This document shows positions 1 to 64,000 of a DNA stretch of 64,000 nt, in pieces. Each line of letters opens with the position of its first letter. Position 1 is the stretch's first letter. The translations under genes were made by a program, and so were the position numbers. The DNA is from Magnetospirillum gryphiswaldense MSR-1 v2 (GTDB taxonomy: Bacteria > Pseudomonadota > Alphaproteobacteria > Rhodospirillales > Magnetospirillaceae): assembly GCF_000513295.1 (NCBI RefSeq), contig NC_023065.1, positions 3,332,501 through 3,396,500 on the forward strand, read 5' to 3'. The notes below the pieces were generated by a model, which saw only the letters and a list, made by a program, of their open reading frames with translations, made no database searches and was not told the origin of the DNA.

Positions 1-1
1 C

Positions 2-967
2 CATGGCCTGTTGTTGCCGTTTGACGGCGGCTCTGTGTTTTATGCCCGCGATGATGCCTTCAGCGAAGGTGAAGTCGCCATGTTGGAGCGGCTGACCCAG
101 CTGGTCGGCTTGTCGCTGCGGGCGCTGACGCCCAAGCGGGTCGCCTGGCCCAAGCCGCGTGGACGCAAGGGCTGGGCCATGATGGCGGCAGGGGTGCTGG
201 TGGCCCTGTTTCCGGTGACCAGTTCGGTGCTGGCACCGGCGGAAAGCGTCGCCGCCCATCCGGTTTTGATCCGCGCGCCGCTGGAAGGGGTGATCGGTCG
301 CATGGCGGTCAGACCCAATGATGCGGTGACCGAGGGACAGGTGTTGTTCGAACTTGATTCCACCACCCTGACCGGTCGCCTGGATGTGGCCCGGCAAAGT
401 CTGGCGACGGCCGAAGCCGAGTACCGCCAAACCGCCCAGGCCATGGTGTTCGATGCCAAGGCCAAGACCCAGGCGGCCATCCTGGCCGGCAAGGCCGAGG
501 AGAAGGCCGCCGAGGTCCGTCTGTTGGAAAGCCAGTTGGCACGCATCCAGGTCAAGGCGCCGAAGGCGGGCATCGCCGTCTTCGATGATGTCGCCGACTG
601 GATCGGACGTCCCGTAATCCTGGGCGAAAAGGTGATGGCGGTGGCCGACGAAACCGATACCGAGGTGGAAGCCTGGGTGGCGGTGGCCGATGTGGGGGAA
701 GTGCGTCCCGGCGGGCCGCTGACCCTGTTTCTCAACACCAATCCACTGTCACCGGTGAAGGCCCGCGTCCGTTCCGTCGCCTATGAGGCAGCGGCGCGGC
801 CCGATGCCAGCATCGCCCACCGTATCCGTGCCACCTTGGCCGAGGCCGAGGACAAGCCGCGGCTGGGGTTGAAGGGTACCGCCCGCATCGACGGCGATAC
901 CGTGCCGCTGATCTGGTGGGCCTTCCGTCGCCCGCTGGCCACCATTCGACAGTTTATCGGTTTTTGA
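2..967 (+). CDS. HlyD-family periplasmic adaptor with GAF-like remnant (5' truncated by window edge)
   Basis: The frame is open to the left edge, so the real start lies outside; 321 residues are visible. The first ~40 residues look like the end of a GAF domain. They are followed by one transmembrane helix (about residues 58-75) and a HlyD/membrane-fusion core: a biotinyl-lipoyl half-motif (LIRAPLEGVIGRM), an alpha-helical hairpin rich in Ala/Glu, the second lipoyl half (IQVKAPKAGIAVF) and a beta-barrel. Family members bridge an inner-membrane pump and an outer-membrane channel. The stop is 3 bp before the M50 gene, so the two are co-transcribed and probably form one envelope complex. The GAF part is inferred from a fragment; the HlyD call is firm, the substrate unknown. 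Confidence 0.85.
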   Translation, partial: HGLLLPFDGGSVFYARDDAFSEGEVAMLERLTQLVGLSLRALTPKRVAWPKPRGRKGWAMMAAGVLVALFPVTSSVLAPAESVAAHPVLIRAPLEGVIGRMAVRPNDAVTEGQVLFELDSTTLTGRLDVARQSLATAEAEYRQTAQAMVFDAKAKTQAAILAGKAEEKAAEVRLLESQLARIQVKAPKAGIAVFDDVADWIGRPVILGEKVMAVADETDTEVEAWVAVADVGEVRPGGPLTLFLNTNPLSPVKARVRSVAYEAAARPDASIAHRIRATLAEAEDKPRLGLKGTARIDGDTVPLIWWAFRRPLATIRQFIGF

Positions 968-970
968 TCC

Positions 971-3070
971 ATGGATGCGGCGGCCCTGCCCCTGCTGCGC
1001 GAAGAATTGGCGGTTTATCCTGGTCCGGTGGGCCGTGATGGCGCCCCCAGCTGGACCTTGCACGACCCCTTGTCCAACCGGTTTTTCCGTATCGGCTGGC
1101 CTGCCTTCGAGATTCTCAGCCGCTGGCACCTGGGTGAACCAGCGGCCATCCGTACCGCCATCGAGACCGATACGGTGCTGGAGGTGGACGAGGACGATAT
1201 CCTGGGCGTGGCCGAGTTCCTGGCCCGCTCTCAGTTGCTGAAGGCGGACAGCCCTGGGGCGGTGGATCGGCTGCTTTCCATCCACCAGTCCGGCAAATCG
1301 TCGTGGCTGACTTGGCTGCTGCACCATTACCTGTTCTTCCGGGTGCCGCTGGTGCGGCCCGATGCCTGGCTGGGGCGGACCTTGCCCTGGGTGAGGTGGC
1401 TGGGATCGCGCGGTTTCCGTTTGGCCACACTCTTGGCGTTATTGGTCGGATTGCTGCTGATCGGGCGGCAATGGCAGAGCTTCACCGCCACCTTTGTCGA
1501 TCACTTTTCCATCACCGGACTGGCTGCTTTCGGCATCGCCTTGGGATTGGCCAAAATCTGCCACGAATTGGGCCATGCCTATACCGCCAAAGCCTTCGGC
1601 TGCCGGGTGCCGACCATGGGGGTGGCCTTTCTGGTGCTGTGGCCGATGCTTTACACCGACGTCAACGAAGCGTGGAAGCTGAACGCCCGCCGCCAGCGGC
1701 TTTTGGTGGGCGGTGCCGGCATCCTGGCCGAGTTGACCATCGCCGCCTGGGCCAGTCTGGCCTGGGGTCTGCTGCCTGACGGTACGGCCCGGTCCATGGC
1801 TTTCACCCTGGCAGCAACCACCTGGATCTCGTCGCTGGCCATCAACCTGTCGCCGTTCATGCGCTTTGACGGCTATTTCCTGGCCATGGACACGCTGGAT
1901 CAACCCAACCTGCATCCGCGCTCTTTTGCCCTGGCCCGCTGGCACCTGCGCGAAACCCTGTTCGGCCTGGGCGAACCGATGCCCGAACATTTGCCGCCCC
2001 GCACTCATCTGGGCATGATCGTGTTCGCCTGGGGGGTGTGGCTGTACCGGCTGATTTTGTTCCTGGGCATCGCTGTGCTGGTCTATCATTTTTTCATCAA
2101 GCTGGTGGGGATCATCCTGTTCATGGTGGAAATCGGCTGGTTCGTGGTCAAACCGGTGTGGGCCGAAATCCGGGAATGGAAAAAACGGCTGCCGGCCATC
2201 CGCGCCGGTCGTCGGGTGCGTTGGCCTTTGGCCGTTCTGCTGGGGGGCTTGTTGCTGCTGGTGGTGCCGTGGAACGGCAAGGTCACCGCGCCGGCCCTGC
2301 TGAAAGCCCAAGAATACAGCCTGATCTATGTGCCGTTCGGCGCGGTATTGCGCGAGGTGACGGTCAAGGATGGCGACCGGGTCGAAGCCGGAGCGGTACT
2401 GGCCCGCCTGGACAATCCCGATGCCGAACACCGGCGCCAACAATTGGACAGCCGCGTCGCCGCCTTGCGCTATGAGCTGTCGGCGACGGGCATGGATTCC
2501 GATTTCCGCGCCCGCAGCCAATCCATCGCCGAGGAATTACGCACCGCCCAGGCCGAACGCGCCGCCCTCGCCAATGAACAGGACCGGTTGGAACTGCTTG
2601 CCCCCATGGACGGTATCGTCACCGATTCGTCGCCTTTGGTGCAGCCGGGCCAATGGATCAATCAACGTGAACCCTTGCTGGGCCTGCGCCAGGGCGGTGT
2701 GCTGGAAGCCTATGTGGCGGAAGAGGACGTGCCGCGCCTGCGGGTGGGGGCCAGCGCCTATTTCATCCCCGATGGCCGTGATGCCGGCATCGACGCCACC
2801 ATCACCGCCATCGACCGCGTTGCCGTCACCGCCCTGACCGAACCCAGTCTGGCTGTACCTTATGGTGGTACCATTCCCGCCCGATTCGATCATAATAATC
2901 TGGTGCCCGATGTTGCCGTCTATCGGTTGCGGCTGAAGCCGGTGGATGATCGGGTGGTGCCACCGGTACCGTTGCGCGGCCAAGTGCGCATGGACGGTGA
3001 TTACCGCTCGCCCCTGGGCCATGGCTTGCGCGCCATCGCCGCCGTATTGCTGCGGGAATGGGGCTTGTGA
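971..3070 (+). CDS. M50 (site-2-protease-like) membrane protein with N-terminal PqqD-like and C-terminal HlyD-like domains
   Basis: 699 aa. Residues ~15-95 resemble a PqqD/RRE-type peptide-binding domain. Several transmembrane helices follow, with the M50 zinc motif HELGH (His198, Glu199, His202) and a downstream FDGYF with Asp300 as likely third ligand. After more helices (to ~435) comes a HlyD-like periplasmic part with a lipoyl half-domain (VKDGDRVEAGAVLARLDNP), a short coiled coil and the second half (LLAPMDGIVTDSSPLVQPG). This architecture is known as putative peptide zinc metalloprotease/HlyD hybrids that sit beside HlyD adaptors. The start is ATG directly after the preceding stop. Whether it cleaves a peptide or only acts in transport cannot be told from sequence. 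Confidence 0.85.
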   Translation: MDAAALPLLREELAVYPGPVGRDGAPSWTLHDPLSNRFFRIGWPAFEILSRWHLGEPAAIRTAIETDTVLEVDEDDILGVAEFLARSQLLKADSPGAVDRLLSIHQSGKSSWLTWLLHHYLFFRVPLVRPDAWLGRTLPWVRWLGSRGFRLATLLALLVGLLLIGRQWQSFTATFVDHFSITGLAAFGIALGLAKICHELGHAYTAKAFGCRVPTMGVAFLVLWPMLYTDVNEAWKLNARRQRLLVGGAGILAELTIAAWASLAWGLLPDGTARSMAFTLAATTWISSLAINLSPFMRFDGYFLAMDTLDQPNLHPRSFALARWHLRETLFGLGEPMPEHLPPRTHLGMIVFAWGVWLYRLILFLGIAVLVYHFFIKLVGIILFMVEIGWFVVKPVWAEIREWKKRLPAIRAGRRVRWPLAVLLGGLLLLVVPWNGKVTAPALLKAQEYSLIYVPFGAVLREVTVKDGDRVEAGAVLARLDNPDAEHRRQQLDSRVAALRYELSATGMDSDFRARSQSIAEELRTAQAERAALANEQDRLELLAPMDGIVTDSSPLVQPGQWINQREPLLGLRQGGVLEAYVAEEDVPRLRVGASAYFIPDGRDAGIDATITAIDRVAVTALTEPSLAVPYGGTIPARFDHNNLVPDVAVYRLRLKPVDDRVVPPVPLRGQVRMDGDYRSPLGHGLRAIAAVLLREWGL

Positions 3071-3084
3071 CAAGGAGAAAACCC

Positions 3085-3393
3085 ATGCTGAAACATAGCA
3101 TTGTGATCGTGATGGCCTTGCTGCTGCTGGGGGCCGAAGCCGGCTTGACGGCGGAGACCAAGGGCAGCGACAGTGCCGATATTTCCATCCGTTCGGCGCG
3201 GGTCGAGACGGTGCGGGCGCGGCTGGCCACGGTGTCGTCGCCCAGCGCCTCGGCCACCATGCTGGACGCCGATGATCTGCTGCGCCAGTTGAAGGCGGCA
3301 CCCGCCGACAAGCGCGCGGCCCTGGCGGCACAACTGGATGCGGCCTTGACCCGGGCCGAGCTGGAAATCGACATGGCCAACCGGCCCAAGTAA
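3085..3393 (+). CDS. small secreted protein of the M50-HlyD operon, unknown function
   Basis: 102 aa. The start is the ATG preceded by an AAGGAG site at 3072-3077, 14 bp after the M50 stop. The first ~27 residues are a Sec-type signal peptide (MLKHSIVIVMALLLLGAEAG, then LTA). The mature part is charged and Ala-rich with a predicted helical C-terminus (LRQLKAAPADKRAALAAQLD). There is no lipobox and no cysteine. Position and spacing make it the third gene of the operon, so it may be a periplasmic partner or substrate of the M50/HlyD pair. I do not recognise a family. Confidence 0.7.
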   Translation: MLKHSIVIVMALLLLGAEAGLTAETKGSDSADISIRSARVETVRARLATVSSPSASATMLDADDLLRQLKAAPADKRAALAAQLDAALTRAELEIDMANRPK

Positions 3394-3459
3394 GCTCTTC
3401 AAAGGGATAAGATCCCTTTGATCCCATTGGGTTATGGGCTAGCAGCCACCCTGCAACAC

Positions 3460-3493
3460 AAAAGGCCATCCGGGCTGCCCCGAATGGCCTTTT
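3460..3493. terminator. bidirectional Rho-independent terminator
   Basis: AAAAGGCCAT (3460-3469) pairs perfectly with ATGGCCTTTT (3484-3493), giving a U-rich tail on either strand. It lies between the convergent ends of the M50-HlyD operon and the methylmalonyl-CoA mutase gene and can serve both. Confidence 0.85.
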
Positions 3494-3514
3494 GTTCACT
3501 CACCGATCGATTGA

Positions 3515-5665
3515 TCAGGCGGCATTCTTCTTCTTTTTCAGCAGTTCCAGGATTTCACCGGCGGCTTTGGGGATGTTGGTCCCTGGGCCGTAGACGGCGG
3601 CAACGCCGGCCTTGTACAGGAAGTCGTAATCCTGCTGCGGAATGACGCCGCCGGTGACCACCATGACGTCGCCGGCGCCCTGCGCCTTCAACTCGGCAAT
3701 CAGCTGCGGTACCAAGGTCTTGTGCCCGGCGGCCAGCGACGAGGCGGCGACGATGTGCACGTCGTTCTCGACGGCTTGGCGGGCGGCTTCGTCCGGGGTC
3801 TGGAACAGCGGACCGACGTCGACGTCGAAACCGATATCGGCGAAAGCGGTGGCGATCACCTTGGCGCCGCGGTCGTGGCCGTCCTGGCCCATCTTGACCA
3901 CCAGCATGCGCGGACGGCGGCCTTCTTCACGGGCGAAGGCGTCGATATCGGCCTTCAGCTTGGCGAAACCGTCATCGTCCTTGTAGACGCCGCCATAGAC
4001 ACCGGAAATGGTGCGGTTGACGGCGCGGTGACGGGTGAAGGCCTTTTCCATGGCATCCGAGATCTCGCCGACGGTGGCCCGGGCCCGGGTGGCGATGACG
4101 GCCAGTTCCAGCAGATTGCCTTCACCGGTCTCAGCGGCCTGGGTCAGGGCGGCCAGGGCAGCGTCGACCTTGGCCTGATCGCGGCTGGCCTTGACCTGCT
4201 TCAGCCGCGCGATCTGCGCGTCCCGCACCATGGCGTTGTCCACATCCAGGATCTCGATGGGGGTTTCTTCCGCCGGCTGGTACTTGTTGACGCCGACCAC
4301 CACTTCCTCGCCCCGGTCGATACGGGCTTGGCGGCGGGCAGCGGCTTCCTCGATCTTCATCTTGGGCATGCCGGATTCGACCGCCTTGGTCATGCCGCCC
4401 AGTTCTTCCACTTCCTGGATCAGCTTCCAGGCTTCCTCGGCCAAGGCGTTGGTCAGGCTTTCCACGTAATAGGAGCCGGCCAGCGGATCGATCACGTTGG
4501 GGATGCCGGTTTCTTCCTGGATGATCAGCTGGGTATTGCGGGCGATACGGGCCGAGAACGGGGTCGGCAACGCAATGGCCTCGTCCAGCGCATTGGTGTG
4601 CAACGACTGGGTGCCGCCGAGGACGGCGGCCATGGCCTCGATGGTGGTGCGGATGACGTTGTTATAGGCATCCTTTTCCGTCAGCGACACGCCCGAGGTT
4701 TGGCAGTGAGTGCGCAGCGCCATGGAAGACGGCTTTTGCGGATCGAACTGCTTGATGATACGGGCCCACAACAGGCGACCGGCACGCATCTTGGCGATTT
4801 CCATGAAGAAATTCATGCCGATGGCCCAGAAGAACGAAAGCCGGCCAGCGAAATCGTCGATCTTCAGGCCGCGGCCTTGGGCGGCACGCACATATTCCAG
4901 ACCGTCGGCCAGGGTGAAGGCCAGTTCCTGCACGGCGGTGGCGCCGGCTTCCTGCATGTGATAGCCGGAAATGGAAATGGAATTGAACTTGGGCATGTTC
5001 TTCGAGGTGTACTCGATGATGTCGGCGATGATCCGCATGCTGGGGGCCGGCGGATAGATATAGGTGTTGCGGACCATGAACTCCTTCAGGATGTCGTTCT
5101 GGATGGTGCCCGACAATTGGTCCTGGGAAACGCCCTGCTCCTCGGCGGCGACGATATAGCCGGCCAGCACGGGAAGAACGGCGCCGTTCATGGTCATGGA
5201 CACACTCATCTTGTCGAGCGGAATGCCGTCGAACAGAATCTTCATGTCCTCGACCGAATCGATGGCGACGCCGGCCTTGCCCACATCGCCGACCACGCGC
5301 GGATGGTCGCTGTCATAACCGCGATGGGTGGCCAGGTCGAAGGCGACCGAGATGCCCTGCTGACCGGCGGCCAGATTCTTGCGGTAGAACTTGTTGGATT
5401 CCTCGGCGGTGGAGAAGCCGGCGTATTGGCGCACCGTCCACGGCTTGGCCGCATACATGGTGGCGCGCGGCCCGCGCAGGAAGGGCGGGAAACCGGGCAG
5501 GGTGTCCAGTTCTTCCAGGCCTTCCAGGTCGGCGGCGGTGTAAAGCGGCTTGACCTTGATGCCCTCGGGGGTGTCCCAGGTCAGGGTTTCCGGCGACTTG
5601 CCCTTCAAATCCTTGGACGCCAGGGCATCCCAATCGGCGAGGGTCTTTTTCGCGAACTCGGTCAT
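3515..5665 (-). CDS. scpA: methylmalonyl-CoA mutase, single-chain, B12-dependent
   Basis: 716 aa, the usual length for the one-subunit catalytic form. It interconverts methylmalonyl-CoA and succinyl-CoA in the cytoplasm using adenosylcobalamin. The N-terminal ~540 residues form the TIM-barrel substrate domain ([17 protein letters not shown] and the RTHCQTSG segment). The C-terminal B12 domain carries the base-off motif [13 protein letters not shown]. The longer frame opens at 5749, but I place the start at the ATG at 5665 because GGAGGAAAAG sits directly upstream and the protein then starts [13 protein letters not shown]. It links propionate-type carbon to the TCA cycle and may work with the aldolase gene at 6827. 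No MeaB chaperone is adjacent. Confidence 0.96.
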
Positions 5666-5677
5666 CTTTTCCTCCAG

Positions 5678-5738
5678 AAACCTTATGATCTCAACCCCGA
5701 GAGGGCCGGAGTATAGCCCCGCCATAAGGTTTAGTCCA
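5678..5738 (-). promoter_or_regulatory. putative scpA promoter overlapped by a 10-bp inverted repeat
   Basis: On the minus strand TGGACT (5738-5733), a 17-bp spacer and TATACT (5715-5710) resemble -35/-10 boxes. AAACCTTATG (5678-5687) and CATAAGGTTT (5723-5732) are perfect inverted arms. One arm lies in the promoter spacer, the other in the leader beside the ribosome-binding site. This could be an operator or a leader hairpin. Confidence 0.45.
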
Positions 5739-5887
5739 TTGCTGGACAATCAACTAGGGCCATGAAATCGCACTCAAAAAATCGGTAATTCGGTCACGGA
5801 CTGCCGCTTTGCCGCCGCACCGTCCGGTTGGGCTGGGGCCATGCGGTGCTTGACCTGGGGGTGGGCTTTGCGTTTCCATCTGGGGCC

Positions 5888-6742
5888 ATGGCTTTTCTTG
5901 ATCACATCGATGCCTGCAATCGTCACGATCTCAACCGCTTCCGCCCCTTCATCGTCGGCGGGCGGCAGGTGGGGTGGGTGCGCGGTGACATCGCCTGGCA
6001 TCTGGAGGAATACGAGGCGGTTTTTGCCGTCACCCCCGATGCCGTCCATCTTCAGCGCCACCTGAGCGAACCGGAGGCGCGCTCGCAAGCGGTGGATCAG
6101 GTGTGCCGGGCTTTGCACGCCAAATGGCAGACGCCCCCCTTGCGCGGCGAACGTTATCGTGTCGCCCGCACCTGGGGGGAAGAACCGGTGATGACCATGG
6201 ATCGCGGCGTGGTCAGCCTGTTCGGGGTGCGCGCCTTCGGCGTTCACGTCAACGGCTTCGTCCGTGACGGCGAGCGGCTGAAATTGTGGGTGGCCAAGCG
6301 GGCACCGGAACGGGCCGTGGCCCCGGGTAAGCTGGACAATCTGATCGCTGGCGGCCAGCCCGCCCATCTGTCGTTGCGTGACAACCTGATCAAGGAAGCG
6401 GCGGAAGAAGCCGACGTGCCGGCGGCCTTGGCCCAGACCGCCCGCCCGGTGGGCGTGATCTCCTATTGCGTCGAGGACCAATGGGGGCTGAAGCCCGATG
6501 TCATGTTCTGCTATGACCTGGAACTGCCCCCTGACTTCACCCCGCGCAACACCGATGGCGAGGTGGAAAGCTTCGCCCTGATGGAGGTGGACGAGGTGAT
6601 GGCCCGCATCCGCGACACCCAGGATTTCAAGGCCAACGTCAATCTGGTGATCCTGGATTTCCTCATCCGCCACGGCGTGTTGTGCCCGGACAACGAGCCC
6701 GATTACGCAGCCATCGCCCATGGGCTGAAGCGGGGCTGGTAA
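5888..6742 (+). CDS. DUF4743-containing Nudix hydrolase family protein
   Basis: 284 aa from the ATG at 5888, which starts MAFLDHIDACNRHDL, the typical DUF4743 opening; an upstream in-frame codon at 5828 would add 20 residues with no recognisable content. Residues ~1-120 are DUF4743. Residues ~125-260 are a Nudix fold with a degenerate Nudix box (GGQPAHLSLRDNLIKEAAEE), where the usual REUxEE reads KEAAEE. Eukaryotic relatives are fused to or resemble thiamine pyrophosphokinase and act on oxidised thiamine diphosphates. The substrate here is unproven. It is divergent from scpA. Confidence 0.85.
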   Translation: MAFLDHIDACNRHDLNRFRPFIVGGRQVGWVRGDIAWHLEEYEAVFAVTPDAVHLQRHLSEPEARSQAVDQVCRALHAKWQTPPLRGERYRVARTWGEEPVMTMDRGVVSLFGVRAFGVHVNGFVRDGERLKLWVAKRAPERAVAPGKLDNLIAGGQPAHLSLRDNLIKEAAEEADVPAALAQTARPVGVISYCVEDQWGLKPDVMFCYDLELPPDFTPRNTDGEVESFALMEVDEVMARIRDTQDFKANVNLVILDFLIRHGVLCPDNEPDYAAIAHGLKRGW

Positions 6743-6826
6743 CGCGCAACAAATCCCTTGTGCGGCGCAGTATGACGCATCATTATTGCGCCCCACACCG
6801 GTTTCCCCGCAAGAGGATTGCGCATC

Positions 6827-7876
6827 ATGAGCATCAAGCCGCCCAGGAAGTTCTTCGAGCCGTTGGCCATCGGCGCCCCTGCGCCCTATCGCGAATTGCC
6901 GGTGCGGCTGGAACGCATGATCCATTTCTTCCCGCCGCATGTGGAAAAGATGCGGGCCAAGGCGGGGGACATGGCCAAGAACGTCGACGTTCTGCTCGGC
7001 AATCTGGAAGATGCCATCCCCGCCGATGCCAAGGAAGCGGCGCGCGCCGGTTTCGTCGAGGTGGCCCGCGCCTGGGACCCGGCTTGCGGCACCGGCCTGT
7101 GGACCCGCGTCAATTGCCTGAACTCGCCCTGGTTCCTCGACGACGTCACCACCTTGGTGGCCGAGGCCGGCAACAAGCTGGATGTGATCATGCTGCCCAA
7201 GGTGGAAGGCCCGTGGGACATCCATTACCTGGATCAGCTGCTGGCCCAGTTGGAAGCCAAGCATGGCGTCAGCAAGCCGATCATGATCCATGCCATCCTG
7301 GAAACGGCGCTGGGGGTGGAAAACGTCGCCGCCATCGCCCAAGCCAGCCCCCGCATGCACGGCATGAGCCTGGGTCCGGCCGATCTGGCGGCCAGCCGCG
7401 GCATGAAGACCACCCGCGTCGGCGGTGGTCATCCGTTCTATGGTGTTCTCGAAGACGCCAAAAATGATGCCCCGCGCACCTTGTTCCAGCAGGATTTGTG
7501 GCATTACACCGTGGCCAAGATGGTTGATGCCTGCCAATCCGCCGGCATCAAGGCGTTCTATGGCCCGTTCGGCGATTTCTCCGACAGCCCGGCCTGTGAG
7601 GCGCAGTTCCGCAACGCCTTCCTGCTGGGTTGCGCCGGCGCCTGGAGCCTGCACCCCAACCAGATCGACATCGCCAAGAAGGTGTTCAGCCCCGATGTCG
7701 GCGAAGTGCTGTTCGCCAAGAAAATCCTGGACGCCATGCCCGACGGCACCGGCGCGGTGATGATCGACGGCAAGATGCAGGACGACGCCACCTGGAAGCA
7801 GGCCAAGGTCATCGTCGATCTGGCCCGCGTCGTCGCCGCCAAGGACCCGGTGATGGCCGCTCAATACGGTCTGTAG
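6827..7876 (+). CDS. HpcH/HpaI aldolase / citrate-lyase-beta family protein, malyl-CoA-lyase-like
   Basis: 349 aa. The ATG at 6827 follows AAGAGG at 6811-6816. Family signatures are the metal/CoA region [19 protein letters not shown], the core [10 protein letters not shown] segment, the ETALGVENV strand, and the malyl-CoA-lyase C-terminal hallmarks GPFGDFSD and WSLHPNQI. Such enzymes cleave or form (beta-methyl)malyl-CoA to and from glyoxylate and acetyl- or propionyl-CoA. The N-terminal ~35 residues differ from classical Mcl1/MclA, so the exact substrate is uncertain. Proximity to methylmalonyl-CoA mutase fits glyoxylate or C3 assimilation. A terminator follows. Confidence 0.85.
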
Positions 7877-7893
7877 AAACCCTTGATTGAAGA

Positions 7894-7926
7894 ACGGGGC
7901 GGGCAATTGTCCGCCCTGTTTTTTTT
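7894..7926 (+). terminator. Rho-independent terminator after the aldolase gene
   Basis: ACGGGGCGG (7894-7902) pairs with CCGCCCTGT (7911-7919) around an 8-nt loop and runs into eight T residues (7919-7926). It lies 18 bp after the stop codon. Confidence 0.92.
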
Positions 7927-8045
7927 GCCCGCATCACGGGTTGCTGCGATGCGGAAATATCACAATTCAACACTGCAATTTTATTTATCGAGATGGTAAT
8001 ACCGTAACTGGGTATGGGCGTGGACTGGTTATGAAAGGGTGGCGC

Positions 8046-9122
8046 ATGGTCGCTGCTTTAACCGATGCCATGGCGCTGTCCCGGCCCACGGATCAGATCG
8101 TTGACGCCTTGAAGGGCGAAATGTCTGCCATTTTCCGGCGCGAGATTCCGGCCTTGGCCAAGCTCGATGCCGGCCCCGGCATCTATGAAGCGGCCATGAA
8201 CGATCCGGAAATCCTGGATTCCTGCTTCACCCTGTTCCGCACCCGTCCGGAATTGTTCACCGATTCGGTGATCGATGCCCAGCGTCAGCCGGTGCGTGAG
8301 ATGGACGGTCTTCTATGGTGCGGCCGCACCCTGGGCGAGGCGGTGGCACTGATCGTACGCGCCTCGGCCCGGCGGCATTTCCGCCGCAAGCTTGGCGCCA
8401 GCCGACGCGTACGCGAAACCCAGATCGACAAATTGCCGCTGTGGCGCAAACTGCTGGTGGCCATGGGACTGATCGAGCCGCCGCCCGACGTCACCCGCAC
8501 CATCACCGGGGCGGGGGATTCCCTGTTCGCGGTGATCCGCGATTATTTGCGCTTCGACTGGCAGGCCCGGCTGATCCCCCATTACACCCCGTTGGAACCG
8601 GCCATGGTGGTGAAACTGGGGCCGCGCATCCTGGATATCCGCGAGCCGGCGGAACTGCGCGCCCTGGCCAGCCGCGAGGAGCGCGCCAACATGGCCGGTG
8701 GCGGTCAGCCCCTGCTGCTGGGCAATGCCAGCCGGCTGATCAAATCGTCGGGCGATACCATCGACGGCGAAATCCTGTGGAAGGTGTGCACCCAGATGGA
8801 TCTGGGGCGGCTGTTCCCCGGCAGCGACAATGGTCGACTGCGCCGGGTGTTGGCCCACATCGCCGGCACCTCCACCGAGGCCATCGCCGCCATCATGCCG
8901 GTGCTGGGCGACGATATCCGCCTGTTCGTCACCTTCCTGTACGTGGCCTATGCCGAACTGGGCGAAGAGGATTACCGCCAAAGCTTCGGTGGCGGCGCCA
9001 CACCTTGGATGGTGCGGCGCTATGCCGACCGGCTGGCGCAACTGGACGGCCTGCCGCCGCCGGCTTTCGAATCCATGCGCGACGTTTTCACCGGGGTGAT
9101 CAAGGCCGGGGCGGGGAAGTGA
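8046..9122 (+). CDS. hypothetical protein, cytoplasmic
   Basis: 358 aa from the ATG at 8046, preceded by AAAGGGTGG; an ATG at 8031 is an alternative. An earlier in-frame start at 7887 is unlikely because it lies inside the preceding terminator. There is no signal peptide, clear membrane helix or catalytic motif that I recognise. The protein is largely alpha-helical and mixed-charge, with basic patches (RASARRHFRRKLGASRRVRE) and a C-terminal helical region. Codon use matches its neighbours. It stands alone between two terminators. Confidence 0.75.
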   Translation: MVAALTDAMALSRPTDQIVDALKGEMSAIFRREIPALAKLDAGPGIYEAAMNDPEILDSCFTLFRTRPELFTDSVIDAQRQPVREMDGLLWCGRTLGEAVALIVRASARRHFRRKLGASRRVRETQIDKLPLWRKLLVAMGLIEPPPDVTRTITGAGDSLFAVIRDYLRFDWQARLIPHYTPLEPAMVVKLGPRILDIREPAELRALASREERANMAGGGQPLLLGNASRLIKSSGDTIDGEILWKVCTQMDLGRLFPGSDNGRLRRVLAHIAGTSTEAIAAIMPVLGDDIRLFVTFLYVAYAELGEEDYRQSFGGGATPWMVRRYADRLAQLDGLPPPAFESMRDVFTGVIKAGAGK

Positions 9123-9139
9123 TCCCCCGCCCCGGATTT
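9106..9139 (+). terminator. GC-rich hairpin at the end of the hypothetical gene
   Basis: CCGGGGCGGGG (9106-9116) and CCCCGCCCCGG (9125-9135) form a perfect 11-bp stem around the stop codon, followed by ATTTCTC. The T-tract is weak, so termination is probable but not certain. Confidence 0.6.
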
Positions 9140-9140
9140 C

Positions 9141-9359
9141 TCAATGCACGCTGACCGGTTCCAACTCGTGCTGGATGATGGCGGCAAAGGCCAGATCGCG
9201 GCTGGGGGCGACGCCGATGGCGGTGCCGTCGGCGGAATGGATGGTCCAGCTGACCTGACTGTTTTCGACCACGCGCTTGACGAAAGCCAGTTCAGGCATG
9301 CCCCAGGAGGCGAAATCGGAAGCGCTCATGGGATAGAGCAGGGTGGAAAGGTCTTGCAT
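9141..9359 (-). CDS. DUF1150 family protein
   Basis: 72 aa, full length for the family. The sequence (LGMP-like ASWGMPELAFVKRV, then the strand VSWTIHSADGTAIGVA and DLAFAAIIQHEL) is the DUF1150 signature. It starts 11 bp after the stop of the hsp20 gene, and the pair hsp20-DUF1150 recurs in alphaproteobacteria, so it is probably co-induced by heat. Function is unknown; a role near chaperones is inferred from context only. Confidence 0.88.
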   Translation of the reverse strand: MQDLSTLLYPMSASDFASWGMPELAFVKRVVENSQVSWTIHSADGTAIGVAPSRDLAFAAIIQHELEPVSVH

Positions 9360-9370
9360 GGTCGTACCTC

Positions 9371-9877
9371 CTATTGGCCGGTTCTCGGTCGGGAGCGCAC
9401 GGAACGGACATCTTCGTCCGCCACGTCGATGGTGCGGGGGCCGGCGACCCGGTCACTGCCCACACTGGCGCCGTTGATGGGGATGGTCTTCACCCTGGGT
9501 TCAGGGCGGGGTCGGTACAGGTCGATATGCAGCAGGCCGTTGTCCAAGGTGGCGGATTGCACCTCGATACCCTCGGCCAGCACGAAGGCGCGTTGAAACT
9601 GACGGGCGGCGATGCCGCGATGCAGAAAAATACGCGACGGGTCATCCTCGGCCTGACGGCCGCGGATGATCAATTGGTTGTCTTCCAGACCCACCGCCAG
9701 ATCATCCATGGAAAAGCCGGCCACCGCCAAGGTGATGCGCAGGCCGTTTTCACCGATCTGTTCGATGTTGTAGGGGGGATAGCCTTCACCCTGACTTTTG
9801 GCGACGCGGTCGAGCACGCGCTCGAAATGGTCGAAACCCAACAAGAGCGGGCTGTTGAAGGCGGACATGCGGCTCAT
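9371..9877 (-). CDS. small heat-shock protein, Hsp20/alpha-crystallin family
   Basis: 168 aa. The ATG at 9877 follows a strong GAGGAGGAGA site. The alpha-crystallin domain spans ~35-135 (YNIEQIGENGLRITLAVAGF ... DNQLIIRGRQ ... FQRAFVLAEGIEVQSATLDNGLLHIDL), opening with the MSRMSAFNSPLLLGFDHFER type N-terminus typical of IbpA-like proteins. It holds unfolding proteins for refolding by DnaK/ClpB. The C-terminal tail is longer than usual. The leader carries a thermometer-like structure and DUF1150 follows directly. Confidence 0.95.
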   Translation of the reverse strand: MSRMSAFNSPLLLGFDHFERVLDRVAKSQGEGYPPYNIEQIGENGLRITLAVAGFSMDDLAVGLEDNQLIIRGRQAEDDPSRIFLHRGIAARQFQRAFVLAEGIEVQSATLDNGLLHIDLYRPRPEPRVKTIPINGASVGSDRVAGPRTIDVADEDVRSVRSRPRTGQ

Positions 9878-9881
9878 GGTA

Positions 9882-9993
9882 TCTCCTCCTCTGGGGTGAG
9901 CGAGAGAGTGCTGAAATCTGGGCCCGTCATTCGGCGCCCGGTTCGGCGGCCCCTCCCCGTCAGGGGAAACCGGCACCGCCTTGATCTCATATG
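9882..9993 (-). promoter_or_regulatory. ROSE-like RNA thermometer in the hsp20 leader
   Basis: In the transcript, UCUCUCGCUC (9907-9898) can pair with the Shine-Dalgarno stretch GAGGAGGAGA (9891-9882) over a 6-nt loop: eight pairs, one C/A mismatch and one G/G mismatch. UCGCU matches the conserved U(U/C)GCU box of ROSE elements, where a G-G contact opposite the ribosome-binding site is characteristic. Upstream, the leader folds further: a GGTGCCGGTT / AACCGGGCGCC stem encloses a CCCC-TGA-CGGG hairpin. Known ROSE elements precede alphaproteobacterial hsp20 genes. Confidence 0.7.
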
Positions 9994-10019
9994 TTGGATG
10001 ATAATCCCGCCTCGTCAAG
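9988..10019 (-). promoter_or_regulatory. putative heat-shock (RpoH-type) promoter of hsp20
   Basis: CTTGAC (10019-10014) is followed after 16 bp by CCAACATAT (9997-9989). The -35 agrees with RpoH boxes (CTTGAA); the -10 is an imperfect CCCATnT type. The position would give a leader of about 100 nt containing the thermometer. Confidence 0.4.
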
Positions 10020-10029
10020 ATTCCGTGAA

Positions 10030-12555
10030 TCATTCCTGCCGCAAAGCCGGCGCGGCGGGCAGGCGCAGGGCGGCGAAAGCCCCGGCAAAACCGGCGGCCA
10101 GGGCAGCGGTGATGCAGATGGCCAAGGTGGCCATGGTCAGGCCGGGCAAGAACACCCATTCGCCGCGCATGACATGGACGATGATCGCCCACGACGCCAC
10201 ACTGCCGAACAGGGCCGCCGACAGGCCGGTAACGGCGCCGATCAGCGAGAATTCCAGCATCCACGCCCGCCACAGCTCGCCCCGGGTGGCGCCCAGCACC
10301 TTCAGGATCACCGCTTCGCGCACCCGGCGGCGATGACCCGCCATCACCGCCCCGGCCAAGACCAGGGCACCGGCGGCCAGGGTGACCAAGCCGGCCAGCC
10401 GTACCGCCAGATCGGCATGGGCGATCATGGCGCGCACCTGGGTCAGGGCTTCCTTGACGCGGATGGCCGAGACGTTGGGTAGGGCATCGCTGACCGCCTT
10501 TTCCACCCGGGCTTCATCCGCTTCGTCGGCATGAACGGTGGCGATGTGGATGAAGGGAGCGCCGGCCAGGGCGTTGGGCGACAGGATCAGGGCAAAATTC
10601 ATGTTGAGACTGGTCCATTCCACCTGACGCAGACTGGCCACTTTCAAAGTCAGTTCGCGCCCCAGGATGTTCAGGCCCAGGCTGTCGCCCAGCTTGAGGC
10701 CCAGACCCTTGGCCAGACCGGCATCCACCGAGACCAGCGGCGGCCCGGCATGATCGGCGGGCCACCACGTGCCGGCCTGCAAGACGGTGTGCGGCGGCTG
10801 GCTGGCGGCGGCGGTCAGGCCGCGATCGCCGCGCAAGGCCCATTGCACCTCGGGCGCCACCTGGGCGGCGTCGATGGCCTGGCCGTTCAACTGGGTGATG
10901 CGACCGCGCACCATGGGGGCTTTTTCGACGCTGGCGGCGGGGGCAACCGCCGTGATGATGGTGTCGAATTGGTCGCTTTGATCCGGTTGCAGGTCGATGA
11001 AATAGAAGCTGGGGGCGCGGGCCGGCAGGGTCTGGCCGAACTGGCGGGCCAGATTGCCCTCGATCAGGGCGATGGTCACCAGCACGGTCAACCCCAGGCC
11101 CAGCGACAGCACCATGGACACCACCGCCGAGCCGGGGCGGTGCAGATTGGCCAGGGCGACGCGGGCGGTGGGCCGGGCCATCAGACCGCGACGGCGTTTG
11201 GTCGCCAAGGCGGCGGCGCGCGACAAGGCCCAGGCCAGCAGGCGGAACAGGCCCAGCAAGGCGATGGCGGCGGCGACGAAAATGGCGGCGATATCGCGGC
11301 GGTCGGCGGCGATGACGGCAAGCGCGGCCAAAGCGGCGGCGGTCGTCACCAGCACCACCAGCAACCAGCCTTGCGGACGGGTGGCAAGCGGGCTGGCCGC
11401 TTGGCGGAACAAGGCGGTGGCCGGCACGCGGGCGGCTTGCGCCAGCGGCCACAGGGCGAAGGTCAGGGCGGTCAGGGCGCCGAAAGCGGCGGCGATGGTC
11501 AGGGGCAGCGGATAAAGCCCGACCCGCGCGGCCAGCGGCAAAGCATCGCCGGCCACCTGAACCAAGACCCAGGGGGCGGCGGCGCCCAAAAGCAGACCGA
11601 TCACAATGCCCAGGGCGGACAACCCGCCGACCAGCAGCCCATAGATCAGACCGATCTGGCGGCTGGGGGCGCCCAGCGCCTTGAAGATGGCGATATGGGC
11701 CAGCTTGCCGTCGAGATAGGCCTTGACCGCGTTGGCGATGCCGATGCCGCCGACCAGCAGGGCGGTCAGCCCGACCAGGGTGAGGAAGGCGGCCAGATTG
11801 TCGAGCAGACGGTCGAGGCCGGGGGCGGCCTCGGTCAGGTCGCGCCAGCTCCATGGCGCATCGGGGAAGGCATGGGCCAGATCGGCTTTCAGTCGGGCGG
11901 CATCGCTGCCGGGGGACAGGGCCAGCCGTGCCCCCCAGCGGATCAGACTGCCCGGCTGGATTAGCCCGGTTTCGCTGACCGCCTGATGGGATACCAGCAG
12001 GCGCGGACCAAAGGACAGGGCGTTGGCGACGCGGTCGGGCTCGGCGGTGAGGATAGCGCGGATCTCGACGCGGATGGCCCCCACCTGCACCTGCTGGCCG
12101 ATGGCGACGCCCAGGGCGTCCAGCAGATGTGGATCGGCGGCGGCGCCCCAAACACCCTCTTGCTGACGCAACATCTCGGTCAGGGGCAAGGGCGGCTGGG
12201 TGACCAGGGTGCCGGCCAGGGGATAGAGATCATCGACACCCTTAAGCTCGACCAGCCGGCGGGCATCGCCGGCCCGCGCCATGGCCCGCATGTCGGACAC
12301 TTCCGAGACGGTGGCGAAACGGGAGAGAAAGGCCCGTTGCTCAGGGGTGATCGGCACATAGGACTGGCGCAATTCGATGTCGCCGCCCAACAGGGCGCGG
12401 GCATCCTCGGACAGCGCCTGATGGAACGACGCCTTCAACGAGCCCGAAGCGGCGATGGCCGCCACCCCCAAGGCCAGACAGGCGACCAGGATGCGAAAAC
12501 CCTTGAGCCCGCCGCGCAATTCCCGGCGGGCGAAGCGGGCGGCGATGGCGATCAC
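10030..12555 (-). CDS. ybbP: ABC transporter permease, FtsX/YbbP type
   Basis: 841 aa, with two FtsX repeats of the YbbP class: an N-terminal helix, a large periplasmic domain, four helices around 260-400, a middle pair, a second periplasmic domain and three C-terminal helices (LAGLVTLAAGALVLAGAVMA, then two more). The start overlaps the YbbA ATPase stop by 4 bp. The YbbA-YbbP pair next to TesA is a conserved arrangement; the complex is thought to act in envelope/lipid-related export. The substrate is not known. Confidence 0.92.
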   Translation of the reverse strand: MIAIAARFARRELRGGLKGFRILVACLALGVAAIAASGSLKASFHQALSEDARALLGGDIELRQSYVPITPEQRAFLSRFATVSEVSDMRAMARAGDARRLVELKGVDDLYPLAGTLVTQPPLPLTEMLRQQEGVWGAAADPHLLDALGVAIGQQVQVGAIRVEIRAILTAEPDRVANALSFGPRLLVSHQAVSETGLIQPGSLIRWGARLALSPGSDAARLKADLAHAFPDAPWSWRDLTEAAPGLDRLLDNLAAFLTLVGLTALLVGGIGIANAVKAYLDGKLAHIAIFKALGAPSRQIGLIYGLLVGGLSALGIVIGLLLGAAAPWVLVQVAGDALPLAARVGLYPLPLTIAAAFGALTALTFALWPLAQAARVPATALFRQAASPLATRPQGWLLVVLVTTAAALAALAVIAADRRDIAAIFVAAAIALLGLFRLLAWALSRAAALATKRRRGLMARPTARVALANLHRPGSAVVSMVLSLGLGLTVLVTIALIEGNLARQFGQTLPARAPSFYFIDLQPDQSDQFDTIITAVAPAASVEKAPMVRGRITQLNGQAIDAAQVAPEVQWALRGDRGLTAAASQPPHTVLQAGTWWPADHAGPPLVSVDAGLAKGLGLKLGDSLGLNILGRELTLKVASLRQVEWTSLNMNFALILSPNALAGAPFIHIATVHADEADEARVEKAVSDALPNVSAIRVKEALTQVRAMIAHADLAVRLAGLVTLAAGALVLAGAVMAGHRRRVREAVILKVLGATRGELWRAWMLEFSLIGAVTGLSAALFGSVASWAIIVHVMRGEWVFLPGLTMATLAICITAALAAGFAGAFAALRLPAAPALRQE

Positions 12556-13235
12556 GACGCCACCCGACCATCGGCCAGACGCACCACGCGGTCGCAGCGC
12601 GCCGCCAAGGCCGGGTCATGGGTCACCAGCACCAGGGTGGAGCCATGGCGCTGATGCAGATCGAACATCAAGTCAGTGATATCGGCGCCGGTGGCGCCGT
12701 CCAGATTGCCGGTGGGCTCGTCGGCCAGCAACAGGCGCGGGCGGGCGATGACGGCGCGGGCCAGGGCGACGCGCTGTTGCTCGCCGCCGGACATCTGGCC
12801 GGGATAATGATCCAGCCGATGGCCCAGACCCACCGCTCGCAATTCGGCCTCGGCCCGGTCGAGGGCGTCAGGGATTCCGGCCAGTTCCAGCGGCACGGCG
12901 ACGTTTTCCAAGGCGGTCATGGTCGGGATCAGTTGAAACGACTGGAAGACGATGCCCACGTGGTCGCGGCGCATGCGGGCCAATTGATCCTCGCTCAGGG
13001 CGGTCAGATCATGGCCGGCCACCTGCACTTCACCGCCGCTGGCTTGCTCCAACCCGCCCAGCACCATCAGCAGCGACGACTTGCCCGAGCCCGACGGACC
13101 GACGATGCCGATGGTCTCGCCATCGTTCACCTCCAGGTCGATGCCACGCAAGACGTTGACCTGACCGGCCAAGCTCGCCAAGTTGAGGGTGACGCCGCGC
13201 AATCGGATCAGCGGCTGGCTATGGGAACTGGACAT
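12552..13235 (-). CDS. ybbA: ABC transporter ATP-binding protein, YbbA/LolD type
   Basis: 227 aa from the ATG at 13235 ([14 protein letters not shown]). Walker A is GPSGSGKSS, the signature motif [14 protein letters not shown], Walker [13 protein letters not shown] and the H-loop VTHDP, in the MacB/LolD subfamily. It energises the YbbP permease encoded immediately downstream. Its start codon overlaps that of the divergent tesA at a CATG, so each gene's promoter must lie in the other's 5' coding region unless a start further in is used. An ATG at 13253 is an alternative. Confidence 0.93.
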
Positions 13236-13878
13236 GCGGCGCAGGTCTTTCATCAAGAAATCATTGGTCGCATATGGCGCGCTGGCCTTCATTGTCAACG
13301 TGAGCCCAGCCAGGGCGGCCCCGGTCACCTTGTTGGCCCTGGGTGATTCGCTCACCGTCGGCTACGGCTTGCCGGCGGCGGAAGCCTTTCCCGTGCAACT
13401 GGAGGCGGCGTTGAAAGCCAAGGGCCGCGACGTCCGCGTCGTCAATGCCGGGGTGTCGGGCGACACCTCCGCCGGCGGCTTGGCCCGGCTGGACTGGGCC
13501 TTGGCCGACAAGCCGCAGACGGCCATCGTCGCCCTGGGCGCCAATGACGGCCTGCGCGGCTTGGACACCAACCGCCTGCGCGCCAATCTGGATGCCATCA
13601 TCGCCAAGCTGCAAGGCGCCGGGGTGAAGGTGCTGCTGGCCGGCATGGAAGCGCCGCCCAATCTCGGCCCCGAATACGGCCAGGCCTTCCGCGCCGCTTA
13701 TACCCAGGTGGCCAAGGATCGCGGCGTGGCGCTGTATCCGTTCTTTCTCGATGGCGTCGCCGCCAATCCGGCGCTGAACCAGAAAGACGGCCTGCACCCC
13801 ACCGGGGCCGGGGTGGCGGTGATGGTGGGGCGCATGCTGCCCATGGTGGAAAAGCTGTTGGATCAGGTGCGGCCATGA
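13234..13878 (+). CDS. tesA: multifunctional acyl-CoA thioesterase I / lysophospholipase-like arylesterase (SGNH)
   Basis: 214 aa. Residues 1-28 are a signal peptide ([20 protein letters not shown], then VNVSPARA), with a twin Arg/Lys-rich start. SGNH-hydrolase blocks follow: GDSLTVGYG (Ser nucleophile), the Gly block at SGDTSAGG, GANDG (Asn) and DGLHP (Asp/His). It hydrolyses thioesters and esters in the periplasm. The start is chosen at 13234 because it gives a complete signal peptide. It is divergent from ybbA, as in many proteobacteria, and overlaps the FIST gene by 4 bp. Confidence 0.93.
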   Translation: MRRRSFIKKSLVAYGALAFIVNVSPARAAPVTLLALGDSLTVGYGLPAAEAFPVQLEAALKAKGRDVRVVNAGVSGDTSAGGLARLDWALADKPQTAIVALGANDGLRGLDTNRLRANLDAIIAKLQGAGVKVLLAGMEAPPNLGPEYGQAFRAAYTQVAKDRGVALYPFFLDGVAANPALNQKDGLHPTGAGVAVMVGRMLPMVEKLLDQVRP

Positions 13879-15002
13879 GACCGCTGTTCGTCGCCGCCCA
13901 TGCGGTGGCCGATCATTGGGGGCTGGCGGCCAAGGCCTGCCTGGAACGGGTGTCGGCGGCGGTGGGCCGGGCCAATCTGGGTATCTTGTATACGACCGAA
14001 GCCTTTGCCGCCGATCTGCCGTCGATCCTGACCTTCCTGCGCGAAACCACCCGAGTGGAAAACTGGGTGGGGGCGGCGGTGCCCGGCCTTTGCGTCGGCA
14101 ACCAGGAAATCCGCGATGGCGGCGCCATGGCGGTGATGCTGGGGCAAGTGCCGGAAGGCGCCTTCAAGCTGTTTTCCAGCACCGACGCCGCTGATTTCGC
14201 CGCCCGCCTGGGGCTGTGGGCCACTGCCAACAGCCCGTCCATCGCCCTGGTTCATGGTGATCCGCGTCATGCCGGCCTGCCGGCGCTGATCGAATCCCTG
14301 GCCGACGGCATCGGCTTTTTGACCGGCGGTCTGGTGGCGGCGGGCGACCATCCGTCGCATCTGGCCGGCAGCGTTCTGCCCGGAGCCCTGTCCGGGGTAT
14401 TGCTGGCCGAGCCGATCCAGGCGGTGGTCGGTCTTACCCAGGGCTGCACCCCCATCGGCCCGCTGCATGCGGTAACCGAGGGCTGGGCCAACGTGGTCGC
14501 CGGCCTGGATGGCAAGTCAGCGCTTGCGGTGTTCAAGGCGGAAGTGGGGGAATTGCTGGCCCGCGATCCCCGCCGCGCCGCCGGCTATATCCATGCCGCC
14601 CTGCCGGTGGAGGGATCGGACCAGGGCGATTACGTGGTGCGCACGCTGATGGGGCTGGACACCGCCCAAGGCTGGCTGGCGGTGGCCGACGACATCCATG
14701 TGGGGCAAAGGCTGATGCTGGTGCGGCGCGATCCCATCGCCGCCCAGGCCGATCTGGCTCGCATGCTCGACGATGTCTGCGGGCGCCTGCAAGGTCGGCT
14801 GCCGCTGGCGGCGATTTACGTCACCTGCACGGCGCGGGGGGAACATATGTTCGGCGAGCCGGGGGCGGAACTGGCCCAGGTGCGTCAGGCGCTGGGGCCG
14901 GCGGTGCCGCTGATCGGCTATTTCGCCAATGGCGAGATCAGCGGCCAGCGCCTGTACGGCTATACCGGGGTACTGACCGTCCTGACCGGAACGGTGCCGT
15001 GA
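13875..15002 (+). CDS. FIST domain protein (FIST N + FIST C), sensory
   Basis: 375 aa without a membrane segment. Residues ~15-195 fit FIST N and ~205-355 FIST C (GYIHAALPVEGSDQGDYVVRTLMG; C-terminal CTARGEHMFGEPGAELAQVRQ and IGYFANGEISG). FIST domains are intracellular sensor modules thought to bind small ligands and often sit near signalling genes. There is no output domain in the protein. It overlaps tesA (ATGA) upstream and thpR (GTGA) downstream, so it is translationally coupled to both. Confidence 0.88.
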   Translation: MRPLFVAAHAVADHWGLAAKACLERVSAAVGRANLGILYTTEAFAADLPSILTFLRETTRVENWVGAAVPGLCVGNQEIRDGGAMAVMLGQVPEGAFKLFSSTDAADFAARLGLWATANSPSIALVHGDPRHAGLPALIESLADGIGFLTGGLVAAGDHPSHLAGSVLPGALSGVLLAEPIQAVVGLTQGCTPIGPLHAVTEGWANVVAGLDGKSALAVFKAEVGELLARDPRRAAGYIHAALPVEGSDQGDYVVRTLMGLDTAQGWLAVADDIHVGQRLMLVRRDPIAAQADLARMLDDVCGRLQGRLPLAAIYVTCTARGEHMFGEPGAELAQVRQALGPAVPLIGYFANGEISGQRLYGYTGVLTVLTGTVP

Positions 15003-15532
15003 TCCGTCTGTTCGTCGGTCTGGCCCTACCGGCTGATCTGGCGGCACGGCTGGCGGCCTTGGCCGGCGGCATTCCCGGCGCGCGCTGGCTGGCGGCGCGC
15101 AACCTGCACGTCACCTTGCGCTTTATCGGCGAGGTCGATGAAGGCGTGGCCGAGGATCTGCACCAGCGCCTGCACGACATTCACGGACCGGCTTTTGATG
15201 TGCGCCTGGACGGCTTCGGCACTTTCGGCGGGCGCAAGCCGCGGGCGTTGTGGGCCGGTGTCGCCGCCCATCCCGAACTGGACTCGTTGCAAAGCCGGAT
15301 CGAACAGGCGGCGCGCGATGTCGGGCTGGAGGCCGAGAGCCGAAAATTCACCCCCCACGTCACCCTGGCCTGGCTGAAAGCGGCCCCACCCGAGCGCATC
15401 GCCGCTTTCGTCGCCCATCATTCACCCTTCACCGCCCTGCTGCCGGTCACTGGCTTTACCCTGTACCGCAGCCATCTGGGCGGCGAGGGGGCGGAGTACG
15501 AAGCCCTGGCCGAATATTTCCTCGACCACTGA
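14999..15532 (+). CDS. thpR: RNA 2',3'-cyclic phosphodiesterase (2H family)
   Basis: 177 aa, GTG start overlapping the FIST stop. The two catalytic HxTx motifs are HVTL near residue 39 and HVTL near residue 121, each on the expected strand (ARNLHVTLRFIGEV and FTPHVTLAWLK). The family opens 2',3'-cyclic phosphates on RNA ends. Length is normal. It is the third gene of the tesA-FIST-thpR unit. Confidence 0.93.
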   Translation: MIRLFVGLALPADLAARLAALAGGIPGARWLAARNLHVTLRFIGEVDEGVAEDLHQRLHDIHGPAFDVRLDGFGTFGGRKPRALWAGVAAHPELDSLQSRIEQAARDVGLEAESRKFTPHVTLAWLKAAPPERIAAFVAHHSPFTALLPVTGFTLYRSHLGGEGAEYEALAEYFLDH

Positions 15533-15571
15533 TACTTGTCGGCTTCAGGGGTTTTCTGTACCTTTGGCGCC

Positions 15572-16087
15572 ATGAAGACCATGGCCCGTCTCGCAATCCC
15601 CGCTTTTGCCGCCCTGCTTCTCGCCGGGTGCGGCAACACCACATCATTGCCGCAGACCCAGTCCGGCGACCCGCAGCAGCAGATCGATTTCGGTTTGCTG
15701 ACCGATATCCCCATTCCGTCCGGCGCCACCATGGACAACGAGCGCTCGCTGATCCTGGGCGACAAGGACCGCTGGACCGGTCGGGTGGTGATGAAGCTGT
15801 GGAAATCCTCGTCCGAGGCCACCGCCTTCTATCTCAACCAGATGCCCGCTTTCGGCTGGGAACCGATCATGGCCGCCACCTCGGGGACCAGCGTCATGTC
15901 CTATGTGCGCGCCGACCGCGCCGCCACCGTGCAGGTGGAAACCGGGTCCATGTGGGGCGCCACCGTGCGCGTCACCGTGGCCCAACGGGTGGGCACCGGC
16001 GCCACCGCGCCGGCGGCGTCATCCTATGCGCCGGCCCCGGCCCAAGGCCCGGCCCCGGTGCTGATGTCGCCGGTCTATTCCCGTTAG
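15572..16087 (+). CDS. lipoprotein, unknown function
   Basis: 171 aa. The signal peptide MKTMARLAIPAFAALLLAGC ends in a lipobox LAGC, so Cys20 is probably lipidated. The mature part has a compact alpha/beta region (VVMKLWKSSSEATAFYLNQM, then PAFGWEP) resembling uncharacterised lipoproteins in which a wing-like strand follows a FYxxxM helix, and ends in an Ala/Pro-rich tail. Its TAG stop shares TTAG with the convergent MFS gene. The domain family is not identified. Confidence 0.8.
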   Translation: MKTMARLAIPAFAALLLAGCGNTTSLPQTQSGDPQQQIDFGLLTDIPIPSGATMDNERSLILGDKDRWTGRVVMKLWKSSSEATAFYLNQMPAFGWEPIMAATSGTSVMSYVRADRAATVQVETGSMWGATVRVTVAQRVGTGATAPAASSYAPAPAQGPAPVLMSPVYSR

Positions 16088-17301
16088 GCCGGCTGCGCCG
16101 CCCGCAACGAACGGTCATTGATGGGCAGGTGCAAGATGGCGGCGACCACGCCCAGGATGGCCGTGCCCATCCACATGACGTCATAGGACAAAGTGGCATC
16201 ATAGATGATGCCGCCCAGCCACGACCCCAGGAAACTGCCGACCTGATGGGTGAAGAACACCAATCCGAACAGCATGCCCAGATAACGCGGACCGAACACG
16301 GTGGCGATCAGACCCGAGGTCGGCGGTACGGTGGACAACCACATCAAGCCCATGGAAGCAGCAAAAGCCAACAGGGTGATCTCGTTCTTCGGTCCCATGA
16401 CGAAGGCGATGGTGGCGATGGCCCGGCCCAGATAGATGAGCGACAGAACGTGCTTGGGCCGATATCTCTGCGACAGATGGCCCATGCCCCAGGTGCCCAG
16501 CACGTTGAAGGCGCCGATGACCAACAGTGCGGTGGCCCCCGCCCCCTGGCTCATACCGCACAGGGCCAGATAGCCGGGCAAATGAACGCCGATGAAGGTC
16601 ACCTGGAAACCGCAGACGAAGAAACCGGCGGCCAGCAGGCGATAGCCGGGATGGCGCCAAGCCTCGCGCAGGGCTTCCTTCATGGTCAGGTCGCCAACCA
16701 CGGTAAGCGGCGGACGCGATGCCTTTTCCCCGCGATTAAGGATAAAGGCCAGCGGGATCGAGGCCAGCGAGAATGTGGCCAAAATCCAGATGGTCTGGGT
16801 GGCGCCATAGGTGCCGATCATCCATTGCGATAACGGAATCATCGCCATCATGCCGAACGAGCCCAAGGCCTGACCGGCGCCCATGGCCACCGTGCGGTGC
16901 TGCGGGCTGACGGCGCGGCTGACCGGGCCGACGACAACGGCGAAGCTGGTGGCGGCCAAACCGAAACCGGACACCACGCCGAGGCCGATGGTGGTCATCA
17001 GCGCACCACCGCTGGCAGTCATCATCATACCGATACCGAAGGCCAGGGCGCCCAGGGCGGCGACACGGGCGGCGCCCCAACGGTCGGCGGCGGCCCCGGC
17101 GAAGGGCTGGAAAAAACCCCACATCAGGTTATGGACCGCCACCGCCAGGGAAAAAGTGGCCAACGGCCAATCACGGTCCAGCGACAACGGCCCGATCAGC
17201 AGGCCTTGCGACTGGCGCGAGCCCATGGATACGCTCATCATCGCCGCCCCCGACAGAAAGATGGTGAGGACGGCAGGAGTCAGCCAGACGGGACGGCGCA
17301 T
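16084..17301 (-). CDS. major facilitator superfamily transporter
   Basis: 405 aa with about twelve hydrophobic helices. The first cytoplasmic loop has the MFS-like AADRWGAARV after helix 2, and a conserved hydrophilic loop lies mid-protein (NRGEKASRPPLTVVGDLTMK). It resembles the oxalate/formate-antiporter/monocarboxylate class (QPFAGAAADRWG, PPTSGLIATVFGPRYLG), but the substrate cannot be read. I start at the ATG at 17301; a GTG at 17316 is an alternative. No obvious partner gene. Confidence 0.88.
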   Translation of the reverse strand: MRRPVWLTPAVLTIFLSGAAMMSVSMGSRQSQGLLIGPLSLDRDWPLATFSLAVAVHNLMWGFFQPFAGAAADRWGAARVAALGALAFGIGMMMTASGGALMTTIGLGVVSGFGLAATSFAVVVGPVSRAVSPQHRTVAMGAGQALGSFGMMAMIPLSQWMIGTYGATQTIWILATFSLASIPLAFILNRGEKASRPPLTVVGDLTMKEALREAWRHPGYRLLAAGFFVCGFQVTFIGVHLPGYLALCGMSQGAGATALLVIGAFNVLGTWGMGHLSQRYRPKHVLSLIYLGRAIATIAFVMGPKNEITLLAFAASMGLMWLSTVPPTSGLIATVFGPRYLGMLFGLVFFTHQVGSFLGSWLGGIIYDATLSYDVMWMGTAILGVVAAILHLPINDRSLRAAQPA

Positions 17302-17400
17302 GGGCGTCACTTTCACAAGCGGGGATCGGTCAGCCTGACTCTATGCCCGCTGACTTTGCCGGAGCAAACGAGAAACCATAATCGCCTTTAGTAAGAAAAA

Positions 17401-17706
17401 CTAATGCCCCAAGCCTTTGATATAGGCGGTGACATCGTCGATCTCACGCCGGTTCAGGCGGATGCCGCCCATGGGCCGGGCATGGGGTTTGGACAGGGCG
17501 GTGCGGATATCCGCCGCCGAGCGGCGAGCGGAAATGATTTGGAAACTGGGGGTGTCGGCGCGCTGGTTCATGTGGCAATCGGCACACCAGCGGGCGACGA
17601 CCTCGGCACCGTTGTCGGCGGAGGGCGGCAGGGCGTCGGCAGGGGCGAGATCCAGGAAAAAGGCCATGATCAGGCCCAGGACCGCCAGGATCGACACCGA
17701 CCGCAT
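17401..17706 (-). CDS. small c-type cytochrome, monoheme
   Basis: 101 aa. The ATG at 17706 follows GGAGAG. The signal peptide is residues 1-25 (MRSVSILAVLGLIMAFFLDL, then APADA). One heme motif, CADCH, lies near residue 41 and the likely axial Met is in ARPMGGIRLNRREIDDV, before the C-terminal helix. It is a soluble periplasmic electron carrier of class I type. It follows a hemerythrin gene and has an FNR-like box 80 bp upstream, which suggests use at low oxygen. Confidence 0.88.
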   Translation of the reverse strand: MRSVSILAVLGLIMAFFLDLAPADALPPSADNGAEVVARWCADCHMNQRADTPSFQIISARRSAADIRTALSKPHARPMGGIRLNRREIDDVTAYIKGLGH

Positions 17707-17759
17707 AGATGCTCTCCACTTGCAAAGATGGGGCGGCAGAATGGGGATTTTGCTGCGCT

Positions 17760-17781
17760 GCGGCAAGAATAAACTTGCCGC
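17760..17781 (-). other. perfect hairpin in the cytochrome c leader
   Basis: GCGGCAAG (17760-17767) and CTTGCCGC (17774-17781) form an 8-bp stem with a 6-nt AT-rich loop between the hemerythrin and cytochrome c genes. There is no T-tract on the minus strand, so it is not a standard terminator. It could be a leader structure or binding site. Confidence 0.4.
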
Positions 17782-17785
17782 CGCA

Positions 17786-17799
17786 ATGATTTTGATCAA
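17786..17799. promoter_or_regulatory. FNR/CRP-type box
   Basis: ATGATTTTGATCAA matches the FNR consensus TTGAT-N4-ATCAA at nine of ten conserved positions. It lies about 80 bp upstream of the cytochrome c start and 27 bp before the hemerythrin stop, outside that coding end only in part. Regulation by oxygen is an inference. Confidence 0.4.
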
Positions 17800-17825
17800 G
17801 AGCGAGGGCTGACCGGGCCGCGCCC

Positions 17826-18350
17826 TCACACCTTCTCGGCGGCCAGCTTTTCCGCCAGGGCTTTCTCTGCCGCCATGCGTTCCGAGGCGGCCACCGCCTC
17901 ACGGCGACGCTTGTCGGCCAGCACCTTTTGCTGCTGCATCTGCTGGATATAAGGCTTCATCCGCAAATCCGACTGGATGATGTGATCCACCAGCCATTCC
18001 TTCAGGAACGCTCCAAGATCGCGCACCATACGGTCGCGTTCGGGGCCGTCGGGGGTCCTGGTATAATCGCCGACGATAGTCGACAGCTTCTTCAACACGT
18101 CCCGATGCGACCGCCGATGGCTATCATGATAGGGATAGCGCACCGCTAGCTGAATATCTTCCTCGCGTTTGAAATGCTCGCCGGTATATTCCACCAAACC
18201 CAGCAGAACCCGGGCGATACGCTTGTGCTCGATGGCACCGCCACCGGCCAGCGCCGCTTCAAAGGCATTGATCAGATCGACCAGATGCCGATGATCGGCG
18301 TCGATGGTCGGATCTCCGGTATTCATGGCTTCACGCCAAGCAATGGTCAT
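17826..18350 (-). CDS. bacteriohemerythrin with charged C-terminal tail
   Basis: 174 aa. Residues 1-130 have the hemerythrin iron ligands: His in DADHRHL, HFKREE (His and Glu), HRRSHRDVL and the C-terminal HIIQSD. It binds O2 at a di-iron site and is usually an oxygen carrier or sensor in microaerobes. A ~45-residue Gln/Lys/Ala/Glu-rich helical tail (QQMQQQKVLADKRRREAVAA) follows the domain and is not part of the core fold. It is directly upstream of a small cytochrome c. Confidence 0.93.
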   Translation of the reverse strand: MTIAWREAMNTGDPTIDADHRHLVDLINAFEAALAGGGAIEHKRIARVLLGLVEYTGEHFKREEDIQLAVRYPYHDSHRRSHRDVLKKLSTIVGDYTRTPDGPERDRMVRDLGAFLKEWLVDHIIQSDLRMKPYIQQMQQQKVLADKRRREAVAASERMAAEKALAEKLAAEKV

Positions 18351-18484
18351 GGCTCACCCCCGAGACCTTTTCCGTCCCGCCCTTTCCCATACGGAGTTTA
18401 CCCGAGGCTTATGACCAATTCCAATAATCGAGTGACCCAAACCACCACATCCAAAAGCGGTATGGTTGAAGGAGCAAGCACAGC

Positions 18485-18976
18485 ATGATGGCCGGATCGC
18501 ATATCGCCGTCGGTGCGGCGCTGTGGGCGGTAACCGCCCGTCTGTCGGGGCTGGAAGCAGTGGAGCCGCAGGCCTTGGCGGCGGCGGCCCTGGGGGCGCT
18601 GTTGCCCGATATCGACCACCCGCACTCCTGGGCCGGGCGCAAAGTGCCATTTATTTCGATACCATTATCATTTCTGCTGGGGCATCGCGGCCTCACCCAT
18701 TCCGCCCTGGCGGTCCTCGCCTGTGCCGTGTTGCTGACGATCATGGGCACCGGCTGGCTGGCGGCACCGGTGGTGGTGGGCTATCTGTCGCACCTGCTCG
18801 CCGATGGCCTGACGCCGTCGGGAGTGCCGCTGTTGTGGCCGAATAAGCGTCGCTTCACGCTTAATCTGTGCCGCACGGGGTCACTGGCCGAAATCGCTAT
18901 CGTCGCCATCATCGCCATGGCAGGCGGCTGGGCCGCCGGCATCGATCTGTCGCACCTGCCCCGACCCAAATTATAG
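18485..18976 (+). CDS. YdjM-like DUF457 membrane-bound metal-dependent hydrolase family
   Basis: 163 aa with four predicted helices. Conserved metal-type residues are spread through the family motifs: GSHIAVG, LPDIDHPHS, GHRGLTHS and SHLLADGLTPSG. E. coli YdjM is an inner-membrane protein under LexA; the biochemical activity of the family is poorly known. GAAGGAGC lies about 10 bp before the ATG. The 3' end overlaps the convergent nitroreductase gene by 6 bp (TTATAG). Confidence 0.87.
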   Translation: MMAGSHIAVGAALWAVTARLSGLEAVEPQALAAAALGALLPDIDHPHSWAGRKVPFISIPLSFLLGHRGLTHSALAVLACAVLLTIMGTGWLAAPVVVGYLSHLLADGLTPSGVPLLWPNKRRFTLNLCRTGSLAEIAIVAIIAMAGGWAAGIDLSHLPRPKL

Positions 18977-19549
18977 GATGCGGCAGCCCTCGGTGAAGGA
19001 TAGGCGGGGATTGCGCGGATGCAACTTTGTTGCGTCACCGTAACCGATATTGATGAGCAGGTTGGCCCGCACCTTGGTATCGGCGAAAAAGGCTTGATCG
19101 ACTTGATCGGCATCAAAACCGCTCATGGGGCCGCAATCCAGACCCTGGGCACGCAGCGCCAGAATGAAATAACCGGCTTGCAGGCTGGAATTGCGAAAGG
19201 CGGTGGATTGGATCAGGGCGTCGTTGCCAGCGAACCACGATTGCGCATCGGCATGGGGATAAAGCCGGGGCAAGGTGTCGGGAAAATCCAGATCCTGGCC
19301 AATGATGGCGGTGACCGGGGCGGCCATGGTCTTGTCCACATTGCCCGCGGCCAGGGCCGGGCGCAGCCTGGCCTTGGCCGCGGCCCCCACGACGAAAACC
19401 ACGCGCATGGGCAGACAATTGGCGGAAGTCGGCCCCAGCACCGCCAGATCCCAGGCCTGACGCAACAGGCCAGGGTCCACCGGACGATCCAGCCAATGAG
19501 AATGAGTGCGGCCAAGGTTGAACATTTGTTCCAGCTGCGGGGTGGTCAT
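18971..19549 (-). CDS. nitroreductase family protein, RutE/HadB-like
   Basis: 192 aa. The ATG at 19549 follows AGGAGA. It matches the malonic semialdehyde reductase RutE/HadB subgroup: FNLGRTHSHWLDRPV, GPTSANCLPMRVVFV, the FMN-binding helix and ALRAQGLDCGPMSGFD, ending NPRLSFTEGC. It is an NAD(P)H- and FMN-dependent oxidoreductase. No other rut gene is nearby, so a pyrimidine-degradation role is not supported by context. Confidence 0.9.
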   Translation of the reverse strand: MTTPQLEQMFNLGRTHSHWLDRPVDPGLLRQAWDLAVLGPTSANCLPMRVVFVVGAAAKARLRPALAAGNVDKTMAAPVTAIIGQDLDFPDTLPRLYPHADAQSWFAGNDALIQSTAFRNSSLQAGYFILALRAQGLDCGPMSGFDADQVDQAFFADTKVRANLLINIGYGDATKLHPRNPRLSFTEGCRIL

Positions 19550-19634
19550 GGACCGTCTCCTGTCGTACAACATGAAGTGTTGTTTTAGCTTGGACTTACC
19601 TTACCCCCGACGGGGCCAGGGAACCTAGAGTGCG

Positions 19635-20642
19635 ATGCGTAAACTGTGGGGATTGATTGCGGGCCTTGCCGTGCTGCTGACCGGTTCGGCGGCTTGGGCG
19701 GCGGAATCGGCGGTGGTGTTCATGTACCACCGCTTCGACGATTCGCGTTTCCCCACCGCCAACACCCGCATCGACCAGTTGGACGCCCATATCGCCGAGT
19801 TGCAAAGCGGCGGCTATACGGTGTGGCCGCTGCCGCGCATCGTCGCCGCCTTGAAAAACAGGCAGGCCCTACCGGAAAAGACGGTGGCGCTGTCCATCGA
19901 CGATGCCTGGATGACCGTCTACCGTAACGCTTGGCCCCGGCTGAAAGCGGCCAATCTGCCCTTTACCCTGTTCGTGGTCACCGACGAGACCGATCGCGGC
20001 GGTGCCGAATACATGAGCTGGGACCAGATTCGTGAATTGGCGGCCTCGGGGCTGGTGACCATCGGCAGCCAAGGCGCCGGTCATCCGCACATGCCGGCCC
20101 TGACCCAGGCCAGCGTCGCCGAAGATCTGGCCCGCGCCGCCCAGCGCTTTCAGGCGGAATTGGGGGCGGTGCCCAAACTGTTCGCCTGGCCGTTCGGGGA
20201 AATGAGCGATGACGCCGAACAGGCGGTGCGCGCCGCCGGCTATGACGCTGCTTTCGGCCAGCATTCCGGCCCCGCCTGGTTCGGCGCCACCCCCTTTTTC
20301 CTGCCCCGCTTCGCCCTTAATGAAACCTATGGCGAGATCGAACGTTTCCGGCTGGCCGCACGCACCATCGCCTTGCCGGTGGTCGAGGTCAGCCCCCCCG
20401 ACCCGACGCTGAAGGTCAATCCGCCGCTGTTCGGCTTTACCATGGCGCATGAAGTACCGGGGATGGAATTGCTGGGCTGCTACGCCTCGCACGAGGGCAA
20501 GGTGACGACCGAAACCCTGGGACCGCGGGTGGAAGTGCGCATGACCAAGCCTTTTCCCGCCGGACGCGGGCGCATCAACTGCACCATCCCCACCCTGGAC
20601 GGACGCTGGCGCTGGTTCGGCTGGCAGTTCTACGTGAATTAA
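19635..20642 (+). CDS. secreted polysaccharide deacetylase (NodB-like)
   Basis: 335 aa. Signal peptide 1-22 (MRKLWGLIAGLAVLLTGSAA, then WA). NodB-fold motifs: motif 1 SIDDAW (catalytic and metal Asp), motif 2 IGSQGAGHPHM, where the usual SH(T/S) first His is Gln while HPHM is kept, and motif 3 FAWPFGE. The C-terminal ~90 residues form an extra domain with two Cys. Targets of the family are N-acetyl groups on glycans or peptidoglycan. The altered motif 2 means the metal site may be modified. Stop overlaps the convergent J-domain gene (TTAA). Confidence 0.88.
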   Translation: MRKLWGLIAGLAVLLTGSAAWAAESAVVFMYHRFDDSRFPTANTRIDQLDAHIAELQSGGYTVWPLPRIVAALKNRQALPEKTVALSIDDAWMTVYRNAWPRLKAANLPFTLFVVTDETDRGGAEYMSWDQIRELAASGLVTIGSQGAGHPHMPALTQASVAEDLARAAQRFQAELGAVPKLFAWPFGEMSDDAEQAVRAAGYDAAFGQHSGPAWFGATPFFLPRFALNETYGEIERFRLAARTIALPVVEVSPPDPTLKVNPPLFGFTMAHEVPGMELLGCYASHEGKVTTETLGPRVEVRMTKPFPAGRGRINCTIPTLDGRWRWFGWQFYVN

Positions 20643-22132
20643 TCATCCTCGACGAACCGGTCGATATCCAGGTTTTGCGGGCCGTTGGCGTCCTTGCCCG
20701 GCGGTGCCAGGGTGATCTCCGGTAAGGTCATCATCGACGATGTCCTGGTCGCCGCCAGGGTGCGGAAGGTCAGGGTAAACGGTAGCAGGCCCGCTTCCAT
20801 GTTCTTGGTGAACAGCCCGCAGCCCCGGGAATAACCGTTGCCGGTGGCGAATTCCATGCGATAGGTGCCCTCGGGGATGCTGCCCACCGCAAGGTGATAC
20901 GCTGCCGGAATAAAATAGGACAGCACAGTGGTGCCGCTGGCCGTCTTCAGCTTGACCACGGCGTCAAAGCGGCCCTCGTTGTGGATCATCAGCCGATGTT
21001 CGCCGCTGGCCCGACGCATCAACACCTCGCCCGGTTCGGTCTTGGCGCCCTTGTTGGCCTCGCACCAATCCTGCTTGTGGCGGGTACCGGCCCCGGCGTA
21101 AAGGCCGCGCCGCGACACCCAGCCGATGACCCCCGACGGTGTGCGCACCTGCGCCCATTCCGGGTCGGGCGAATCCAAAATCTGTACGGTGGTAAAACGG
21201 TCCAGCAAGGTCAGCACCGGCGCCCCTTCCAGCGGGGCTTGGCGTAATTTCAGGTCGGCCACCGCCACATGGCGGATGTCACCGACCAGGGCGGCTTGCA
21301 CGGTGATGCCGGCGGAACTGGCCACCGGTTGATCCCAGGGCCGGGTCAGGCCGAAGCCCAACAGCCCCAAGGCCACCGGCAGGGCGGCCAAAGGCAGTCC
21401 TTGGGCGGCGAACACCGCGCCTTTCCATGGCGCCCAACGACCGCGCAGGCGACGACTGGACTCTTGTGTCGCCTGCCGCAGCACGGTCACCTGCCGCTTG
21501 TGCACGGACAGGCGGGCGAAACGTGCCGCCTGCTCGGTCAGGCCGCGGGCCAGATCGGTTTCCTCCAGATCGAGAAAGGCGCGGGCCTGGCGGATCAACA
21601 ACCGGGCATTCTGGTGCCGAGGCTTGGTACCGCCGAACAGATTGCGGAACAGGGCGAGGGGGGTCAGCACCAAGCCCATGGGCGACCACCACCCCCAGGC
21701 CCAGGTCTGGGTGCTGGCCTTGGCCGCCGCCACATCGGCGCAGTCCCGGCAAAAAATTCCCTCGTCATGGCTCCAGCGTGCCCACACCAGGTAACTTTTT
21801 ACCCGGTGGAAAATGACATAGCGGGGCTGGGCGGTGACCTTGCCGCAGCGCGAACAGGCAAACGGCGACGACGGATAATCGTCACCGTCCTCGGTCAGCG
21901 GATGCACGCCGGTGGCATCGTATTCGGCCCGCCGCAACACATCCTGCAACACCCGATAAGCCTCGACAAGCCTTTGAAATTCAAGGCGAGCGGCTTCCGT
22001 CGGGTTGCGATCGGGATGGACCTTCTTGGCCCGCGCGCGATAGGCCGCCTTGATGGCCGCCAGATCGGCGCCAGGGGCAAGGCCTAGAATGGCGTAATAG
22101 CCTTTGGGGTCCTGGGACAGGGTGCTGTTCAT
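20639..22132 (-). CDS. J-domain membrane protein with zinc-ribbon-like, SH3b and C-terminal domains
   Basis: 497 aa from the ATG at 22132 (GAAGG upstream); upstream ATGs add residues without family content. Domains in order: J-domain (YYAILGLAPGADLAAIKAAY, with HPD at HPDRNPTEA) at ~10-70; a Cys pair set CSRCG and CRDCA at ~90-130; hydrophobic segments near 145 and 245; a bacterial SH3-like domain at ~285-350 (LRQAPLEGAPVLTLLDRFTT ... GVIGWVSRRGL); then a ~130-residue beta-rich domain. The HPD suggests it can stimulate a DnaK-type chaperone from the membrane. The combination is unusual. Confidence 0.85.
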   Translation of the reverse strand: MNSTLSQDPKGYYAILGLAPGADLAAIKAAYRARAKKVHPDRNPTEAARLEFQRLVEAYRVLQDVLRRAEYDATGVHPLTEDGDDYPSSPFACSRCGKVTAQPRYVIFHRVKSYLVWARWSHDEGIFCRDCADVAAAKASTQTWAWGWWSPMGLVLTPLALFRNLFGGTKPRHQNARLLIRQARAFLDLEETDLARGLTEQAARFARLSVHKRQVTVLRQATQESSRRLRGRWAPWKGAVFAAQGLPLAALPVALGLLGFGLTRPWDQPVASSAGITVQAALVGDIRHVAVADLKLRQAPLEGAPVLTLLDRFTTVQILDSPDPEWAQVRTPSGVIGWVSRRGLYAGAGTRHKQDWCEANKGAKTEPGEVLMRRASGEHRLMIHNEGRFDAVVKLKTASGTTVLSYFIPAAYHLAVGSIPEGTYRMEFATGNGYSRGCGLFTKNMEAGLLPFTLTFRTLAATRTSSMMTLPEITLAPPGKDANGPQNLDIDRFVEDD

Positions 22133-22205
22133 TGCCTTCGGTCTTGGACGTTTGCCCATTGCAATGCAAGCATCATGCCGGCGCTGTGCGCAAACCAGCA
22201 AAGTC

Positions 22206-22703
22206 CTAACGATGATTTATTTCTGTTTCGATTTGATTTAGGGATTCGATGATCTGCGTCCGGCTGACCTCGTCGGCACCACCATGCCGGTGCAGAAAAT
22301 CAGTCAAGGCCTGACCCGACGCTAGGCCAACCAGCACGCCGTCGCGACGCACCACCCAGTCACGCACCAATTGGGCGGCATTGTCATGGCAGCCACCGCA
22401 ATGGGTGCGAAATTCCGGACCACGCCCCATCTGTCCGACCAGCATGTCGGCCAGGGCGGCAATCTGAGCGGGGGAATAGCCGCCATTATGGCGGACGAGA
22501 AAATCATCCAGCTTCTGCCCGCTGGCCCGACCAAAGACGACGCCGTCGCGCAGGTCCAGCGCCTGACGGGCGAAATCTCCGGCATGGCCATGGCAGCCAC
22601 CACATTGCCCATCCCATAGGGCGTGCAGATCACTGGCCCGAGCCGAGCCGACGGCAATATACAGCGCCACGACACAAAGACGGGAGAGTGTTGACATCAT
22701 CAT
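22206..22703 (-). CDS. periplasmic diheme c-type cytochrome
   Basis: 165 aa. Signal peptide to about residue 23 (LSRLCVVALYIAVGSARA). Two near-identical halves each carry a CGGCH heme motif (residues ~34 and ~102) followed by a similar helix and an SGQxLxDFLxRH segment, so the protein is an internal duplication of a monoheme unit. No clear Met ligand follows either heme; His may serve. It lies 63 bp downstream of another cytochrome c gene on the same strand. Confidence 0.85.
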   Translation of the reverse strand: MMMSTLSRLCVVALYIAVGSARASDLHALWDGQCGGCHGHAGDFARQALDLRDGVVFGRASGQKLDDFLVRHNGGYSPAQIAALADMLVGQMGRGPEFRTHCGGCHDNAAQLVRDWVVRRDGVLVGLASGQALTDFLHRHGGADEVSRTQIIESLNQIETEINHR

Positions 22704-22766
22704 CGTTCCCGATTCGGAACAAGAGCGCGAAGAACCGCCAATTTCATCAATACCCCCATGGGGCGA

Positions 22767-23189
22767 TCAGGGGGCCATCCGTCCGCGCTGGCCTGGAGAC
22801 GGTAATTGCGCGGTGGCGAAACTATCGAAAACCCAATTGGCGACCGCTTGCAATTCCCCATCGGTCAGTTCGGGGAAGGTATCGCCGATGGGGGACATCA
22901 GGCCAAAGCGCTGCACCGCCATAGCGTCCACGGCCTTGGCCTCGGCCGGGGCCTTGATGAAATCCAGCACGCGGGCGACAAAGACGGCGCGGTCAGGACC
23001 AGTCACCTGCCGCAGATGCGCCGCCATCATATCCATGGGCGGCGCAATCATTTCATCGCGCCGCGCTGTGTCGCGCTGTTTGAAATGACAGGCCCCGCAG
23101 GCCCGGTCAAAAATAGCCTCGGGCTGCTCAGCCTGGGCCGGAACCGTCAATATCAGTGCGGACAGAAGGGGAAAGATCAACGCTCTCAT
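22767..23189 (-). CDS. periplasmic monoheme c-type cytochrome
   Basis: 140 aa. I choose the ATG at 23189, with GGAG 7 bp away; another ATG two codons upstream is possible. Signal peptide MRALIFPLLSALILTVPAQA. One heme motif, CGACH, near residue 31; Met-rich candidates for the axial ligand are APPMDMM and FGLMSP. The C-terminal helix ELTDGELQAVANWVFDSF is typical of class I cytochromes. It forms a cytochrome pair with the diheme protein downstream. Confidence 0.86.
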   Translation of the reverse strand: MRALIFPLLSALILTVPAQAEQPEAIFDRACGACHFKQRDTARRDEMIAPPMDMMAAHLRQVTGPDRAVFVARVLDFIKAPAEAKAVDAMAVQRFGLMSPIGDTFPELTDGELQAVANWVFDSFATAQLPSPGQRGRMAP

Positions 23190-23252
23190 CGCCATTCTCC
23201 GTCCAATGGTCGATCGTGGATGACAGCACAAAACCATTCTGTCTGCCTTGAC

Positions 23253-23302
23253 GGCGATCAAATCGCCCGGCCAAGGAATGACCCAACGGGTCATTCCTTG
23301 GC
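23253..23302 (-). terminator. two adjacent perfect hairpins after the CMD gene
   Basis: GCCAAGGAATGACCC (23270-23284) and GGGTCATTCCTTGGC (23288-23302) form a 15-bp perfect stem with a 3-nt loop. GGCGAT (23253-23258) and ATCGCC (23262-23267) form a second one just beyond. They begin 9 bp after the CMD stop but lack a T-tract. Termination, mRNA 3'-end protection or protein binding are all possible. Confidence 0.6.
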
Positions 23303-23310
23303 GAAAGCGA

Positions 23311-23670
23311 TTATTCTGCGACTTTGTCGGCGACGTGCTGGTCGAAGGCCTCGACCGCCAATCCGCCATACATCAAGGACGGACCGCCGCCCATGTAGAC
23401 GGCCATGCCGATGACTTCCATCAGTTCCTCGCGGCTGGTGCCCAGGTCGCGGGCGGTGCGGGTGTGAAAGGTGATGCAACCGTCGCAGCGGGCGGCGATG
23501 GCAATGCCCAGGGCCACCAGTTCCTTGGTCTTGGCGTCCAGGGCGCCATCGGCGCAAGCGGCCTTGGCCATGGCGGAAAAGCCCTTCATCACCTCGGGGA
23601 TGCCGCCGCGCACCTGGCCGACCAACGCCGACAAATCCTTGGCCAGTTCGGGCCAGTCCTGGGTGCTCAT
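23311..23670 (-). CDS. carboxymuconolactone decarboxylase/AhpD-like family protein
   Basis: 119 aa. The AhpD-type motif CDGCITFHTRTA gives the CxxC plus downstream His of peroxidase-like members. Helices FSAMAKAACADGALDAKTKE and REELMEVIGMAVYMGGGPSL fit the CMD fold. Such proteins are small oligomeric thiol reductants; the true decarboxylases lack the CxxC. A palindrome lies in its upstream region. Substrate unknown. Confidence 0.9.
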   Translation of the reverse strand: MSTQDWPELAKDLSALVGQVRGGIPEVMKGFSAMAKAACADGALDAKTKELVALGIAIAARCDGCITFHTRTARDLGTSREELMEVIGMAVYMGGGPSLMYGGLAVEAFDQHVADKVAE

Positions 23671-23700
23671 CAGAGGAAACTCCGTTTGTTATTCGATGTC

Positions 23701-23720
23701 GCTAATATGCTGGTATTAGC
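23701..23720. promoter_or_regulatory. palindromic operator-like site upstream of the CMD gene
   Basis: GCTAATA (23701-23707), a 6-bp spacer and TATTAGC (23714-23720) are perfect inverted arms 31-50 bp before the start codon. Size and AT content fit a dimeric repressor or redox regulator site. Confidence 0.45.
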
Positions 23721-23753
23721 AAATAATGGGAAGCGCGCACCGCGCATACTCCC

Positions 23754-24194
23754 CTAGCGTCTTTGCCGGAAGAAGTCTTGCAGCAGCGCAGCGTTCTCCG
23801 CCTCACGCAGGCCGCCGACGATTTCCGGGCGATGATGGCAGGTGGACCGCTCGAACACCCGCGCCCCATGTTCGACGCCGCCGCCCTTGGGGTCGTAGGC
23901 GCCGTAATACAGCCGCCGCAGCCGCGCGTGGGCGATGGCCGCCGCGCACATGGGGCAGGGTTCCAAGGTCACATAGAGGTCGCATTCCTCCAGCCGGGTT
24001 TGGCCCAATCGGGTCGCGGCGGCGCGGATCACCTGCATTTCGGCGTGCGCCGTGGGGTCGTGCAGTTCCTCGACCCGGTTGCCGTCGGCGGCGATGACCT
24101 GACCGGCCCGCACCAACACGGCACCCACCGGCACCTCGCCACGGCGGGCGGCGGCGGCGGCCTGATCCATGGCCATCTGCATGAAGTCGTCCAT
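23754..24194 (-). CDS. tadA: tRNA-specific adenosine deaminase (A34 to I34)
   Basis: 146 aa. Cytidine/deoxycytidylate-deaminase fold with the zinc/proton-shuttle motif HAEM and PCPMC. Other hallmarks are GEVPVGAVLV, NRVEELHDPTAHAEM and LYVTLEPCPMCAAAI. It makes inosine in the wobble position of tRNA-Arg(ACG). Normal length. Transcribed alone and divergent from the class I amidotransferase gene. Confidence 0.96.
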   Translation of the reverse strand: MDDFMQMAMDQAAAAARRGEVPVGAVLVRAGQVIAADGNRVEELHDPTAHAEMQVIRAAATRLGQTRLEECDLYVTLEPCPMCAAAIAHARLRRLYYGAYDPKGGGVEHGARVFERSTCHHRPEIVGGLREAENAALLQDFFRQRR

Positions 24195-24268
24195 GCCCCC
24201 ACATCTAACACATTGCCGCCATCGGCGCAGGGCACTATACGAAGATCATCACAGGCCAAAGGCATTCC

Positions 24269-24985
24269 ATGCGCGATCTTCCCGTCATCGGCATCACCTT
24301 GGACAGCGAGGAGCCGGGGGGCTATTCCAAATTCCCCTGGTATGCGCTGCGCCAGAATTACTGCTCTGCCGTGGTGGCGGCGGGCGGCTTGCCGCTGCCC
24401 CTGCCGCATGAACCATCCCTGGCCGCCGATTACCTTGACCGCATCCACGGTCTGATCGTCACCGGCGGCGCCTTCGACGTCGACCCTGCCCTGTTCGGCG
24501 CCGCCACCCGCCATGAAACGGTGGTGGTGAAAAAGGCCCGCACCCAATTCGAGCTGGCCATGATCCAAGGAGCGCTCAAGCGCGACATGCCGATCTTGGG
24601 CATTTGCGGCGGCCAGCAATTGCTGAACGTCGCCCTGGGTGGCACCCTGATCCAGCATATCCCCGATGAGGTGGTCGAGTGTCTGGCCCATGAACAGCCC
24701 AATCCGCGGGATCAGGCCGGCCATGACGCCGTGCTGGTCCCCGGTACCCGGCTTGCCGACATCGCCCAAAGCTTGCGCATCCCGGTCAACAGCGCCCATC
24801 ATCAGGCGGTCAAGGATGTGGCGCCCGGCTGCGTCGTCAATGCCCGGGCCGAGGACGGGGTGATCGAGGGCATCGAGCACCCGGGCCACAAATTCTGCAT
24901 CGGCGTGCAATGGCACCCCGAATTCACCATTTCCGACGCGGATTCCCGTTTGTACCGCGCCTTCATAAAGGCCTGCCACGCATGA
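24269..24985 (+). CDS. class I glutamine amidotransferase-like hydrolase, PuuD-type (peptidase C26)
   Basis: 238 aa. Nucleophile elbow GICGGQQLLNV (Cys), the oxyanion-side GGAFDVDPALFG segment, and the His-Glu pair in GVQWHPEF. Members of the family hydrolyse gamma-glutamyl bonds, for example gamma-glutamyl-GABA in putrescine breakdown. No putrescine genes are nearby, so the substrate is open. Its stop overlaps the rluB start (ATGA). Confidence 0.92.
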   Translation: MRDLPVIGITLDSEEPGGYSKFPWYALRQNYCSAVVAAGGLPLPLPHEPSLAADYLDRIHGLIVTGGAFDVDPALFGAATRHETVVVKKARTQFELAMIQGALKRDMPILGICGGQQLLNVALGGTLIQHIPDEVVECLAHEQPNPRDQAGHDAVLVPGTRLADIAQSLRIPVNSAHHQAVKDVAPGCVVNARAEDGVIEGIEHPGHKFCIGVQWHPEFTISDADSRLYRAFIKACHA

Positions 24986-25845
24986 GCGAAGACACCCTTG
25001 CCGCTACCGATACTCTTCCCGAGACCGAAGAAAAAGAACGCATCGCCAAGCGGCTGGCCCGCGCCGGCATCTGCTCGCGCCGCGACGCCGAAAAGCTGAT
25101 CACTTCGCGCAAGGTGGCGGTCAACGGCGTGGTTCTGGAAAGCCCGGCCTTTCTGGTCGGCCCTGGCGACCGCATCGTCGTCGACGGCCAGTTGGTGCCC
25201 GAGGCGGAAAAGGCCCGGGTGTGGCGTTATCACAAGCCAGCGGGGCTGGTCACCACCCACCGCGACCCTCAGGGCCGCGCCACCGTGTTCGAGAAACTGC
25301 CGGCCACCATGCCCCGCGTGATTTCCGTCGGCCGGCTGGATCTCAATTCCGAAGGGCTGCTGCTGCTCACCAATGACGGCGAGCTGGCCCGGTCGCTGGA
25401 ACTGCCCGCCGCCGGCTGGGTGCGGCGCTATCGCGTGCGCGTCCACGGCACCATCGAGCCGGAAAGTCTGGTGCCGCTGGAAAAGGGCCTGACCATCGAC
25501 GGCGTCAAATACGGCCCGATCAAGGCCATCCTGGATCGTCAGAAAGGCTCCAACGCTTGGCTGACCATCAGCCTGAAGGAAGGCAAGAACCGCGAAATCC
25601 GCCGGGTGATGGAGCATCTGGGCTGGCCGGTCAGCCGCTTGATCCGGGTGTCTTACGGCCCGTTCCAGCTGGGCAGCCTGGAAGAAGGCGGGGTCGAGGA
25701 AGTGCCGGGCAAGATCGTCAAGGAACAATTGGGCCAAGGCGGCGGCAATTGGGCCAAGGCCGACACCGAGGACCGCCCGCGTCCGCCGTCCAACCACAAG
25801 AAGCCCCATGCGGGCAAGGCATCGCATGAGAATCGTCGGCGGTAA
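24982..25845 (+). CDS. rluB: 23S rRNA pseudouridine synthase, RluB/RsuA family
   Basis: 287 aa. S4 RNA-binding domain at ~18-65 (ERIAKRLARAGICSRRDAEK). The catalytic domain has SVGRLDLNSEGLLLLTNDGE, with the active Asp in GRLD, and KEGKNREIRRVMEHLG. The C-terminal ~35 residues form a basic tail (HKKPHAGKASHENRRR). Pseudouridine at 23S 2605 is the usual RluB product; an RluE/F role cannot be excluded. It overlaps the PuuD-like gene upstream and rsmD downstream. Confidence 0.93.
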   Translation: MSEDTLAATDTLPETEEKERIAKRLARAGICSRRDAEKLITSRKVAVNGVVLESPAFLVGPGDRIVVDGQLVPEAEKARVWRYHKPAGLVTTHRDPQGRATVFEKLPATMPRVISVGRLDLNSEGLLLLTNDGELARSLELPAAGWVRRYRVRVHGTIEPESLVPLEKGLTIDGVKYGPIKAILDRQKGSNAWLTISLKEGKNREIRRVMEHLGWPVSRLIRVSYGPFQLGSLEEGGVEEVPGKIVKEQLGQGGGNWAKADTEDRPRPPSNHKKPHAGKASHENRRR

Positions 25846-26371
25846 GCATAAAGGTCGGGTTCTGACCGCCCCCGATGGTCGGGTGGCGCGGCCCACCGCC
25901 GACCGGGCGCGGCAGGCCTTGTTCAACATCCTGGCCCATTCCGATCTGGTCGAGCTTGACGGCGCCCGCGTGGTCGATTGCTTCGCCGGCTCCGGCGCCC
26001 TGGGGCTGGAAGCCTTGTCGCGCGGCGCCGCTCATGTCAGCTTCATCGAAAGCCACCCGGATTCCCTCAAGGCGATCCGCGCCAATCTGGCGGCGTTGAA
26101 GGAAAACGCCGACATCATCCGCGCCGATGCGACCAAGGCTCCGCCGTCCAAGGCGGCCTGCACGCTGGCGCTGGTGGATGCGCCTTACCATTCCAACCTG
26201 TCGGCGCCCTGCCTGAGCGCCCTGGCGGTGGGCGGCTGGTTGGCCGATGGCGCCCTGGTGGTGGTGGAAGTGGCGGCGAAGGAAGAGTTTCAGCCGCCTC
26301 CCGGCTTCGAACCGCACGACCAGCGTATCTATGGCGCCGCCCGATTGATATTCTTGCTTCATCGCGCTTGA
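25826..26371 (+). CDS. rsmD: 16S rRNA (guanine966-N2)-methyltransferase
   Basis: 181 aa starting MRIVGGKHKGRVL, the usual opening, at the ATG at 25826 (20 bp inside rluB). SAM-binding motif I is VVDCFAGSGALGLEALSRGA. The catalytic motif reads DAPY in place of the common DPPY. The C-terminal strand is VVVEVAAKEEF. It methylates 16S rRNA in small-subunit assembly. RluB and RsmD make an rRNA-modification operon. Confidence 0.93.
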   Translation: MRIVGGKHKGRVLTAPDGRVARPTADRARQALFNILAHSDLVELDGARVVDCFAGSGALGLEALSRGAAHVSFIESHPDSLKAIRANLAALKENADIIRADATKAPPSKAACTLALVDAPYHSNLSAPCLSALAVGGWLADGALVVVEVAAKEEFQPPPGFEPHDQRIYGAARLIFLLHRA

Positions 26372-26431
26372 TTTGGCCCCTGACCGCGCCATATCGGTCG
26401 CAACGTCAACCCCCGAGCCACGAGGTACACA

Positions 26432-27154
26432 ATGGCCTTCGGATCCGATCGTAAATATATGACGCCTGCGCAAGCCGACGCCGCACAGATCGATGTCGGC
26501 CTGCGTCAGTACATGCTGCGGGTTTACAACATGATGGCGCTGGGTCTGGCGCTTACCGGCGGCGTCGCCCTGCTGGTCGCTTCCAGCCCCTCCGCCCTGC
26601 AGATGATTTTCGGCACGCCGCTCAAGTGGGTGGTCATGCTGGCCCCCGTCGGCTTGGCCTTCTTCCTGTCCATGCGCATCCATGCCATGAAGGCGTCCAC
26701 CGCCCAGGGCGTGTTCTGGCTGTACGCCGCTCTGATGGGCGCGTCGCTGGCTTCGGTGTTCATCGTCTTCACCGGCGCCTCCATCGCCCGGACCTTCTTC
26801 GTCACCGCCGCCGCCTTCGCCGGCCTGTCGCTGTGGGGCTACACCACCAAGCGCAGCCTGAGCGGCATGGGCACCTTCCTGTTCATGGGCACCATCGGTC
26901 TGTTGATCGCCTCGGTGGTCAACATCTTCCTGGCCAGCTCCATGCTGCAATTCGTCATCTCGGCCGCCGGCGTGCTGATTTTCGCTGGTCTGACCGCCTA
27001 TGACACCCAGAAGATCAAGGAAATGTACTTCGAACTGGATGATAGCGAGACCGCCAGCAAGAAGGCCGTGTTCGGCGCCCTCAGCCTGTACATGGACTTC
27101 ATCATGCTGTTCCAGTTCCTGCTGCACTTCATGGGCGTGCGCAACGACGAGTGA
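26432..27154 (+). CDS. Bax inhibitor-1/YccA family membrane protein
   Basis: 240 aa with seven hydrophobic helices. Typical BI-1 features are the N-terminal LRQYMLRVYNMMALGLALTG, the GLTAYDTQKIKEMY motif with conserved Asp, and the C-terminal ALSLYMDFIMLFQFLLHFMG. Related BsYetJ is a pH-dependent calcium leak channel; YccA interacts with FtsH. A strong terminator follows the stop. Confidence 0.95.
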   Translation: MAFGSDRKYMTPAQADAAQIDVGLRQYMLRVYNMMALGLALTGGVALLVASSPSALQMIFGTPLKWVVMLAPVGLAFFLSMRIHAMKASTAQGVFWLYAALMGASLASVFIVFTGASIARTFFVTAAAFAGLSLWGYTTKRSLSGMGTFLFMGTIGLLIASVVNIFLASSMLQFVISAAGVLIFAGLTAYDTQKIKEMYFELDDSETASKKAVFGALSLYMDFIMLFQFLLHFMGVRNDE

Positions 27155-27184
27155 TCGTCCGCTGACGCAGATCAGAAGTTATCA

Positions 27185-27217
27185 CCCCCGCCGGGGCAAC
27201 CCGGCGGGGGTTTTGTT
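27185..27217 (+). terminator. Rho-independent terminator after the BI-1 gene
   Basis: CCCCCGCCGGG (27185-27195) pairs with CCCGGCGGGGG (27200-27210) over a GCAA tetraloop and is followed by TTTTGTTT. Confidence 0.95.
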
Positions 27218-27239
27218 TAGGAGTGCGATGGAAGGATCG

Positions 27240-28604
27240 TCACATCCCCGGCTGGGCGAAGCTGGTGGGCGAAGGCGCGATGTCACGAATACCGGCCTTG
27301 GCGATCTCGCGCACGGCCAGCCCGCGTTCGACGGTGCCGTCGGCGCGCAGACGGAACAAACCGTCCATGCCGGCGAAGCCGCCGCTATTGGTCAACGTCG
27401 CCGCCGAATAATCCAGATTCTGCCGCACCAGCGCCGCCGCCAGGGCGGTGGCGTCATAGGCCAGCGAGGCCCGCAAGGTGCCGGCCCGGGGCGGACGCGA
27501 CCCGAAGGCGGCGGCATAACGGCGCTCGAACTCGGCATAGCCCTCGGCGGCGGGGGCGGCGAACCAGGCGCCTTGCAGCGACGGCTCGGCGGCCAGACGC
27601 GGATCGTCCCACAACATGGTGCCCAACAGCGGCACCTTGTCGATGTCCACTTCGTAATAAGTCACCAGCGACGACACCGTGCGCAGGCGGGTGCCCTCAT
27701 CGGCGATCAGTACGGCGTCGAAGGGCGGCGGCGGAATGGCGCCTACCTCCTTACGGTCGCGGCCACGGGTGCGCGCATCGGATTCGGTGAAGCGCTTGAT
27801 GGTGTTGCTGACATCCTTGGCCTGGGGATCGTAGAACTCCACCTTGGCCACTTGGCCACCCACTTGCGGCACCACGTTGCGAAAGGCCTCGGCCACCGCC
27901 TGACCATATTCATCCGCCCGCGCCAGCAAGGCGAAACGCTGCTTGCCCTGAGAGCGGGCATGGATGACCACCCGCTGGATCTGCGATTCGGGCAAAAAGC
28001 CCAGGGTGTAGATGCCCTGGCCCAGCATGGACCGGTCAGTGGTGAAACTGACCAGCGGTATCCCCCAGGCCCGCGCCTGCGGCGCCACCGCCTTGACCTC
28101 GGGCGAGAAGACCGGCCCCAGAATGATGTCGGCGCCTTGGGTGCGGGCCTGTTCCAACGCCGCCACCGCCCCTTCGGGCGTGCCCTTGGTATCCAGCGGA
28201 ATCAAATTCAACCGTTCGTCGGCCACGTCGAACAGGGCCATCTGGGCAGCATTGGACATGGCCTGCCCCCAGGCGGCATAAGGCCCAGAGAGGGGCACCA
28301 GCAGGGCGGCGCGGATTTCCTCGCGGCCCTGGAAGCTGGCGCCGGCCATGGGCGTGGGGACCGGTGGCAGGGCGGGGGGCAAGGGTTCCGAGCGCACCGG
28401 CGCCGGTACGGGTGTGGGTGCGGGAACCGGGGCCGGCAATTGCACCTGCGGTCGTTGTCCGGCAGGGGCTTGAACCGGCGGGGCTTCGGCCCGATTTTGC
28501 GGTGCGGGCTTGGTTCCGCTCAGCCACGGTGGTACTTCTGTTTGGCTACAACCGCTCAACAGCAGGGCCGACAGCAATGGCAAGGCAACAAAAAGGCGAC
28601 GCAA
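27240..28604 (-). CDS. LpoA-like penicillin-binding-protein activator (periplasmic-binding-fold lipoprotein)
   Basis: 454 aa. Signal peptide MRRLFVALPLLSALLLSGC with lipobox LSGC. A Pro/Ala-rich linker (~25-90) is followed by a type I periplasmic-binding fold of the YraM/LpoA C-terminal class (IRAALLVPLSGPYAAWGQAM, DIILGPVFSPEVKAVAPQA). In E. coli LpoA activates PBP1A. This protein lacks the N-terminal TPR part of LpoA, as is usual in alphaproteobacteria. It is divergent from rsmI, as in the classic rsmI-lpoA-yraN locus. Confidence 0.88.
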   Translation of the reverse strand: MRRLFVALPLLSALLLSGCSQTEVPPWLSGTKPAPQNRAEAPPVQAPAGQRPQVQLPAPVPAPTPVPAPVRSEPLPPALPPVPTPMAGASFQGREEIRAALLVPLSGPYAAWGQAMSNAAQMALFDVADERLNLIPLDTKGTPEGAVAALEQARTQGADIILGPVFSPEVKAVAPQARAWGIPLVSFTTDRSMLGQGIYTLGFLPESQIQRVVIHARSQGKQRFALLARADEYGQAVAEAFRNVVPQVGGQVAKVEFYDPQAKDVSNTIKRFTESDARTRGRDRKEVGAIPPPPFDAVLIADEGTRLRTVSSLVTYYEVDIDKVPLLGTMLWDDPRLAAEPSLQGAWFAAPAAEGYAEFERRYAAAFGSRPPRAGTLRASLAYDATALAAALVRQNLDYSAATLTNSGGFAGMDGLFRLRADGTVERGLAVREIAKAGIRDIAPSPTSFAQPGM

Positions 28605-29512
28605 CGGACCTCTCCCCGACGGCGAACGACGGCGAAGCCGAGGGTAGACACTTGCGCGTCCGAAGTAAACCGGCGCCGGGGCTGTATCTGGTCGCCACCC
28701 CCATCGGCAACATGGGCGACATCACCTATCGCGCCGTGGAGGTGCTGAGCGTCGCCGACGTGGTGGCGTGCGAGGATACCCGCGTCACCGGCAAGCTGTT
28801 GAACCGGCTGGGGCTGGACCGTCCGATGACACCCTATCACGAACACAACGCCGAACGGGCCCGGCCCGAGCTGATCGAACGGTTGAAGCAAGGTCAGATC
28901 GTCGCCCTGGTCTCCGATGCCGGCACACCCTTGGTGTCGGACCCCGGTTATCGGCTGGTCAAGGCCTGCGTCGCCGAAGGATTGACGGTCACCGCCTTGC
29001 CCGGCGCCTCTGCCGTCATCACCGCCTTGCAATTGTCGGGATTGCCCAACGACCGCTTCCTGTTCGCCGGCTTCCTGCCGACCAAGGCCGCCGCCCGGCG
29101 CAAGGCCTTACGCGAGGTGGCCAAGGTACCGGCCACCCTCATGTTCTATGAATCACCCAATCGCCTGGGCGAATCCCTGGCCGACATGGCTGCGGTTTTG
29201 GGCGCCCGTGAGGCTGCGGTGGCGCGTGAGCTGACCAAGCTGCATGAAGAAGTGGCCCGTGGCGACCTGTTCGCGCTGGCCAACCGCTATGCCGACACTC
29301 CCCCCAAGGGCGAGGTGGTGGTGGTGGTGGCGCCGCCCTCGGATTCGCTGCCGCCGGATGACGCGGAATTGGACCAGCGCCTGAAGGCCGCCGTCGATGG
29401 TGGCGCCTCGGTCAAGGATGCTGCCGCCCTGATCGCCGCCGAAACCGGCTTTCCGCGTCGCGACATCTATGCCCGGGCGCTTCGGCTGTTCCGCGTCGAC
29501 GCCCCGAATTGA
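28577..29512 (+). CDS. rsmI: 16S rRNA (cytidine1402-2'-O)-methyltransferase
   Basis: 311 aa if the ATG at 28577 is used. A TTG at 28652, preceded by GAGGGT at the proper distance, would give 286 aa and avoids the 28-bp overlap with the divergent lpoA-like start; it also fits the family N-terminus better. The tetrapyrrole-methylase fold shows LYLVATPIGNMGDIT, ALVSDAGTPLVSDPGYRLV and TALPGASAVITALQLSG, plus MFYESPNRL. It modifies the decoding centre of 16S rRNA. Its stop overlaps yraN (TTGA). Confidence 0.94.
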   Translation: MARQQKGDATDLSPTANDGEAEGRHLRVRSKPAPGLYLVATPIGNMGDITYRAVEVLSVADVVACEDTRVTGKLLNRLGLDRPMTPYHEHNAERARPELIERLKQGQIVALVSDAGTPLVSDPGYRLVKACVAEGLTVTALPGASAVITALQLSGLPNDRFLFAGFLPTKAAARRKALREVAKVPATLMFYESPNRLGESLADMAAVLGAREAAVARELTKLHEEVARGDLFALANRYADTPPKGEVVVVVAPPSDSLPPDDAELDQRLKAAVDGGASVKDAAALIAAETGFPRRDIYARALRLFRVDAPN

Positions 29513-29886
29513 GCGCCCGTCACAACACATCGGGGCGAACCGGCAAACGGGCGGAACGCCTGGCCGCCTGGTGGCTGCGGTTGAAAGGCTATGCCATCCT
29601 GGCCCAAGGCCAACGTTGCGGACGCGGCACCGGTGCCGGCGAAATCGACATCATTGCCCGCCGGGGCGGCGTTATCGCCTTCGTCGAGGTCAAGGCCCGC
29701 GCCAGCCTGGACGATGCCGCCCAAGCCATCAGCGCGGCGCAGCGCCGCCGTATTGCCCGGGCGGCGGCGGCGTTCATGGCCGCCAACCCGCGTCTTGGCG
29801 AGTGCAGCCCACGCTTCGACGCCATTCTTTTTGCCCCCGGCAAGCTGCCTTGCCACATTTCCGACGCATGGCGGATGGATGCTTGA
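29509..29886 (+). CDS. yraN: UPF0102/YraN family endonuclease-fold protein
   Basis: 125 aa. TTG start overlapping the rsmI stop (TTGA). The restriction-endonuclease-like core is seen as GEIDIIARRGGVIAFVEVKA, with E, D and ExK catalytic-type residues, followed by the ISAAQRRRIARAA helix. Function is unknown; it regularly follows rsmI. Confidence 0.93.
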   Translation: MSARHNTSGRTGKRAERLAAWWLRLKGYAILAQGQRCGRGTGAGEIDIIARRGGVIAFVEVKARASLDDAAQAISAAQRRRIARAAAAFMAANPRLGECSPRFDAILFAPGKLPCHISDAWRMDA

Positions 29887-29942
29887 GGGGATCGGCAAGC
29901 GCCGTTAAGGTCGTGCAACGATAGCTGAAAAGGAATGAAGCC

Positions 29943-30545
29943 GTGACGATCCACCGTTCCCTCGCCCTGATCGCCATGCTGGCCACCGCGCCATCCCTGT
30001 CGGGCTGCGTCGGCATGGTCATCGGCGCCGGCGCCACCGCCGGGGTGGCCGCCTCGGAGGAACGCGGCCTGGAAGGCGCCGCCCAGGATGCCCGCATCCG
30101 CGTCGAGATCAACGAAGCCTGGTTCCGCCACAACGTCGACATGTATTCCAAGGTCACCCTGGCCATCAGCGAAGGCCGGGTGTTGCTGACCGGTACCGTA
30201 CCGACCGAGCAGGTGCGCGAGGACGCGGTCCGCCTGACCTGGCAGGTGGCCGGCGTGCGCGAGGTTTATAACGAGCTGCTGGTGAGCGAAAGTTCCGGGG
30301 TAATCGACGGCGCCCGCGACCTGCGCATCCAGCAGGAAATCAAAAGCCGCATGCTGTTCGACAAGCAGATCAGCAACATCAACTACACCGTCGACGTTAC
30401 CGACGGCACCGTTTATCTGCTGGGCATCGCCCAATCCGACACCGAACTCAACCGGGTCATCGGCCATGCGCGCGAGGTTTCGGCGGTCAAGAACGTCATC
30501 ACTTACGTGCGGCTGAAGAACGACCCGCGGCGTCACGGCGGCTGA
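29943..30545 (+). CDS. BON-domain outer-membrane/periplasmic lipoprotein
   Basis: 200 aa. GTG start at 29943 with AAAGGAAT upstream. The signal peptide ends in lipobox LSGC (Cys22). Two BON domains follow (~50-115 and ~125-195: YSKVTLAISEGRVLLTGTVP and NYTVDVTDGTVYLLGIAQ). This is the DolP/YraP type, which binds anionic phospholipids and supports outer-membrane integrity. The rsmI-yraN-BON order is conserved. TGATG couples it to the next gene. Confidence 0.92.
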   Translation: MTIHRSLALIAMLATAPSLSGCVGMVIGAGATAGVAASEERGLEGAAQDARIRVEINEAWFRHNVDMYSKVTLAISEGRVLLTGTVPTEQVREDAVRLTWQVAGVREVYNELLVSESSGVIDGARDLRIQQEIKSRMLFDKQISNINYTVDVTDGTVYLLGIAQSDTELNRVIGHAREVSAVKNVITYVRLKNDPRRHGG

Positions 30546-31357
30546 TGGGCGTCGAAACCGAAATCCTGGCCGATCTCAGCCAGTTCACCGATGAGTCCGT
30601 TTCGGTGCTGGAGGCGGCCCTGGCCCTGGCCGCCCTGCACCGTCCGGGCGCCGACATGGCCGTGGCGCGGGCCAAGGTCGAGGATCTGGTCGAGCAGGTC
30701 CGCCGCAGCTTGCCGATCAAACCCCATGCCAGCCAAATGGCGGCAATCCTCGCCGATACACTGATTCATCGCCATCGTTTCGGTCCCGGCGGCGATGAGG
30801 CCGACGGCCACGAAGTGCCGCAATTGCTGGAACATGGGCGGGCCGGCCACGATACCCTCGCCATGCTGTGGCTGAGTGTCGCCGCCGCTGCCGGGCTGGA
30901 TTGCGAGATGCTGGCCTTTCCCATGCATGCCCTGATCCGTCTGGCCGACCACGCGGGCGGGCGGGTGATCGTCGAATGCGCCGACGGCCGCGTGCTCGAT
31001 TCCCCCAGTCTGCGCGTGTTGCACAAGCTGGATGCCGGCCCCAGCGCTGAACTCGACCCTGATTTCTTTACCCCGCTCTCCGCCCGCCAGGCTTTGTTGC
31101 GCTGGCGGCAAAGCCTGAAAATGCACCATCTGCGCCAAGGCCGCATGGAAACCGCCCTGGCGGTGGTGGAAAGCTGCCTGCTGTTCGCGCCGGCCAAGGC
31201 CAGCCTGTGGCGCGAAGCCGGACTGATGCGCCTGCGCCTGAACGACCTGACCGGGGCGGCGGCGGCGCTGGAACAATTCGTCCAGCGCGAGGATAATGCC
31301 CTGGCGCGTGGACGCGGCAAGCAATTGCTGGCCGAGATCCGCTCTCGCATGAATTGA
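30545..31357 (+). CDS. SirB1/transglutaminase-like protein with TPR-like C-terminus
   Basis: 270 aa. N-terminal region (~25-150) matches the SirB1 N-terminal domain: [31 protein letters not shown] and [17 protein letters not shown]. The Cys-His pair of active transglutaminases is only partly recognisable. The C-terminal ~90 residues contain TPR-like helices ([20 protein letters not shown]). Function unknown; positioned between a BON lipoprotein and gshB. Confidence 0.82.
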
Positions 31358-31368
31358 TGGAGGATAAG

Positions 31369-32334
31369 GTGAGCCTTGCCGTAGCGATCCAGATGGACCC
31401 CATGGATTCCATCAATATCAATGCCGATTCCACCTTTGTCCTGGCGCTGGAAGCGCAAAGGCGCGGCCACGCTTTGTTTCATTATCTGCCCACCGATCTG
31501 GCCTTGAAGAACGGGCGGGTGATGGCCTGGATCAGGCCATTGCAGGTGCGCCGGGAACTGGGCAACCATTTCACCCTGGACGAGCCGCAACTGGTCGATC
31601 TGGCCACCATGGACGTGGTGCTGATGCGCCAGGATCCGCCCTTCGACATGGCCTATATCACCGCCACCCATCTGTTGGAGCACATCCACCCGGCGACCTT
31701 GGTGGTCAACGACCCGGTACATGTGCGTAACGCCCCCGAGAAATTGCTGGTTACGCACTTTCCCGGTCTGATGCCACCGACCCTGATCACCACCGATCGC
31801 CGTCAGATCATGGAGTTCCGTAAGGAATTCAAAGATCTGGTCATCAAGCCACTATTCGGCAACGGTGGCGCCGGGGTGTTCCACGTCAAGCCCGACGACG
31901 AGAACCTGAACAGCCTGTTGGAAATGTTCACCCAGCTTTACCGCGAACCGGTGATGGTGCAGCAATATCTGCCGGCGGTGCGCCAGGGCGACAAGCGCAT
32001 CATCCTGGTGGACGGCAAGCCGGCGGGGGCGGTCAACCGGGTGCCGCAGGCGGGCGAGGCTCGGTCCAACCTGCATGTGGGCGGCACCGCCATGAAGGCG
32101 GAACTGACCGCGCGTGACCGCGAGATCTGCGATGCCATCGGCCCGACGCTGCGCGCCCGCGGTCTGGTTTTCGTCGGCATCGACGTCATCGGCACCTACC
32201 TGACCGAGATCAACGTCACCTCGCCCACCGGTATTCAAGAGATCAACCGCTTTGACGACGTCCGCGTCGAGGCGCAAATCTGGGACGCCATCGAATTGCG
32301 CCGCGCCGCTACCGCCCAGGTTCCAACGGCCTAA
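31369..32334 (+). CDS. gshB: glutathione synthetase
   Basis: 321 aa. I choose the GTG at 31369 because GGAGG lies 5 bp upstream and the protein then aligns from its first residues with E. coli GshB ([18 protein letters not shown]). ATP-grasp hallmarks: [48 protein letters not shown] and [13 protein letters not shown]. It joins gamma-glutamylcysteine and glycine. An intrinsic terminator follows. Confidence 0.96.
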
Positions 32335-32416
32335 ATAGGTCTAAATCAAAGAGTTGCGTTCTTTTTCTAAGATAGAGGTGGAAGTCTGCACCACTTCCGC
32401 CACCATCTAACTTCTT

Positions 32417-32449
32417 CTGAAGTTGACGAACAACTGCAACTTCAGTTTT
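32417..32449 (+). terminator. terminator after gshB
   Basis: CTGAAGTTG (32417-32425) and CAACTTCAG (32437-32445) form a perfect 9-bp stem, with TTTT at 32446-32449. The tail overlaps the stop codon of the convergent kinase gene. Confidence 0.8.
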
Positions 32450-33959
32450 ACCGCGATTGCTGTTGCGGCATAGAAACGTCCCCAGACCCGGCGTCGGCCA
32501 GGGTGAAGCGAAACACCGCACCATGGGGGTGGTTGTCCTCGACCCACAGACGTCCGCCGTGACGTTCGACGATCTTCTTGGCGATGGCTAAGCCAACACC
32601 GGTGCCGGGGACCGAGGCGTGGCTATGAAGCCGTTGGAATATATGAAAAACCCGCTCGTGCGCGGCTTGGGGAATGCCGATACCGTTATCGGCCACCGAC
32701 ACCAGCCAGCGCCCCTCTTGCGCCACCACCTCGATGGTGACCCGAGGGGCACGGTCGGCGGCGCGGTATTTCAGCGCGTTGCCCAATAGATTCTGCAGCA
32801 GCCGCACCAGCATGGGCGCCTCGCCCAGCACCACCGGCAGCCGGGCGGGACGGATGATCTGTCCACCGCTTTCAGTGAGAGCAGCGGTCAGATTGGCCAG
32901 GGCGGCATCCAGCACCACATCCAGCTCGGTGGGCTGCAACGCCGGCTCGCCCCGGCTGACGCGGGAATAGGTCAGCAGGTCGTCGATCATCCGCTTCATG
33001 CGCTGGGCGCCGTCGGTCATGTAACCCAGGAATTCCCGTCCGTCGGCATCCAGGGTCGGACCATAGCGCTTGTCCACCAATTGGGCGTAAGAGCCGATCA
33101 TACGTAACGGCTCCTGCAGATCGTGCGACGCCGCATAGGCGAAGGTCTCCAACTCGGCGTTGGACCGGGCCAGATCATCGACGGCGCGGCGCAATTCCGC
33201 CGTACGGGCGGCAACCATGGCTTCCTGTTCCGTCTTGGCTTGGGCCAATTGGCGCCAGCCGGCGCGCAGCCAGGTCAAAAACGCCAGTGTCGCCCCGGCC
33301 AGCAGCAGATAACCGAAGGCGTGCAGAACGATGGTTTGTTGCTTTTGCGGGTTGATCTCGGCCAGCACCTGGACGGCATCGATGGTGACGCTGATACCGC
33401 CGCGCACTTCGCCTACGTGATAGCCCTGATTGGCATGGCATTGCAGACAGGCGTCCTCGACCAGCAAGCGCCCGAGATAACGAAACGAATCGGTGCCGCC
33501 CATCTCGACCCGGTCCAGGACTTCCTTTTCCCCCCGCTCGAAATTTTGCAGCGCCTGTTCCTCCCACGGGTCGGGGGCATTCCCGGGACGGATCGGCTTC
33601 AGGCTGGTCAGACGGAACGACAATCCGCCCTGGCTGCCCATCAGTTCCGACACCTGCCGGGTCATATAGGCGGGATTGATCTTGGTGTAGGCGCGACCAT
33701 TGATGACGACGTCACGCTGGGGGTCCACCAACCACTCATTGGGCGGCGACTTTTCCGTCACCGGGGCATAGACGCCGCCGTGATAGGCGTTCCACAACCG
33801 CGTGGTTTCGAGGATAGAAAACAGCATGCGGGCACGGGCGAAGGCCACTTCCCGGCCCTGGACGTCGAGCAGGGCCAGATTGTGCCACAATGACGCCGCC
33901 ACCAGCCCGGCCCACAGGGTCAGGGAGCCCAATTCCAACACATAACCGGGGAAGCGCAT
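32448..33959 (-). CDS. membrane sensor histidine kinase with DUF3365-type domain and CxxCH motif
   Basis: 503 aa. One N-terminal helix (~8-28), then a ~170-residue periplasmic domain of the Tll0287/DUF3365 class with CLQCH at 171-175 (c-type heme motif), and a second helix ~210-230. A coiled coil leads to the HisKA H-box YAASHDLQEPLRM (phospho-His279), with N-box NLLGNALKY and G boxes DNGIGIP and GTGVGLAIAKKI. This suggests a heme- or redox-sensing kinase. No response regulator is adjacent, so the partner is unknown. The ATPase resembles phytochrome-like kinases. Confidence 0.9.
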   Translation of the reverse strand: MRFPGYVLELGSLTLWAGLVAASLWHNLALLDVQGREVAFARARMLFSILETTRLWNAYHGGVYAPVTEKSPPNEWLVDPQRDVVINGRAYTKINPAYMTRQVSELMGSQGGLSFRLTSLKPIRPGNAPDPWEEQALQNFERGEKEVLDRVEMGGTDSFRYLGRLLVEDACLQCHANQGYHVGEVRGGISVTIDAVQVLAEINPQKQQTIVLHAFGYLLLAGATLAFLTWLRAGWRQLAQAKTEQEAMVAARTAELRRAVDDLARSNAELETFAYAASHDLQEPLRMIGSYAQLVDKRYGPTLDADGREFLGYMTDGAQRMKRMIDDLLTYSRVSRGEPALQPTELDVVLDAALANLTAALTESGGQIIRPARLPVVLGEAPMLVRLLQNLLGNALKYRAADRAPRVTIEVVAQEGRWLVSVADNGIGIPQAAHERVFHIFQRLHSHASVPGTGVGLAIAKKIVERHGGRLWVEDNHPHGAVFRFTLADAGSGDVSMPQQQSR

Positions 33960-34132
33960 GCCCGTCCGTCCATCAAGCCGCCGGCATCCGTCCCCCGCCC
34001 TGGATGCATGAACCCAGGATATATCAGCCGGGCGGGGAATTCACTCTTATTGGCAGGTAGATAAAACTCTTGCGCCCGGCCAGCATGCGGGTACACCTAA
34101 AACACTCTTCAAACGCGGTGTTTACCCTTTTT

Positions 34133-35644
34133 ATGACCACCCACGCCCCCACAATCGCCTTCGCCGGCATCGACTGCCTCGACATCGACGTCCAGGTGCA
34201 GATCGCCAACGGCCTGCCGGCCTTCACCATCGTCGGCCTGCCCGACAAGGCGGTGGGGGAAAGCCGCGAGCGGGTGCGCGCCGCCTTCAACTCCCTCGGC
34301 CTGTCGCTGCCACCGAAACGAATCACCGTCAACCTCGCCCCCGCCGATTTGTTGAAGGAGGGCAGTCATTTCGACCTGCCCATCGCCCTTGGCCTGTTGG
34401 CGGCCATGGGGGTGCTGCCGGCGGATGAAGTGGCCGGCTATGTCAGTTTGGGCGAATTGGGTCTGGACGGGTCACTGGCCCCGGTGGCCGGAGTGCTGCC
34501 GGCGGCCATCGCCGCCAATGCCGCCGGCAAGGGTCTGATCTGCCCCGGCAGCCAGGGATCGGAAGCGGCCTGGGCCGGCGATGTCGAGGTGCTGGCCCCG
34601 ACCGGTCTGCTGGCCTTGATCAATCATTTCAAGGGCACCCAGGTTTTGCCCCGGCCCCAGCCCATGCTGGCCGACGATGAGTCCGCCCCCCTCGACCTCA
34701 GGGACATCAAGGGCCAGGAATCGGCCAAGCGCGCCCTGGAGGTCGCCGCCGCCGGCGGTCACAACCTGTTGATGATCGGGCCACCAGGATCGGGGAAATC
34801 CATGCTGGCCGCCCGCCTGCCCGGATTGCTGCCACCGCTGGAACCAGCCGAGGCGCTGGAAGTCAGCATGATCCATTCCATCGGCGGCCACTTGGCCGAG
34901 GGCAAGCTGCTGCGCCGCCGCCCGTTCCGCGACCCCCATCATTCCGCCTCGGTCCCGTCTTTGGTCGGCGGCGGCTCACGGGCCAAGCCGGGAGAGGTGT
35001 CGCTGGCCCATAACGGCGTGTTGTTCCTGGACGAATTGCCGGAATTCCAGCGCGCCGCCCTGGAAGCCCTGCGTCAGCCGCTGGAATCGGGTCGGGTCAG
35101 CGTGGCGCGGGCCAACGCCCACGTGGTCTATCCCTCGCGCATCCAATTAGTGGCGGCCATGAACCCGTGCCGCTGCGGCTATCTGGGCGACGCTGGTCTG
35201 GCCTGCACCAAGGCGCCCAAATGCGGGGCCGAGTACCAGAACAAGATTTCCGGGCCGCTGTTCGACCGCATCGACCTGCACGTCGAGGTGCCTGCCGTCA
35301 GTCCCGCCGATCTGTCGCTGCCGCCACCGGCGGAAGGATCGGCCCAGGTGGCCGCCCGCGTCGCCGCCGCCCGCGCCCTCCAAGCCGAACGGGGGGCGGA
35401 ACTGGGCATCCGCAGCAATGCCTTGCTCGATGGCGAGGAGTTGGAAAAGCTGGCCGCCCCCGACGCCCCCGGCCGTGCCCTGTTGGCCGAGGCGACCGAC
35501 CGCATGCGTCTGTCGGCACGCGGCTATCACCGGGTGCTACGGGTGGCCCGCACCCTGGCCGATCTGCAAGGCGGCGGCGGTGTCAGCCGCCTGCACGTGG
35601 CCGAAGCCCTGTCATACCGCCGGCTGATGCCGGGGCGGTCATAG
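34133..35644 (+). CDS. comM: YifB/ComM family Mg-chelatase-like AAA+ ATPase
   Basis: 503 aa from the ATG at 34133 (MTTHAPTIAFAGIDCLDIDV); no clear ribosome-binding site. N-terminal Lon-like domain (GLPAFTIVGLPDKAVGESRE). AAA+ core with Walker A GPPGSGKS and Walker B GVLFLDELPEF. C-terminal Cys set (NPCRCGYLGD ... CTKAPKC) and the YRR motif near the end. ComM is a hexameric branch-migration helicase used in recombination of transformed DNA. Isolated gene. Confidence 0.93.
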   Translation: MTTHAPTIAFAGIDCLDIDVQVQIANGLPAFTIVGLPDKAVGESRERVRAAFNSLGLSLPPKRITVNLAPADLLKEGSHFDLPIALGLLAAMGVLPADEVAGYVSLGELGLDGSLAPVAGVLPAAIAANAAGKGLICPGSQGSEAAWAGDVEVLAPTGLLALINHFKGTQVLPRPQPMLADDESAPLDLRDIKGQESAKRALEVAAAGGHNLLMIGPPGSGKSMLAARLPGLLPPLEPAEALEVSMIHSIGGHLAEGKLLRRRPFRDPHHSASVPSLVGGGSRAKPGEVSLAHNGVLFLDELPEFQRAALEALRQPLESGRVSVARANAHVVYPSRIQLVAAMNPCRCGYLGDAGLACTKAPKCGAEYQNKISGPLFDRIDLHVEVPAVSPADLSLPPPAEGSAQVAARVAAARALQAERGAELGIRSNALLDGEELEKLAAPDAPGRALLAEATDRMRLSARGYHRVLRVARTLADLQGGGGVSRLHVAEALSYRRLMPGRS

Positions 35645-35701
35645 AACGCCAGACCTTCGTCCAGTTGCGCACAGACCAGAAGATGCGCACAGTCTGTGGG
35701 T

Positions 35702-36343
35702 ATGGAACAGAATTCCTGCGTTAATAATCGTGCCTGTCATGCCATTTCCAGTGTGGTGCTGGACGTGGTGCAAGCGCTGCTGCGTGAGCGCTCGGTTAAC
35801 GGCAAGGTGGATCTGGCCGACGTTGATCGGTTGATCGCGCTGGTCCGACGCGGCCCCATGAGCCTGGACCCCGCCTATGCTCAGCAAGAGGAACGCTGTC
35901 GCGCCCAGCATTCCAAGCCCAAGGGCAATGTGGGGGCGCGCTCCAACCCGTTCCAGCGGCTGATGGTGCGCCCCCTGGAACCCCTGCTGGGCCAGGTCCT
36001 GCCTCGCCCGCTGCTGGCCCATTACTTCGCCTTCGTCGATGTCGCCTTGGGGCCGGCGGCCCGCGACGAGTTGGACCGCGATTGCCGCGCCCTGATCCAG
36101 GCGCTTTTGGTGGTCCATGGCAACAACCTGACCTGGGACCATTTCTACGGTGATTCCCGTTCCACCGCCATTTTGCGTCGGGCCTTGGCCATCATCACCA
36201 GCATCCTGACCCAACCCCACGGTCCGGCCATGTGGCGCAACCATATGGGCCGCCCGGTGGGCGACACCCCCGCCCTCCAGGCCGAGCCGTTGAAAACCAT
36301 CCTCGATTGCCTGCTGCAAACCCATCACGGTCTGGCCGCGTGA
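35702..36343 (+). CDS. hypothetical protein
   Basis: 213 aa from the ATG at 35702. Mostly helical and soluble, with a Pro/Leu stretch (QRLMVRPLEPLLGQVLPRPL) and four Cys scattered without pattern. No signal peptide, no recognised domain. Codon use resembles neighbours. It sits 58 bp after comM and could be co-transcribed with it. Confidence 0.7.
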   Translation: MEQNSCVNNRACHAISSVVLDVVQALLRERSVNGKVDLADVDRLIALVRRGPMSLDPAYAQQEERCRAQHSKPKGNVGARSNPFQRLMVRPLEPLLGQVLPRPLLAHYFAFVDVALGPAARDELDRDCRALIQALLVVHGNNLTWDHFYGDSRSTAILRRALAIITSILTQPHGPAMWRNHMGRPVGDTPALQAEPLKTILDCLLQTHHGLAA

Positions 36344-36420
36344 CCCTCCCTTGACCAAAGTCGGGGCGTCGGGTCTGGGCATCGGTTAAACCAGACCCGT
36401 ACTGGCAAGGAGCAGCACGG

Positions 36421-36768
36421 GTGAAGCACCACATCGCAACCTGGGGACCACGGATCGTGCTGGCCGCCGAGCTGGTCCTGTTCGCCGTCGTGGTCGGCCA
36501 TGTCGATGCCGGCCTGAAGACGGAAATGGTCGATGGCCAGCCCTTCGGTCAATGTTCGCAGGCCCAGTTCGAGGCCATTGGCCTGGCTTGGCTGGGCATG
36601 ACCTCGCTGGCCTTCATCGGCACGCTATGGTCGGTGTTCCGGCGCGGCAAATGGCTGGGGCTGGCCTTGTTCGTGCTGCCGGTGATCATCGCCACCACCA
36701 TGGCCAAGTACCAGGAAGACCGCTATCCGCCGTGCTGGGACCGCCCGGCGGAACAAAGTCAGCGTTAG
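36421..36768 (+). CDS. small membrane protein, unknown function
   Basis: 115 aa. GTG start with AAGGAG about 10 bp upstream. Three hydrophobic segments (~10-28, ~52-72, ~78-95) and a short periplasmic-type loop with one Cys; a second Cys near the end. The last base of its TAG stop is the first base of the IS630 element. In the reconstructed pre-insertion sequence the stop is also TAG, so the protein is unchanged. Confidence 0.75.
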   Translation: MKHHIATWGPRIVLAAELVLFAVVVGHVDAGLKTEMVDGQPFGQCSQAQFEAIGLAWLGMTSLAFIGTLWSVFRRGKWLGLALFVLPVIIATTMAKYQEDRYPPCWDRPAEQSQR

Positions 36769-36787
36769 AGCATTTTCACATCGAGCG
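36768..36787 (+). repeat. IS630 left terminal inverted repeat
   Basis: GAGCATTTTCACATCGAGCG. It matches the right repeat at 16 of 20 positions when that is reverse-complemented. Confidence 0.85.
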
Positions 36788-37737
36788 TCCATATCCGTCG
36801 TGGGCGAAGAAATTGGCGCATTCCTCGGGCGGAAACAGGTCGATGAGTTTTCCGATCACGTCCCATAAGGTGTTGATGGTGCGGGCTTGCGCCTTTCGCA
36901 GCAGGCTCTTGAGCTTGGCGAAGGCGAGCTCGATGGGATTGAGGTCTGGGGAGTAGGGCGGCAGATACCGCAGGGTGGCCCCTCGGGCTTCGATGAGTTG
37001 CTTGACCCCTGCCACCTTGTGGGCGGGCAGATTGTCCATTACGACGATGTCGCCGGGCCGCAAGGTCGGAGCCAGGACCTGCTCGACATAGGCCAGGAAG
37101 ATCGCGCCATTCATCGCCTTGTCGATGACGAAGGGGGCGGAGATTCCGTCATGCCGGAGCGCCCCGACGAAGGTGGTCATTTTCCAATGACCGTGCGGCA
37201 CCGCAGCCAGCAGCCGCTGACCGCGCGGCGCCCGTCCGTAGCGCCGGGTCATGTTGGTCGATGCCCCGGTTTCATCAAGGAAGACCAAGCGGGTTGGGTC
37301 CAGCGCCGGCTGCTCGGCTCGCCAGGCGATGCGTCCTTCGGCTACGTCGGGACGTTCCTGCTCGGCAGCATGCGCACTCTTTTTTTCAGACTGAGGTCGA
37401 GCCGCTCAAGCGTGTTCCACAGGCCGCCGACGCTGATCGACACGCCCAATTCGGCCAGAACCCAGGCGCGCAACTCAGCCAGCGTGGCATCGGGCTCGAC
37501 CTTGATCTGCGCCTGCAACGCCTCAAGGTGAGCCGCCAGCTTCTGTCCTGGCCGCCCAGGCCGTGGCTTCACCGTCGTCTCGCCGGTGGCCCGGCGGCGG
37601 CCTTGGGCCTTGTAGATGTACGAAACGCTCACCCGGAACAGCGGCGCCACCTCGTAGGCGCTCATGCCGCTGTCCACAGCCGCCAAAACTCTATCGCGCA
37701 AGTCCTGAGAATAGGACTGCCCTGAGCGCCACGTCAT
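36776..37737 (-). CDS. IS630-family transposase produced by -1 frameshifting
   Basis: Frame A (37737-37342, 131 aa) holds a helix-turn-helix ([20 protein letters not shown]) and linker. Frame B (open through 36776) holds the DDE catalytic core: [15 protein letters not shown] and [21 protein letters not shown] run of seven A residues on the coding strand (37386-37380) followed by G, next to the end of frame A, allows a -1 slip that gives [18 protein letters not shown] and continues in frame B without a stop. The fused product is about 320 aa, normal for IS630. Confidence 0.9.
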
Positions 37738-37813
37738 CGCATCATCCTCGGGAGCGTTGTTACCGAAGATGTTGAATCACAAAATGACCTCAGGGGGAAT
37801 CCTCTACCGATTC

Positions 37814-37833
37814 CGCTCGGCGTGAAACCGCTC
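37814..37833 (-). repeat. IS630 right terminal inverted repeat
   Basis: On the minus strand GAGCGGTTTCACGCCGAGCG. It ends directly at the second TA target copy. Confidence 0.85.
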
Positions 37834-38621
37834 TAGATATCCAGCTCCACCAGCACTGGCACATGGTCGGAGGGCTGGGTCCACGACCGGCACTCACGCA
37901 GCACCTCGACCGACCGCAAGGTGTCGCCCAGGGCCGGAGTGACCCATACATGGTCAAGCCGGCGACCGCGGTCGTTCTTTTCCCAATCGGGCGAACGATA
38001 GCTCCACCACGTATACAGGCGTTCCGATGGCGGAATGAAACGGCGCATGGCATCGACCCAGCCCAGGCTGGCTTGCATGCGGTCCAGCAAATCCACCTCG
38101 ATGGGGGTATGACTGACCACCTTCAGCAATTGCTTGTGCGACCACACGTCGGTTTCCAAGGGGGCGACGTTGAGGTCGCCGGTCAGGATCACCCGATCGC
38201 CGGGCTTGTAGGTGCCTGCGTACCAGTCGGTGACTTGGCGCAGGAAATCCAGCTTGTGGGCGAATTTGTCGTTTTGCTGAGGATCGGGGATATCGCCGCC
38301 GGCGGGAACGTACAAGCAGTGGATTTCCGCCTCGTCCAGCTTGGCCACCAGATGGCGGCGGTCGTCGCGCCCACACCACGACGGCGTCATGGTTTCGCGG
38401 ATTGGTCGCTTGGACAGGATGGCGACGCCATTATAGCCCTTCATGCCGTGGAAGGCGATGTGGGGAAAGCCTAAGCTCCGGCATTCATCGGCGGGAAACA
38501 GCTCGTCCACCACCTTGATTTCCTGCAGACAGATCACGTCGGGAGTCAAGCGCTCCACCACCTGGCGCAACAAGTCAAAGCGCAGGCGGATGGAATTGAT
38601 ATTCCAGGTGACGACACGCAC
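37833..38621 (-). CDS. xthA: exodeoxyribonuclease III
   Basis: 262 aa from the GTG at 38621 with AAGGGGAAA upstream (MRVVTWNINSIRLR). Catalytic elements: LQEIK (metal Glu), GDLNVAP (Asn/Asp), RLDHVWVTP and SDHVPVLVEL (His). It is an AP endonuclease and 3' exonuclease in base-excision repair. The stop codon, now TAG, is built from the IS630 end plus the target TA; before insertion it would have been TAA. The protein sequence is unaffected. Confidence 0.95.
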   Translation of the reverse strand: MRVVTWNINSIRLRFDLLRQVVERLTPDVICLQEIKVVDELFPADECRSLGFPHIAFHGMKGYNGVAILSKRPIRETMTPSWCGRDDRRHLVAKLDEAEIHCLYVPAGGDIPDPQQNDKFAHKLDFLRQVTDWYAGTYKPGDRVILTGDLNVAPLETDVWSHKQLLKVVSHTPIEVDLLDRMQASLGWVDAMRRFIPPSERLYTWWSYRSPDWEKNDRGRRLDHVWVTPALGDTLRSVEVLRECRSWTQPSDHVPVLVELDI

Positions 38622-38685
38622 GGGATTTCCCCTTGGCTGGTGGAACGCCGCTTTTACACCAGTTTCGAAGAAGTCCAAAAACACA

Positions 38686-38716
38686 GACGCCCGGCCAGGG
38701 GGGAAGGCCGGGCGTC
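38686..38716 (-). terminator. Rho-independent terminator, leftward (lolA unit or a small RNA)
   Basis: GACGCCCGGCC (38686-38696) and GGCCGGGCGTC (38706-38716) form an 11-bp stem; on the minus strand TGTGTTTTTGG follows. It would end leftward transcripts before xthA. Confidence 0.85.
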
Positions 38717-38723
38717 CGGTAAC

Positions 38724-38873
38724 CGCTCCGTGTGCGGAGCGACCGTGTGGGGCAAGCAGGGGAAACCGGCCCCACCGAGCAGGACCGTTGCGGTCCGTGC
38801 TGCTCTCTTCCTGAAATGGGAGGCCGGTGGGACAGTCAGTATGGATTATGGCGCATATCTGTCATGCGCCATA
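38724..38873 (-). other. structured non-coding segment between lolA and xthA (candidate small RNA)
   Basis: No supported ORF. Three perfect hairpins occur in 150 bp: CGCTCCG/CGGAGCG (38724-38741), GGACCG/CGGTCC (about 38787-38801) and TATGGCGCAT/ATGCGCCATA (38847-38873). They are followed leftward by the terminator at 38686-38716. This resembles an independent small RNA or a structured 3' end of the lolA mRNA. I cannot assign it to a known RNA family. Confidence 0.4.
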
Positions 38874-38887
38874 GTCATGGCTGGAAA

Positions 38888-39544
38888 TCAGCCGTCGTTC
38901 AGCTTGGGTTTGGTGAACTTGGGATCGCTGAATTGGAACAGCTTGCGATCCAGGGTCATACCGCTTTGAGTCTCGTACAAAGAGACGGTGGTGATGCTGC
39001 CTTGCGCGTCCAAAACCCGCCATTGCCTGAGGGCAAAAGGCTGTTCGGTGAACACCAAGGTGATCTCGCCCTGGGCCGGATCATCACTTTCCACCACCGA
39101 AATGTTCAACACACCCGGCGCCCGTGTCACCCGTGACACCGCCAGATCCTTACCGTTCAACTGCACATTTTCACGCACCAGCACGCCTGCCGGGGTCGAT
39201 CCCAACGGGATATAGCTGGGTTCACCCAGTTCCTGGTCATGGACGATGAGAAAATCGCCATCGGCCACCACCAGGATCGGCGACGGCGGGTCGTACTGCA
39301 AACGCATGCGCCCCGGACGCCAGAAATAGGCGGTGCCTTCCGATACATTGCCATTGGGGGCGAATTGCTGGAACCGCGCCTTCAAGGTGGTGATGCCGTT
39401 CATATAGGCCTCGGCCCGGACGACATCAGCCTTGTCCTGATCGGTCAGCGGCTTGCGCGGGCCGGCGGCCTGGGCCGGCAGGGCCAGAGGCAACAGCGCC
39501 AGCAGGGTCAGCAGGGTCAGCAGAAAGCGGCGATTGAACAACAC
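38888..39544 (-). CDS. lolA: outer-membrane lipoprotein carrier protein LolA
   Basis: 218 aa. Signal peptide 1-26 (MLFNRRFLLTLLTLLALLPL, then ALPAQA). LolA fold: MNGITTLKARFQQFAPNG, GTAYFWRPGRMRLQYDPPSP, LVVADGDFLIVHDQ and the C-terminal VSLYETQSGMTLDRKLFQF. It ferries lipoproteins across the periplasm from LolCDE to the outer membrane. It lies 55 bp downstream of ftsK, the usual order. Confidence 0.94.
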   Translation of the reverse strand: MLFNRRFLLTLLTLLALLPLALPAQAAGPRKPLTDQDKADVVRAEAYMNGITTLKARFQQFAPNGNVSEGTAYFWRPGRMRLQYDPPSPILVVADGDFLIVHDQELGEPSYIPLGSTPAGVLVRENVQLNGKDLAVSRVTRAPGVLNISVVESDDPAQGEITLVFTEQPFALRQWRVLDAQGSITTVSLYETQSGMTLDRKLFQFSDPKFTKPKLNDG

Positions 39545-39599
39545 GGGGGGCTACTCCTTGACCAGATGGGGATGGCTTAATCCCCGATCATGGCGAATT

Positions 39600-42005
39600 T
39601 TAGAAATCATCGCGGGTCTGGCGCACCAAAATCTCGCGCTTGCCCACGTGATTGGGCTTGCCGACCACGCCTTCGGTCTCCATCCGCTCGATCAGACGGG
39701 CGGCGCGGTTATAACCGATTTGCAGATGGCGCTGCACGAACGAGGTCGAGGCCTTGCCCTCACGCGCCACCAAGGCCACCGCCTGATCGTACAGATCGTC
39801 GCCGGAACCACCGCCGGAACCACCTGGACCACCGCCGAACTCGCCATCTTCTTCCTCGGTCACCGCCTCGATATAGGACGGCTCACCCTGGGCCCGCAGA
39901 TGATCGACCACCTGTTCCACTTCCTGATCCGAGACGAAGGGCCCGTGGACACGGGTGATGCGCCCACCAGCGGCCATGTACAACATGTCGCCCTGACCCA
40001 GCAATTGTTCCGCCCCCTGCTCGCCCAGGATGGTGCGCGAATCGATCTTGCTGGTGACCTGGAAGGAGATGCGGGTGGGGAAATTGGCCTTGATGGTGCC
40101 GGTGATCACATCCACCGACGGGCGTTGCGTCGCCATGATCAGATGGATACCGGCGGCGCGGGCCATCTGCGCCAGACGCTGCACCGCCGCCTCGATGTCC
40201 TTGCCGGCCACCAGCATCAGATCGGCCATTTCATCGACGATGACGACGATGAAAGGCAGCGCCCTGAGCTCGAGTAATTGTTCTTCATAGATGGGCTTGC
40301 CGGTATCGGCGTCGAAACCGGTCTGCACCGTGCGGGTCAATTGTTCGCCGCGGTCGCGCGCTTCGGCCAGCCGCTGGTTATAGCCGGCGATATTGCGCAC
40401 GCCCAATTGGCTCATGGCGCGATAGCGGTCTTCCATCTCGCGTACGGCCCATTTCAGCGCCACCACCGCCTTGCCCGGCTCGGTCACCACCGGGGCCAGC
40501 AGATGGGGGATGCCGTCATAGACCGACAATTCCAGCATCTTGGGATCGATCATGATCAGGCGGCATTCTTCCGGCGTCAGCCGGTACAAAAGCGACAGGA
40601 TCATGGTGTTGACCGCCACCGACTTGCCCGAACCGGTGGTGCCGGCGATCAAAAGATGCGGCATGCGGGCGAGGTCGACCATGACCGGGCTGCCGCTGAT
40701 ATCCTTGCCCAGGACCAGGGTCAGCTTGGCCCCAGCCTTCTCGAATTGCTGGGCGGCCAGCAACTCGCGCAAATAAACCACTTCACGCCGCGAATTGGGC
40801 AGCTCGATGCCGATGACCGAACGACCGGGAATGGTGGCGATGCGCACGGACAGCGCGCTCATGGATCGTGCGATGTCGTCGGCCAGACCGATGACCCGGC
40901 TGGTCTTGGTGCCCGGCGCCGGCTCCAATTCATACAGCGTCACCACCGGACCGGGACGGACCTTGACCACCTTGCCGTTGACGCCGAAATCCTCGAGCAC
41001 GCTTTCCAGCATCTTGGCATTCTGCGCCAGGGAATCCTGAGACAGATGGGTACGGTTCTGCTCCGGCGTCGGGGACAGCAGGGTCAAGGGCGGTACTTCA
41101 TATCCCGGCCCCACCGGCCCGCCCAAATCCAGCATGCCCTGACGCGCCGCCTTTTCCCGCTTGCCCGCCGCCGGTGGCGGACGCTTGGGCTGGACCAGGG
41201 CGCCATGCTGGGGCATGCGCTCCAGCGCATCGTTATCATCGTCGTCGGCGGGAGCGGGGATGAAGGCGTCACCGTCTTCATCCTCATCCTCATCGTCCTC
41301 GACCATTGTCCGCCGGGCCAGGGGCGAGCGGCTGGTCACCATCACCGCCGGTTCGCGCCGGGCCGAATCCGGATTGGGGCGCAACGAAGCCGCCGCCCGC
41401 AACGACTTCTTGCCGGCCAAACCCAGCCCGGCCCAATCGGCGGGCGACAGGCCCAAAGCGAAGATACTGGCGAAAAAAGCCACGCCCAAACAGGCACTGC
41501 CCACCGCCCACAGCATATGCGGCGGAACATGGGGGGCGACGAAGGCGGCGACGATCACCTTGCCCAAGGCGCCGCCCGGCCCGACGGCAACACCGGACAG
41601 ATGCGGCAACGGCAGGGCGGCCAGAGCCACCGCCCACACCACCACCACCAGCGGCAACAAGGCGATGCGCAGTCCCCACAGCCTTGGCGCCTGGGCCCGA
41701 ACCAGCACCCGCATGCCCCAGGCGGCGGGAATCAACACCACCAGCCAGCCGCCCAGGCCGAACACCTGATCCAGCAGATCGGCCAAGGTGGCCCCCAACG
41801 GCCCCAGGGCATTGGTGACCGGACCGTCGACGGCGGTGTTGAAGGATGGATCGCGCGGATCGGCGGTCATCAGGGCAGTACCGGCCAGAATGGCCAGCAC
41901 GGTCAGCGCCAAGCCCCCCAGACGGGCCACCAGCCGGCGCATGGCCGGCACGGTACCCTTGGGCAGAAAGCTGCTTTTCGGTGCCCCTTTTTTGGCCGCG
42001 GCCAT
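39600..42005 (-). CDS. ftsK: DNA translocase FtsK
   Basis: 801 aa. Four transmembrane helices at ~25-185, a variable acidic linker ([20 protein letters not shown]), alpha/beta motor domains with Walker [14 protein letters not shown] and Walker [14 protein letters not shown], and a C-terminal winged-helix gamma domain ([20 protein letters not shown]). The gamma domain reads KOPS-type sequences and activates XerCD. It coordinates chromosome segregation with division at the septum. xerD is encoded 5 kb away. Confidence 0.96.
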
Positions 42006-42013
42006 TGCTCCCC

Positions 42014-43174
42014 CTAAAGCGTCTGCGCCATCAGCGTCAGTGCCCGTTCCGTAATTGCCAGATCATGGACCAAAGCCACGCGGATGAAACGATCCCCCAC
42101 ATCCCCACGTGACAGATACTTGCCGGGCAGCACCCGGATTTTCGCCTGTTGCCACAATTTCAGCGCCGCCTGTTCGCCGTCGCCCACATCCAGCCACAGG
42201 AAGAACCCCCCTGCCGGACGGACGAAACCGAAGCGTCCGGCGAAGATGCGTTCGGCCATGTCGAGCTTGGCCCGATAGAGATCGCGGTTTTCGCGCACAT
42301 GGTCCTCGTCGCGCCACAATGCCGCCGCCGCCGCCAGGATAGGCAGGGGCGTCGCCGCCCCGCCATAGGAGCGCAAGCGGGCGAAAGCGGCCATCAGCCG
42401 AGTGTCGCCGGCGACGAAACCCGAGCGCAACCCCGGCACGCTGGAGCGTTTGGACAAGGAATGGAAGACCATGACGTTGTCCATGGACCCGTCCAATCGG
42501 GCGCAGGCGGAAAGCGCCCCCGCCGGTTCCTCGGCATCCCAGATTTCCGAATAGCATTCGTCCACAGCCAGGATGAAATTCCAGCGCCGGGCCAGTTCTA
42601 TATGGCGTTTCAGCATGTCCAGGCTGGCGACCGAACCTTGCGGATTGGCCGGGCTGCACAGATAAGCCAGCTTGACCCGGGCCAGCACGTCGTCGGGCAA
42701 GGTGGTGTAATCGGGCTGCGAGGCCGGGCCGTGGGCGCCGGCGACGAAATAGGGCTCGGCCCCGGCCATCACCGCCGCCCCCACATAGACCTGATAGAAC
42801 GGATTGGGCAGCAGCACCAAGGGCCGATCCTGGCCGGGCGTGATCACCGTCTGGGCGATCAGATAAAGCGCCTCGCGCGTGCCGGCCACCGGCAGGATGG
42901 CGCGGTCGGCATCGATCATGCCGGCGGGCAGTTGAAAGCGCTCGGTCAGCCAATCGGCGACGGCGCGGCGAAAATCCGGACTGCCGTTGGCGGGTGGATA
43001 CTTGCCCCACGATCCGGCCTGTTCGGCCAGCACCCGCGCCAGCATGGGCGGCGGCGGATGTTGCGGTTCGCCGATGGACATGACCAGCGAATCGGGTGTG
43101 GCGGCACCGCCCAGCAGATCGGTCAACCGCTGGAACGGATAATCGGTGAGTTGGTCGAGCTGTGCATTGAACAT
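42014..43174 (-). CDS. dapC: class I/II PLP-dependent aminotransferase, N-succinyldiaminopimelate aminotransferase-like
   Basis: 386 aa from the ATG at 43174 ([20 protein letters not shown]). The PLP lysine is in [17 protein letters not shown]; cofactor contacts are [15 protein letters not shown] and DECYSE. This DapC-type group is usual upstream of ftsK in Rhodospirillales. It would make a lysine/peptidoglycan precursor, though other amino-acid substrates are possible. Eight bp separate it from ftsK. Confidence 0.83.
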
Positions 43175-43224
43175 GGGCTTTGTTCTAACCGATTCCGACG
43201 CCCGCGCCCATGGGGAAATAGCCG

Positions 43225-43262
43225 CCGATAAACAGAAGGGGCGCGGCTTGCGCCGCGCCCCT
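43225..43262 (-). terminator. terminator after amtB
   Basis: AGGGGCGCGGC (43237-43247) and GCCGCGCCCCT (43252-43262) form an 11-bp perfect stem with a TTGC loop; TTCTGTTTAT follows on the minus strand. Confidence 0.85.
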
Positions 43263-43286
43263 CCTTGCCGCAAACAGGATCCGGTT

Positions 43287-44603
43287 TTAGTGGATCGATT
43301 CGCCGTGCAGCGACAGGTCGAGACCTTCGCGTTCCTCGTCGGGGGTGACGCGCAGGCCGATGACCAGATCGATCACCTTCAACAGGATGAAGGAAGCGAC
43401 CGCCGACCAGACGATGGTGGCGACGATGCCGTAGAGCTGGGTCAGCACCTGACCTGCATTGCCTTCCAGCAGGCCGGGGGTACCGCCGATGGCTTCGACG
43501 GCGAAGACGCCGGTCAGGATGGCGCCGACGATGCCGCCGATGCCGTGCACGCCGAAGGCGTCCAGGCTGTCGTCATACTTCAGCGCATGCTTGAGGCCGG
43601 TGGCGCCCCAGAAGCAGACCACGCCGGCGACGGCGCCGATGATCAAGGCCCCACCGACACCGACGAAGCCGGACGCCGGGGTGATGGCGACCAGACCGGC
43701 CACCGCGCCCGAGATGGCGCCCAGAACGGACGGCTTCTTGCGCAGAATCCATTCGGCGAAGATCCAGCCCAAGGTGGCGGCGGCGGCGGCGACCTGGGTC
43801 ACCAGCATGGCCATGCCGGCACGGCCGTCGGCGGCGGCGGCGGAACCGGCGTTGAAGCCGAACCAACCCACCCACAGCAGCGAGGCGCCGATGATGGCCA
43901 GCGACAGATTGGCCGGAGCCAGGTTGTCGGTGCCGAAGCCCTTGCGCGGGCCCAGAACCACGGCCGCCACCAGACCGGCGATGCCGGCATTGATGTGGAC
44001 CACGGTGCCGCCGGCATAATCAAGCACGCCGTCCTTGCCCAGGAAACCACCGCCCCAGACCCAATGGCACACCGGGGCATAAACCACCAGAACCCACAGG
44101 CCCATGAACACCAGCATGGACGAGAACTTCATGCGGTCGGCGAAGGCGCCGGTGATCAGCGCCGGGGTGATGATGGCGAAGGTCATCTGGAAGACGATGA
44201 ACACGGTTTCCGGGATGACGCCGGTCAGCGAAGCGACCTCGACCCCGGCCAGCAAAGCCTTGCCCAGGCCGCCCACATAGGGGGTGCCTTCGGCGAAAGC
44301 CAGGCTGTAACCGACCAGAACCCACAGCACCGACACCAAGGCGGTGATGGCGAAGCTCTGCATCATGGTCGCCAGGATGTTCTTCTTGCGCACCATGCCG
44401 CCGTAGAACAGCGCGAGGCCGGGGATGGTCATCATCAGCACCAGCACCGTCGAGGTCAGCATCCAGGCGGTGCTGCCCGAATCCAACACCGGAACCGGAG
44501 CGGCGGCAGCCGCCGCTTCCTCGGCCAGCGCCGCGCCGGCCACAAACATCGAGGCAAACGCCATTCCGGCGCTGGCCATTACCTTTTTCAAACCTTGGTT
44601 CAT
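43287..44603 (-). CDS. amtB: ammonium transporter AmtB
   Basis: 438 aa from the ATG at 44603. A cleavable signal (MNQGLKKVMASAGMAFASMF, then VAGAALAE) precedes eleven transmembrane helices. Signature segments: ALFYGGMVRKKNIL, FADRMKFSSMLVFMGLW, the pore region YAGGTVVHINAGIAGL with conserved His, and DDSLDAFGVHGIGGIVGAIL with the second His and the acidic pair. It conducts ammonia/ammonium and is gated by GlnK, encoded just upstream. A sigma-54-like site lies in its leader. Confidence 0.96.
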   Translation of the reverse strand: MNQGLKKVMASAGMAFASMFVAGAALAEEAAAAAAPVPVLDSGSTAWMLTSTVLVLMMTIPGLALFYGGMVRKKNILATMMQSFAITALVSVLWVLVGYSLAFAEGTPYVGGLGKALLAGVEVASLTGVIPETVFIVFQMTFAIITPALITGAFADRMKFSSMLVFMGLWVLVVYAPVCHWVWGGGFLGKDGVLDYAGGTVVHINAGIAGLVAAVVLGPRKGFGTDNLAPANLSLAIIGASLLWVGWFGFNAGSAAAADGRAGMAMLVTQVAAAAATLGWIFAEWILRKKPSVLGAISGAVAGLVAITPASGFVGVGGALIIGAVAGVVCFWGATGLKHALKYDDSLDAFGVHGIGGIVGAILTGVFAVEAIGGTPGLLEGNAGQVLTQLYGIVATIVWSAVASFILLKVIDLVIGLRVTPDEEREGLDLSLHGESIH

Positions 44604-44682
44604 GGGATACCCCCGAAACGGCTCTGCAGTGATTGGGGTGCCGGCTTCCCCTGAGGCTGTGCCGGCGCTGACCACGGACTTA

Positions 44683-44697
44683 ACAAGAACCGTGCCA
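44683..44697 (-). promoter_or_regulatory. sigma-54-type promoter upstream of amtB
   Basis: Minus strand TGGCAC (44697-44692), 5 bp, TTGT (44686-44683). The -24 element is perfect and the -12 element has one change (TTGC expected). Transcription would begin about 68 nt before the amtB start, which fits NtrC control. Confidence 0.55.
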
Positions 44698-44806
44698 GCC
44701 TTTCCAATCAATGCTTCCGCCGCCTTCTCCTGTGAATGGGACAGTATGGGTGACTAATTCTTAAGCGCGCAGGTCCACCTCTGTACAAAACATGGGCAGA
44801 TATCGA

Positions 44807-45163
<357 letters not shown>

Positions 45164-45243
45164 CTAGGGCGGGGCTCATGTCATCCCGCCGGTTGATGGG
45201 TCATTGGGGCGCGTGTGCCGCATCCCTACGTGATGTTCCCCTT

Positions 45244-45258
45244 TCAAGAGCCGTGCCG
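45244..45258 (-). promoter_or_regulatory. sigma-54-like promoter upstream of glnK
   Basis: Minus strand CGGCAC (45258-45253), 5 bp, TTGA (45247-45244). It is similar to the amtB element (shared GGCACGG-TTCTTG-type core) but each half has one deviation. It lies about 100 bp before the start codon. Confidence 0.4.
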
Positions 45259-45413
45259 GAATCAGGAATCCACTGATTGCGCCATCTTTAGGCCGATCCT
45301 CAAACCGGCTGATCTGGATTTATGCTCAAAATATAGCCACATCCCCTGCCCCCTGCCCGATTCATGCGCTTGCGGCTGCGGGACTTGCGCTTTGGCGGCA
45401 GCGATGGCACATC

Positions 45414-46655
45414 ATGGATATGTCCATGATCGCATCTTCTCCGCCATCCCTTCAGGCCGACGTCCTCATCGTCGGCGGTGGTCCGGTCGGCGGCCTGACC
45501 GCCTGCGCCCTGGCCCAGGCCGGTTTTGCCGTCGCCTTGGTCGAAGCCGCCGATCCCGTCGATCTGGCCCGACCCGGTACCGATGGCCGCTCCATCGCCA
45601 TTGCGCTATCGGCCAAGCGGGTGTTCGACGGCGCCGGGGTGTGGCCGCTGCTAGCGGATGAAGCCGGACCGATCCTGCAAATCCGGGTCACCGACGGCGC
45701 CTCGCCGTTGTTCCTGCATTACGACCACGACGCCATCGGCGACGAGCCCTTCGGCTGGATCGTCGAAAACACCACCATCCGCCGGGCCATCCATCAGCGC
45801 CTGGGCCAATTGCCCGGCGCCCAGGTGCTGGCTCCGGCTCGCGTCGCCGCCATCGATCGCGATGCCGACGGTGTCACCGCCACCTTGGCCGATGGCCGCA
45901 CCATCCGCGCTGGCTTGGTGGTGGGCGCCGATGGGCGCGGCTCGACCATCCGCCGCTTGGCCGGTATCGGCGTGCAGCGCTTCGGCTACGGCCAGTCGGG
46001 CATCGTCACTACCGTGACCCATGAAAAGCCGCATCAGGGCATCGCCCATGAACGCTTTTTACCGTCCGGCCCCTTCGCCATCCTGCCCATGACCGGCAAT
46101 CGCTCCTCCATCGTCTGGACCGAGCGGTTGCATCTGGCCGATGCCATCGTCGGGCAAAGCGATGAAGACTTTTTGGCGGAACTCAACACCCGCTTCGGCG
46201 ATTTCCTTGGTCCGGTCACCCTGGCCGGGCCACGTTTCCATTATCCGCTGACCCTGCAACTGGCCGACCGCGCCATCGACCATCGGCTGGTGCTGATCGG
46301 CGACGCCGCCCACGGCATGCATCCGGTGGCCGGACAAGGCATGAACATGGGCATCCGCGACGTCGCCGCCCTGGCCGAGGTGATCATGGATGCCCGCCGC
46401 CTGGGCCTGGATGTGGGCGGCCCCGACGTGCTGGCCCGTTATCAGCGCTGGCGCCGCTTCGACAACATGCTGATGCTGGGGCTGACCGATGTGATGGTGC
46501 GGCTGTTCTCCAACGACATCGGCCCGCTGAAACTGGCCCGCGACCTGGGACTGGCGGCGGTGCAAGCCATGCCGGGGGCCAAGCGCTTTTTCATGAAGCA
46601 CGCCATGGGCGTGGTCGGCGATCTGCCCCGTATGATGCGGGGCGAACCCTTATAA
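45414..46655 (+). CDS. UbiH/UbiF/COQ6-family FAD-dependent ubiquinone-biosynthesis hydroxylase
   Basis: 413 aa. FAD-binding GxGxxG at VLIVGGGPVGGLTACALAQA, the DG fingerprint in LVVGADGRGSTIRRLAG and the second FAD motif LIGDAAHGMHPVAGQGMNMG. It belongs to the group that hydroxylates the aromatic ring of ubiquinone precursors. Which ring position is attacked cannot be told, since alphaproteobacteria use one to three such enzymes with mixed regioselectivity. Three nearby ATGs are possible starts. Confidence 0.92.
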   Translation: MDMSMIASSPPSLQADVLIVGGGPVGGLTACALAQAGFAVALVEAADPVDLARPGTDGRSIAIALSAKRVFDGAGVWPLLADEAGPILQIRVTDGASPLFLHYDHDAIGDEPFGWIVENTTIRRAIHQRLGQLPGAQVLAPARVAAIDRDADGVTATLADGRTIRAGLVVGADGRGSTIRRLAGIGVQRFGYGQSGIVTTVTHEKPHQGIAHERFLPSGPFAILPMTGNRSSIVWTERLHLADAIVGQSDEDFLAELNTRFGDFLGPVTLAGPRFHYPLTLQLADRAIDHRLVLIGDAAHGMHPVAGQGMNMGIRDVAALAEVIMDARRLGLDVGGPDVLARYQRWRRFDNMLMLGLTDVMVRLFSNDIGPLKLARDLGLAAVQAMPGAKRFFMKHAMGVVGDLPRMMRGEPL

Positions 46656-46708
46656 TATAAGCCCGGCGGCGCCTGAGACGGCCCGCTCCGGGCACGTCAC
46701 TGACAAAT

Positions 46709-46731
46709 CACTGACCGCAGAGCGGTCAGTG
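46709..46731 (-). terminator. hairpin at the end of the DUF1178 gene
   Basis: CACTGACCGC (46709-46718) and GCGGTCAGTG (46722-46731) form a perfect 10-bp stem with a 3-nt loop. It overlaps the last codon and stop; ATTTGTC follows leftward. Confidence 0.6.
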
Positions 46732-46962
46732 TTGCCCGGCGAACTGGCAGCCGCCGCAGCCCATGGGGGTACAGGCGGGCGCTGGCGCGGCGGCGGCGGA
46801 CTTGCCCACATTGGGGGCCATGATGGCTTTTCCCACCTTGGTGTCACCGCATTCCGGGCAGACCAACTGGCCCGCCGCCTTCTTGGCGTCGAAATCGCCG
46901 GAATTGTCGAACCAGTGTTCGAAGTGGTGGTCGTGGGCGCAGCGCAAGGTATAGAGGATCAT
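46726..46962 (-). CDS. DUF1178 family zinc-ribbon protein, short
   Basis: 78 aa. The DUF1178 opening MILYTLRCAHDHHFEHWFDN and CPECG core (C at ~35-38) are clear, as is KAIMAPNVGKS. A Cys-rich end (CTPMGCGGCQF) replaces the longer tail of most family members, which are about twice this length. It may bind zinc through four Cys. Role unknown. Confidence 0.82.
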   Translation of the reverse strand: MILYTLRCAHDHHFEHWFDNSGDFDAKKAAGQLVCPECGDTKVGKAIMAPNVGKSAAAAPAPACTPMGCGGCQFAGQH

Positions 46963-47008
46963 GGTGAAGTGGTTCCGAAACAGGGTGGTTTGGCGGCTTA
47001 TAGCATAA

Positions 47009-47929
47009 TCACGATTTCGGTTTCAGCAACGCCGCCAGGGGATGGTGCTGGTTGACCAGCCGGACTTTCGGCTCTTCCAGCACATGGGTATAGATTTCGG
47101 TGGTGGCGATATCGGCATGGCCCAGCAATTCCTGCACCACCCTTAAATCGGCGCCATGGGCGAGAAGATGGGTGGCGAAGGCATGGCGCAGCACGTGCGG
47201 CGACAGCCGGCGCGGATCGATGCCGGCCTTCATCCCCACCCGCAGCAGGGCGCGGGCGAAACCGGCGCGGGTCAGATGGCCGGTTTTGCCGGAACCGGGA
47301 AACAGCCAGCGCGAAGTCTTTTTCTTGCCCAGCAAATCCTGACGCAGCGGCAGCCACACGCGCAAGGCGGCACGGGCCGGATCGGACAGCGGCACCATGC
47401 GTTCCTTGTCGCCCTTGCCGCGCACCACCAGCAAGGCGGGGTCACGGGCGACGGCGGAATAGGGCAGGCCGACCAGTTCCGACACCCGCAGGCCGGTGGC
47501 GTATAAAAGCTCGAGCAGCGCAGTCATCATTTCGCCCTGGGGCGATTCCAGGGCACGGGCGGCATCCAGCAGGTCGCCCACTTGTTTTTCCGACAGATAT
47601 TTGGGCAAGGATCGGCCCAAACGCGGCGCGTCCAGGCGCGAGGTCGGATCGTCGGCGCGCCAGCCCTCGGCGAAGACGAAGCCGTAGAACTGACGCAGAC
47701 AGGATAGACGGCGGGCCTGGGTGCGGGTGGCCATACCGGCATCGGCCAAAGCCCGCATATAGCCGGCCAGATCGGCGGGCCGGGCGGAAAGCGGCGACCC
47801 CCCCCGCTTGGTCAAGTAATTGTCGAGATCGTCGAGATCGCGGCGATAGGCATCCAGGGTATTGATGGCGGCGGCACGCTCCACCGCCATCATTTCGAGA
47901 AAGGCTTCCTTGTGCCGTTCAGATGCCAT
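47009..47929 (-). CDS. xerD: site-specific tyrosine recombinase XerD
   Basis: 306 aa from the ATG at 47929, overlapping the preceding gene by 11 bp. N-terminal SAM-like core-binding domain (AVERAAAINTLDAYRRDLDD). Catalytic residues: Arg in ATGLRVSELVGLP, Lys in VVRGKGDKERMVP, HxxR in SPHVLRHAFATHLL, His/Trp position in LLGHADIATTEIYTHV with the nucleophile Tyr. It resolves chromosome dimers at dif with XerC and FtsK. The XerD assignment over XerC rests on gene context and is likely, not proven. Confidence 0.92.
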   Translation of the reverse strand: MASERHKEAFLEMMAVERAAAINTLDAYRRDLDDLDNYLTKRGGSPLSARPADLAGYMRALADAGMATRTQARRLSCLRQFYGFVFAEGWRADDPTSRLDAPRLGRSLPKYLSEKQVGDLLDAARALESPQGEMMTALLELLYATGLRVSELVGLPYSAVARDPALLVVRGKGDKERMVPLSDPARAALRVWLPLRQDLLGKKKTSRWLFPGSGKTGHLTRAGFARALLRVGMKAGIDPRRLSPHVLRHAFATHLLAHGADLRVVQELLGHADIATTEIYTHVLEEPKVRLVNQHHPLAALLKPKS

Positions 47930-49631
47930 TGGCCAAAAGCGCCTCCAGGGCCAATTGCCGGGCATCCTCGGCCAAGCCGACCACCGCCAGGGCGCTGATC
48001 ACCTCGGACAGGGTCATGGGATCGACCCGATCCAGCGGCACGTCGCCCATGGTGGACAGACCGGCCAGCAGCGTGCCGCCCAGCCGCGCATCCAGGGCAG
48101 CCCCCTGCATCAGCGCGAACAGGCCGGGATTGGGGCCGCCGGCAGGCAGGCTCAGCACCTCGAGCCAAGCGCTATCGGGCACCTTGGCCCCCAGTCCAGC
48201 CAAAACCCCCAGCACCACGGCGTTGCGCCGGGCGACAACATCCGGAGCCAGACCGGCGAGCGAGGCACGCCAGCCGGCCAGACCGGCCAACGATACCACC
48301 TTACCGGGGTCTTCGGTCAGAGCGGTCAAGGGCCACAGCTTTTCCGCCTCGCGCACCACACTGGCATCGGCCTTGGCGATATCCAGCCACTTGGCCGCCG
48401 CCTCCGCCCGGCCCAGGGCATAGAAGGCACGGGCGAAGAACGGCGCTTCCCGCGACAGCAGGGCATCGGGACGGATGGCGGCGATGATCGCCTCGAACAC
48501 CCGGGCGGTGCCGGCGACCCGGTTGCGGGCCACCGCCAGTTCGATGGCGCGAGCGGCAAAGCGGGCCTTTAACAGCGGATCGGGCTGATCGAAGGCGGCG
48601 CGGAACAGCAGCGCCCGACCGTGGCCGGTCGTGGCGGCACGATCCATGGGCGAGGCCATCTCGTCGGGGGCGAAAGTCAGTTCCAGATACAGCTTGCGCA
48701 GATCGTCGGCGCTCATCAGCCCCACCGCCTCGGCCCGTTCGGCGGCGGCGACGCGCTGGGTCATGGGGGTAGCGGGATTGCCGGCGATGGCGCTGGCAAC
48801 GGTGACCGGAGCGTTGGCCACCGCCTGCTCCGGCAGGGCCATCTTGGCCGCCTTGAACAACGCCACATGCAGGGGCGAAAGCTCCGTCACCTCGATCTTG
48901 GCGTTGGGAACGGGGGGCAGGCCGGCCAGAATCTCGGCGGCGGCGATGAAACCGCTATCGGCGGCTTTACGTTCCCGCAGCAGGTCCAGGGCCAGATTGC
49001 CTTCCAAGGTGCGACCGCTGACCAGATGGCAAAAGGTCAGCAGCCGGGCGTTTTCCGGGTCGGAACCGGGTTGGACGCGGGCGCAGGCCTCTTGCGTGCG
49101 ACCGGCCAGTAGATGGGCGTCGCGCTGGACCTTGGTGGCGATGGCCCCTTCCACCGAGGCAGGCGCCACGCTGGACAGACCGGCGACGCCTTCCAGGTCG
49201 CCCAGGGCCAACAGGCGTTCAGCCCGCAATTCCACCAAGGACGGCTTGGTGTCGGGCTTGGTGCCGTCGGGCGGAATCGCCGCCGTCAGCAGCAGACGCC
49301 GTTCGAGCGAGCGCACGGTGGGCGAAGCATTGGCACCGGGCAGACGCGGGATCAGGGTACGGGCCACCTCGATACTGGTGCCGTTCCACATGGTGGCGGA
49401 GAAGCCGCCTTGCAGCACGTCCATGGTGCCGGCGGCTTCCGGGTTGGGCGCCTTCAGCGTATCGGTGCCGATCCGCCCGACATTCTCGTAAGACGGCGGA
49501 TCGGCCCGTTCCATGGTTTCCGGGTCGAAGGGCTGGGTCAACGGCATGGGCTGCTGCGCCAGAGCGGGGGAGGCGACCAGGGAAAGAACCGCCAGGGCCA
49601 GGCCCAGCTTATTTCGGCAGGCGGTCATCAT
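47919..49631 (-). CDS. large secreted helical-repeat protein, unknown function
   Basis: 570 aa. Signal peptide 1-25 (MMTACRNKLGLALAVLSLVA, then SPALA). No catalytic motif. The mature part is Ala/Leu-rich and helical, TPR- or SEL-like in texture (ALGDLEGVAGLSSVAPASVE, FYALGRAEAAAKWLDIAKAD). Orthologues at this place in Rhodospirillales have been labelled antifreeze glycopeptide-like, which I regard as unreliable. It is preceded by a small membrane protein with overlapping ends and followed by xerD. Confidence 0.75.
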   Translation of the reverse strand: MMTACRNKLGLALAVLSLVASPALAQQPMPLTQPFDPETMERADPPSYENVGRIGTDTLKAPNPEAAGTMDVLQGGFSATMWNGTSIEVARTLIPRLPGANASPTVRSLERRLLLTAAIPPDGTKPDTKPSLVELRAERLLALGDLEGVAGLSSVAPASVEGAIATKVQRDAHLLAGRTQEACARVQPGSDPENARLLTFCHLVSGRTLEGNLALDLLRERKAADSGFIAAAEILAGLPPVPNAKIEVTELSPLHVALFKAAKMALPEQAVANAPVTVASAIAGNPATPMTQRVAAAERAEAVGLMSADDLRKLYLELTFAPDEMASPMDRAATTGHGRALLFRAAFDQPDPLLKARFAARAIELAVARNRVAGTARVFEAIIAAIRPDALLSREAPFFARAFYALGRAEAAAKWLDIAKADASVVREAEKLWPLTALTEDPGKVVSLAGLAGWRASLAGLAPDVVARRNAVVLGVLAGLGAKVPDSAWLEVLSLPAGGPNPGLFALMQGAALDARLGGTLLAGLSTMGDVPLDRVDPMTLSEVISALAVVGLAEDARQLALEALLANGI

Positions 49632-49749
49632 TAATCACCTTTTCCACCCGCGCCTTGGGCGCTGGCAAATCGAACGTGGCCAGGAAGATGCCGCCGCCCA
49701 CCAGGACCAGCAGCACCGTAACAAGCAAAATACCGGCAATCTTTCCCAT
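49609..49749 (-). CDS. small single-pass membrane protein
   Basis: 46 aa from the ATG at 49749. One hydrophobic helix (GKIAGILLVTVLLVLVGGGI) and a conserved-looking tail APKARVEKVINDDRLPK. The 3' end overlaps the start of the large secreted protein by 23 bp, so translation is probably coupled. Short proteins of this shape lie at the same site in related genomes. Function unknown. Confidence 0.65.
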   Translation of the reverse strand: MGKIAGILLVTVLLVLVGGGIFLATFDLPAPKARVEKVINDDRLPK

Positions 49750-49888
49750 GGGACGCGAACAACCTTGCGTTTGAATTCTGGACAGGCCCGTTTCGGGGCG
49801 GATAAAAGTCATCAACGGACAAAATGGGGCGGCTCACCCTTGGGCTTCCCGTTCTTCGGCGTGCATGAACGCAAAATAGGGGTCGACC

Positions 49889-50464
49889 ATGGCGAAACAG
49901 GGGCAGTGTATCGGCGTCGCCCCCGCGGATCAATCTCGGCTGGGGTCGCATCTTGACCGTACCGTCGTTCTGGTCGGGCTGATGGGGGCGGGAAAGTCCT
50001 GTGTCGGGCGCCGACTGGCGGCGCGGCTGGGTTTGTCCTTCATCGATTCCGACGTCGAATTCGAGACCGCCGCCGGCTGCTCCATCAGTGATTATTTCGC
50101 CAAACACGGCGAAGCCGCCTTTCGCGATGGCGAACGCAAGGTCATCGCCCGGCTGATGGAAGGCACCCCGTGTATCCTGGCCACCGGCGGCGGCGCCTTC
50201 ATCGACCCGGAGACGCGCGACCGTATCAAGCAATCGGCACTGTCGGTGTGGATCAGGGCCGATCTGGACCTGCTGGTCAAGCGCACCTCGGGACGCGACC
50301 ACCGCCCGCTGCTGAAGACCGGCGACCCGCGCGAAATTCTGTCGCGGCTGATGGAGGCGCGCTATCCCATCTATGCCGAGGCCGATATCATCGTCGATTC
50401 CACTGACGAACCGCCGGAAGTCACCGTCGCCAAGATTTGCCAGGAACTGGAGAACCGCCTATGA
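49889..50464 (+). CDS. aroK: shikimate kinase
   Basis: 191 aa. P-loop GLMGAGKSCVGRRLA, the shikimate-binding DSDVEFE, GGGAF loop (ATGGGAFIDPE) and lid Arg (GRDHRPLL). It phosphorylates shikimate in aromatic amino-acid synthesis. About 20 extra N-terminal residues precede the P-loop domain. It overlaps aroB (ATGA). Confidence 0.96.
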   Translation: MAKQGQCIGVAPADQSRLGSHLDRTVVLVGLMGAGKSCVGRRLAARLGLSFIDSDVEFETAAGCSISDYFAKHGEAAFRDGERKVIARLMEGTPCILATGGGAFIDPETRDRIKQSALSVWIRADLDLLVKRTSGRDHRPLLKTGDPREILSRLMEARYPIYAEADIIVDSTDEPPEVTVAKICQELENRL

Positions 50465-51567
50465 GCATCGACCGCCTGCACATGGAATTGGGCGACCGCG
50501 GATACGATATCCTGATCGGCTCCGGCCTGCTGGACCAGACCGGAGCGCTGATGGCCCCGGTGATGCGCGGCAAACGCGCCTTCGTCGTCACCGATGATCA
50601 AGTCGGCCCGGTCTATCTGGATCGGGTGCTGGCCTCGCTCGACAAGGCCGGCATCGCTCACGACCACACCCAGATCACCCACGGCGAACACAGCAAGGAT
50701 TTCGCCCATCTGGAAGCCTTGGTAGAGTCCATGCTGGACGCGCGCTGCGAACGCTCCACCATGATCATCGCCTTGGGCGGCGGCGTCGTCGGCGATCTCA
50801 CCGGTTTCGCCGCCGCCATCTTGCAGCGCGGCGTCGATTTCGTCCAAATCCCCACCACGCTTCTGGCCCAGGTGGATTCATCGGTGGGTGGCAAGACCGG
50901 CATCAACACCAAGAAGGGCAAGAATCTGGTGGGCGCCTTCCACCAACCGCGTCTGGTACTGGCCGATATTTCCGTCCTCGACACTCTGCCGCGCCGTCAG
51001 GTGCTGGCCGGCTATGCCGAGGTGGTCAAATACGGTTGCATCGACGATGCCGATTTCTTCACTTGGTTGGAAGCCAATGGCGATAAGGTCATCGACGGCG
51101 ACGTCGCCGCCCGCCGCTACGCCGTGGCCATTTCCTGCCGGGCCAAGGCCCGCATCGTCGCCGCCGATGAACGCGAGGGCGGCATCCGTGCATTGTTGAA
51201 CCTAGGTCACACCTTCGGTCACGCGCTGGAAGCGGAAACCGGTTACGGCGACGAGATCCTGCACGGCGAGGCGGTGGCCTTGGGCATGATCATGGCCTTC
51301 CGGCTGTCGGCGCGCATGGGCTTGGCCCCCGTCGCCGATGCCGACCGCCTGGAAGGTCATCTGGCGGCCATGGGCATGCCCACCCGCTTGTCCAAGCAAC
51401 GTCATTGGAACGTGGAAAGACTGGTCCACCACATGGCCGGCGACAAAAAGGTCAAGGACGGCAAGATCACCTTCGTCCTCGCCCGCGGCATCGGCAAAAG
51501 CTTCCTGACCCCCGAGGTACCGCAACAGGCGGTGCACGACATGTTGGCCGAGTTCATCGGAGCCTGA
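50461..51567 (+). CDS. aroB: 3-dehydroquinate synthase
   Basis: 368 aa. NAD-binding ALGGGVVGDLTGFAAAILQR, substrate loop PTTLLAQVDSSVGGKTGIN, and zinc ligands in KYGCID, LNLGHTFGHALE and ILHGEAVALGM. It is the second step of the shikimate pathway. aroK and aroB form an operon with the CBS protein downstream; aroE is encoded at 54.2-55.0 kb. Confidence 0.97.
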   Translation: MSIDRLHMELGDRGYDILIGSGLLDQTGALMAPVMRGKRAFVVTDDQVGPVYLDRVLASLDKAGIAHDHTQITHGEHSKDFAHLEALVESMLDARCERSTMIIALGGGVVGDLTGFAAAILQRGVDFVQIPTTLLAQVDSSVGGKTGINTKKGKNLVGAFHQPRLVLADISVLDTLPRRQVLAGYAEVVKYGCIDDADFFTWLEANGDKVIDGDVAARRYAVAISCRAKARIVAADEREGGIRALLNLGHTFGHALEAETGYGDEILHGEAVALGMIMAFRLSARMGLAPVADADRLEGHLAAMGMPTRLSKQRHWNVERLVHHMAGDKKVKDGKITFVLARGIGKSFLTPEVPQQAVHDMLAEFIGA

Positions 51568-51571
51568 CACC

Positions 51572-52846
51572 ATGGACGAGTTGACCCTGACCTTGCTGGT
51601 GATCTTCGTCCTGCTGATCGCCTCGGCATTCTTTTCAGGGTCGGAAACGGCGCTGACCGCCGTGTCGCGCCCGGCCATGCACCAATTGGAACAAGACGGC
51701 AGCCACCGGGCCAAGCGGGTCAACCGCCTGATCGCCACCCGCGACCGCCTGATCGGCGCCCTGCTTCTGGGCAACAACATGGTCAACATCCTGGCCTCGT
51801 CACTGGCGACGGGAGCGATGGTGGCGCTGTTCGGCGATGCCGGCATCGCCTATGCCACCATCGGCATGACTGTGATCGTGGTCATGTTCGGCGAGGTGTT
51901 GCCCAAGACCTATGCCATCTACAACGTCAACAAAGTGGCGCTGTTCGTGTCCGGTCCGGTCACCGTGGTGACTGAACTTTTGGGGCCGCTGGTCAAGGCC
52001 ATCGAGGTGGTGGCGCGCCTGTTCTTCCGCCTGTTCGGGGCCAAATACGCGACCGACGTTTCCATCGAAACCGCCATGATGGAATTGCGCGGCGCCATCG
52101 AGGTGCATACCAGCCAGGACGAAGTGCAGGAGGAACGCCGCATGCTGCGGTCCATCCTGGAACTGGGCGACGTGGAAGTGGGCGAGGTGATGACCCACCG
52201 CAAATCCACCATCACCATCGACGCTGACCTGCCGCCGGCTGAAATCGTCGATCAGATTCTGGGCAGCCCGTTCACCCGCATCCCCTTGTGGCGCAATGAT
52301 GCCGACAACATCATCGGCGTCGTCCACGCCAAGGATGTGCTGCGGGCGGTGCGCGCCTTGGGCGGCGAGTTGGATAGTCTGGACGTGGCCGAGCTGGCCG
52401 CCGATCCCTGGTTCATCCCCGATTCCACCACATTGTTGGAGCAGCTTCAGGCCTTCCGCGCCCGACGTGAGCATTTCGCCCTGGTGGTGGATGAATACGG
52501 CGCCCTGATGGGGGTGGTGACCTTGGAAGACATCCTGGAGGAAATCGTCGGCGACATCGCCGACGAACACGACGTCACCGTCGCCGGCGTCCGCCCGCAG
52601 ACCGACGGCTCGTTCGTGGTCGACGGCAGCGTCACCATCCGCGATCTCAATCGCCAGTTCGAGTGGCGCCTGCCCGACGACCAAGCCACCACCATCGCCG
52701 GCCTGCTGCTGCATGAAAGCCGGCAAATCCCTAATGTGGGACAGGTGTTCCGCTTTTACGGCTTCCGCTTCGAGGTGGTGCGCCGGCAGCGTAATCAGAT
52801 CACCACCATTCGGATATTGCCGCCCAGCACTGTCGTCGAGGAATAA
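51572..52846 (+). CDS. HlyC/CorC-family transporter (DUF21/CNNM-CBS-CorC)
   Basis: 424 aa. DUF21/CNNM membrane domain with four helices (~1-180, FFSGSETALTAVSRPAM, LLGNNMVNILASSLATGA, FGEVLPKTYAI), a CBS pair (~215-340, VGEVMTHRKSTITID; HFALVVDEYGALMGVVTLED) and the C-terminal CorC/HlyC domain (GSVTIRDLNRQFEWRLPDDQ). Relatives transport magnesium or cobalt. It begins 4 bp after aroB. Confidence 0.94.
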   Translation: MDELTLTLLVIFVLLIASAFFSGSETALTAVSRPAMHQLEQDGSHRAKRVNRLIATRDRLIGALLLGNNMVNILASSLATGAMVALFGDAGIAYATIGMTVIVVMFGEVLPKTYAIYNVNKVALFVSGPVTVVTELLGPLVKAIEVVARLFFRLFGAKYATDVSIETAMMELRGAIEVHTSQDEVQEERRMLRSILELGDVEVGEVMTHRKSTITIDADLPPAEIVDQILGSPFTRIPLWRNDADNIIGVVHAKDVLRAVRALGGELDSLDVAELAADPWFIPDSTTLLEQLQAFRARREHFALVVDEYGALMGVVTLEDILEEIVGDIADEHDVTVAGVRPQTDGSFVVDGSVTIRDLNRQFEWRLPDDQATTIAGLLLHESRQIPNVGQVFRFYGFRFEVVRRQRNQITTIRILPPSTVVEE

Positions 52847-52866
52847 ATTGGGGGCGGAAGCCCGCT

Positions 52867-53553
52867 TTACTCCGGCTCGCGCAGCCAGAGGGCTTTCTTC
52901 AGTTTGCCGACAAAGGCCGCATGCGCCTCCAGTTCCTCCGGCAGGGCCGCGTGCGGACGCGGTTCGCGCTTGACCCGTTCCAGCACCGGACCGCCGCCGC
53001 CCTTGCCGTTGCCGCCCAGAAGTCCCAGTTCCAAACCGGGCTGGCGTCCGCCGATCAGTTGCAGATAGACCTCGGCCAGCAATTCCGAATCCAACAGCGC
53101 GCCGTGGAAGGAACGGTGGGTGTTGTCGATTTCAAAGCGACGGCACAGGGCGTCGAGATTGGCCTGAGCACCAGGGAACTTCTTGCGCGCCATGGCCACG
53201 GTATCGATGGAGCGGCTCATGGGTAAAGGTTGGAAACCCAGCCGCGACAGCTCGGCATTGATGAAACGCATGTCGAATTCAGCGTTATGAATCACCAGGA
53301 TGGCGTCGCCGATGAAGTCCATGAAATCGGCGACGATTTCAGCGAAGACCGGCTTGTCCGACAGGAATTGCTCGGACAGGCCGTGCACCTTGAACGCCTC
53401 TTCCGGCATGTCGCGCTCGGGGTTGACGTATTGGTGATAGACCTTGCCGGTGGGCAAGTGGTTGAACAGCTCGACACAGCCGATTTCGACGATGCGATGG
53501 CCGGTCAGCGGATCGAAGCCGGTGGTTTCCGTATCAAGCACAATTTCACGCAT
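52867..53553 (-). CDS. dnaQ: DNA polymerase III epsilon subunit
   Basis: 228 aa from the ATG at 53553. DEDDh exonuclease motifs: Exo I DTETTGFDP, Exo II VIHNAEFDMRF, Exo III HGALLDSELLAEVY. The C-terminal tail (~185-228) provides polymerase contact and contains KLKKALWL. It proofreads for the replicative polymerase. It overlaps coaE by 8 bp, in the origin-linked operon. Confidence 0.96.
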   Translation of the reverse strand: MREIVLDTETTGFDPLTGHRIVEIGCVELFNHLPTGKVYHQYVNPERDMPEEAFKVHGLSEQFLSDKPVFAEIVADFMDFIGDAILVIHNAEFDMRFINAELSRLGFQPLPMSRSIDTVAMARKKFPGAQANLDALCRRFEIDNTHRSFHGALLDSELLAEVYLQLIGGRQPGLELGLLGGNGKGGGGPVLERVKREPRPHAALPEELEAHAAFVGKLKKALWLREPE

Positions 53554-54187
53554 GGTCGAACCTTGGGCAGGGGCGGGGCGGCCAAGCGCCGCGCCCGGAT
53601 TGAGCCAACACCAGGGTGACGGCCCGGCGCAGCGCGCGCAAGGCCGGGCCCTTGCCCGCGCCCGAGCGGATGAGGAAATCACCGTACCGGCGTTTGAGCC
53701 CGTCAGGCATCTGCTGGGCGCGGATGGCGGCCAGACGCTGGGCCGTCATGCCCGGTCGGGCCAGCACCCGCTCGGCCTGTAAAAAGGCCGGGCAGGTCAC
53801 CACCGCCACCCGGTCGCACCGTCTGTCGCCGCCGGTCTCGAACAACAGCGGGATATCCAACACCACCAGCGGAAAACGCGCCCGCGCTTGCCGGCGCAGA
53901 AAGGCGGCTTCCTCGGCCCGAACCAGCGGATGCAGGATGGCCTCCAGCCGTTTCAGCGCCACTTTATCGCCGAACACCAATTGCCCCAACAGCGGGCGAC
54001 TGACCGCACCGTCGATGACCACGCCGGGAAAAGCCGCCTTGATGGCCGGCACCGCCTTTCCACCCGGTCCCATCAGCCGATGCACGGCGGCATCGGCGTC
54101 ATGTACCGGAATACCCAGCCGCCGCAGCATGGTGGCGGCGGTGCTCTTGCCCATGCCGATGGAACCGGTCAGTCCCAGGATTTTCAT
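53546..54187 (-). CDS. coaE: dephospho-CoA kinase
   Basis: 213 aa. P-loop GLTGSIGMGKSTAATMLRRL, then DADAAVH and LDIPLLFETG. Final step of coenzyme A synthesis. A basic Pro/Arg tail ends the protein. It overlaps aroE by 4 bp and dnaQ by 8 bp. Confidence 0.96.
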   Translation of the reverse strand: MKILGLTGSIGMGKSTAATMLRRLGIPVHDADAAVHRLMGPGGKAVPAIKAAFPGVVIDGAVSRPLLGQLVFGDKVALKRLEAILHPLVRAEEAAFLRRQARARFPLVVLDIPLLFETGGDRRCDRVAVVTCPAFLQAERVLARPGMTAQRLAAIRAQQMPDGLKRRYGDFLIRSGAGKGPALRALRRAVTLVLAQSGRGAWPPRPCPRFDHA

Positions 54188-55020
54188 GACTTCAACACGA
54201 AATCGCGCAGGTCCGCCGTCACCTCCGGCTGCTGGCCGAACCACAGGCTGAAGCCGCGTACCGCCTGCCACAGCAGCATACCCAGGCCGTCGACCACCGG
54301 ATTGCCACGCGCCTGCGCCCGCAACAGCAAATCGGTCAAGAGCGGCACATAAACGATATCGTTGACCACAGCGTCTTGCGGCAGGGCGGACAGATCGATG
54401 TCCAAGGGCGGCTGACCGCTCATGCCCAGGCTGGTGGTGTTGACCAGCAGGCCGGCCCCGGCCAGATCCAGCCGGTCCCATTGCTGCACCCTGATCGGGC
54501 CGCCGATATCGGCCGCCAGCTTTTCCGCCCGCTCAAGGCTGCGGTTGACCAGCCGGATTTCCGGCACGCCGGCATCGACCAGGGCGGCGATTACGGCGCG
54601 GGCCGCGCCGCCGGCGCCCAACACCACCGCCGGGCGGTTGAGAGTGCCAAGGGAAGCCGGATGGGTTTCCAGCAAATTCTGCATGAAACCGAAAGCATCG
54701 GTGTTGAGCCCCAGGATCGAGCCATCCTCACGCACCACCAAGGTGTTGACGGCACCGATGCGCTTGGCCAGCGGCTCGACCTCGTCGGCCAGGATCAGGG
54801 CTTGTTCCTTATGCGGCACGGTGACGTTGGCCCCGGCGAATCCCATTTTCGGCAACGCGCGGAACACGCTGGCAAAATCTTCGGGCCGGACCGGCAGCGG
54901 CACATAGGCGCCGTCGATGCCCAAACGGTCCAGCCAATAGCCATGCAGGCGGGGCGAGCGTGAATGTCCCACCGGCCAGCCCAGAACCCCGGCCAGCCTG
55001 GCCTTGCCCGACAGGATCAT
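54184..55020 (-). CDS. aroE: shikimate dehydrogenase (NADP)
   Basis: 278 aa. Substrate-site VGHSRSPRLHGYWL and NVTVPHKEQAL (catalytic Lys), NTDAFGF, and the dinucleotide motif VLGAGGAARAVIAALVDAG followed by NRSLERA. It reduces dehydroshikimate. It overlaps maf and coaE by 4 bp each. Confidence 0.96.
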   Translation of the reverse strand: MILSGKARLAGVLGWPVGHSRSPRLHGYWLDRLGIDGAYVPLPVRPEDFASVFRALPKMGFAGANVTVPHKEQALILADEVEPLAKRIGAVNTLVVREDGSILGLNTDAFGFMQNLLETHPASLGTLNRPAVVLGAGGAARAVIAALVDAGVPEIRLVNRSLERAEKLAADIGGPIRVQQWDRLDLAGAGLLVNTTSLGMSGQPPLDIDLSALPQDAVVNDIVYVPLLTDLLLRAQARGNPVVDGLGMLLWQAVRGFSLWFGQQPEVTADLRDFVLKS

Positions 55021-55607
55021 GGTGTAAGTTCCCCATTTTCGCGCAAGAAATCCAAAAGCGGCAGCAAAGGCAGGCCGAGAATGGTGAAATGGTCGCCTTC
55101 CACCGCCATGAACAATTGCGCCCCCAGACCTTCCAACTGATAGGCCCCGACCGAGGACAAAACCCCGTCGCCGGCCTTATCCAGGTAATCGTCGAGAAAA
55201 GTATCGGAGAAGGCCCGCATGGTCAGCCGTGCCTCGTCGGTGTGGTGCCACAGCCTTTGGCCATCGCGCAGGGCGACGACGCTGGAGGTCAGACGATGGG
55301 TCTTGCCGCGCAACAGCCGCAACTGATCGCCAGCGGCGACCCGATCCGTCGGCTTGTCGAACCACATTCCGTCGCAATCGAGCATCTGGTCGGCACCGAT
55401 GACGATCTCGCCCGGACATCTGGCCGAGACCCGTACCGCCTTCATTTCCGCCAGGGTTTCGGCGACCCGCGCCGGTCGGTCGGTTTCCTGGCGCAACGCC
55501 TGCTTGATTCCGTCCTCGTCCACCGGCAAGGCGAGCACGCGAAACCCCACCCCCGCCGCCCGCAACATGGTCTGGCGGGTGGTCGAGCCCGAGGCCAGGA
55601 CGATCAT
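55017..55607 (-). CDS. Maf family nucleoside triphosphate pyrophosphatase
   Basis: 196 aa. The family N-terminus ILASGSTTRQTMLRAAG, then DEDGIKQALRQE, the metal region GADQMLDCDGMWFDKP, and the C-terminal DKAGDGVLSSVGAYQLEGLG. Maf proteins hydrolyse dTTP/UTP or m7GTP. The YceF-type specificity seems likely from the motif set but is not established. Part of the leftward origin-linked operon. Confidence 0.93.
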   Translation of the reverse strand: MIVLASGSTTRQTMLRAAGVGFRVLALPVDEDGIKQALRQETDRPARVAETLAEMKAVRVSARCPGEIVIGADQMLDCDGMWFDKPTDRVAAGDQLRLLRGKTHRLTSSVVALRDGQRLWHHTDEARLTMRAFSDTFLDDYLDKAGDGVLSSVGAYQLEGLGAQLFMAVEGDHFTILGLPLLPLLDFLRENGELTP

Positions 55608-56431
55608 GCCTTGCCCTCTTGCTTGGCCTTGTGCTGACCATGCAGTTGCATGATGGAGGCCGAGGCCTCCTCGATCGAGCGGCGGGTCACGTCCACCACC
55701 GGCCAGCCGTGGCGGGTGAACAGCTTGCGGGCATTGGCCACCTCGTCACGCACCTTCTCGAACTGGGCGTATTCGGATTCCTCGTCGTGATTGAGGAAGC
55801 GCAGGCGGGCACGACGGATATCGGACAGGCTTTTCGGATCCTTGGTCAGGCCGACCACCAGGGGTGTGCGGGCGGTTTCCAAGGTGCGCGGCAGCGGCAC
55901 GCCGGGAACCAGCGGGTAATTGGCGCATTTGAAGCCGCGATTGGCAAGATACATACAGGTCGGCGTCTTCGACGTGCGCGACACGCCGACGACGACGATG
56001 TCAGCGTCTTCCACATCGTCCATCAACTGACCGTCGTCATGGGCCAAGGTGAATTGCATGGCATCGATGCGGGCGAAATATTCAGCGTCCATCTGGTATT
56101 GCCGGCCCGGCATGGCATGGCTTTCGGCGTTGAAATAGCCGGCCAGCGCCCCCATCACCGGGTCAAGCACCGGGATGAACGGCACCCGCATGTGGCGGCA
56201 GGCTTCTTCCAGCACGCCGCGCACCGCCACATCGACCAAAGTGCACAAGACGATGCCGGGATTGCTTTCGATGCCGGCGATCACCCGTTCCACCTGCCCT
56301 TGCGAGCGGATCAGCCACCAATTGTGCTGAATGGCGTTGATACCTTCGAACTGCACCATGCAGGCACGCACCACCGATGTGACGGTTTCGCCGGTAGCGT
56401 CCGAGACCAAATGAAGATGCAAAGACTCCAT
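55604..56431 (-). CDS. ppsR: pyruvate, phosphate dikinase / PEP synthase regulatory protein (DUF299)
   Basis: 275 aa from the ATG at 56431 (MESLHLHLVSDATGETV), with AGGGTGG upstream. The P-loop-like GVSRTSKTPTCMYLANRGF is diagnostic for DUF299 kinase-pyrophosphorylases. These switch pyruvate-phosphate dikinase or PEP synthase by phosphorylating a Thr next to the catalytic His. First gene of the leftward operon; its orthologue is the classic neighbour of the alphaproteobacterial origin. Confidence 0.95.
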   Translation of the reverse strand: MESLHLHLVSDATGETVTSVVRACMVQFEGINAIQHNWWLIRSQGQVERVIAGIESNPGIVLCTLVDVAVRGVLEEACRHMRVPFIPVLDPVMGALAGYFNAESHAMPGRQYQMDAEYFARIDAMQFTLAHDDGQLMDDVEDADIVVVGVSRTSKTPTCMYLANRGFKCANYPLVPGVPLPRTLETARTPLVVGLTKDPKSLSDIRRARLRFLNHDEESEYAQFEKVRDEVANARKLFTRHGWPVVDVTRRSIEEASASIMQLHGQHKAKQEGKA

Positions 56432-56833
56432 GCCACCCTGTGAATTGGTTTGAATGATGGGGATAAGTCGAGCTTTACCAACAGGGGGGTGGATTCGCCC
56501 CCCATCCATACCGCTTCCGCCCCGTCTTCCATCCCGCCGGGACAAAAACCGGACCGTCGGCGACAATACCGTGAATTACGTTTTGCGGCACCAGCTTTCC
56601 CCGTTATCCGACTTTTCCCACTGCCTGCGATGTCAACGGGTTGACACGGTTTTACCCGATTTTTCCACAAGCCTGACCAAAATCAGGCGGCCTCTGCATG
56701 GTTCTGTGCAAAATCTGTGGACAGACTCGCATCCCCGATATCCACAGGCCCAACTAACCTCAACAACCTTTCTCTTAAGAATCAAAACTTGTAGAACTCT
56801 GCCCAGGTCAGCCACTCCCAAGGATCAAAGCCC
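56432..56833. other. oriC: predicted chromosomal replication origin (oriC) region
   Basis: A 402-bp gene-free gap between ppsR and hemE, the location of the origin in Caulobacter and Rickettsia. DnaA-box-like 9-mers: TTTTCCACA (56661-56669 +), TTTTGCACA (56705-56713 -), ATATCCACA (56738-56746 +), CTGTCCACA (56716-56724 -), TTATCCCCA (56458-56466 -) and TTATCCGAC (56604-56612 +). An AT-richer stretch (about 56751-56800) is adjacent to hemE. Three GANTC sites (56492, 56724, 56779) could be CcrM-methylated. I saw no TTAA-N7-TTAA CtrA sites. Confidence 0.72.
56631..56646. repeat. 16-bp palindrome inside the putative origin
   Basis: TGTCAAC (56631-56637), GG, GTTGACA (56640-56646): perfect 7-bp inverted arms, 15 bp before the best DnaA-box cluster. 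Likely a protein-binding site; the protein is unknown. Confidence 0.5.
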
Positions 56834-57871
56834 GTGACCGCCACCAAGCCCTTTTTGCGTGCCCTCGCCGGTGAAACCATCACCCCGCCGCCTTTTTGGC
56901 TGATGCGTCAGGCCGGGCGATACCTGCCGGAATACCGGGCCACCCGGACCCAGGCCGGATCGTTCCTCGATCTGTGCTACAACCCGGAACTGGCGGTGGA
57001 AGTCACGTTGCAGCCGCTCAGGCGCTACGGCTTCGATGCCGCCATTCTGTTTTCCGACATCCTGGTCGTCCCCGACGGGTTGGGGCAAGGTGTAGCGTTC
57101 AAGGAAGGCGAAGGACCGGTGTTGACGCCGATTCGCTCGGCAAGGGATCTGGATGGTCTCGACATCTCGGGCCTGCACGACCGCATGGCGCCGGTCTATG
57201 CCACCGTCGCCGGCCTGTCCAAGGCCATCCCCGCCACCACCGCGCTGATCGGTTTTTCCGGGGCGCCGTGGACGGTCGCCACCTACATGATCGAAGGCGG
57301 CGGCTCGAAGGATTTTTCCCAGGCGAAAAAGCTGATGTGGGCCGAGCCCGAGACTTTCGCCCGGCTGATGGAGTTGCTGATCGAGGCCACCGGCCAATAT
57401 CTGATCCGTCAGATCGATGCCGGGGCCGAAGCCATCCAGATTTTCGACACCTGGGCCGGGGCGCTGCCGGAAACTGAGTTCCGCAAATGGGTGATCGAGC
57501 CGGCCCGCCGACTGGTCGAGCGTATCCACAGCGAACGTCCTGGTATTCCGGTGATCGGCTTTCCGCGCGGTGCCGGCATTTTGTACGAAGCTTATGTCAC
57601 CGAAACCAAGGTGGATGGCGTCAGCCTGGATTCGTCGGTACCGCTGGATTGGGCGGCGCGGGTGTTGCAGCCCAAATGCACGGTGCAGGGCAATCTGGAC
57701 CCCATCTTGTTGGTCGCCGGCGGCGATGCTTTGGATGCCGGTATTGACCGGGTGTTGAACGCCTTGGGCAAGGGGCCGTTCATTTTCAACCTTGGCCACG
57801 GCATCATTCCGCCGACCCCGCCGGAAAACGTGGCGCGGCTGACCCAACGGGTGAAAGCCTTCAAGGGATGA
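56834..57871 (+). CDS. hemE: uroporphyrinogen decarboxylase
   Basis: 345 aa. GTG start. N-terminal signature [20 protein letters not shown] with the catalytic Arg residues, [14 protein letters not shown] with the essential Asp, [16 protein letters not shown], and the C-terminal [16 protein letters not shown]. Converts uroporphyrinogen III to coproporphyrinogen III. First gene of the rightward hem operon at the origin; overlaps hemH. Confidence 0.97.
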
Positions 57872-58857
57872 AAACCGCCATCATCCTGTTCAACCTGGGT
57901 GGACCGGACAGCCTGGACGCGGTAAAGCCGTTTCTATTCAATCTGTTCAACGACAAGGCGATCATCGGCGCCCCCAATCCGATCCGTTGGCTGCTGGCCA
58001 AGTACATTTCGGCCAAGCGGGCACCGATAGCGCGCGGGATTTACCAGCATCTGGGCGGCAAATCGCCCCTGCTGGAACAAACCCAGGATCAGGCCGCCGC
58101 CTTGCAAAAATTGCTCGGCAATGATTTCAAGGTACTGATCGCCATGCGCTATTGGCACCCCTTCGCCGATCAGGCTTTGCAAGAGGCCAAGGCATGGGGG
58201 GCGGAACGGGTGATCCTGCTGCCGCTTTATCCGCAATTTTCCACCACCACCACCGGGTCTTCGCTGAAGCAGTGGCATCAATTGGCCGCGAATAGCTTCG
58301 GTGAAACCCGCACGGTCTGCTGCTATCCGGTCGAGCCCGGTCTGATCAGGGCCATGGCCGCCAAGATCAGGGTCGAATGGGACCAAGCGGTAGGGCAGGG
58401 TAGACCACGCCTGCTGTTTTCCGCCCATGGTCTGCCGCAAAGCATCATCGACAAGGGTGATCCCTATCAGCGTCAGGTCGAGCAAACCACCGCCGCCGTG
58501 GTGGCGGAACTGGGTATCGCCGATCTGGATTGGGCCATCTGCTATCAAAGCCGGGTTGGCCCGGCCAAATGGATCGGTCCCAGCACCGAGGATGAATTGC
58601 ACCGGGCTGCCGCCGACAAGGTGGCGGTGATCGTCGCCCCGGTCGCCTTCGTCTCCGAACATTCGGAAACCTTGGTGGAACTGGATATTGAATACCGGCA
58701 TCTGGCGGAAAAGCTGGGTATCCCCGCCTATTTCCGCGCGGCGGCGGTCAGTTCGCACCCGGATTTCATCAAGGGTCTGGCCGATCTGGTGGGCGATCCC
58801 GGCGCTGCCCGTGGTAAGGCCTGCGGCAGTCAATGCCTATGCAAGGGGGAAGCATGA
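57868..58857 (+). CDS. hemH: ferrochelatase
   Basis: 329 aa. Iron-site His in [19 protein letters not shown] and Glu in [21 protein letters not shown]-terminal [20 protein letters not shown]. Inserts iron into protoporphyrin IX. The extreme C-terminus has three clustered Cys ([12 protein letters not shown]); some bacterial ferrochelatases carry a [2Fe-2S] cluster near the C-terminus, but that has not been shown here. Overlaps hemJ by 4 bp. Confidence 0.96.
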
Positions 58858-59288
58858 GCGGTGAAGCCTATTTGTGGATCAAGGCGGTCCATGTCATCGC
58901 GGTGATTTCGTGGATGGCCGGGCTGCTGTATCTGCCCCGTCTGTTCGTCTATCACTGCGAAGTGGAACCCGGTTCCGAGACCTCGGAAAAGTTCAAGGTG
59001 ATGGAACGGCGGTTGTTGAAGGCGATCATGACTCCCGCCGCTATCGTCGCCTGGGGTTTGGGCTTGTGGCTGGCCATAACCGGTGGTTTGTTCCAGGACG
59101 CCTGGTTCCACGCCAAGTTCACCCTGGTCATCCTGATGACGGTCAGCCATCATTTCATGATGCGGTGGAAAAACGACTTCGCCGCCGATCGCAACAAGCG
59201 CCCGCAAAAGTTTTATCGCATCGCCAATGAAGTGCCGACCTTGCTGATGATCGGTATCGTGCTTCTGGTCGTGGTGAAACCCTTCTGA
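58854..59288 (+). CDS. hemJ: protoporphyrinogen oxidase HemJ
   Basis: 144 aa with four membrane helices. Conserved residues: His in WIKAVHVIAVISWMAGLLYL, RRLLKAIMTPA, and HHFMMRWKNDFA with RPQKFYRIANEVPTLL. It oxidises protoporphyrinogen IX, completing with HemE and HemH the last part of heme synthesis. AAGGGGGA precedes the ATG. Confidence 0.95.
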   Translation: MSGEAYLWIKAVHVIAVISWMAGLLYLPRLFVYHCEVEPGSETSEKFKVMERRLLKAIMTPAAIVAWGLGLWLAITGGLFQDAWFHAKFTLVILMTVSHHFMMRWKNDFAADRNKRPQKFYRIANEVPTLLMIGIVLLVVVKPF

Positions 59289-59317
59289 TCCTTCGCCAAC
59301 GCACAAGAATTTGGCGT

Positions 59318-59346
59318 TTGACAGGACCGGGTTGTTTGGCTAAAGC
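59318..59346 (+). promoter_or_regulatory. putative promoter for rho
   Basis: TTGACA (59318-59323), 17 bp, TAAAGC (59341-59346). The -35 is perfect and the -10 weak. It would give a ~140-nt leader before rho, in keeping with leader-mediated control known for rho genes in other bacteria. Confidence 0.4.
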
Positions 59347-59490
59347 TGGCATCATCCTTAAGGGCCGCCCGAAGCCCGCTTCCCAAAAATATGTTCGCAC
59401 TCAATCAGACGGATTAATCCGCGTCGAGATTCCCCTCGAAGGACCGCCTTTTGGTGGCCAGTGCTGAACATCCTTCATACGGACATCCCC

Positions 59491-60747
59491 ATGCATCTTT
59501 CGGAACTCAAGAAGAAAACACCGGCCGAACTTCTGGCTTATGCCGAGGAACTTCAGATCGAGAACGCCAGTACCCTGCGCAAGCAGGACATGATGTTCGC
59601 CATTTTGAAGCAATTGGCCGATAACGACACCCCCATCTACGGCGAGGGTGTGCTTGAGGTCCTGCAAGACGGTTTCGGTTTCCTGCGCAGCCCGGAAGCC
59701 AATTATCTGCCCGGTCCCGACGACATCTATGTCAGCCCCAGCCAAGTCCGCCGTTTCGGCCTGCGCACCGGCGACACGGTGGAAGGCCAGATCCGCTCGC
59801 CCAAGGACGGCGAACGTTATTTCGCCCTCTTGAAGGTCAACACCATCAATTTCGAGCCGCCGGAAAACGTCCGACACCGCATCAATTTCGACAATCTGAC
59901 GCCGCTTTATCCCAACGAAAAGCTGCGCCTGGAAGTGGACGATCCGACCAAGAAGGATCTGACCACCCGGGTTATCGATCTGATCGCCCCGGTCGGCAAG
60001 GGCCAGCGCGCTTTGATCGTAGCGCCGCCGCGCACCGGCAAGACGGTGATGTTGCAGAACATGGCCCACGCCATTTCCGCCAACCACCCGGAAGTCTATC
60101 TGATCGTGCTGCTCATCGATGAGCGCCCGGAAGAAGTCACCGACATGGCCCGTTCGGTCAAGGGCGAGGTCATCTCGTCCACCTTCGACGAACCGGCGGT
60201 GCGTCACGTCCAGGTCACCGAGATGGTGCTGGAAAAGGCCAAGCGTCTGGTCGAACACAAGCGCGACGTGGTCATCCTGCTCGATTCGGTCACCCGTCTG
60301 GCTCGCGCCTACAACACGGTGGTACCCAGCTCGGGCAAGGTGCTGACCGGTGGCGTCGATGCCAACGCCCTGCAACGGCCCAAGCGCTTCTTCGGTGCCG
60401 CCCGCAATATCGAAGAGGGCGGTTCGCTGTCCATCATCGCCACCGCGCTGATCGATACCGGCTCGCGCATGGACGAAGTGATCTTCGAAGAGTTCAAGGG
60501 TACCGGTAACTCGGAAATCATCCTGGATCGCAAGTTGTCGGACAAGCGCACCTTCCCGGCCATCGACATCACCAAGTCGGGCACCCGTAAGGAAGAATTG
60601 CTGGTCGATAAGGGCCAGTTGTCCAAGATGTGGGTTCTGCGCCGCATCCTGATGCCCATGGGCGTCAGCGACGCCATGGAATTCCTGGTCGATAAACTCA
60701 AGCATTCGAAGAACAACGCCGATTTCTTCGACGCGATGAATTCGTGA
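59491..60747 (+). CDS. rho: transcription termination factor Rho
   Basis: 418 aa from the ATG at 59491 ([20 protein letters not shown]). N-terminal helix bundle, CSD-like RNA-binding domain ([20 protein letters not shown]), Walker [12 protein letters not shown], Walker [18 protein letters not shown]- and R-loops ([20 protein letters not shown]). Hexameric RNA helicase. The last 23 bp are repeated just after the stop. Confidence 0.97.
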
Positions 60748-60774
60748 CCCGTCTTCGACGGGATGAATTCGTAA
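60725..60774 (+). repeat. tandem near-duplicate of the rho 3' end
   Basis: Copies at 60725-60747 and 60752-60774 match at 21 of 23 positions, offset 27 bp. The first copy contains the final codons and TGA of rho. The second carries a TAA at the matching place, though out of the coding frame's use. Confidence 0.75.
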
Positions 60775-60780
60775 GCTAAC

Positions 60781-60808
60781 AAAAAGCCCCGGGAAACCGG
60801 GGCTTTTT
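60781..60808 (+). terminator. Rho-independent terminator after rho
   Basis: AAAAAGCCCCGG (60781-60792) pairs with CCGGGGCTTTTT (60797-60808) over GAAA: 12 bp with T5. Confidence 0.95.
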
Positions 60809-60865
60809 CATGGGCAGGAGGCGAGCCTCCCGTTATCGGGGGATTGGGGGCACGCCCCCAAATTC

Positions 60866-61402
60866 TTATTCCGGTCGTTTGTTCTTGTTGATCTGGTTCT
60901 GCGCCCGGCTTTTCCAATCGTCCACCGGGGCGATGTCATCGATTAGATGCTTGCCAGAGGGGATCGGCGGCAAGTCATCCAGGTGCAGATCTTGGGCCGC
61001 CTGCTGCGGCGACTGAACCTGGGTGTGGAACTTGGCCCGGTTCTTCCAATCGTCGTTGGCATCGACGTGGCGATGTTCGACCATCTGCACCGGGTGTTTG
61101 CGCAGATAGGACGACAGCCAGAAGCTGGCCATGATCGGCGGCACGATGGTCAGGACAAAGCGCCAGGCCATGGCCCAGAAGGTATCGCGCCCACTTTGGA
61201 CGATGATAGCTTCCTTGCATTCGTAGCGATCACGGAAGGTACCGAAACATTCCGCCGCCATGCGGTCCTTGACCATGGATGACGAATGATGGGCCATCTC
61301 CGGGTCCATCACCACGAACAGGACAAAGCCCGCTACCGCCATCCATAACAGGCTGGCCGCACTGACGATCCAGACCAGACGGTTGCGTTCACCCTTGGTC
61401 AT
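60866..61402 (-). CDS. membrane protein, unknown function, with repeated DDWK motif
   Basis: 178 aa from the ATG at 61402, with GGAGGAAGG upstream. Two membrane helices (~10-32 and ~77-98) enclose a periplasmic loop with a Cys pair (ECFGTFRDRYECKEAI) that may form a disulfide. The cytoplasmic tail repeats a motif: NDDWKNRAKFHTQ and, 40 residues on, VDDWKSRAQNQIN. No family recognised. Orientation is opposite to rho. Confidence 0.75.
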   Translation of the reverse strand: MTKGERNRLVWIVSAASLLWMAVAGFVLFVVMDPEMAHHSSSMVKDRMAAECFGTFRDRYECKEAIIVQSGRDTFWAMAWRFVLTIVPPIMASFWLSSYLRKHPVQMVEHRHVDANDDWKNRAKFHTQVQSPQQAAQDLHLDDLPPIPSGKHLIDDIAPVDDWKSRAQNQINKNKRPE

Positions 61403-61461
61403 GCCTTCCTCCATCCATCTGGAGAAGTATAAGCATGCCAAGGGTCATGGGCAAATGATCG

Positions 61462-61920
61462 TCAGGGCAGCGAGACACCTTCCAGTTTCAGCAAGGCCCG
61501 TTTGGTGTCGATGCCATCCATGCCGGAATAGCCGCCCAACGATCCATTGGTCCCCAGCACCCGATGGCAGGGGATGATGATGGGGATGGGATTGCGCCCG
61601 CAGGCGGTACCCAGGGCGCGCGGACCGGTTTCCAGCTCGCGCGCCAGATCACCGTAGGTACGGACCTTGCCGAAGGGAATGCCAGCGATGGACGCCCACA
61701 CCTTGCGTTGAAAAGCGGTGCCATGGGGGGCCAGCGGCAGGTCGAAGGCGGTCAGGGTGCCGGCGAAATAGGCCTCTAGCTGATCGCGGGCGCGTTCCAG
61801 CAACGGCCCCGGCGGCTCGTCGGTTTCCGGCGGCCAGCCCCAATCGACGGCGACGATGGCCTCGTCATCGGCGAAAATGGTCAGCGGCCCTACTTCGGTG
61901 TTCAAACTGATGAACGGCAT
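61462..61920 (-). CDS. ogt: methylated-DNA-protein-cysteine S-methyltransferase
   Basis: 152 aa. Active site IIIPCHRVLGTNGSLGGYSG, with the acceptor Cys in PCHRV, the HTH TAFQRKVWASIAGIPFGKVR and the Arg finger in GPRALGTACGRNP. It repairs O6-alkylguanine. The ATG shares its A with the TAA of the upstream gene (TAATG). An ATG at 62019 would lengthen it without family support. Confidence 0.94.
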   Translation of the reverse strand: MPFISLNTEVGPLTIFADDEAIVAVDWGWPPETDEPPGPLLERARDQLEAYFAGTLTAFDLPLAPHGTAFQRKVWASIAGIPFGKVRTYGDLARELETGPRALGTACGRNPIPIIIPCHRVLGTNGSLGGYSGMDGIDTKRALLKLEGVSLP

Positions 61921-63857
61921 TATTCCCCCCTCAACATCCGGGCAAGATCGGCGGGCGAACCCGTGGGGGCCGAGCATACCGAATTGCGGCACAAAGTCGC
62001 CATCACCTCGTCGGTCCAACGGATGATCAGATTGGGCAAAGCGGCGTGGCGCACCACATCAATCATCTCGGCATTGTTGCGGGGCAGGGTGACCAGCACC
62101 GGATCGACGGCCAAATCGAAGCCGGTCAACAGCGCCGACATATTGGCGAAATGGTCGTTGAACTGATCCATGAAGACAGTGACCACCGCCTGGGCACGGT
62201 CGGCATAGGCGGGTTTGTCGGTGATCTGGGCCAGGATGGCCAGCACCTGGACCATGGTGCCGTTGGCCGAGGGCACCGCCGCATCCATCACTGTCTTGGT
62301 CCTGACGATGACGTCGGAAGCACTGTGCGCCACCTGGAAGTAACCGCCCTTGGCCTTATCCCAATGATGGCGGTCGGCGGCGGCGACCCAGGTCTCGGCC
62401 CAGGTCAGGTAATCGGCCTTGCCGGTGGCTTGATAGAGCGCCAGGGCCGCGCGGGCCATATGGGCGAGATCGTCGGCGAAACCCACGTGCGAGGCCTGCC
62501 CCTGACACAGGGAATGGGCAAGGCGATCATCGGCCAAGGTCATTTTGTCGGTAATGACGGCAAAGGCCCGCTCGGCCATGTCCAGCCAGTCCGGGCGGAT
62601 GAAGACGAAACCGGCGCGGGCCAGGCCTGCGATCATCATGCCGTTCCAATCGGCCAAGACCTTGTCGTCACGACCGGGGCGGATGCGGTTGGCCCGGGCG
62701 GCCAGCAAGATGGTCCGCGAATGGGCCAGTTGCTCCTCGTGCTCGTGGCCTTGCGGCTTGGAGCGGTTGAGGATGTTCACCCCTTCCCAATTGCCTTGAA
62801 TACTGACGTCATAGGCCTGGGCGAAAATACGGGCTGTTTCGGGGCCGAGAAGATCGATGATCTCTTGCGCTTTCCAGGTATAGAAGCGGCCTTCATGGCC
62901 TTCCGAATCCGCGTCAAGGGCAGCGGCGAAGGCCGCGCCCTCGGCCAGCATTTCACGTGAAACCCACGTGATGCATTCCTCGATACGGGTCTGGAACAAT
63001 GGGTTTTGCGTATCCTGCCAAACCAAGGTCAGCAGATCGATCAATTGCCCATTATCGTAGAGCATCTTTTCGAAATGTGGCGCCAGCCAGACGTCGTCGG
63101 TGGAATAGCGCATGAAGCCGCCGCCCAGATGGTCGGTGATGCCGCCCTGGCAGATACGGTCCAGGGTCAGGGTGACCGCCTGGTGCAATCCGCTGTTCTT
63201 GCTCCGTTTGGCTGAACGCCAGAGGTAATCGAACAGGCCGGGCTGGGGGAATTTGGGTGCGCCGCCTAAGCCGCCATGCTCCATGTCCACATGGCTAAGG
63301 ATGGCCTTGGCGCCGCGGTCCAGCATTTCCAGGGTCAGGGGGGAAGCATCGCCGCCGCCATCGTGAGCTAGGGCATCGACCAGGGCGGCGACGTTATGGT
63401 CGACCCGCTCGCGGTCACGCTGCCACAGATCATGGATCGCCTGCAGCACCTCGGGGAAGCCGGGGCGGCCATAGCGCGGTGCGGGCGGAAAATAGGTGCC
63501 GCCCCAGAACGGCTGGCCATCGGGGGTGCAGAACATGGTCAGCGGCCAGCCGCCATGCTGGCCCATGTGCTGCAACGCCTGCTGATAGATGGCGTCCAGA
63601 TCGGGCCGTTCCTCGCGGTCGATCTTGACGTTGACGAACAGCCGGTTCATCAGCGCGGCGATCTCGGGGTTTTCAAAGCTTTCATGGGCCATGACGTGGC
63701 ACCAGTGACAGGCGGAATAGCCGATGGACAGCAATAAGGGCCGCCCGCTGGAGCGCGCCTCGGCCAAGGCGGCATCGCCCCACGGCCACCAATGGACCGG
63801 GTTGTCCTGGTGTTGGCGCAAATAAGGGCTGGTCTCACCGGCAAGGCGGTTGGTCAT
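61920..63857 (-). CDS. YyaL/DUF255 protein: thioredoxin-like domain plus (alpha/alpha)6-barrel
   Basis: 645 aa from the ATG at 63857 ([20 protein letters not shown]). N-terminal ~1-165 is the DUF255 thioredoxin-like domain with ACHWCHVM (CxxC), [11 protein letters not shown] and [13 protein letters not shown]. The rest is a six-hairpin glycosidase-like barrel ([28 protein letters not shown]). Human SPATA20/SSP411 is homologous. Biochemical role is not established. Co-transcribed with ogt. Confidence 0.93.
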
Positions 63858-63950
63858 GAAACGGGCTTCCATCGACTGAAGATTGCGTGGGCGGGTTCAA
63901 AGGCTTAGTTTGGGATTTATGCAAGGTTTCACAAGGCCGGAATCGTCGCC

Positions 63951-64000
63951 ATGAAAATTACCGTCGATATCGATTGCACACCGGACGAGGCACGCACCTT
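63951..64000 (+). CDS. DUF6489-like protein, 3' truncated by window edge
   Basis: Only 16 codons are visible: MKITVDIDCTPDEART. This start resembles a short alphaproteobacterial family that opens with M-K-(I/V)-T-(V/I)-D-(I/V)-D-CTP-EAR. The rest lies outside, so the call is tentative. Confidence 0.5.
   Translation, partial: MKITVDIDCTPDEART

Follow-up and report, generated by a model that had tools for sequence, protein, structure and literature searches.

Organization of the locus

The window, i.e. the entire 64,000-nucleotide stretch of Magnetospirillum gryphiswaldense MSR-1 DNA analysed here, opens with three closely packed genes on the forward strand (Table 1), in the arrangement given by the original prediction. 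These genes are only the tail end of a larger conserved gene set. Upstream of the window lie an adaptor gene, a gene for a TolC-type channel, which had been suspected there, and a gene for a giant Ig-repeat protein. The giant protein starts with the tag "ALEPRxMFDGAA", a LEPR-XLL variant, and a DUF4347 domain comes next. The gene order is identical in independently annotated records. The set is also present in Cupriavidus metallidurans CH34, where the M50-HlyD match and a 3,750-aa frame with the tag LEPRLLYDAAA share one locus (L339), and in Azospirillum brasilense, where a DUF4347 giant protein, covered without its start, is encoded (L338). The M. gryphiswaldense genome contains five complete copies of the fusion protein (hereafter M50-HlyD), and on its plasmid pMSR-1 the set adjoins the gene for a 493-aa protein, where no tag was found.

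Table 1. Genes, domains and motifs at the start of the window (positions are those of the window except where a locus is named)
Feature	Position	Strand	Evidence or remark
GAF-HlyD adaptor, 3' part	2..967	+	Cut by window edge; full gene (420 aa) begins ~295 bases upstream
Full adaptor gene, 420 aa	L009:12705-13967		HlyD_3 E 1.3e-14, HlyD_D23 E 1.3e-8
PqqD-like/M50 site-2 protease/HlyD fusion, 699 aa	971..3070	+	Pfam, NCBIfam, AlphaFold
PqqD-like (RRE-like) domain, residues 14-86	1010..1228	+	hhalign, model topology
HELGH zinc motif (His198, Glu199, His202)	1562..1576	+	Invariant in 18/18 and 32/32 relatives
Asp300, second M50 motif RFDGY	1868..1870	+	Invariant in 18/18 and 32/32 relatives
HlyD/lipoyl adaptor region, residues ~435-620	2273..2830	+	HlyD_3 match and Foldseek
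Small protein with hydrophobic start, 111 aa	3058..3393	+	Family kept solely in close relatives

The adaptor had been described as carrying the remnant of an N-terminal sensor domain, a description that does not hold for a gene whose full 420-aa frame starts outside the window. Pfam did not find a GAF domain in the window's own copy; among 26 relatives, three of them members of the sister subfamily, it found one in seven (best E 6.6e-12). Among 80 named loci, the adaptor and M50-HlyD genes are adjacent in 76, bearing out the expectation that they are neighbours elsewhere, but the small gene, for which the same had been expected, is found in only four. Genes for the outer-membrane channel (OEP) and for a small adaptor are present in 49/80 and 53/80 loci, respectively, many loci being cut by contig or locus ends. 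Thus, two features of type I secretion, a HlyD-type adaptor and a TolC-type outer-membrane protein, are present with the gene set.

Domains of the M50-HlyD protein

In Pfam, the 699-aa protein has matches to Peptidase_M50 (E 4e-8) and, at residues 542-620, to HlyD_3 (E 6e-12). It has both the HExxH motif and the second-motif Asp of M50 site-2 proteases, and the predicted active residues are invariant in all aligned relatives in two alignments (Table 1). The NCBIfam models daptide_HExxH (E 5e-45) and, for the M50 part, LiaK (E 1e-8) also match, both below the model cut-offs. The AlphaFold model has a mean pLDDT of 87, and Foldseek matched it to MacA, EmrA and AcrA with E down to ~1e-13; the best 50 matches are all adaptor or pump entries, with no PqqD or M50 entry among them.

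The proposed PqqD-like front was recovered by profile-profile comparison with hhalign (66% for the window subfamily and 91% for the sister subfamily), using a profile built from those 19 of 29 hits that had a clear frame, against 0.1-0.3% in controls (six comparisons with three unrelated regions). In the model the same region is arranged strand-strand-strand-helix-helix-helix, and 'PqqD family' is the name that NCBI annotation gives to some of the sister-subfamily relatives. An RRE/PqqD-like leader-binding domain, a feature of RiPP systems, is in this way indicated by profile-profile comparison and model topology, but not by plain Pfam scans, in which PqqD was not called and one of 32 members matched at E 0.2.

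An N-terminal tag co-occurs with M50-HlyD

The tag lies near the protein start and reads roughly L-x-M-A-L-E-P-R-x-M-F-D-G-A-A, often with basic residues ahead of these letters. In appearance it is unlike a Sec signal peptide: its region is not hydrophobic, the best 12-residue segment having a median score of 0.86 compared to 2.35 and 2.32 for the N-termini of the OEP and the adaptor, respectively. Our scripted patterns were written by hand and require E-x-R (mostly L-E-x-R) and, in some scans, D, so that the invariance of these letters in the pattern-collected set is by construction; early patterns missed the MEPR and IEPR forms and one locus (L052), which visual inspection or a broader scan later recovered. 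All nine DUF4347 genes of the M. gryphiswaldense genome are tagged, and for seven of them an M50-HlyD gene or the remnant of one lies no more than ~12 kb away. All nine tags match the profile built here, and two pass the LEPR-XLL model NF012209 at E <= 0.01; this model, whose curated cut-off is 17 bits, has a hit in 50 of 299 genomes.

In the 299 genomes, with counts taken from genome-level rows and tallies rather than from match lists, the tag (E <= 1e-3) and M50-HlyD subfamily 1 (E <= 1e-80) are both present in 70, the tag alone in one, the protein alone in four and neither in 224 (p 3e-62). When either tag form is compared with either M50-HlyD subfamily, the corresponding numbers are 81, 3, 3 and 212, the exceptions being M50-HlyD without a detected tag in G002, G129 and G203 and a tag without M50-HlyD in G189, G212 and G279. 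A further genome without M50-HlyD (G171) has a weak tag match (E 0.007), and at one locus (L201) a giant protein with an ordinary signal peptide is encoded beside the M50 gene. Within 12 hand-picked genera of mixed status, tag and M50-HlyD agree in 79 of 83 genomes, and none of 20,000 within-genus shuffles reached the observed overlap.

At the level of loci, a linked long protein carries the tag in 22 of the 80. A long neighbouring frame is present in 59 loci, in 37 of them without a tag; 30 of these untagged frames start no more than 200 bases from the edge of the locus. We searched 37 further genomes whole, comprising those of 32 of the 37 untagged loci (leaving out L130, L149, L184, L204 and L207) and five picked by hand, and found the tag in 35 at E <= 1e-3 and in 36 at E <= 0.05. 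In 34 of the 35 the last in-frame stop precedes the tag by 21-83 codons, in frames of up to 17,576 aa. Overall, the partner proteins measure about 750 to 17,500 aa. The partnership of tag and M50-HlyD is strongly supported by this co-occurrence, which speaks to partnership and not to export.

A second subfamily is linked to a SecA-like ATPase

The LEPR-XLL form of the tag and a SecA-like ATPase both accompany a second M50-HlyD subfamily. All ten genomes that have only this subfamily contain the LEPR-XLL form and none contains the FDGA-type tag. Among the 299 genomes, a second SecA and subfamily 2 occur together in 33, each occurs alone in three, and 260 have neither. The SecA-like proteins are 638-674 aa long and match SecA_DEAD (E 9.5e-85 to 1e-103) in nine of ten scanned, with no SecA_SW match reported by Pfam. 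A linked SecA gene is present in only five of seven subfamily-2 plasmid loci examined, and none is linked to the set in the window's branch. Accessory SecA systems (SecA2/SecY2) likewise have an extra SecA-like motor; here, however, the motor is a 638-674-aa protein lacking a Pfam SecA_SW match and encoded beside M50-HlyD and HlyD genes.

DUF4347 is frequent in the proposed substrates

DUF4347 was considered as the constant mark of the substrates and set aside in favor of the tag, which largely explains the exceptions in the comparison of DUF4347 with subfamily 1 (67 genomes with both, 18 with DUF4347 only, seven with the protein only and 207 with neither). Fourteen DUF4347 genomes lack both M50-HlyD subfamilies; the tag is absent from 13 of these, one of which (G096) has merely a sub-cut-off DUF4347 match, and present in one genome that is 57% complete. 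Conversely, 13 genomes have M50-HlyD (E <= 1e-40) without DUF4347, and 12 of these are tagged (tag profile E <= 1e-3 or NF012209), G203 being the exception. Untagged DUF4347 proteins in M50-HlyD-bearing genomes were found at L025, L027, L220 and L227. DUF4347 may be a caspase-like protease: His142 and Cys185 are invariant in 11/11 sequences, and Foldseek returned caspases, CED-3 and legumain at E ~0.004-0.013, weak matches that are mixed with unrelated folds.

A model for export of tagged giant proteins

Combining these data, we suggest, with a probability of roughly 0.7, that the gene set encodes a system dedicated to exporting and processing N-terminally tagged giant surface proteins, and that this system is built from HlyD and TolC parts and lacks an ABC transporter of its own. 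The tag sits near the start of the giant protein, and we infer that the system recognizes, cleaves and exports the proteins that carry it: (i) the PqqD-like domain of M50-HlyD would recognize the tag, by analogy to the way in which PqqD/RRE domains recognize RiPP leaders; (ii) the M50 domain, because its active site is conserved, is predicted to cut in or beside the tag during translocation; and (iii) the HlyD part, the GAF-HlyD adaptor and the small adaptor would, judging from the protein families to which they belong, join the inner membrane to a TolC-type channel. The set contains no ABC pump. Because one branch has a SecA-like motor, passage across the inner membrane is probably driven by SecA, which would be the dedicated SecA-like protein in subfamily 2 and the housekeeping SecA in the window's branch. 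DUF4347, the next domain in many substrates, may cut itself after export. In this model, the leader-recognition-like domain, the site-2 protease and the HlyD module belong together as originally outlined, but the RiPP frame and the role of the small protein as substrate are not supported.

Type I systems for giant adhesins, such as LapBCE and SiiE, similarly combine giant Ig/cadherin-like substrates with neighbouring HlyD adaptor and TolC genes. The set described here differs from them in having no ABC gene, an M50-PqqD-HlyD fusion in its place, an N-terminal tag and extra HlyD adaptors. BapP-type adhesins and the MRP adhesins of Pectobacterium were considered as members of the same system and set aside, as the respective reports (PMC12153261; PMC6963963) give type I secretion for both.

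A short N-terminal L-E-x-R-x-L-L tag on very long surface proteins is shared by the LEPR-XLL domain (NF012209) and by the planctomycete N-terminal export motif RRLxxExLExRxLLA (PF07595), which according to PMC8567305 is found on eight of the ten longest proteins of Tuwongella immobilis. The parts of PMC8567305 and PMC10868602 at hand name no exporter for the tag or motif; the link to M50-HlyD is drawn here, and from genomes outside the Planctomycetes. More tentatively, we raise the possibility that this is a type of protein secretion system in its own right, with an N-terminal signal of its own, in which PqqD-M50-HlyD would at once receive the signal, act as signal peptidase and form the inner-membrane end of an HlyD/TolC conduit, with a SecA motor (dedicated in one branch) driving proteins of up to ~17,500 residues, and in which the planctomycete motif LExLExRxLLA would be a signal of the same system. 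We found no description of an exporter for the tag or of this system in the open-access literature searched; subscription journals and bioRxiv were outside this search, and a description may exist there. Among the proteins with this tag are some of the longest in bacteria, and linking the tag to one machine provides a testable export route. The link also adds a probable protein exporter without its own ABC pump and accounts for the fusion of M50, PqqD-like and HlyD parts.

Alternative explanations

Given the likeness of the HlyD and TolC parts to type I systems, the giant proteins could leave by a type I route that relies on an ABC transporter gene outside the set, M50-HlyD only trimming the N-terminus or assisting. 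The LssB model matches (E <= 1e-60) in 56 of the 57 subfamily-1 genomes tested (of 74), in 32 of them over the cut-off; however, the other 25, including the window's, have no LapB/LssB-type ABC transporter over the cut-off. Moreover, only two of 80 loci gave an ABC-like candidate in the same-strand gene run, and neither is convincing: one is by its N-terminus, judged by eye, a non-transporter ATPase, and the other lies ~4 kb away. Type I signals are also classically C-terminal and uncleaved, whereas the tag is N-terminal. We consider this explanation unlikely.

Slightly less probable still is that the cluster controls surface retention and release, the giant protein being exported otherwise and then freed by cuts made by M50 and DUF4347, much as LapG cuts LapA for release. 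Two protease-like modules near the N-terminus, M50 and the possibly caspase-like DUF4347, are in line with such a role, which nevertheless leaves the TolC channel, the HlyD adaptors and the SecA-like ATPase linked to subfamily 2 unexplained.

The small protein

It is very improbable that the small secreted protein is a RiPP-type precursor, with the PqqD-like domain binding it, M50 as the protease and HlyD/TolC as the export route. Although the front domain, the sub-cut-off matches to the RiPP proteases daptide_HExxH and LiaK and the existence of a real small-protein family encoded, in close relatives, directly after the M50 gene all fit, this family occurs in only four of 80 named loci. Of the 74 loci with at least 500 bases available behind the M50 gene, only five have any small frame there that is on the same strand and begins with a hydrophobic stretch, and the near-constant partner is the tagged giant protein. 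Among the annotated neighbours in four records there is no modifying enzyme. The daptide and YydH/LiaK proteases belong to a related M50 subgroup by NCBIfam profile (below cut-offs); here, the protease is fused to HlyD and, in place of a short peptide, is paired with a protein of about 750 to 17,500 aa.

The small protein is not a core part of the system, and its candidacy as substrate was set aside, the family being kept solely in close relatives. It has no Pfam or NCBIfam match. The four named loci with homologues (L129, L130, L132 and L133) are all from close relatives, and none was found in the other 76. Homologues lie behind the M50 gene in these four loci as well as in L012 and L013, and in the M. 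gryphiswaldense genome they directly follow the M50 gene in three of the five complete copies, including that of the window.

Gene set at the start of the window

Gene calls on the window recovered the three genes of the original prediction, and the gene set to which they belong is cut by the window edge, with further members on the upstream stretch L009 of the host genome (4.37 Mb, single contig; window at bases 3332501-3396500). The giant protein encoded on L009 carries MALEPRLMFDGAA close to its start, followed by DUF4347 (E 1e-48) and Ig-like repeats.

Members of the M50-HlyD gene set on both sides of the window edge; window coordinates equal L009 coordinates minus 13000
Feature	L009	Window (+ strand)	Product
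Giant gene	4838-8878		1346 aa
TolC-type gene	10365-11975		
Small HlyD adaptor	within 11846-12691		
GAF-HlyD adaptor	start 12705	2-967 (3' part)	
M50-HlyD gene		971-3070	699 aa
Small-protein gene		3058-3393	

The giant and TolC-type genes are separated by a gap of ~1.5 kb (L009:8879-10364), in which the sole frame (reverse strand, 373 aa) is of doubtful reality. The best named matches of the window's M50 protein are from Paramagnetospirillum and Magnetospirillum (67% and 66% identity). At 2.02 and 2.54 Mb of the genome (L010 and L011), the gene set is present twice and near-identical over several kb, with slightly different TolC proteins, which points to a recent duplication. A broken copy (L014:8506-9177, the same as L088:506-1177) consists of an adaptor start that continues as an M50-protein fragment, and a tagged giant of 2,907 aa is found nearby.

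The small protein had been proposed as a substrate or partner. It belongs to a small protein family, hydrophobic at the start, whose gene directly follows the M50 gene in three of the five complete own-genome copies (window, L012 and L013) and in only 4/80 related named loci (L129, L130 as an overlapping frame, L132 and L133), and a role as general partner was not borne out. In 74 loci the sequence extends 500 bases or more past the M50 gene, and five of these have a small frame there that lies on the same strand and starts hydrophobic, two of them of this family. With regard to RiPP biosynthesis, the small gene is the candidate precursor observed, in 4/80 named loci. The small protein is a local addition and not a core part of the gene set.

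The M50-HlyD protein

Pfam called both M50 and HlyD in the M50-HlyD protein, and the best curated matches of the M50 part were the daptide M50 protease (E 5e-45) and YydH/LiaK (E 1e-8), neither reaching its cut-off. The active site is conserved, His198, Glu199, His202 and Asp300 being invariant in 18/18 and 32/32 aligned relatives. In the AlphaFold model (mean pLDDT 87) the front domain folds into three strands and three helices. Pfam did not call PqqD in this front (one of 32 relatives, E 0.2), and no PqqD or M50 entry was among the 50 Foldseek matches listed. In hhalign comparisons with a profile of 19 PqqD-family proteins, the front scored 66% and that of the sister subfamily 91%, with controls at 0.1-0.3% in six comparisons using three unrelated regions; this profile comparison supports a PqqD-like front, as originally predicted. 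The C-terminal part groups with MacA, EmrA and AcrA in Foldseek.

Related loci in other bacteria

A scan of named genomes yielded at least 80 related loci, by their titles from Alpha-, Beta- and Gammaproteobacteria, Desulfobacterota-type and Nitrospirales bacteria and a few others. Among the 80 loci, all have the M50-HlyD frame and 76 an adjoining GAF-HlyD adaptor; within the stretch read, 49 have a TolC-type gene and 53 a small adaptor. A long tagged protein is linked in 22/80 loci, and 37 loci have a long frame without tag, cut at the locus edge in 30. A whole-genome search of 37 genomes, 32 of which correspond to loci of this kind, identified the tag in 35 (E <= 1e-3), or in 36 with the threshold relaxed to E <= 0.05. 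In 34 of the 35 genomes the distance from the last in-frame stop to the tag is 21-83 codons, and in none of the 35 does the tagged frame close before the piece read ends; the frames reach 17,576 residues in Limnohabitans (L363 of genome G375), where another has 16,083 (L366 of G383). A real exception is L201:4438-13305, an untagged 2,956-aa M50-HlyD neighbour that has an ordinary signal peptide. On the M. gryphiswaldense plasmid pMSR-1 (L327), the gene set adjoins a 493-aa ELWxxDGT-repeat protein in which no tag was found; this may be a shortened substrate or else a counter-example.

In C. metallidurans CH34, a single stretch holds both a tagged 3,750-aa frame and an M50-HlyD match; in A. brasilense the genes for a DUF4347 giant, TolC, adaptor, HlyD and M50-HlyD form one run. 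A near-identical M50-HlyD gene was identified in 24 of 5,426 complete E. coli genomes, the match spanning at least 80% of the gene in 22. Plasmids account for 21 of its 25 places, and the record examined shows it next to a tagged 4,459-aa DUF4347 protein.

The tag pairs with M50-HlyD

In 299 genomes of the phylum, the tag (27-residue profile, E <= 1e-3) and M50-HlyD subfamily 1 (E <= 1e-80) co-occur near-perfectly: 70 genomes have both, one only the tag, four only M50-HlyD and 224 neither (p 3e-62), the sole tag-only genome (G189) being 57% complete. At E <= 0.05 for the tag, the corresponding counts are 72, 14, two and 211, and the 13 extra matches in genomes without M50-HlyD are about as many as expected by chance. 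The 70 genomes with both are spread over 26 families by hand count; in 12 hand-picked genera of mixed status (83 genomes) tag and M50-HlyD agree in 79/83 genomes, and 0/20,000 within-genus shuffles reached the observed overlap. With both tag forms pooled and both subfamilies pooled, the numbers are 81 both, three tag only, three M50-HlyD only and 212 neither.

The alternative partner, DUF4347, does less well than the tag against the same subfamily-1 set at E <= 1e-80 (67 both, 18 DUF4347 only, seven M50-HlyD only, 207 neither). In 13 of the 14 DUF4347 genomes without either M50-HlyD subfamily the tag is absent, and the DUF4347 proteins seen there mostly have the domain right at the start, two with an apparent ordinary signal peptide (L216 and L223). 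Conversely, several loci (L095, L139, L143, L148 and others) are tagged and gave no DUF4347 match above 60 bits in a local profile search. A few cases run counter to this, namely untagged DUF4347 proteins in machine-bearing genomes (L025, L027, L220 and L227). The mark of the candidate substrates is the tag and not DUF4347.

All nine DUF4347 genes of the host genome are tagged, and seven lie within ~12 kb of an M50-HlyD gene, either a truncated copy or one of the five complete ones; the remaining two adjoin a TolC-type gene, and no M50-HlyD gene was found in the stretch read. Nine possible substrates for five machines suggest that some are served in trans. Confidence in the DUF4347 model is mostly high in the core (pLDDT 81-98 by block, residues 81-210) and low in the tag region (~45). 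The sole Foldseek match below 1e-3 was 9qpe_G of the P. aeruginosa type VI effector complex Hcp3-Tce1 (E 3e-4); caspases, CED-3 and legumain followed at ~0.004-0.013, mixed with unrelated folds. With His142 and Cys185 invariant in 11/11 aligned sequences, it is plausible that DUF4347 is a caspase-like protease.

A candidate export system

Taking the most hydrophobic 12-residue window per sequence, the tag region has a median of 0.86 (46 sequences, one at >=2.0), compared with 2.35 for TolC-type (74; 60 at >=2.0) and 2.32 for adaptor N-termini (82; 62 at >=2.0). The tag does not resemble a Sec signal peptide. We suggest that it would act as an export signal that is bound by the PqqD-like domain and cut by M50. 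The gene set differs from type I secretion in having no linked ABC pump: an ABC-like gene was flagged in two of 80 gene runs, one resembling a non-transporter ATPase and the other a transporter ~4 kb away. Because the inner-membrane component and the signal both differ, to our knowledge, from those of known secretion systems, the gene set may represent a new category of secretion system or, more cautiously, a variant of HlyD/TolC exporters. In PMC8567305, the Tuwongella immobilis form of the planctomycete N-terminal export motif is reported on eight of the ten longest proteins of this species; a search of the open-access literature found no paper naming the export machine.

Subfamily 2 and a SecA-like protein

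M50-HlyD subfamily 2 occurs with LEPR-XLL-form tags such as LEPRLLLSAD, which are present in all ten subfamily-2-only genomes, where the FDGA-type tag is found in none. Its clusters often hold a protein of 638-674 aa called SecA by Pfam (SecA_DEAD E 9.5e-85 to 1e-103 in nine of ten scanned; 9e-18 in the tenth, from L115) and annotated in other records as SecA, DEAD/DEAH helicase, prepilin peptidase or hypothetical protein. Over the 299 genomes, 33 have both a second SecA match and subfamily 2, three only the former, three only the latter and 260 neither; the window's genome has one SecA match. Export would be SecA-driven, in subfamily 2 by this SecA-like protein and in the window's branch by the housekeeping SecA. 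Its gene is present in five of seven subfamily-2 plasmid loci examined, and was not seen in the Thalassospira marina and the incompletely annotated Rhizobium plasmid records. Two plasmid genes annotated 'prepilin peptidase' (L334:23071-25095 and L337:22219-24135) are SecA by Pfam (E 8.5e-99 and 1e-103). In four subfamily-2 loci (L331, L335, L336 and L337), a small DUF3467 gene lies directly before the GAF-HlyD adaptor.
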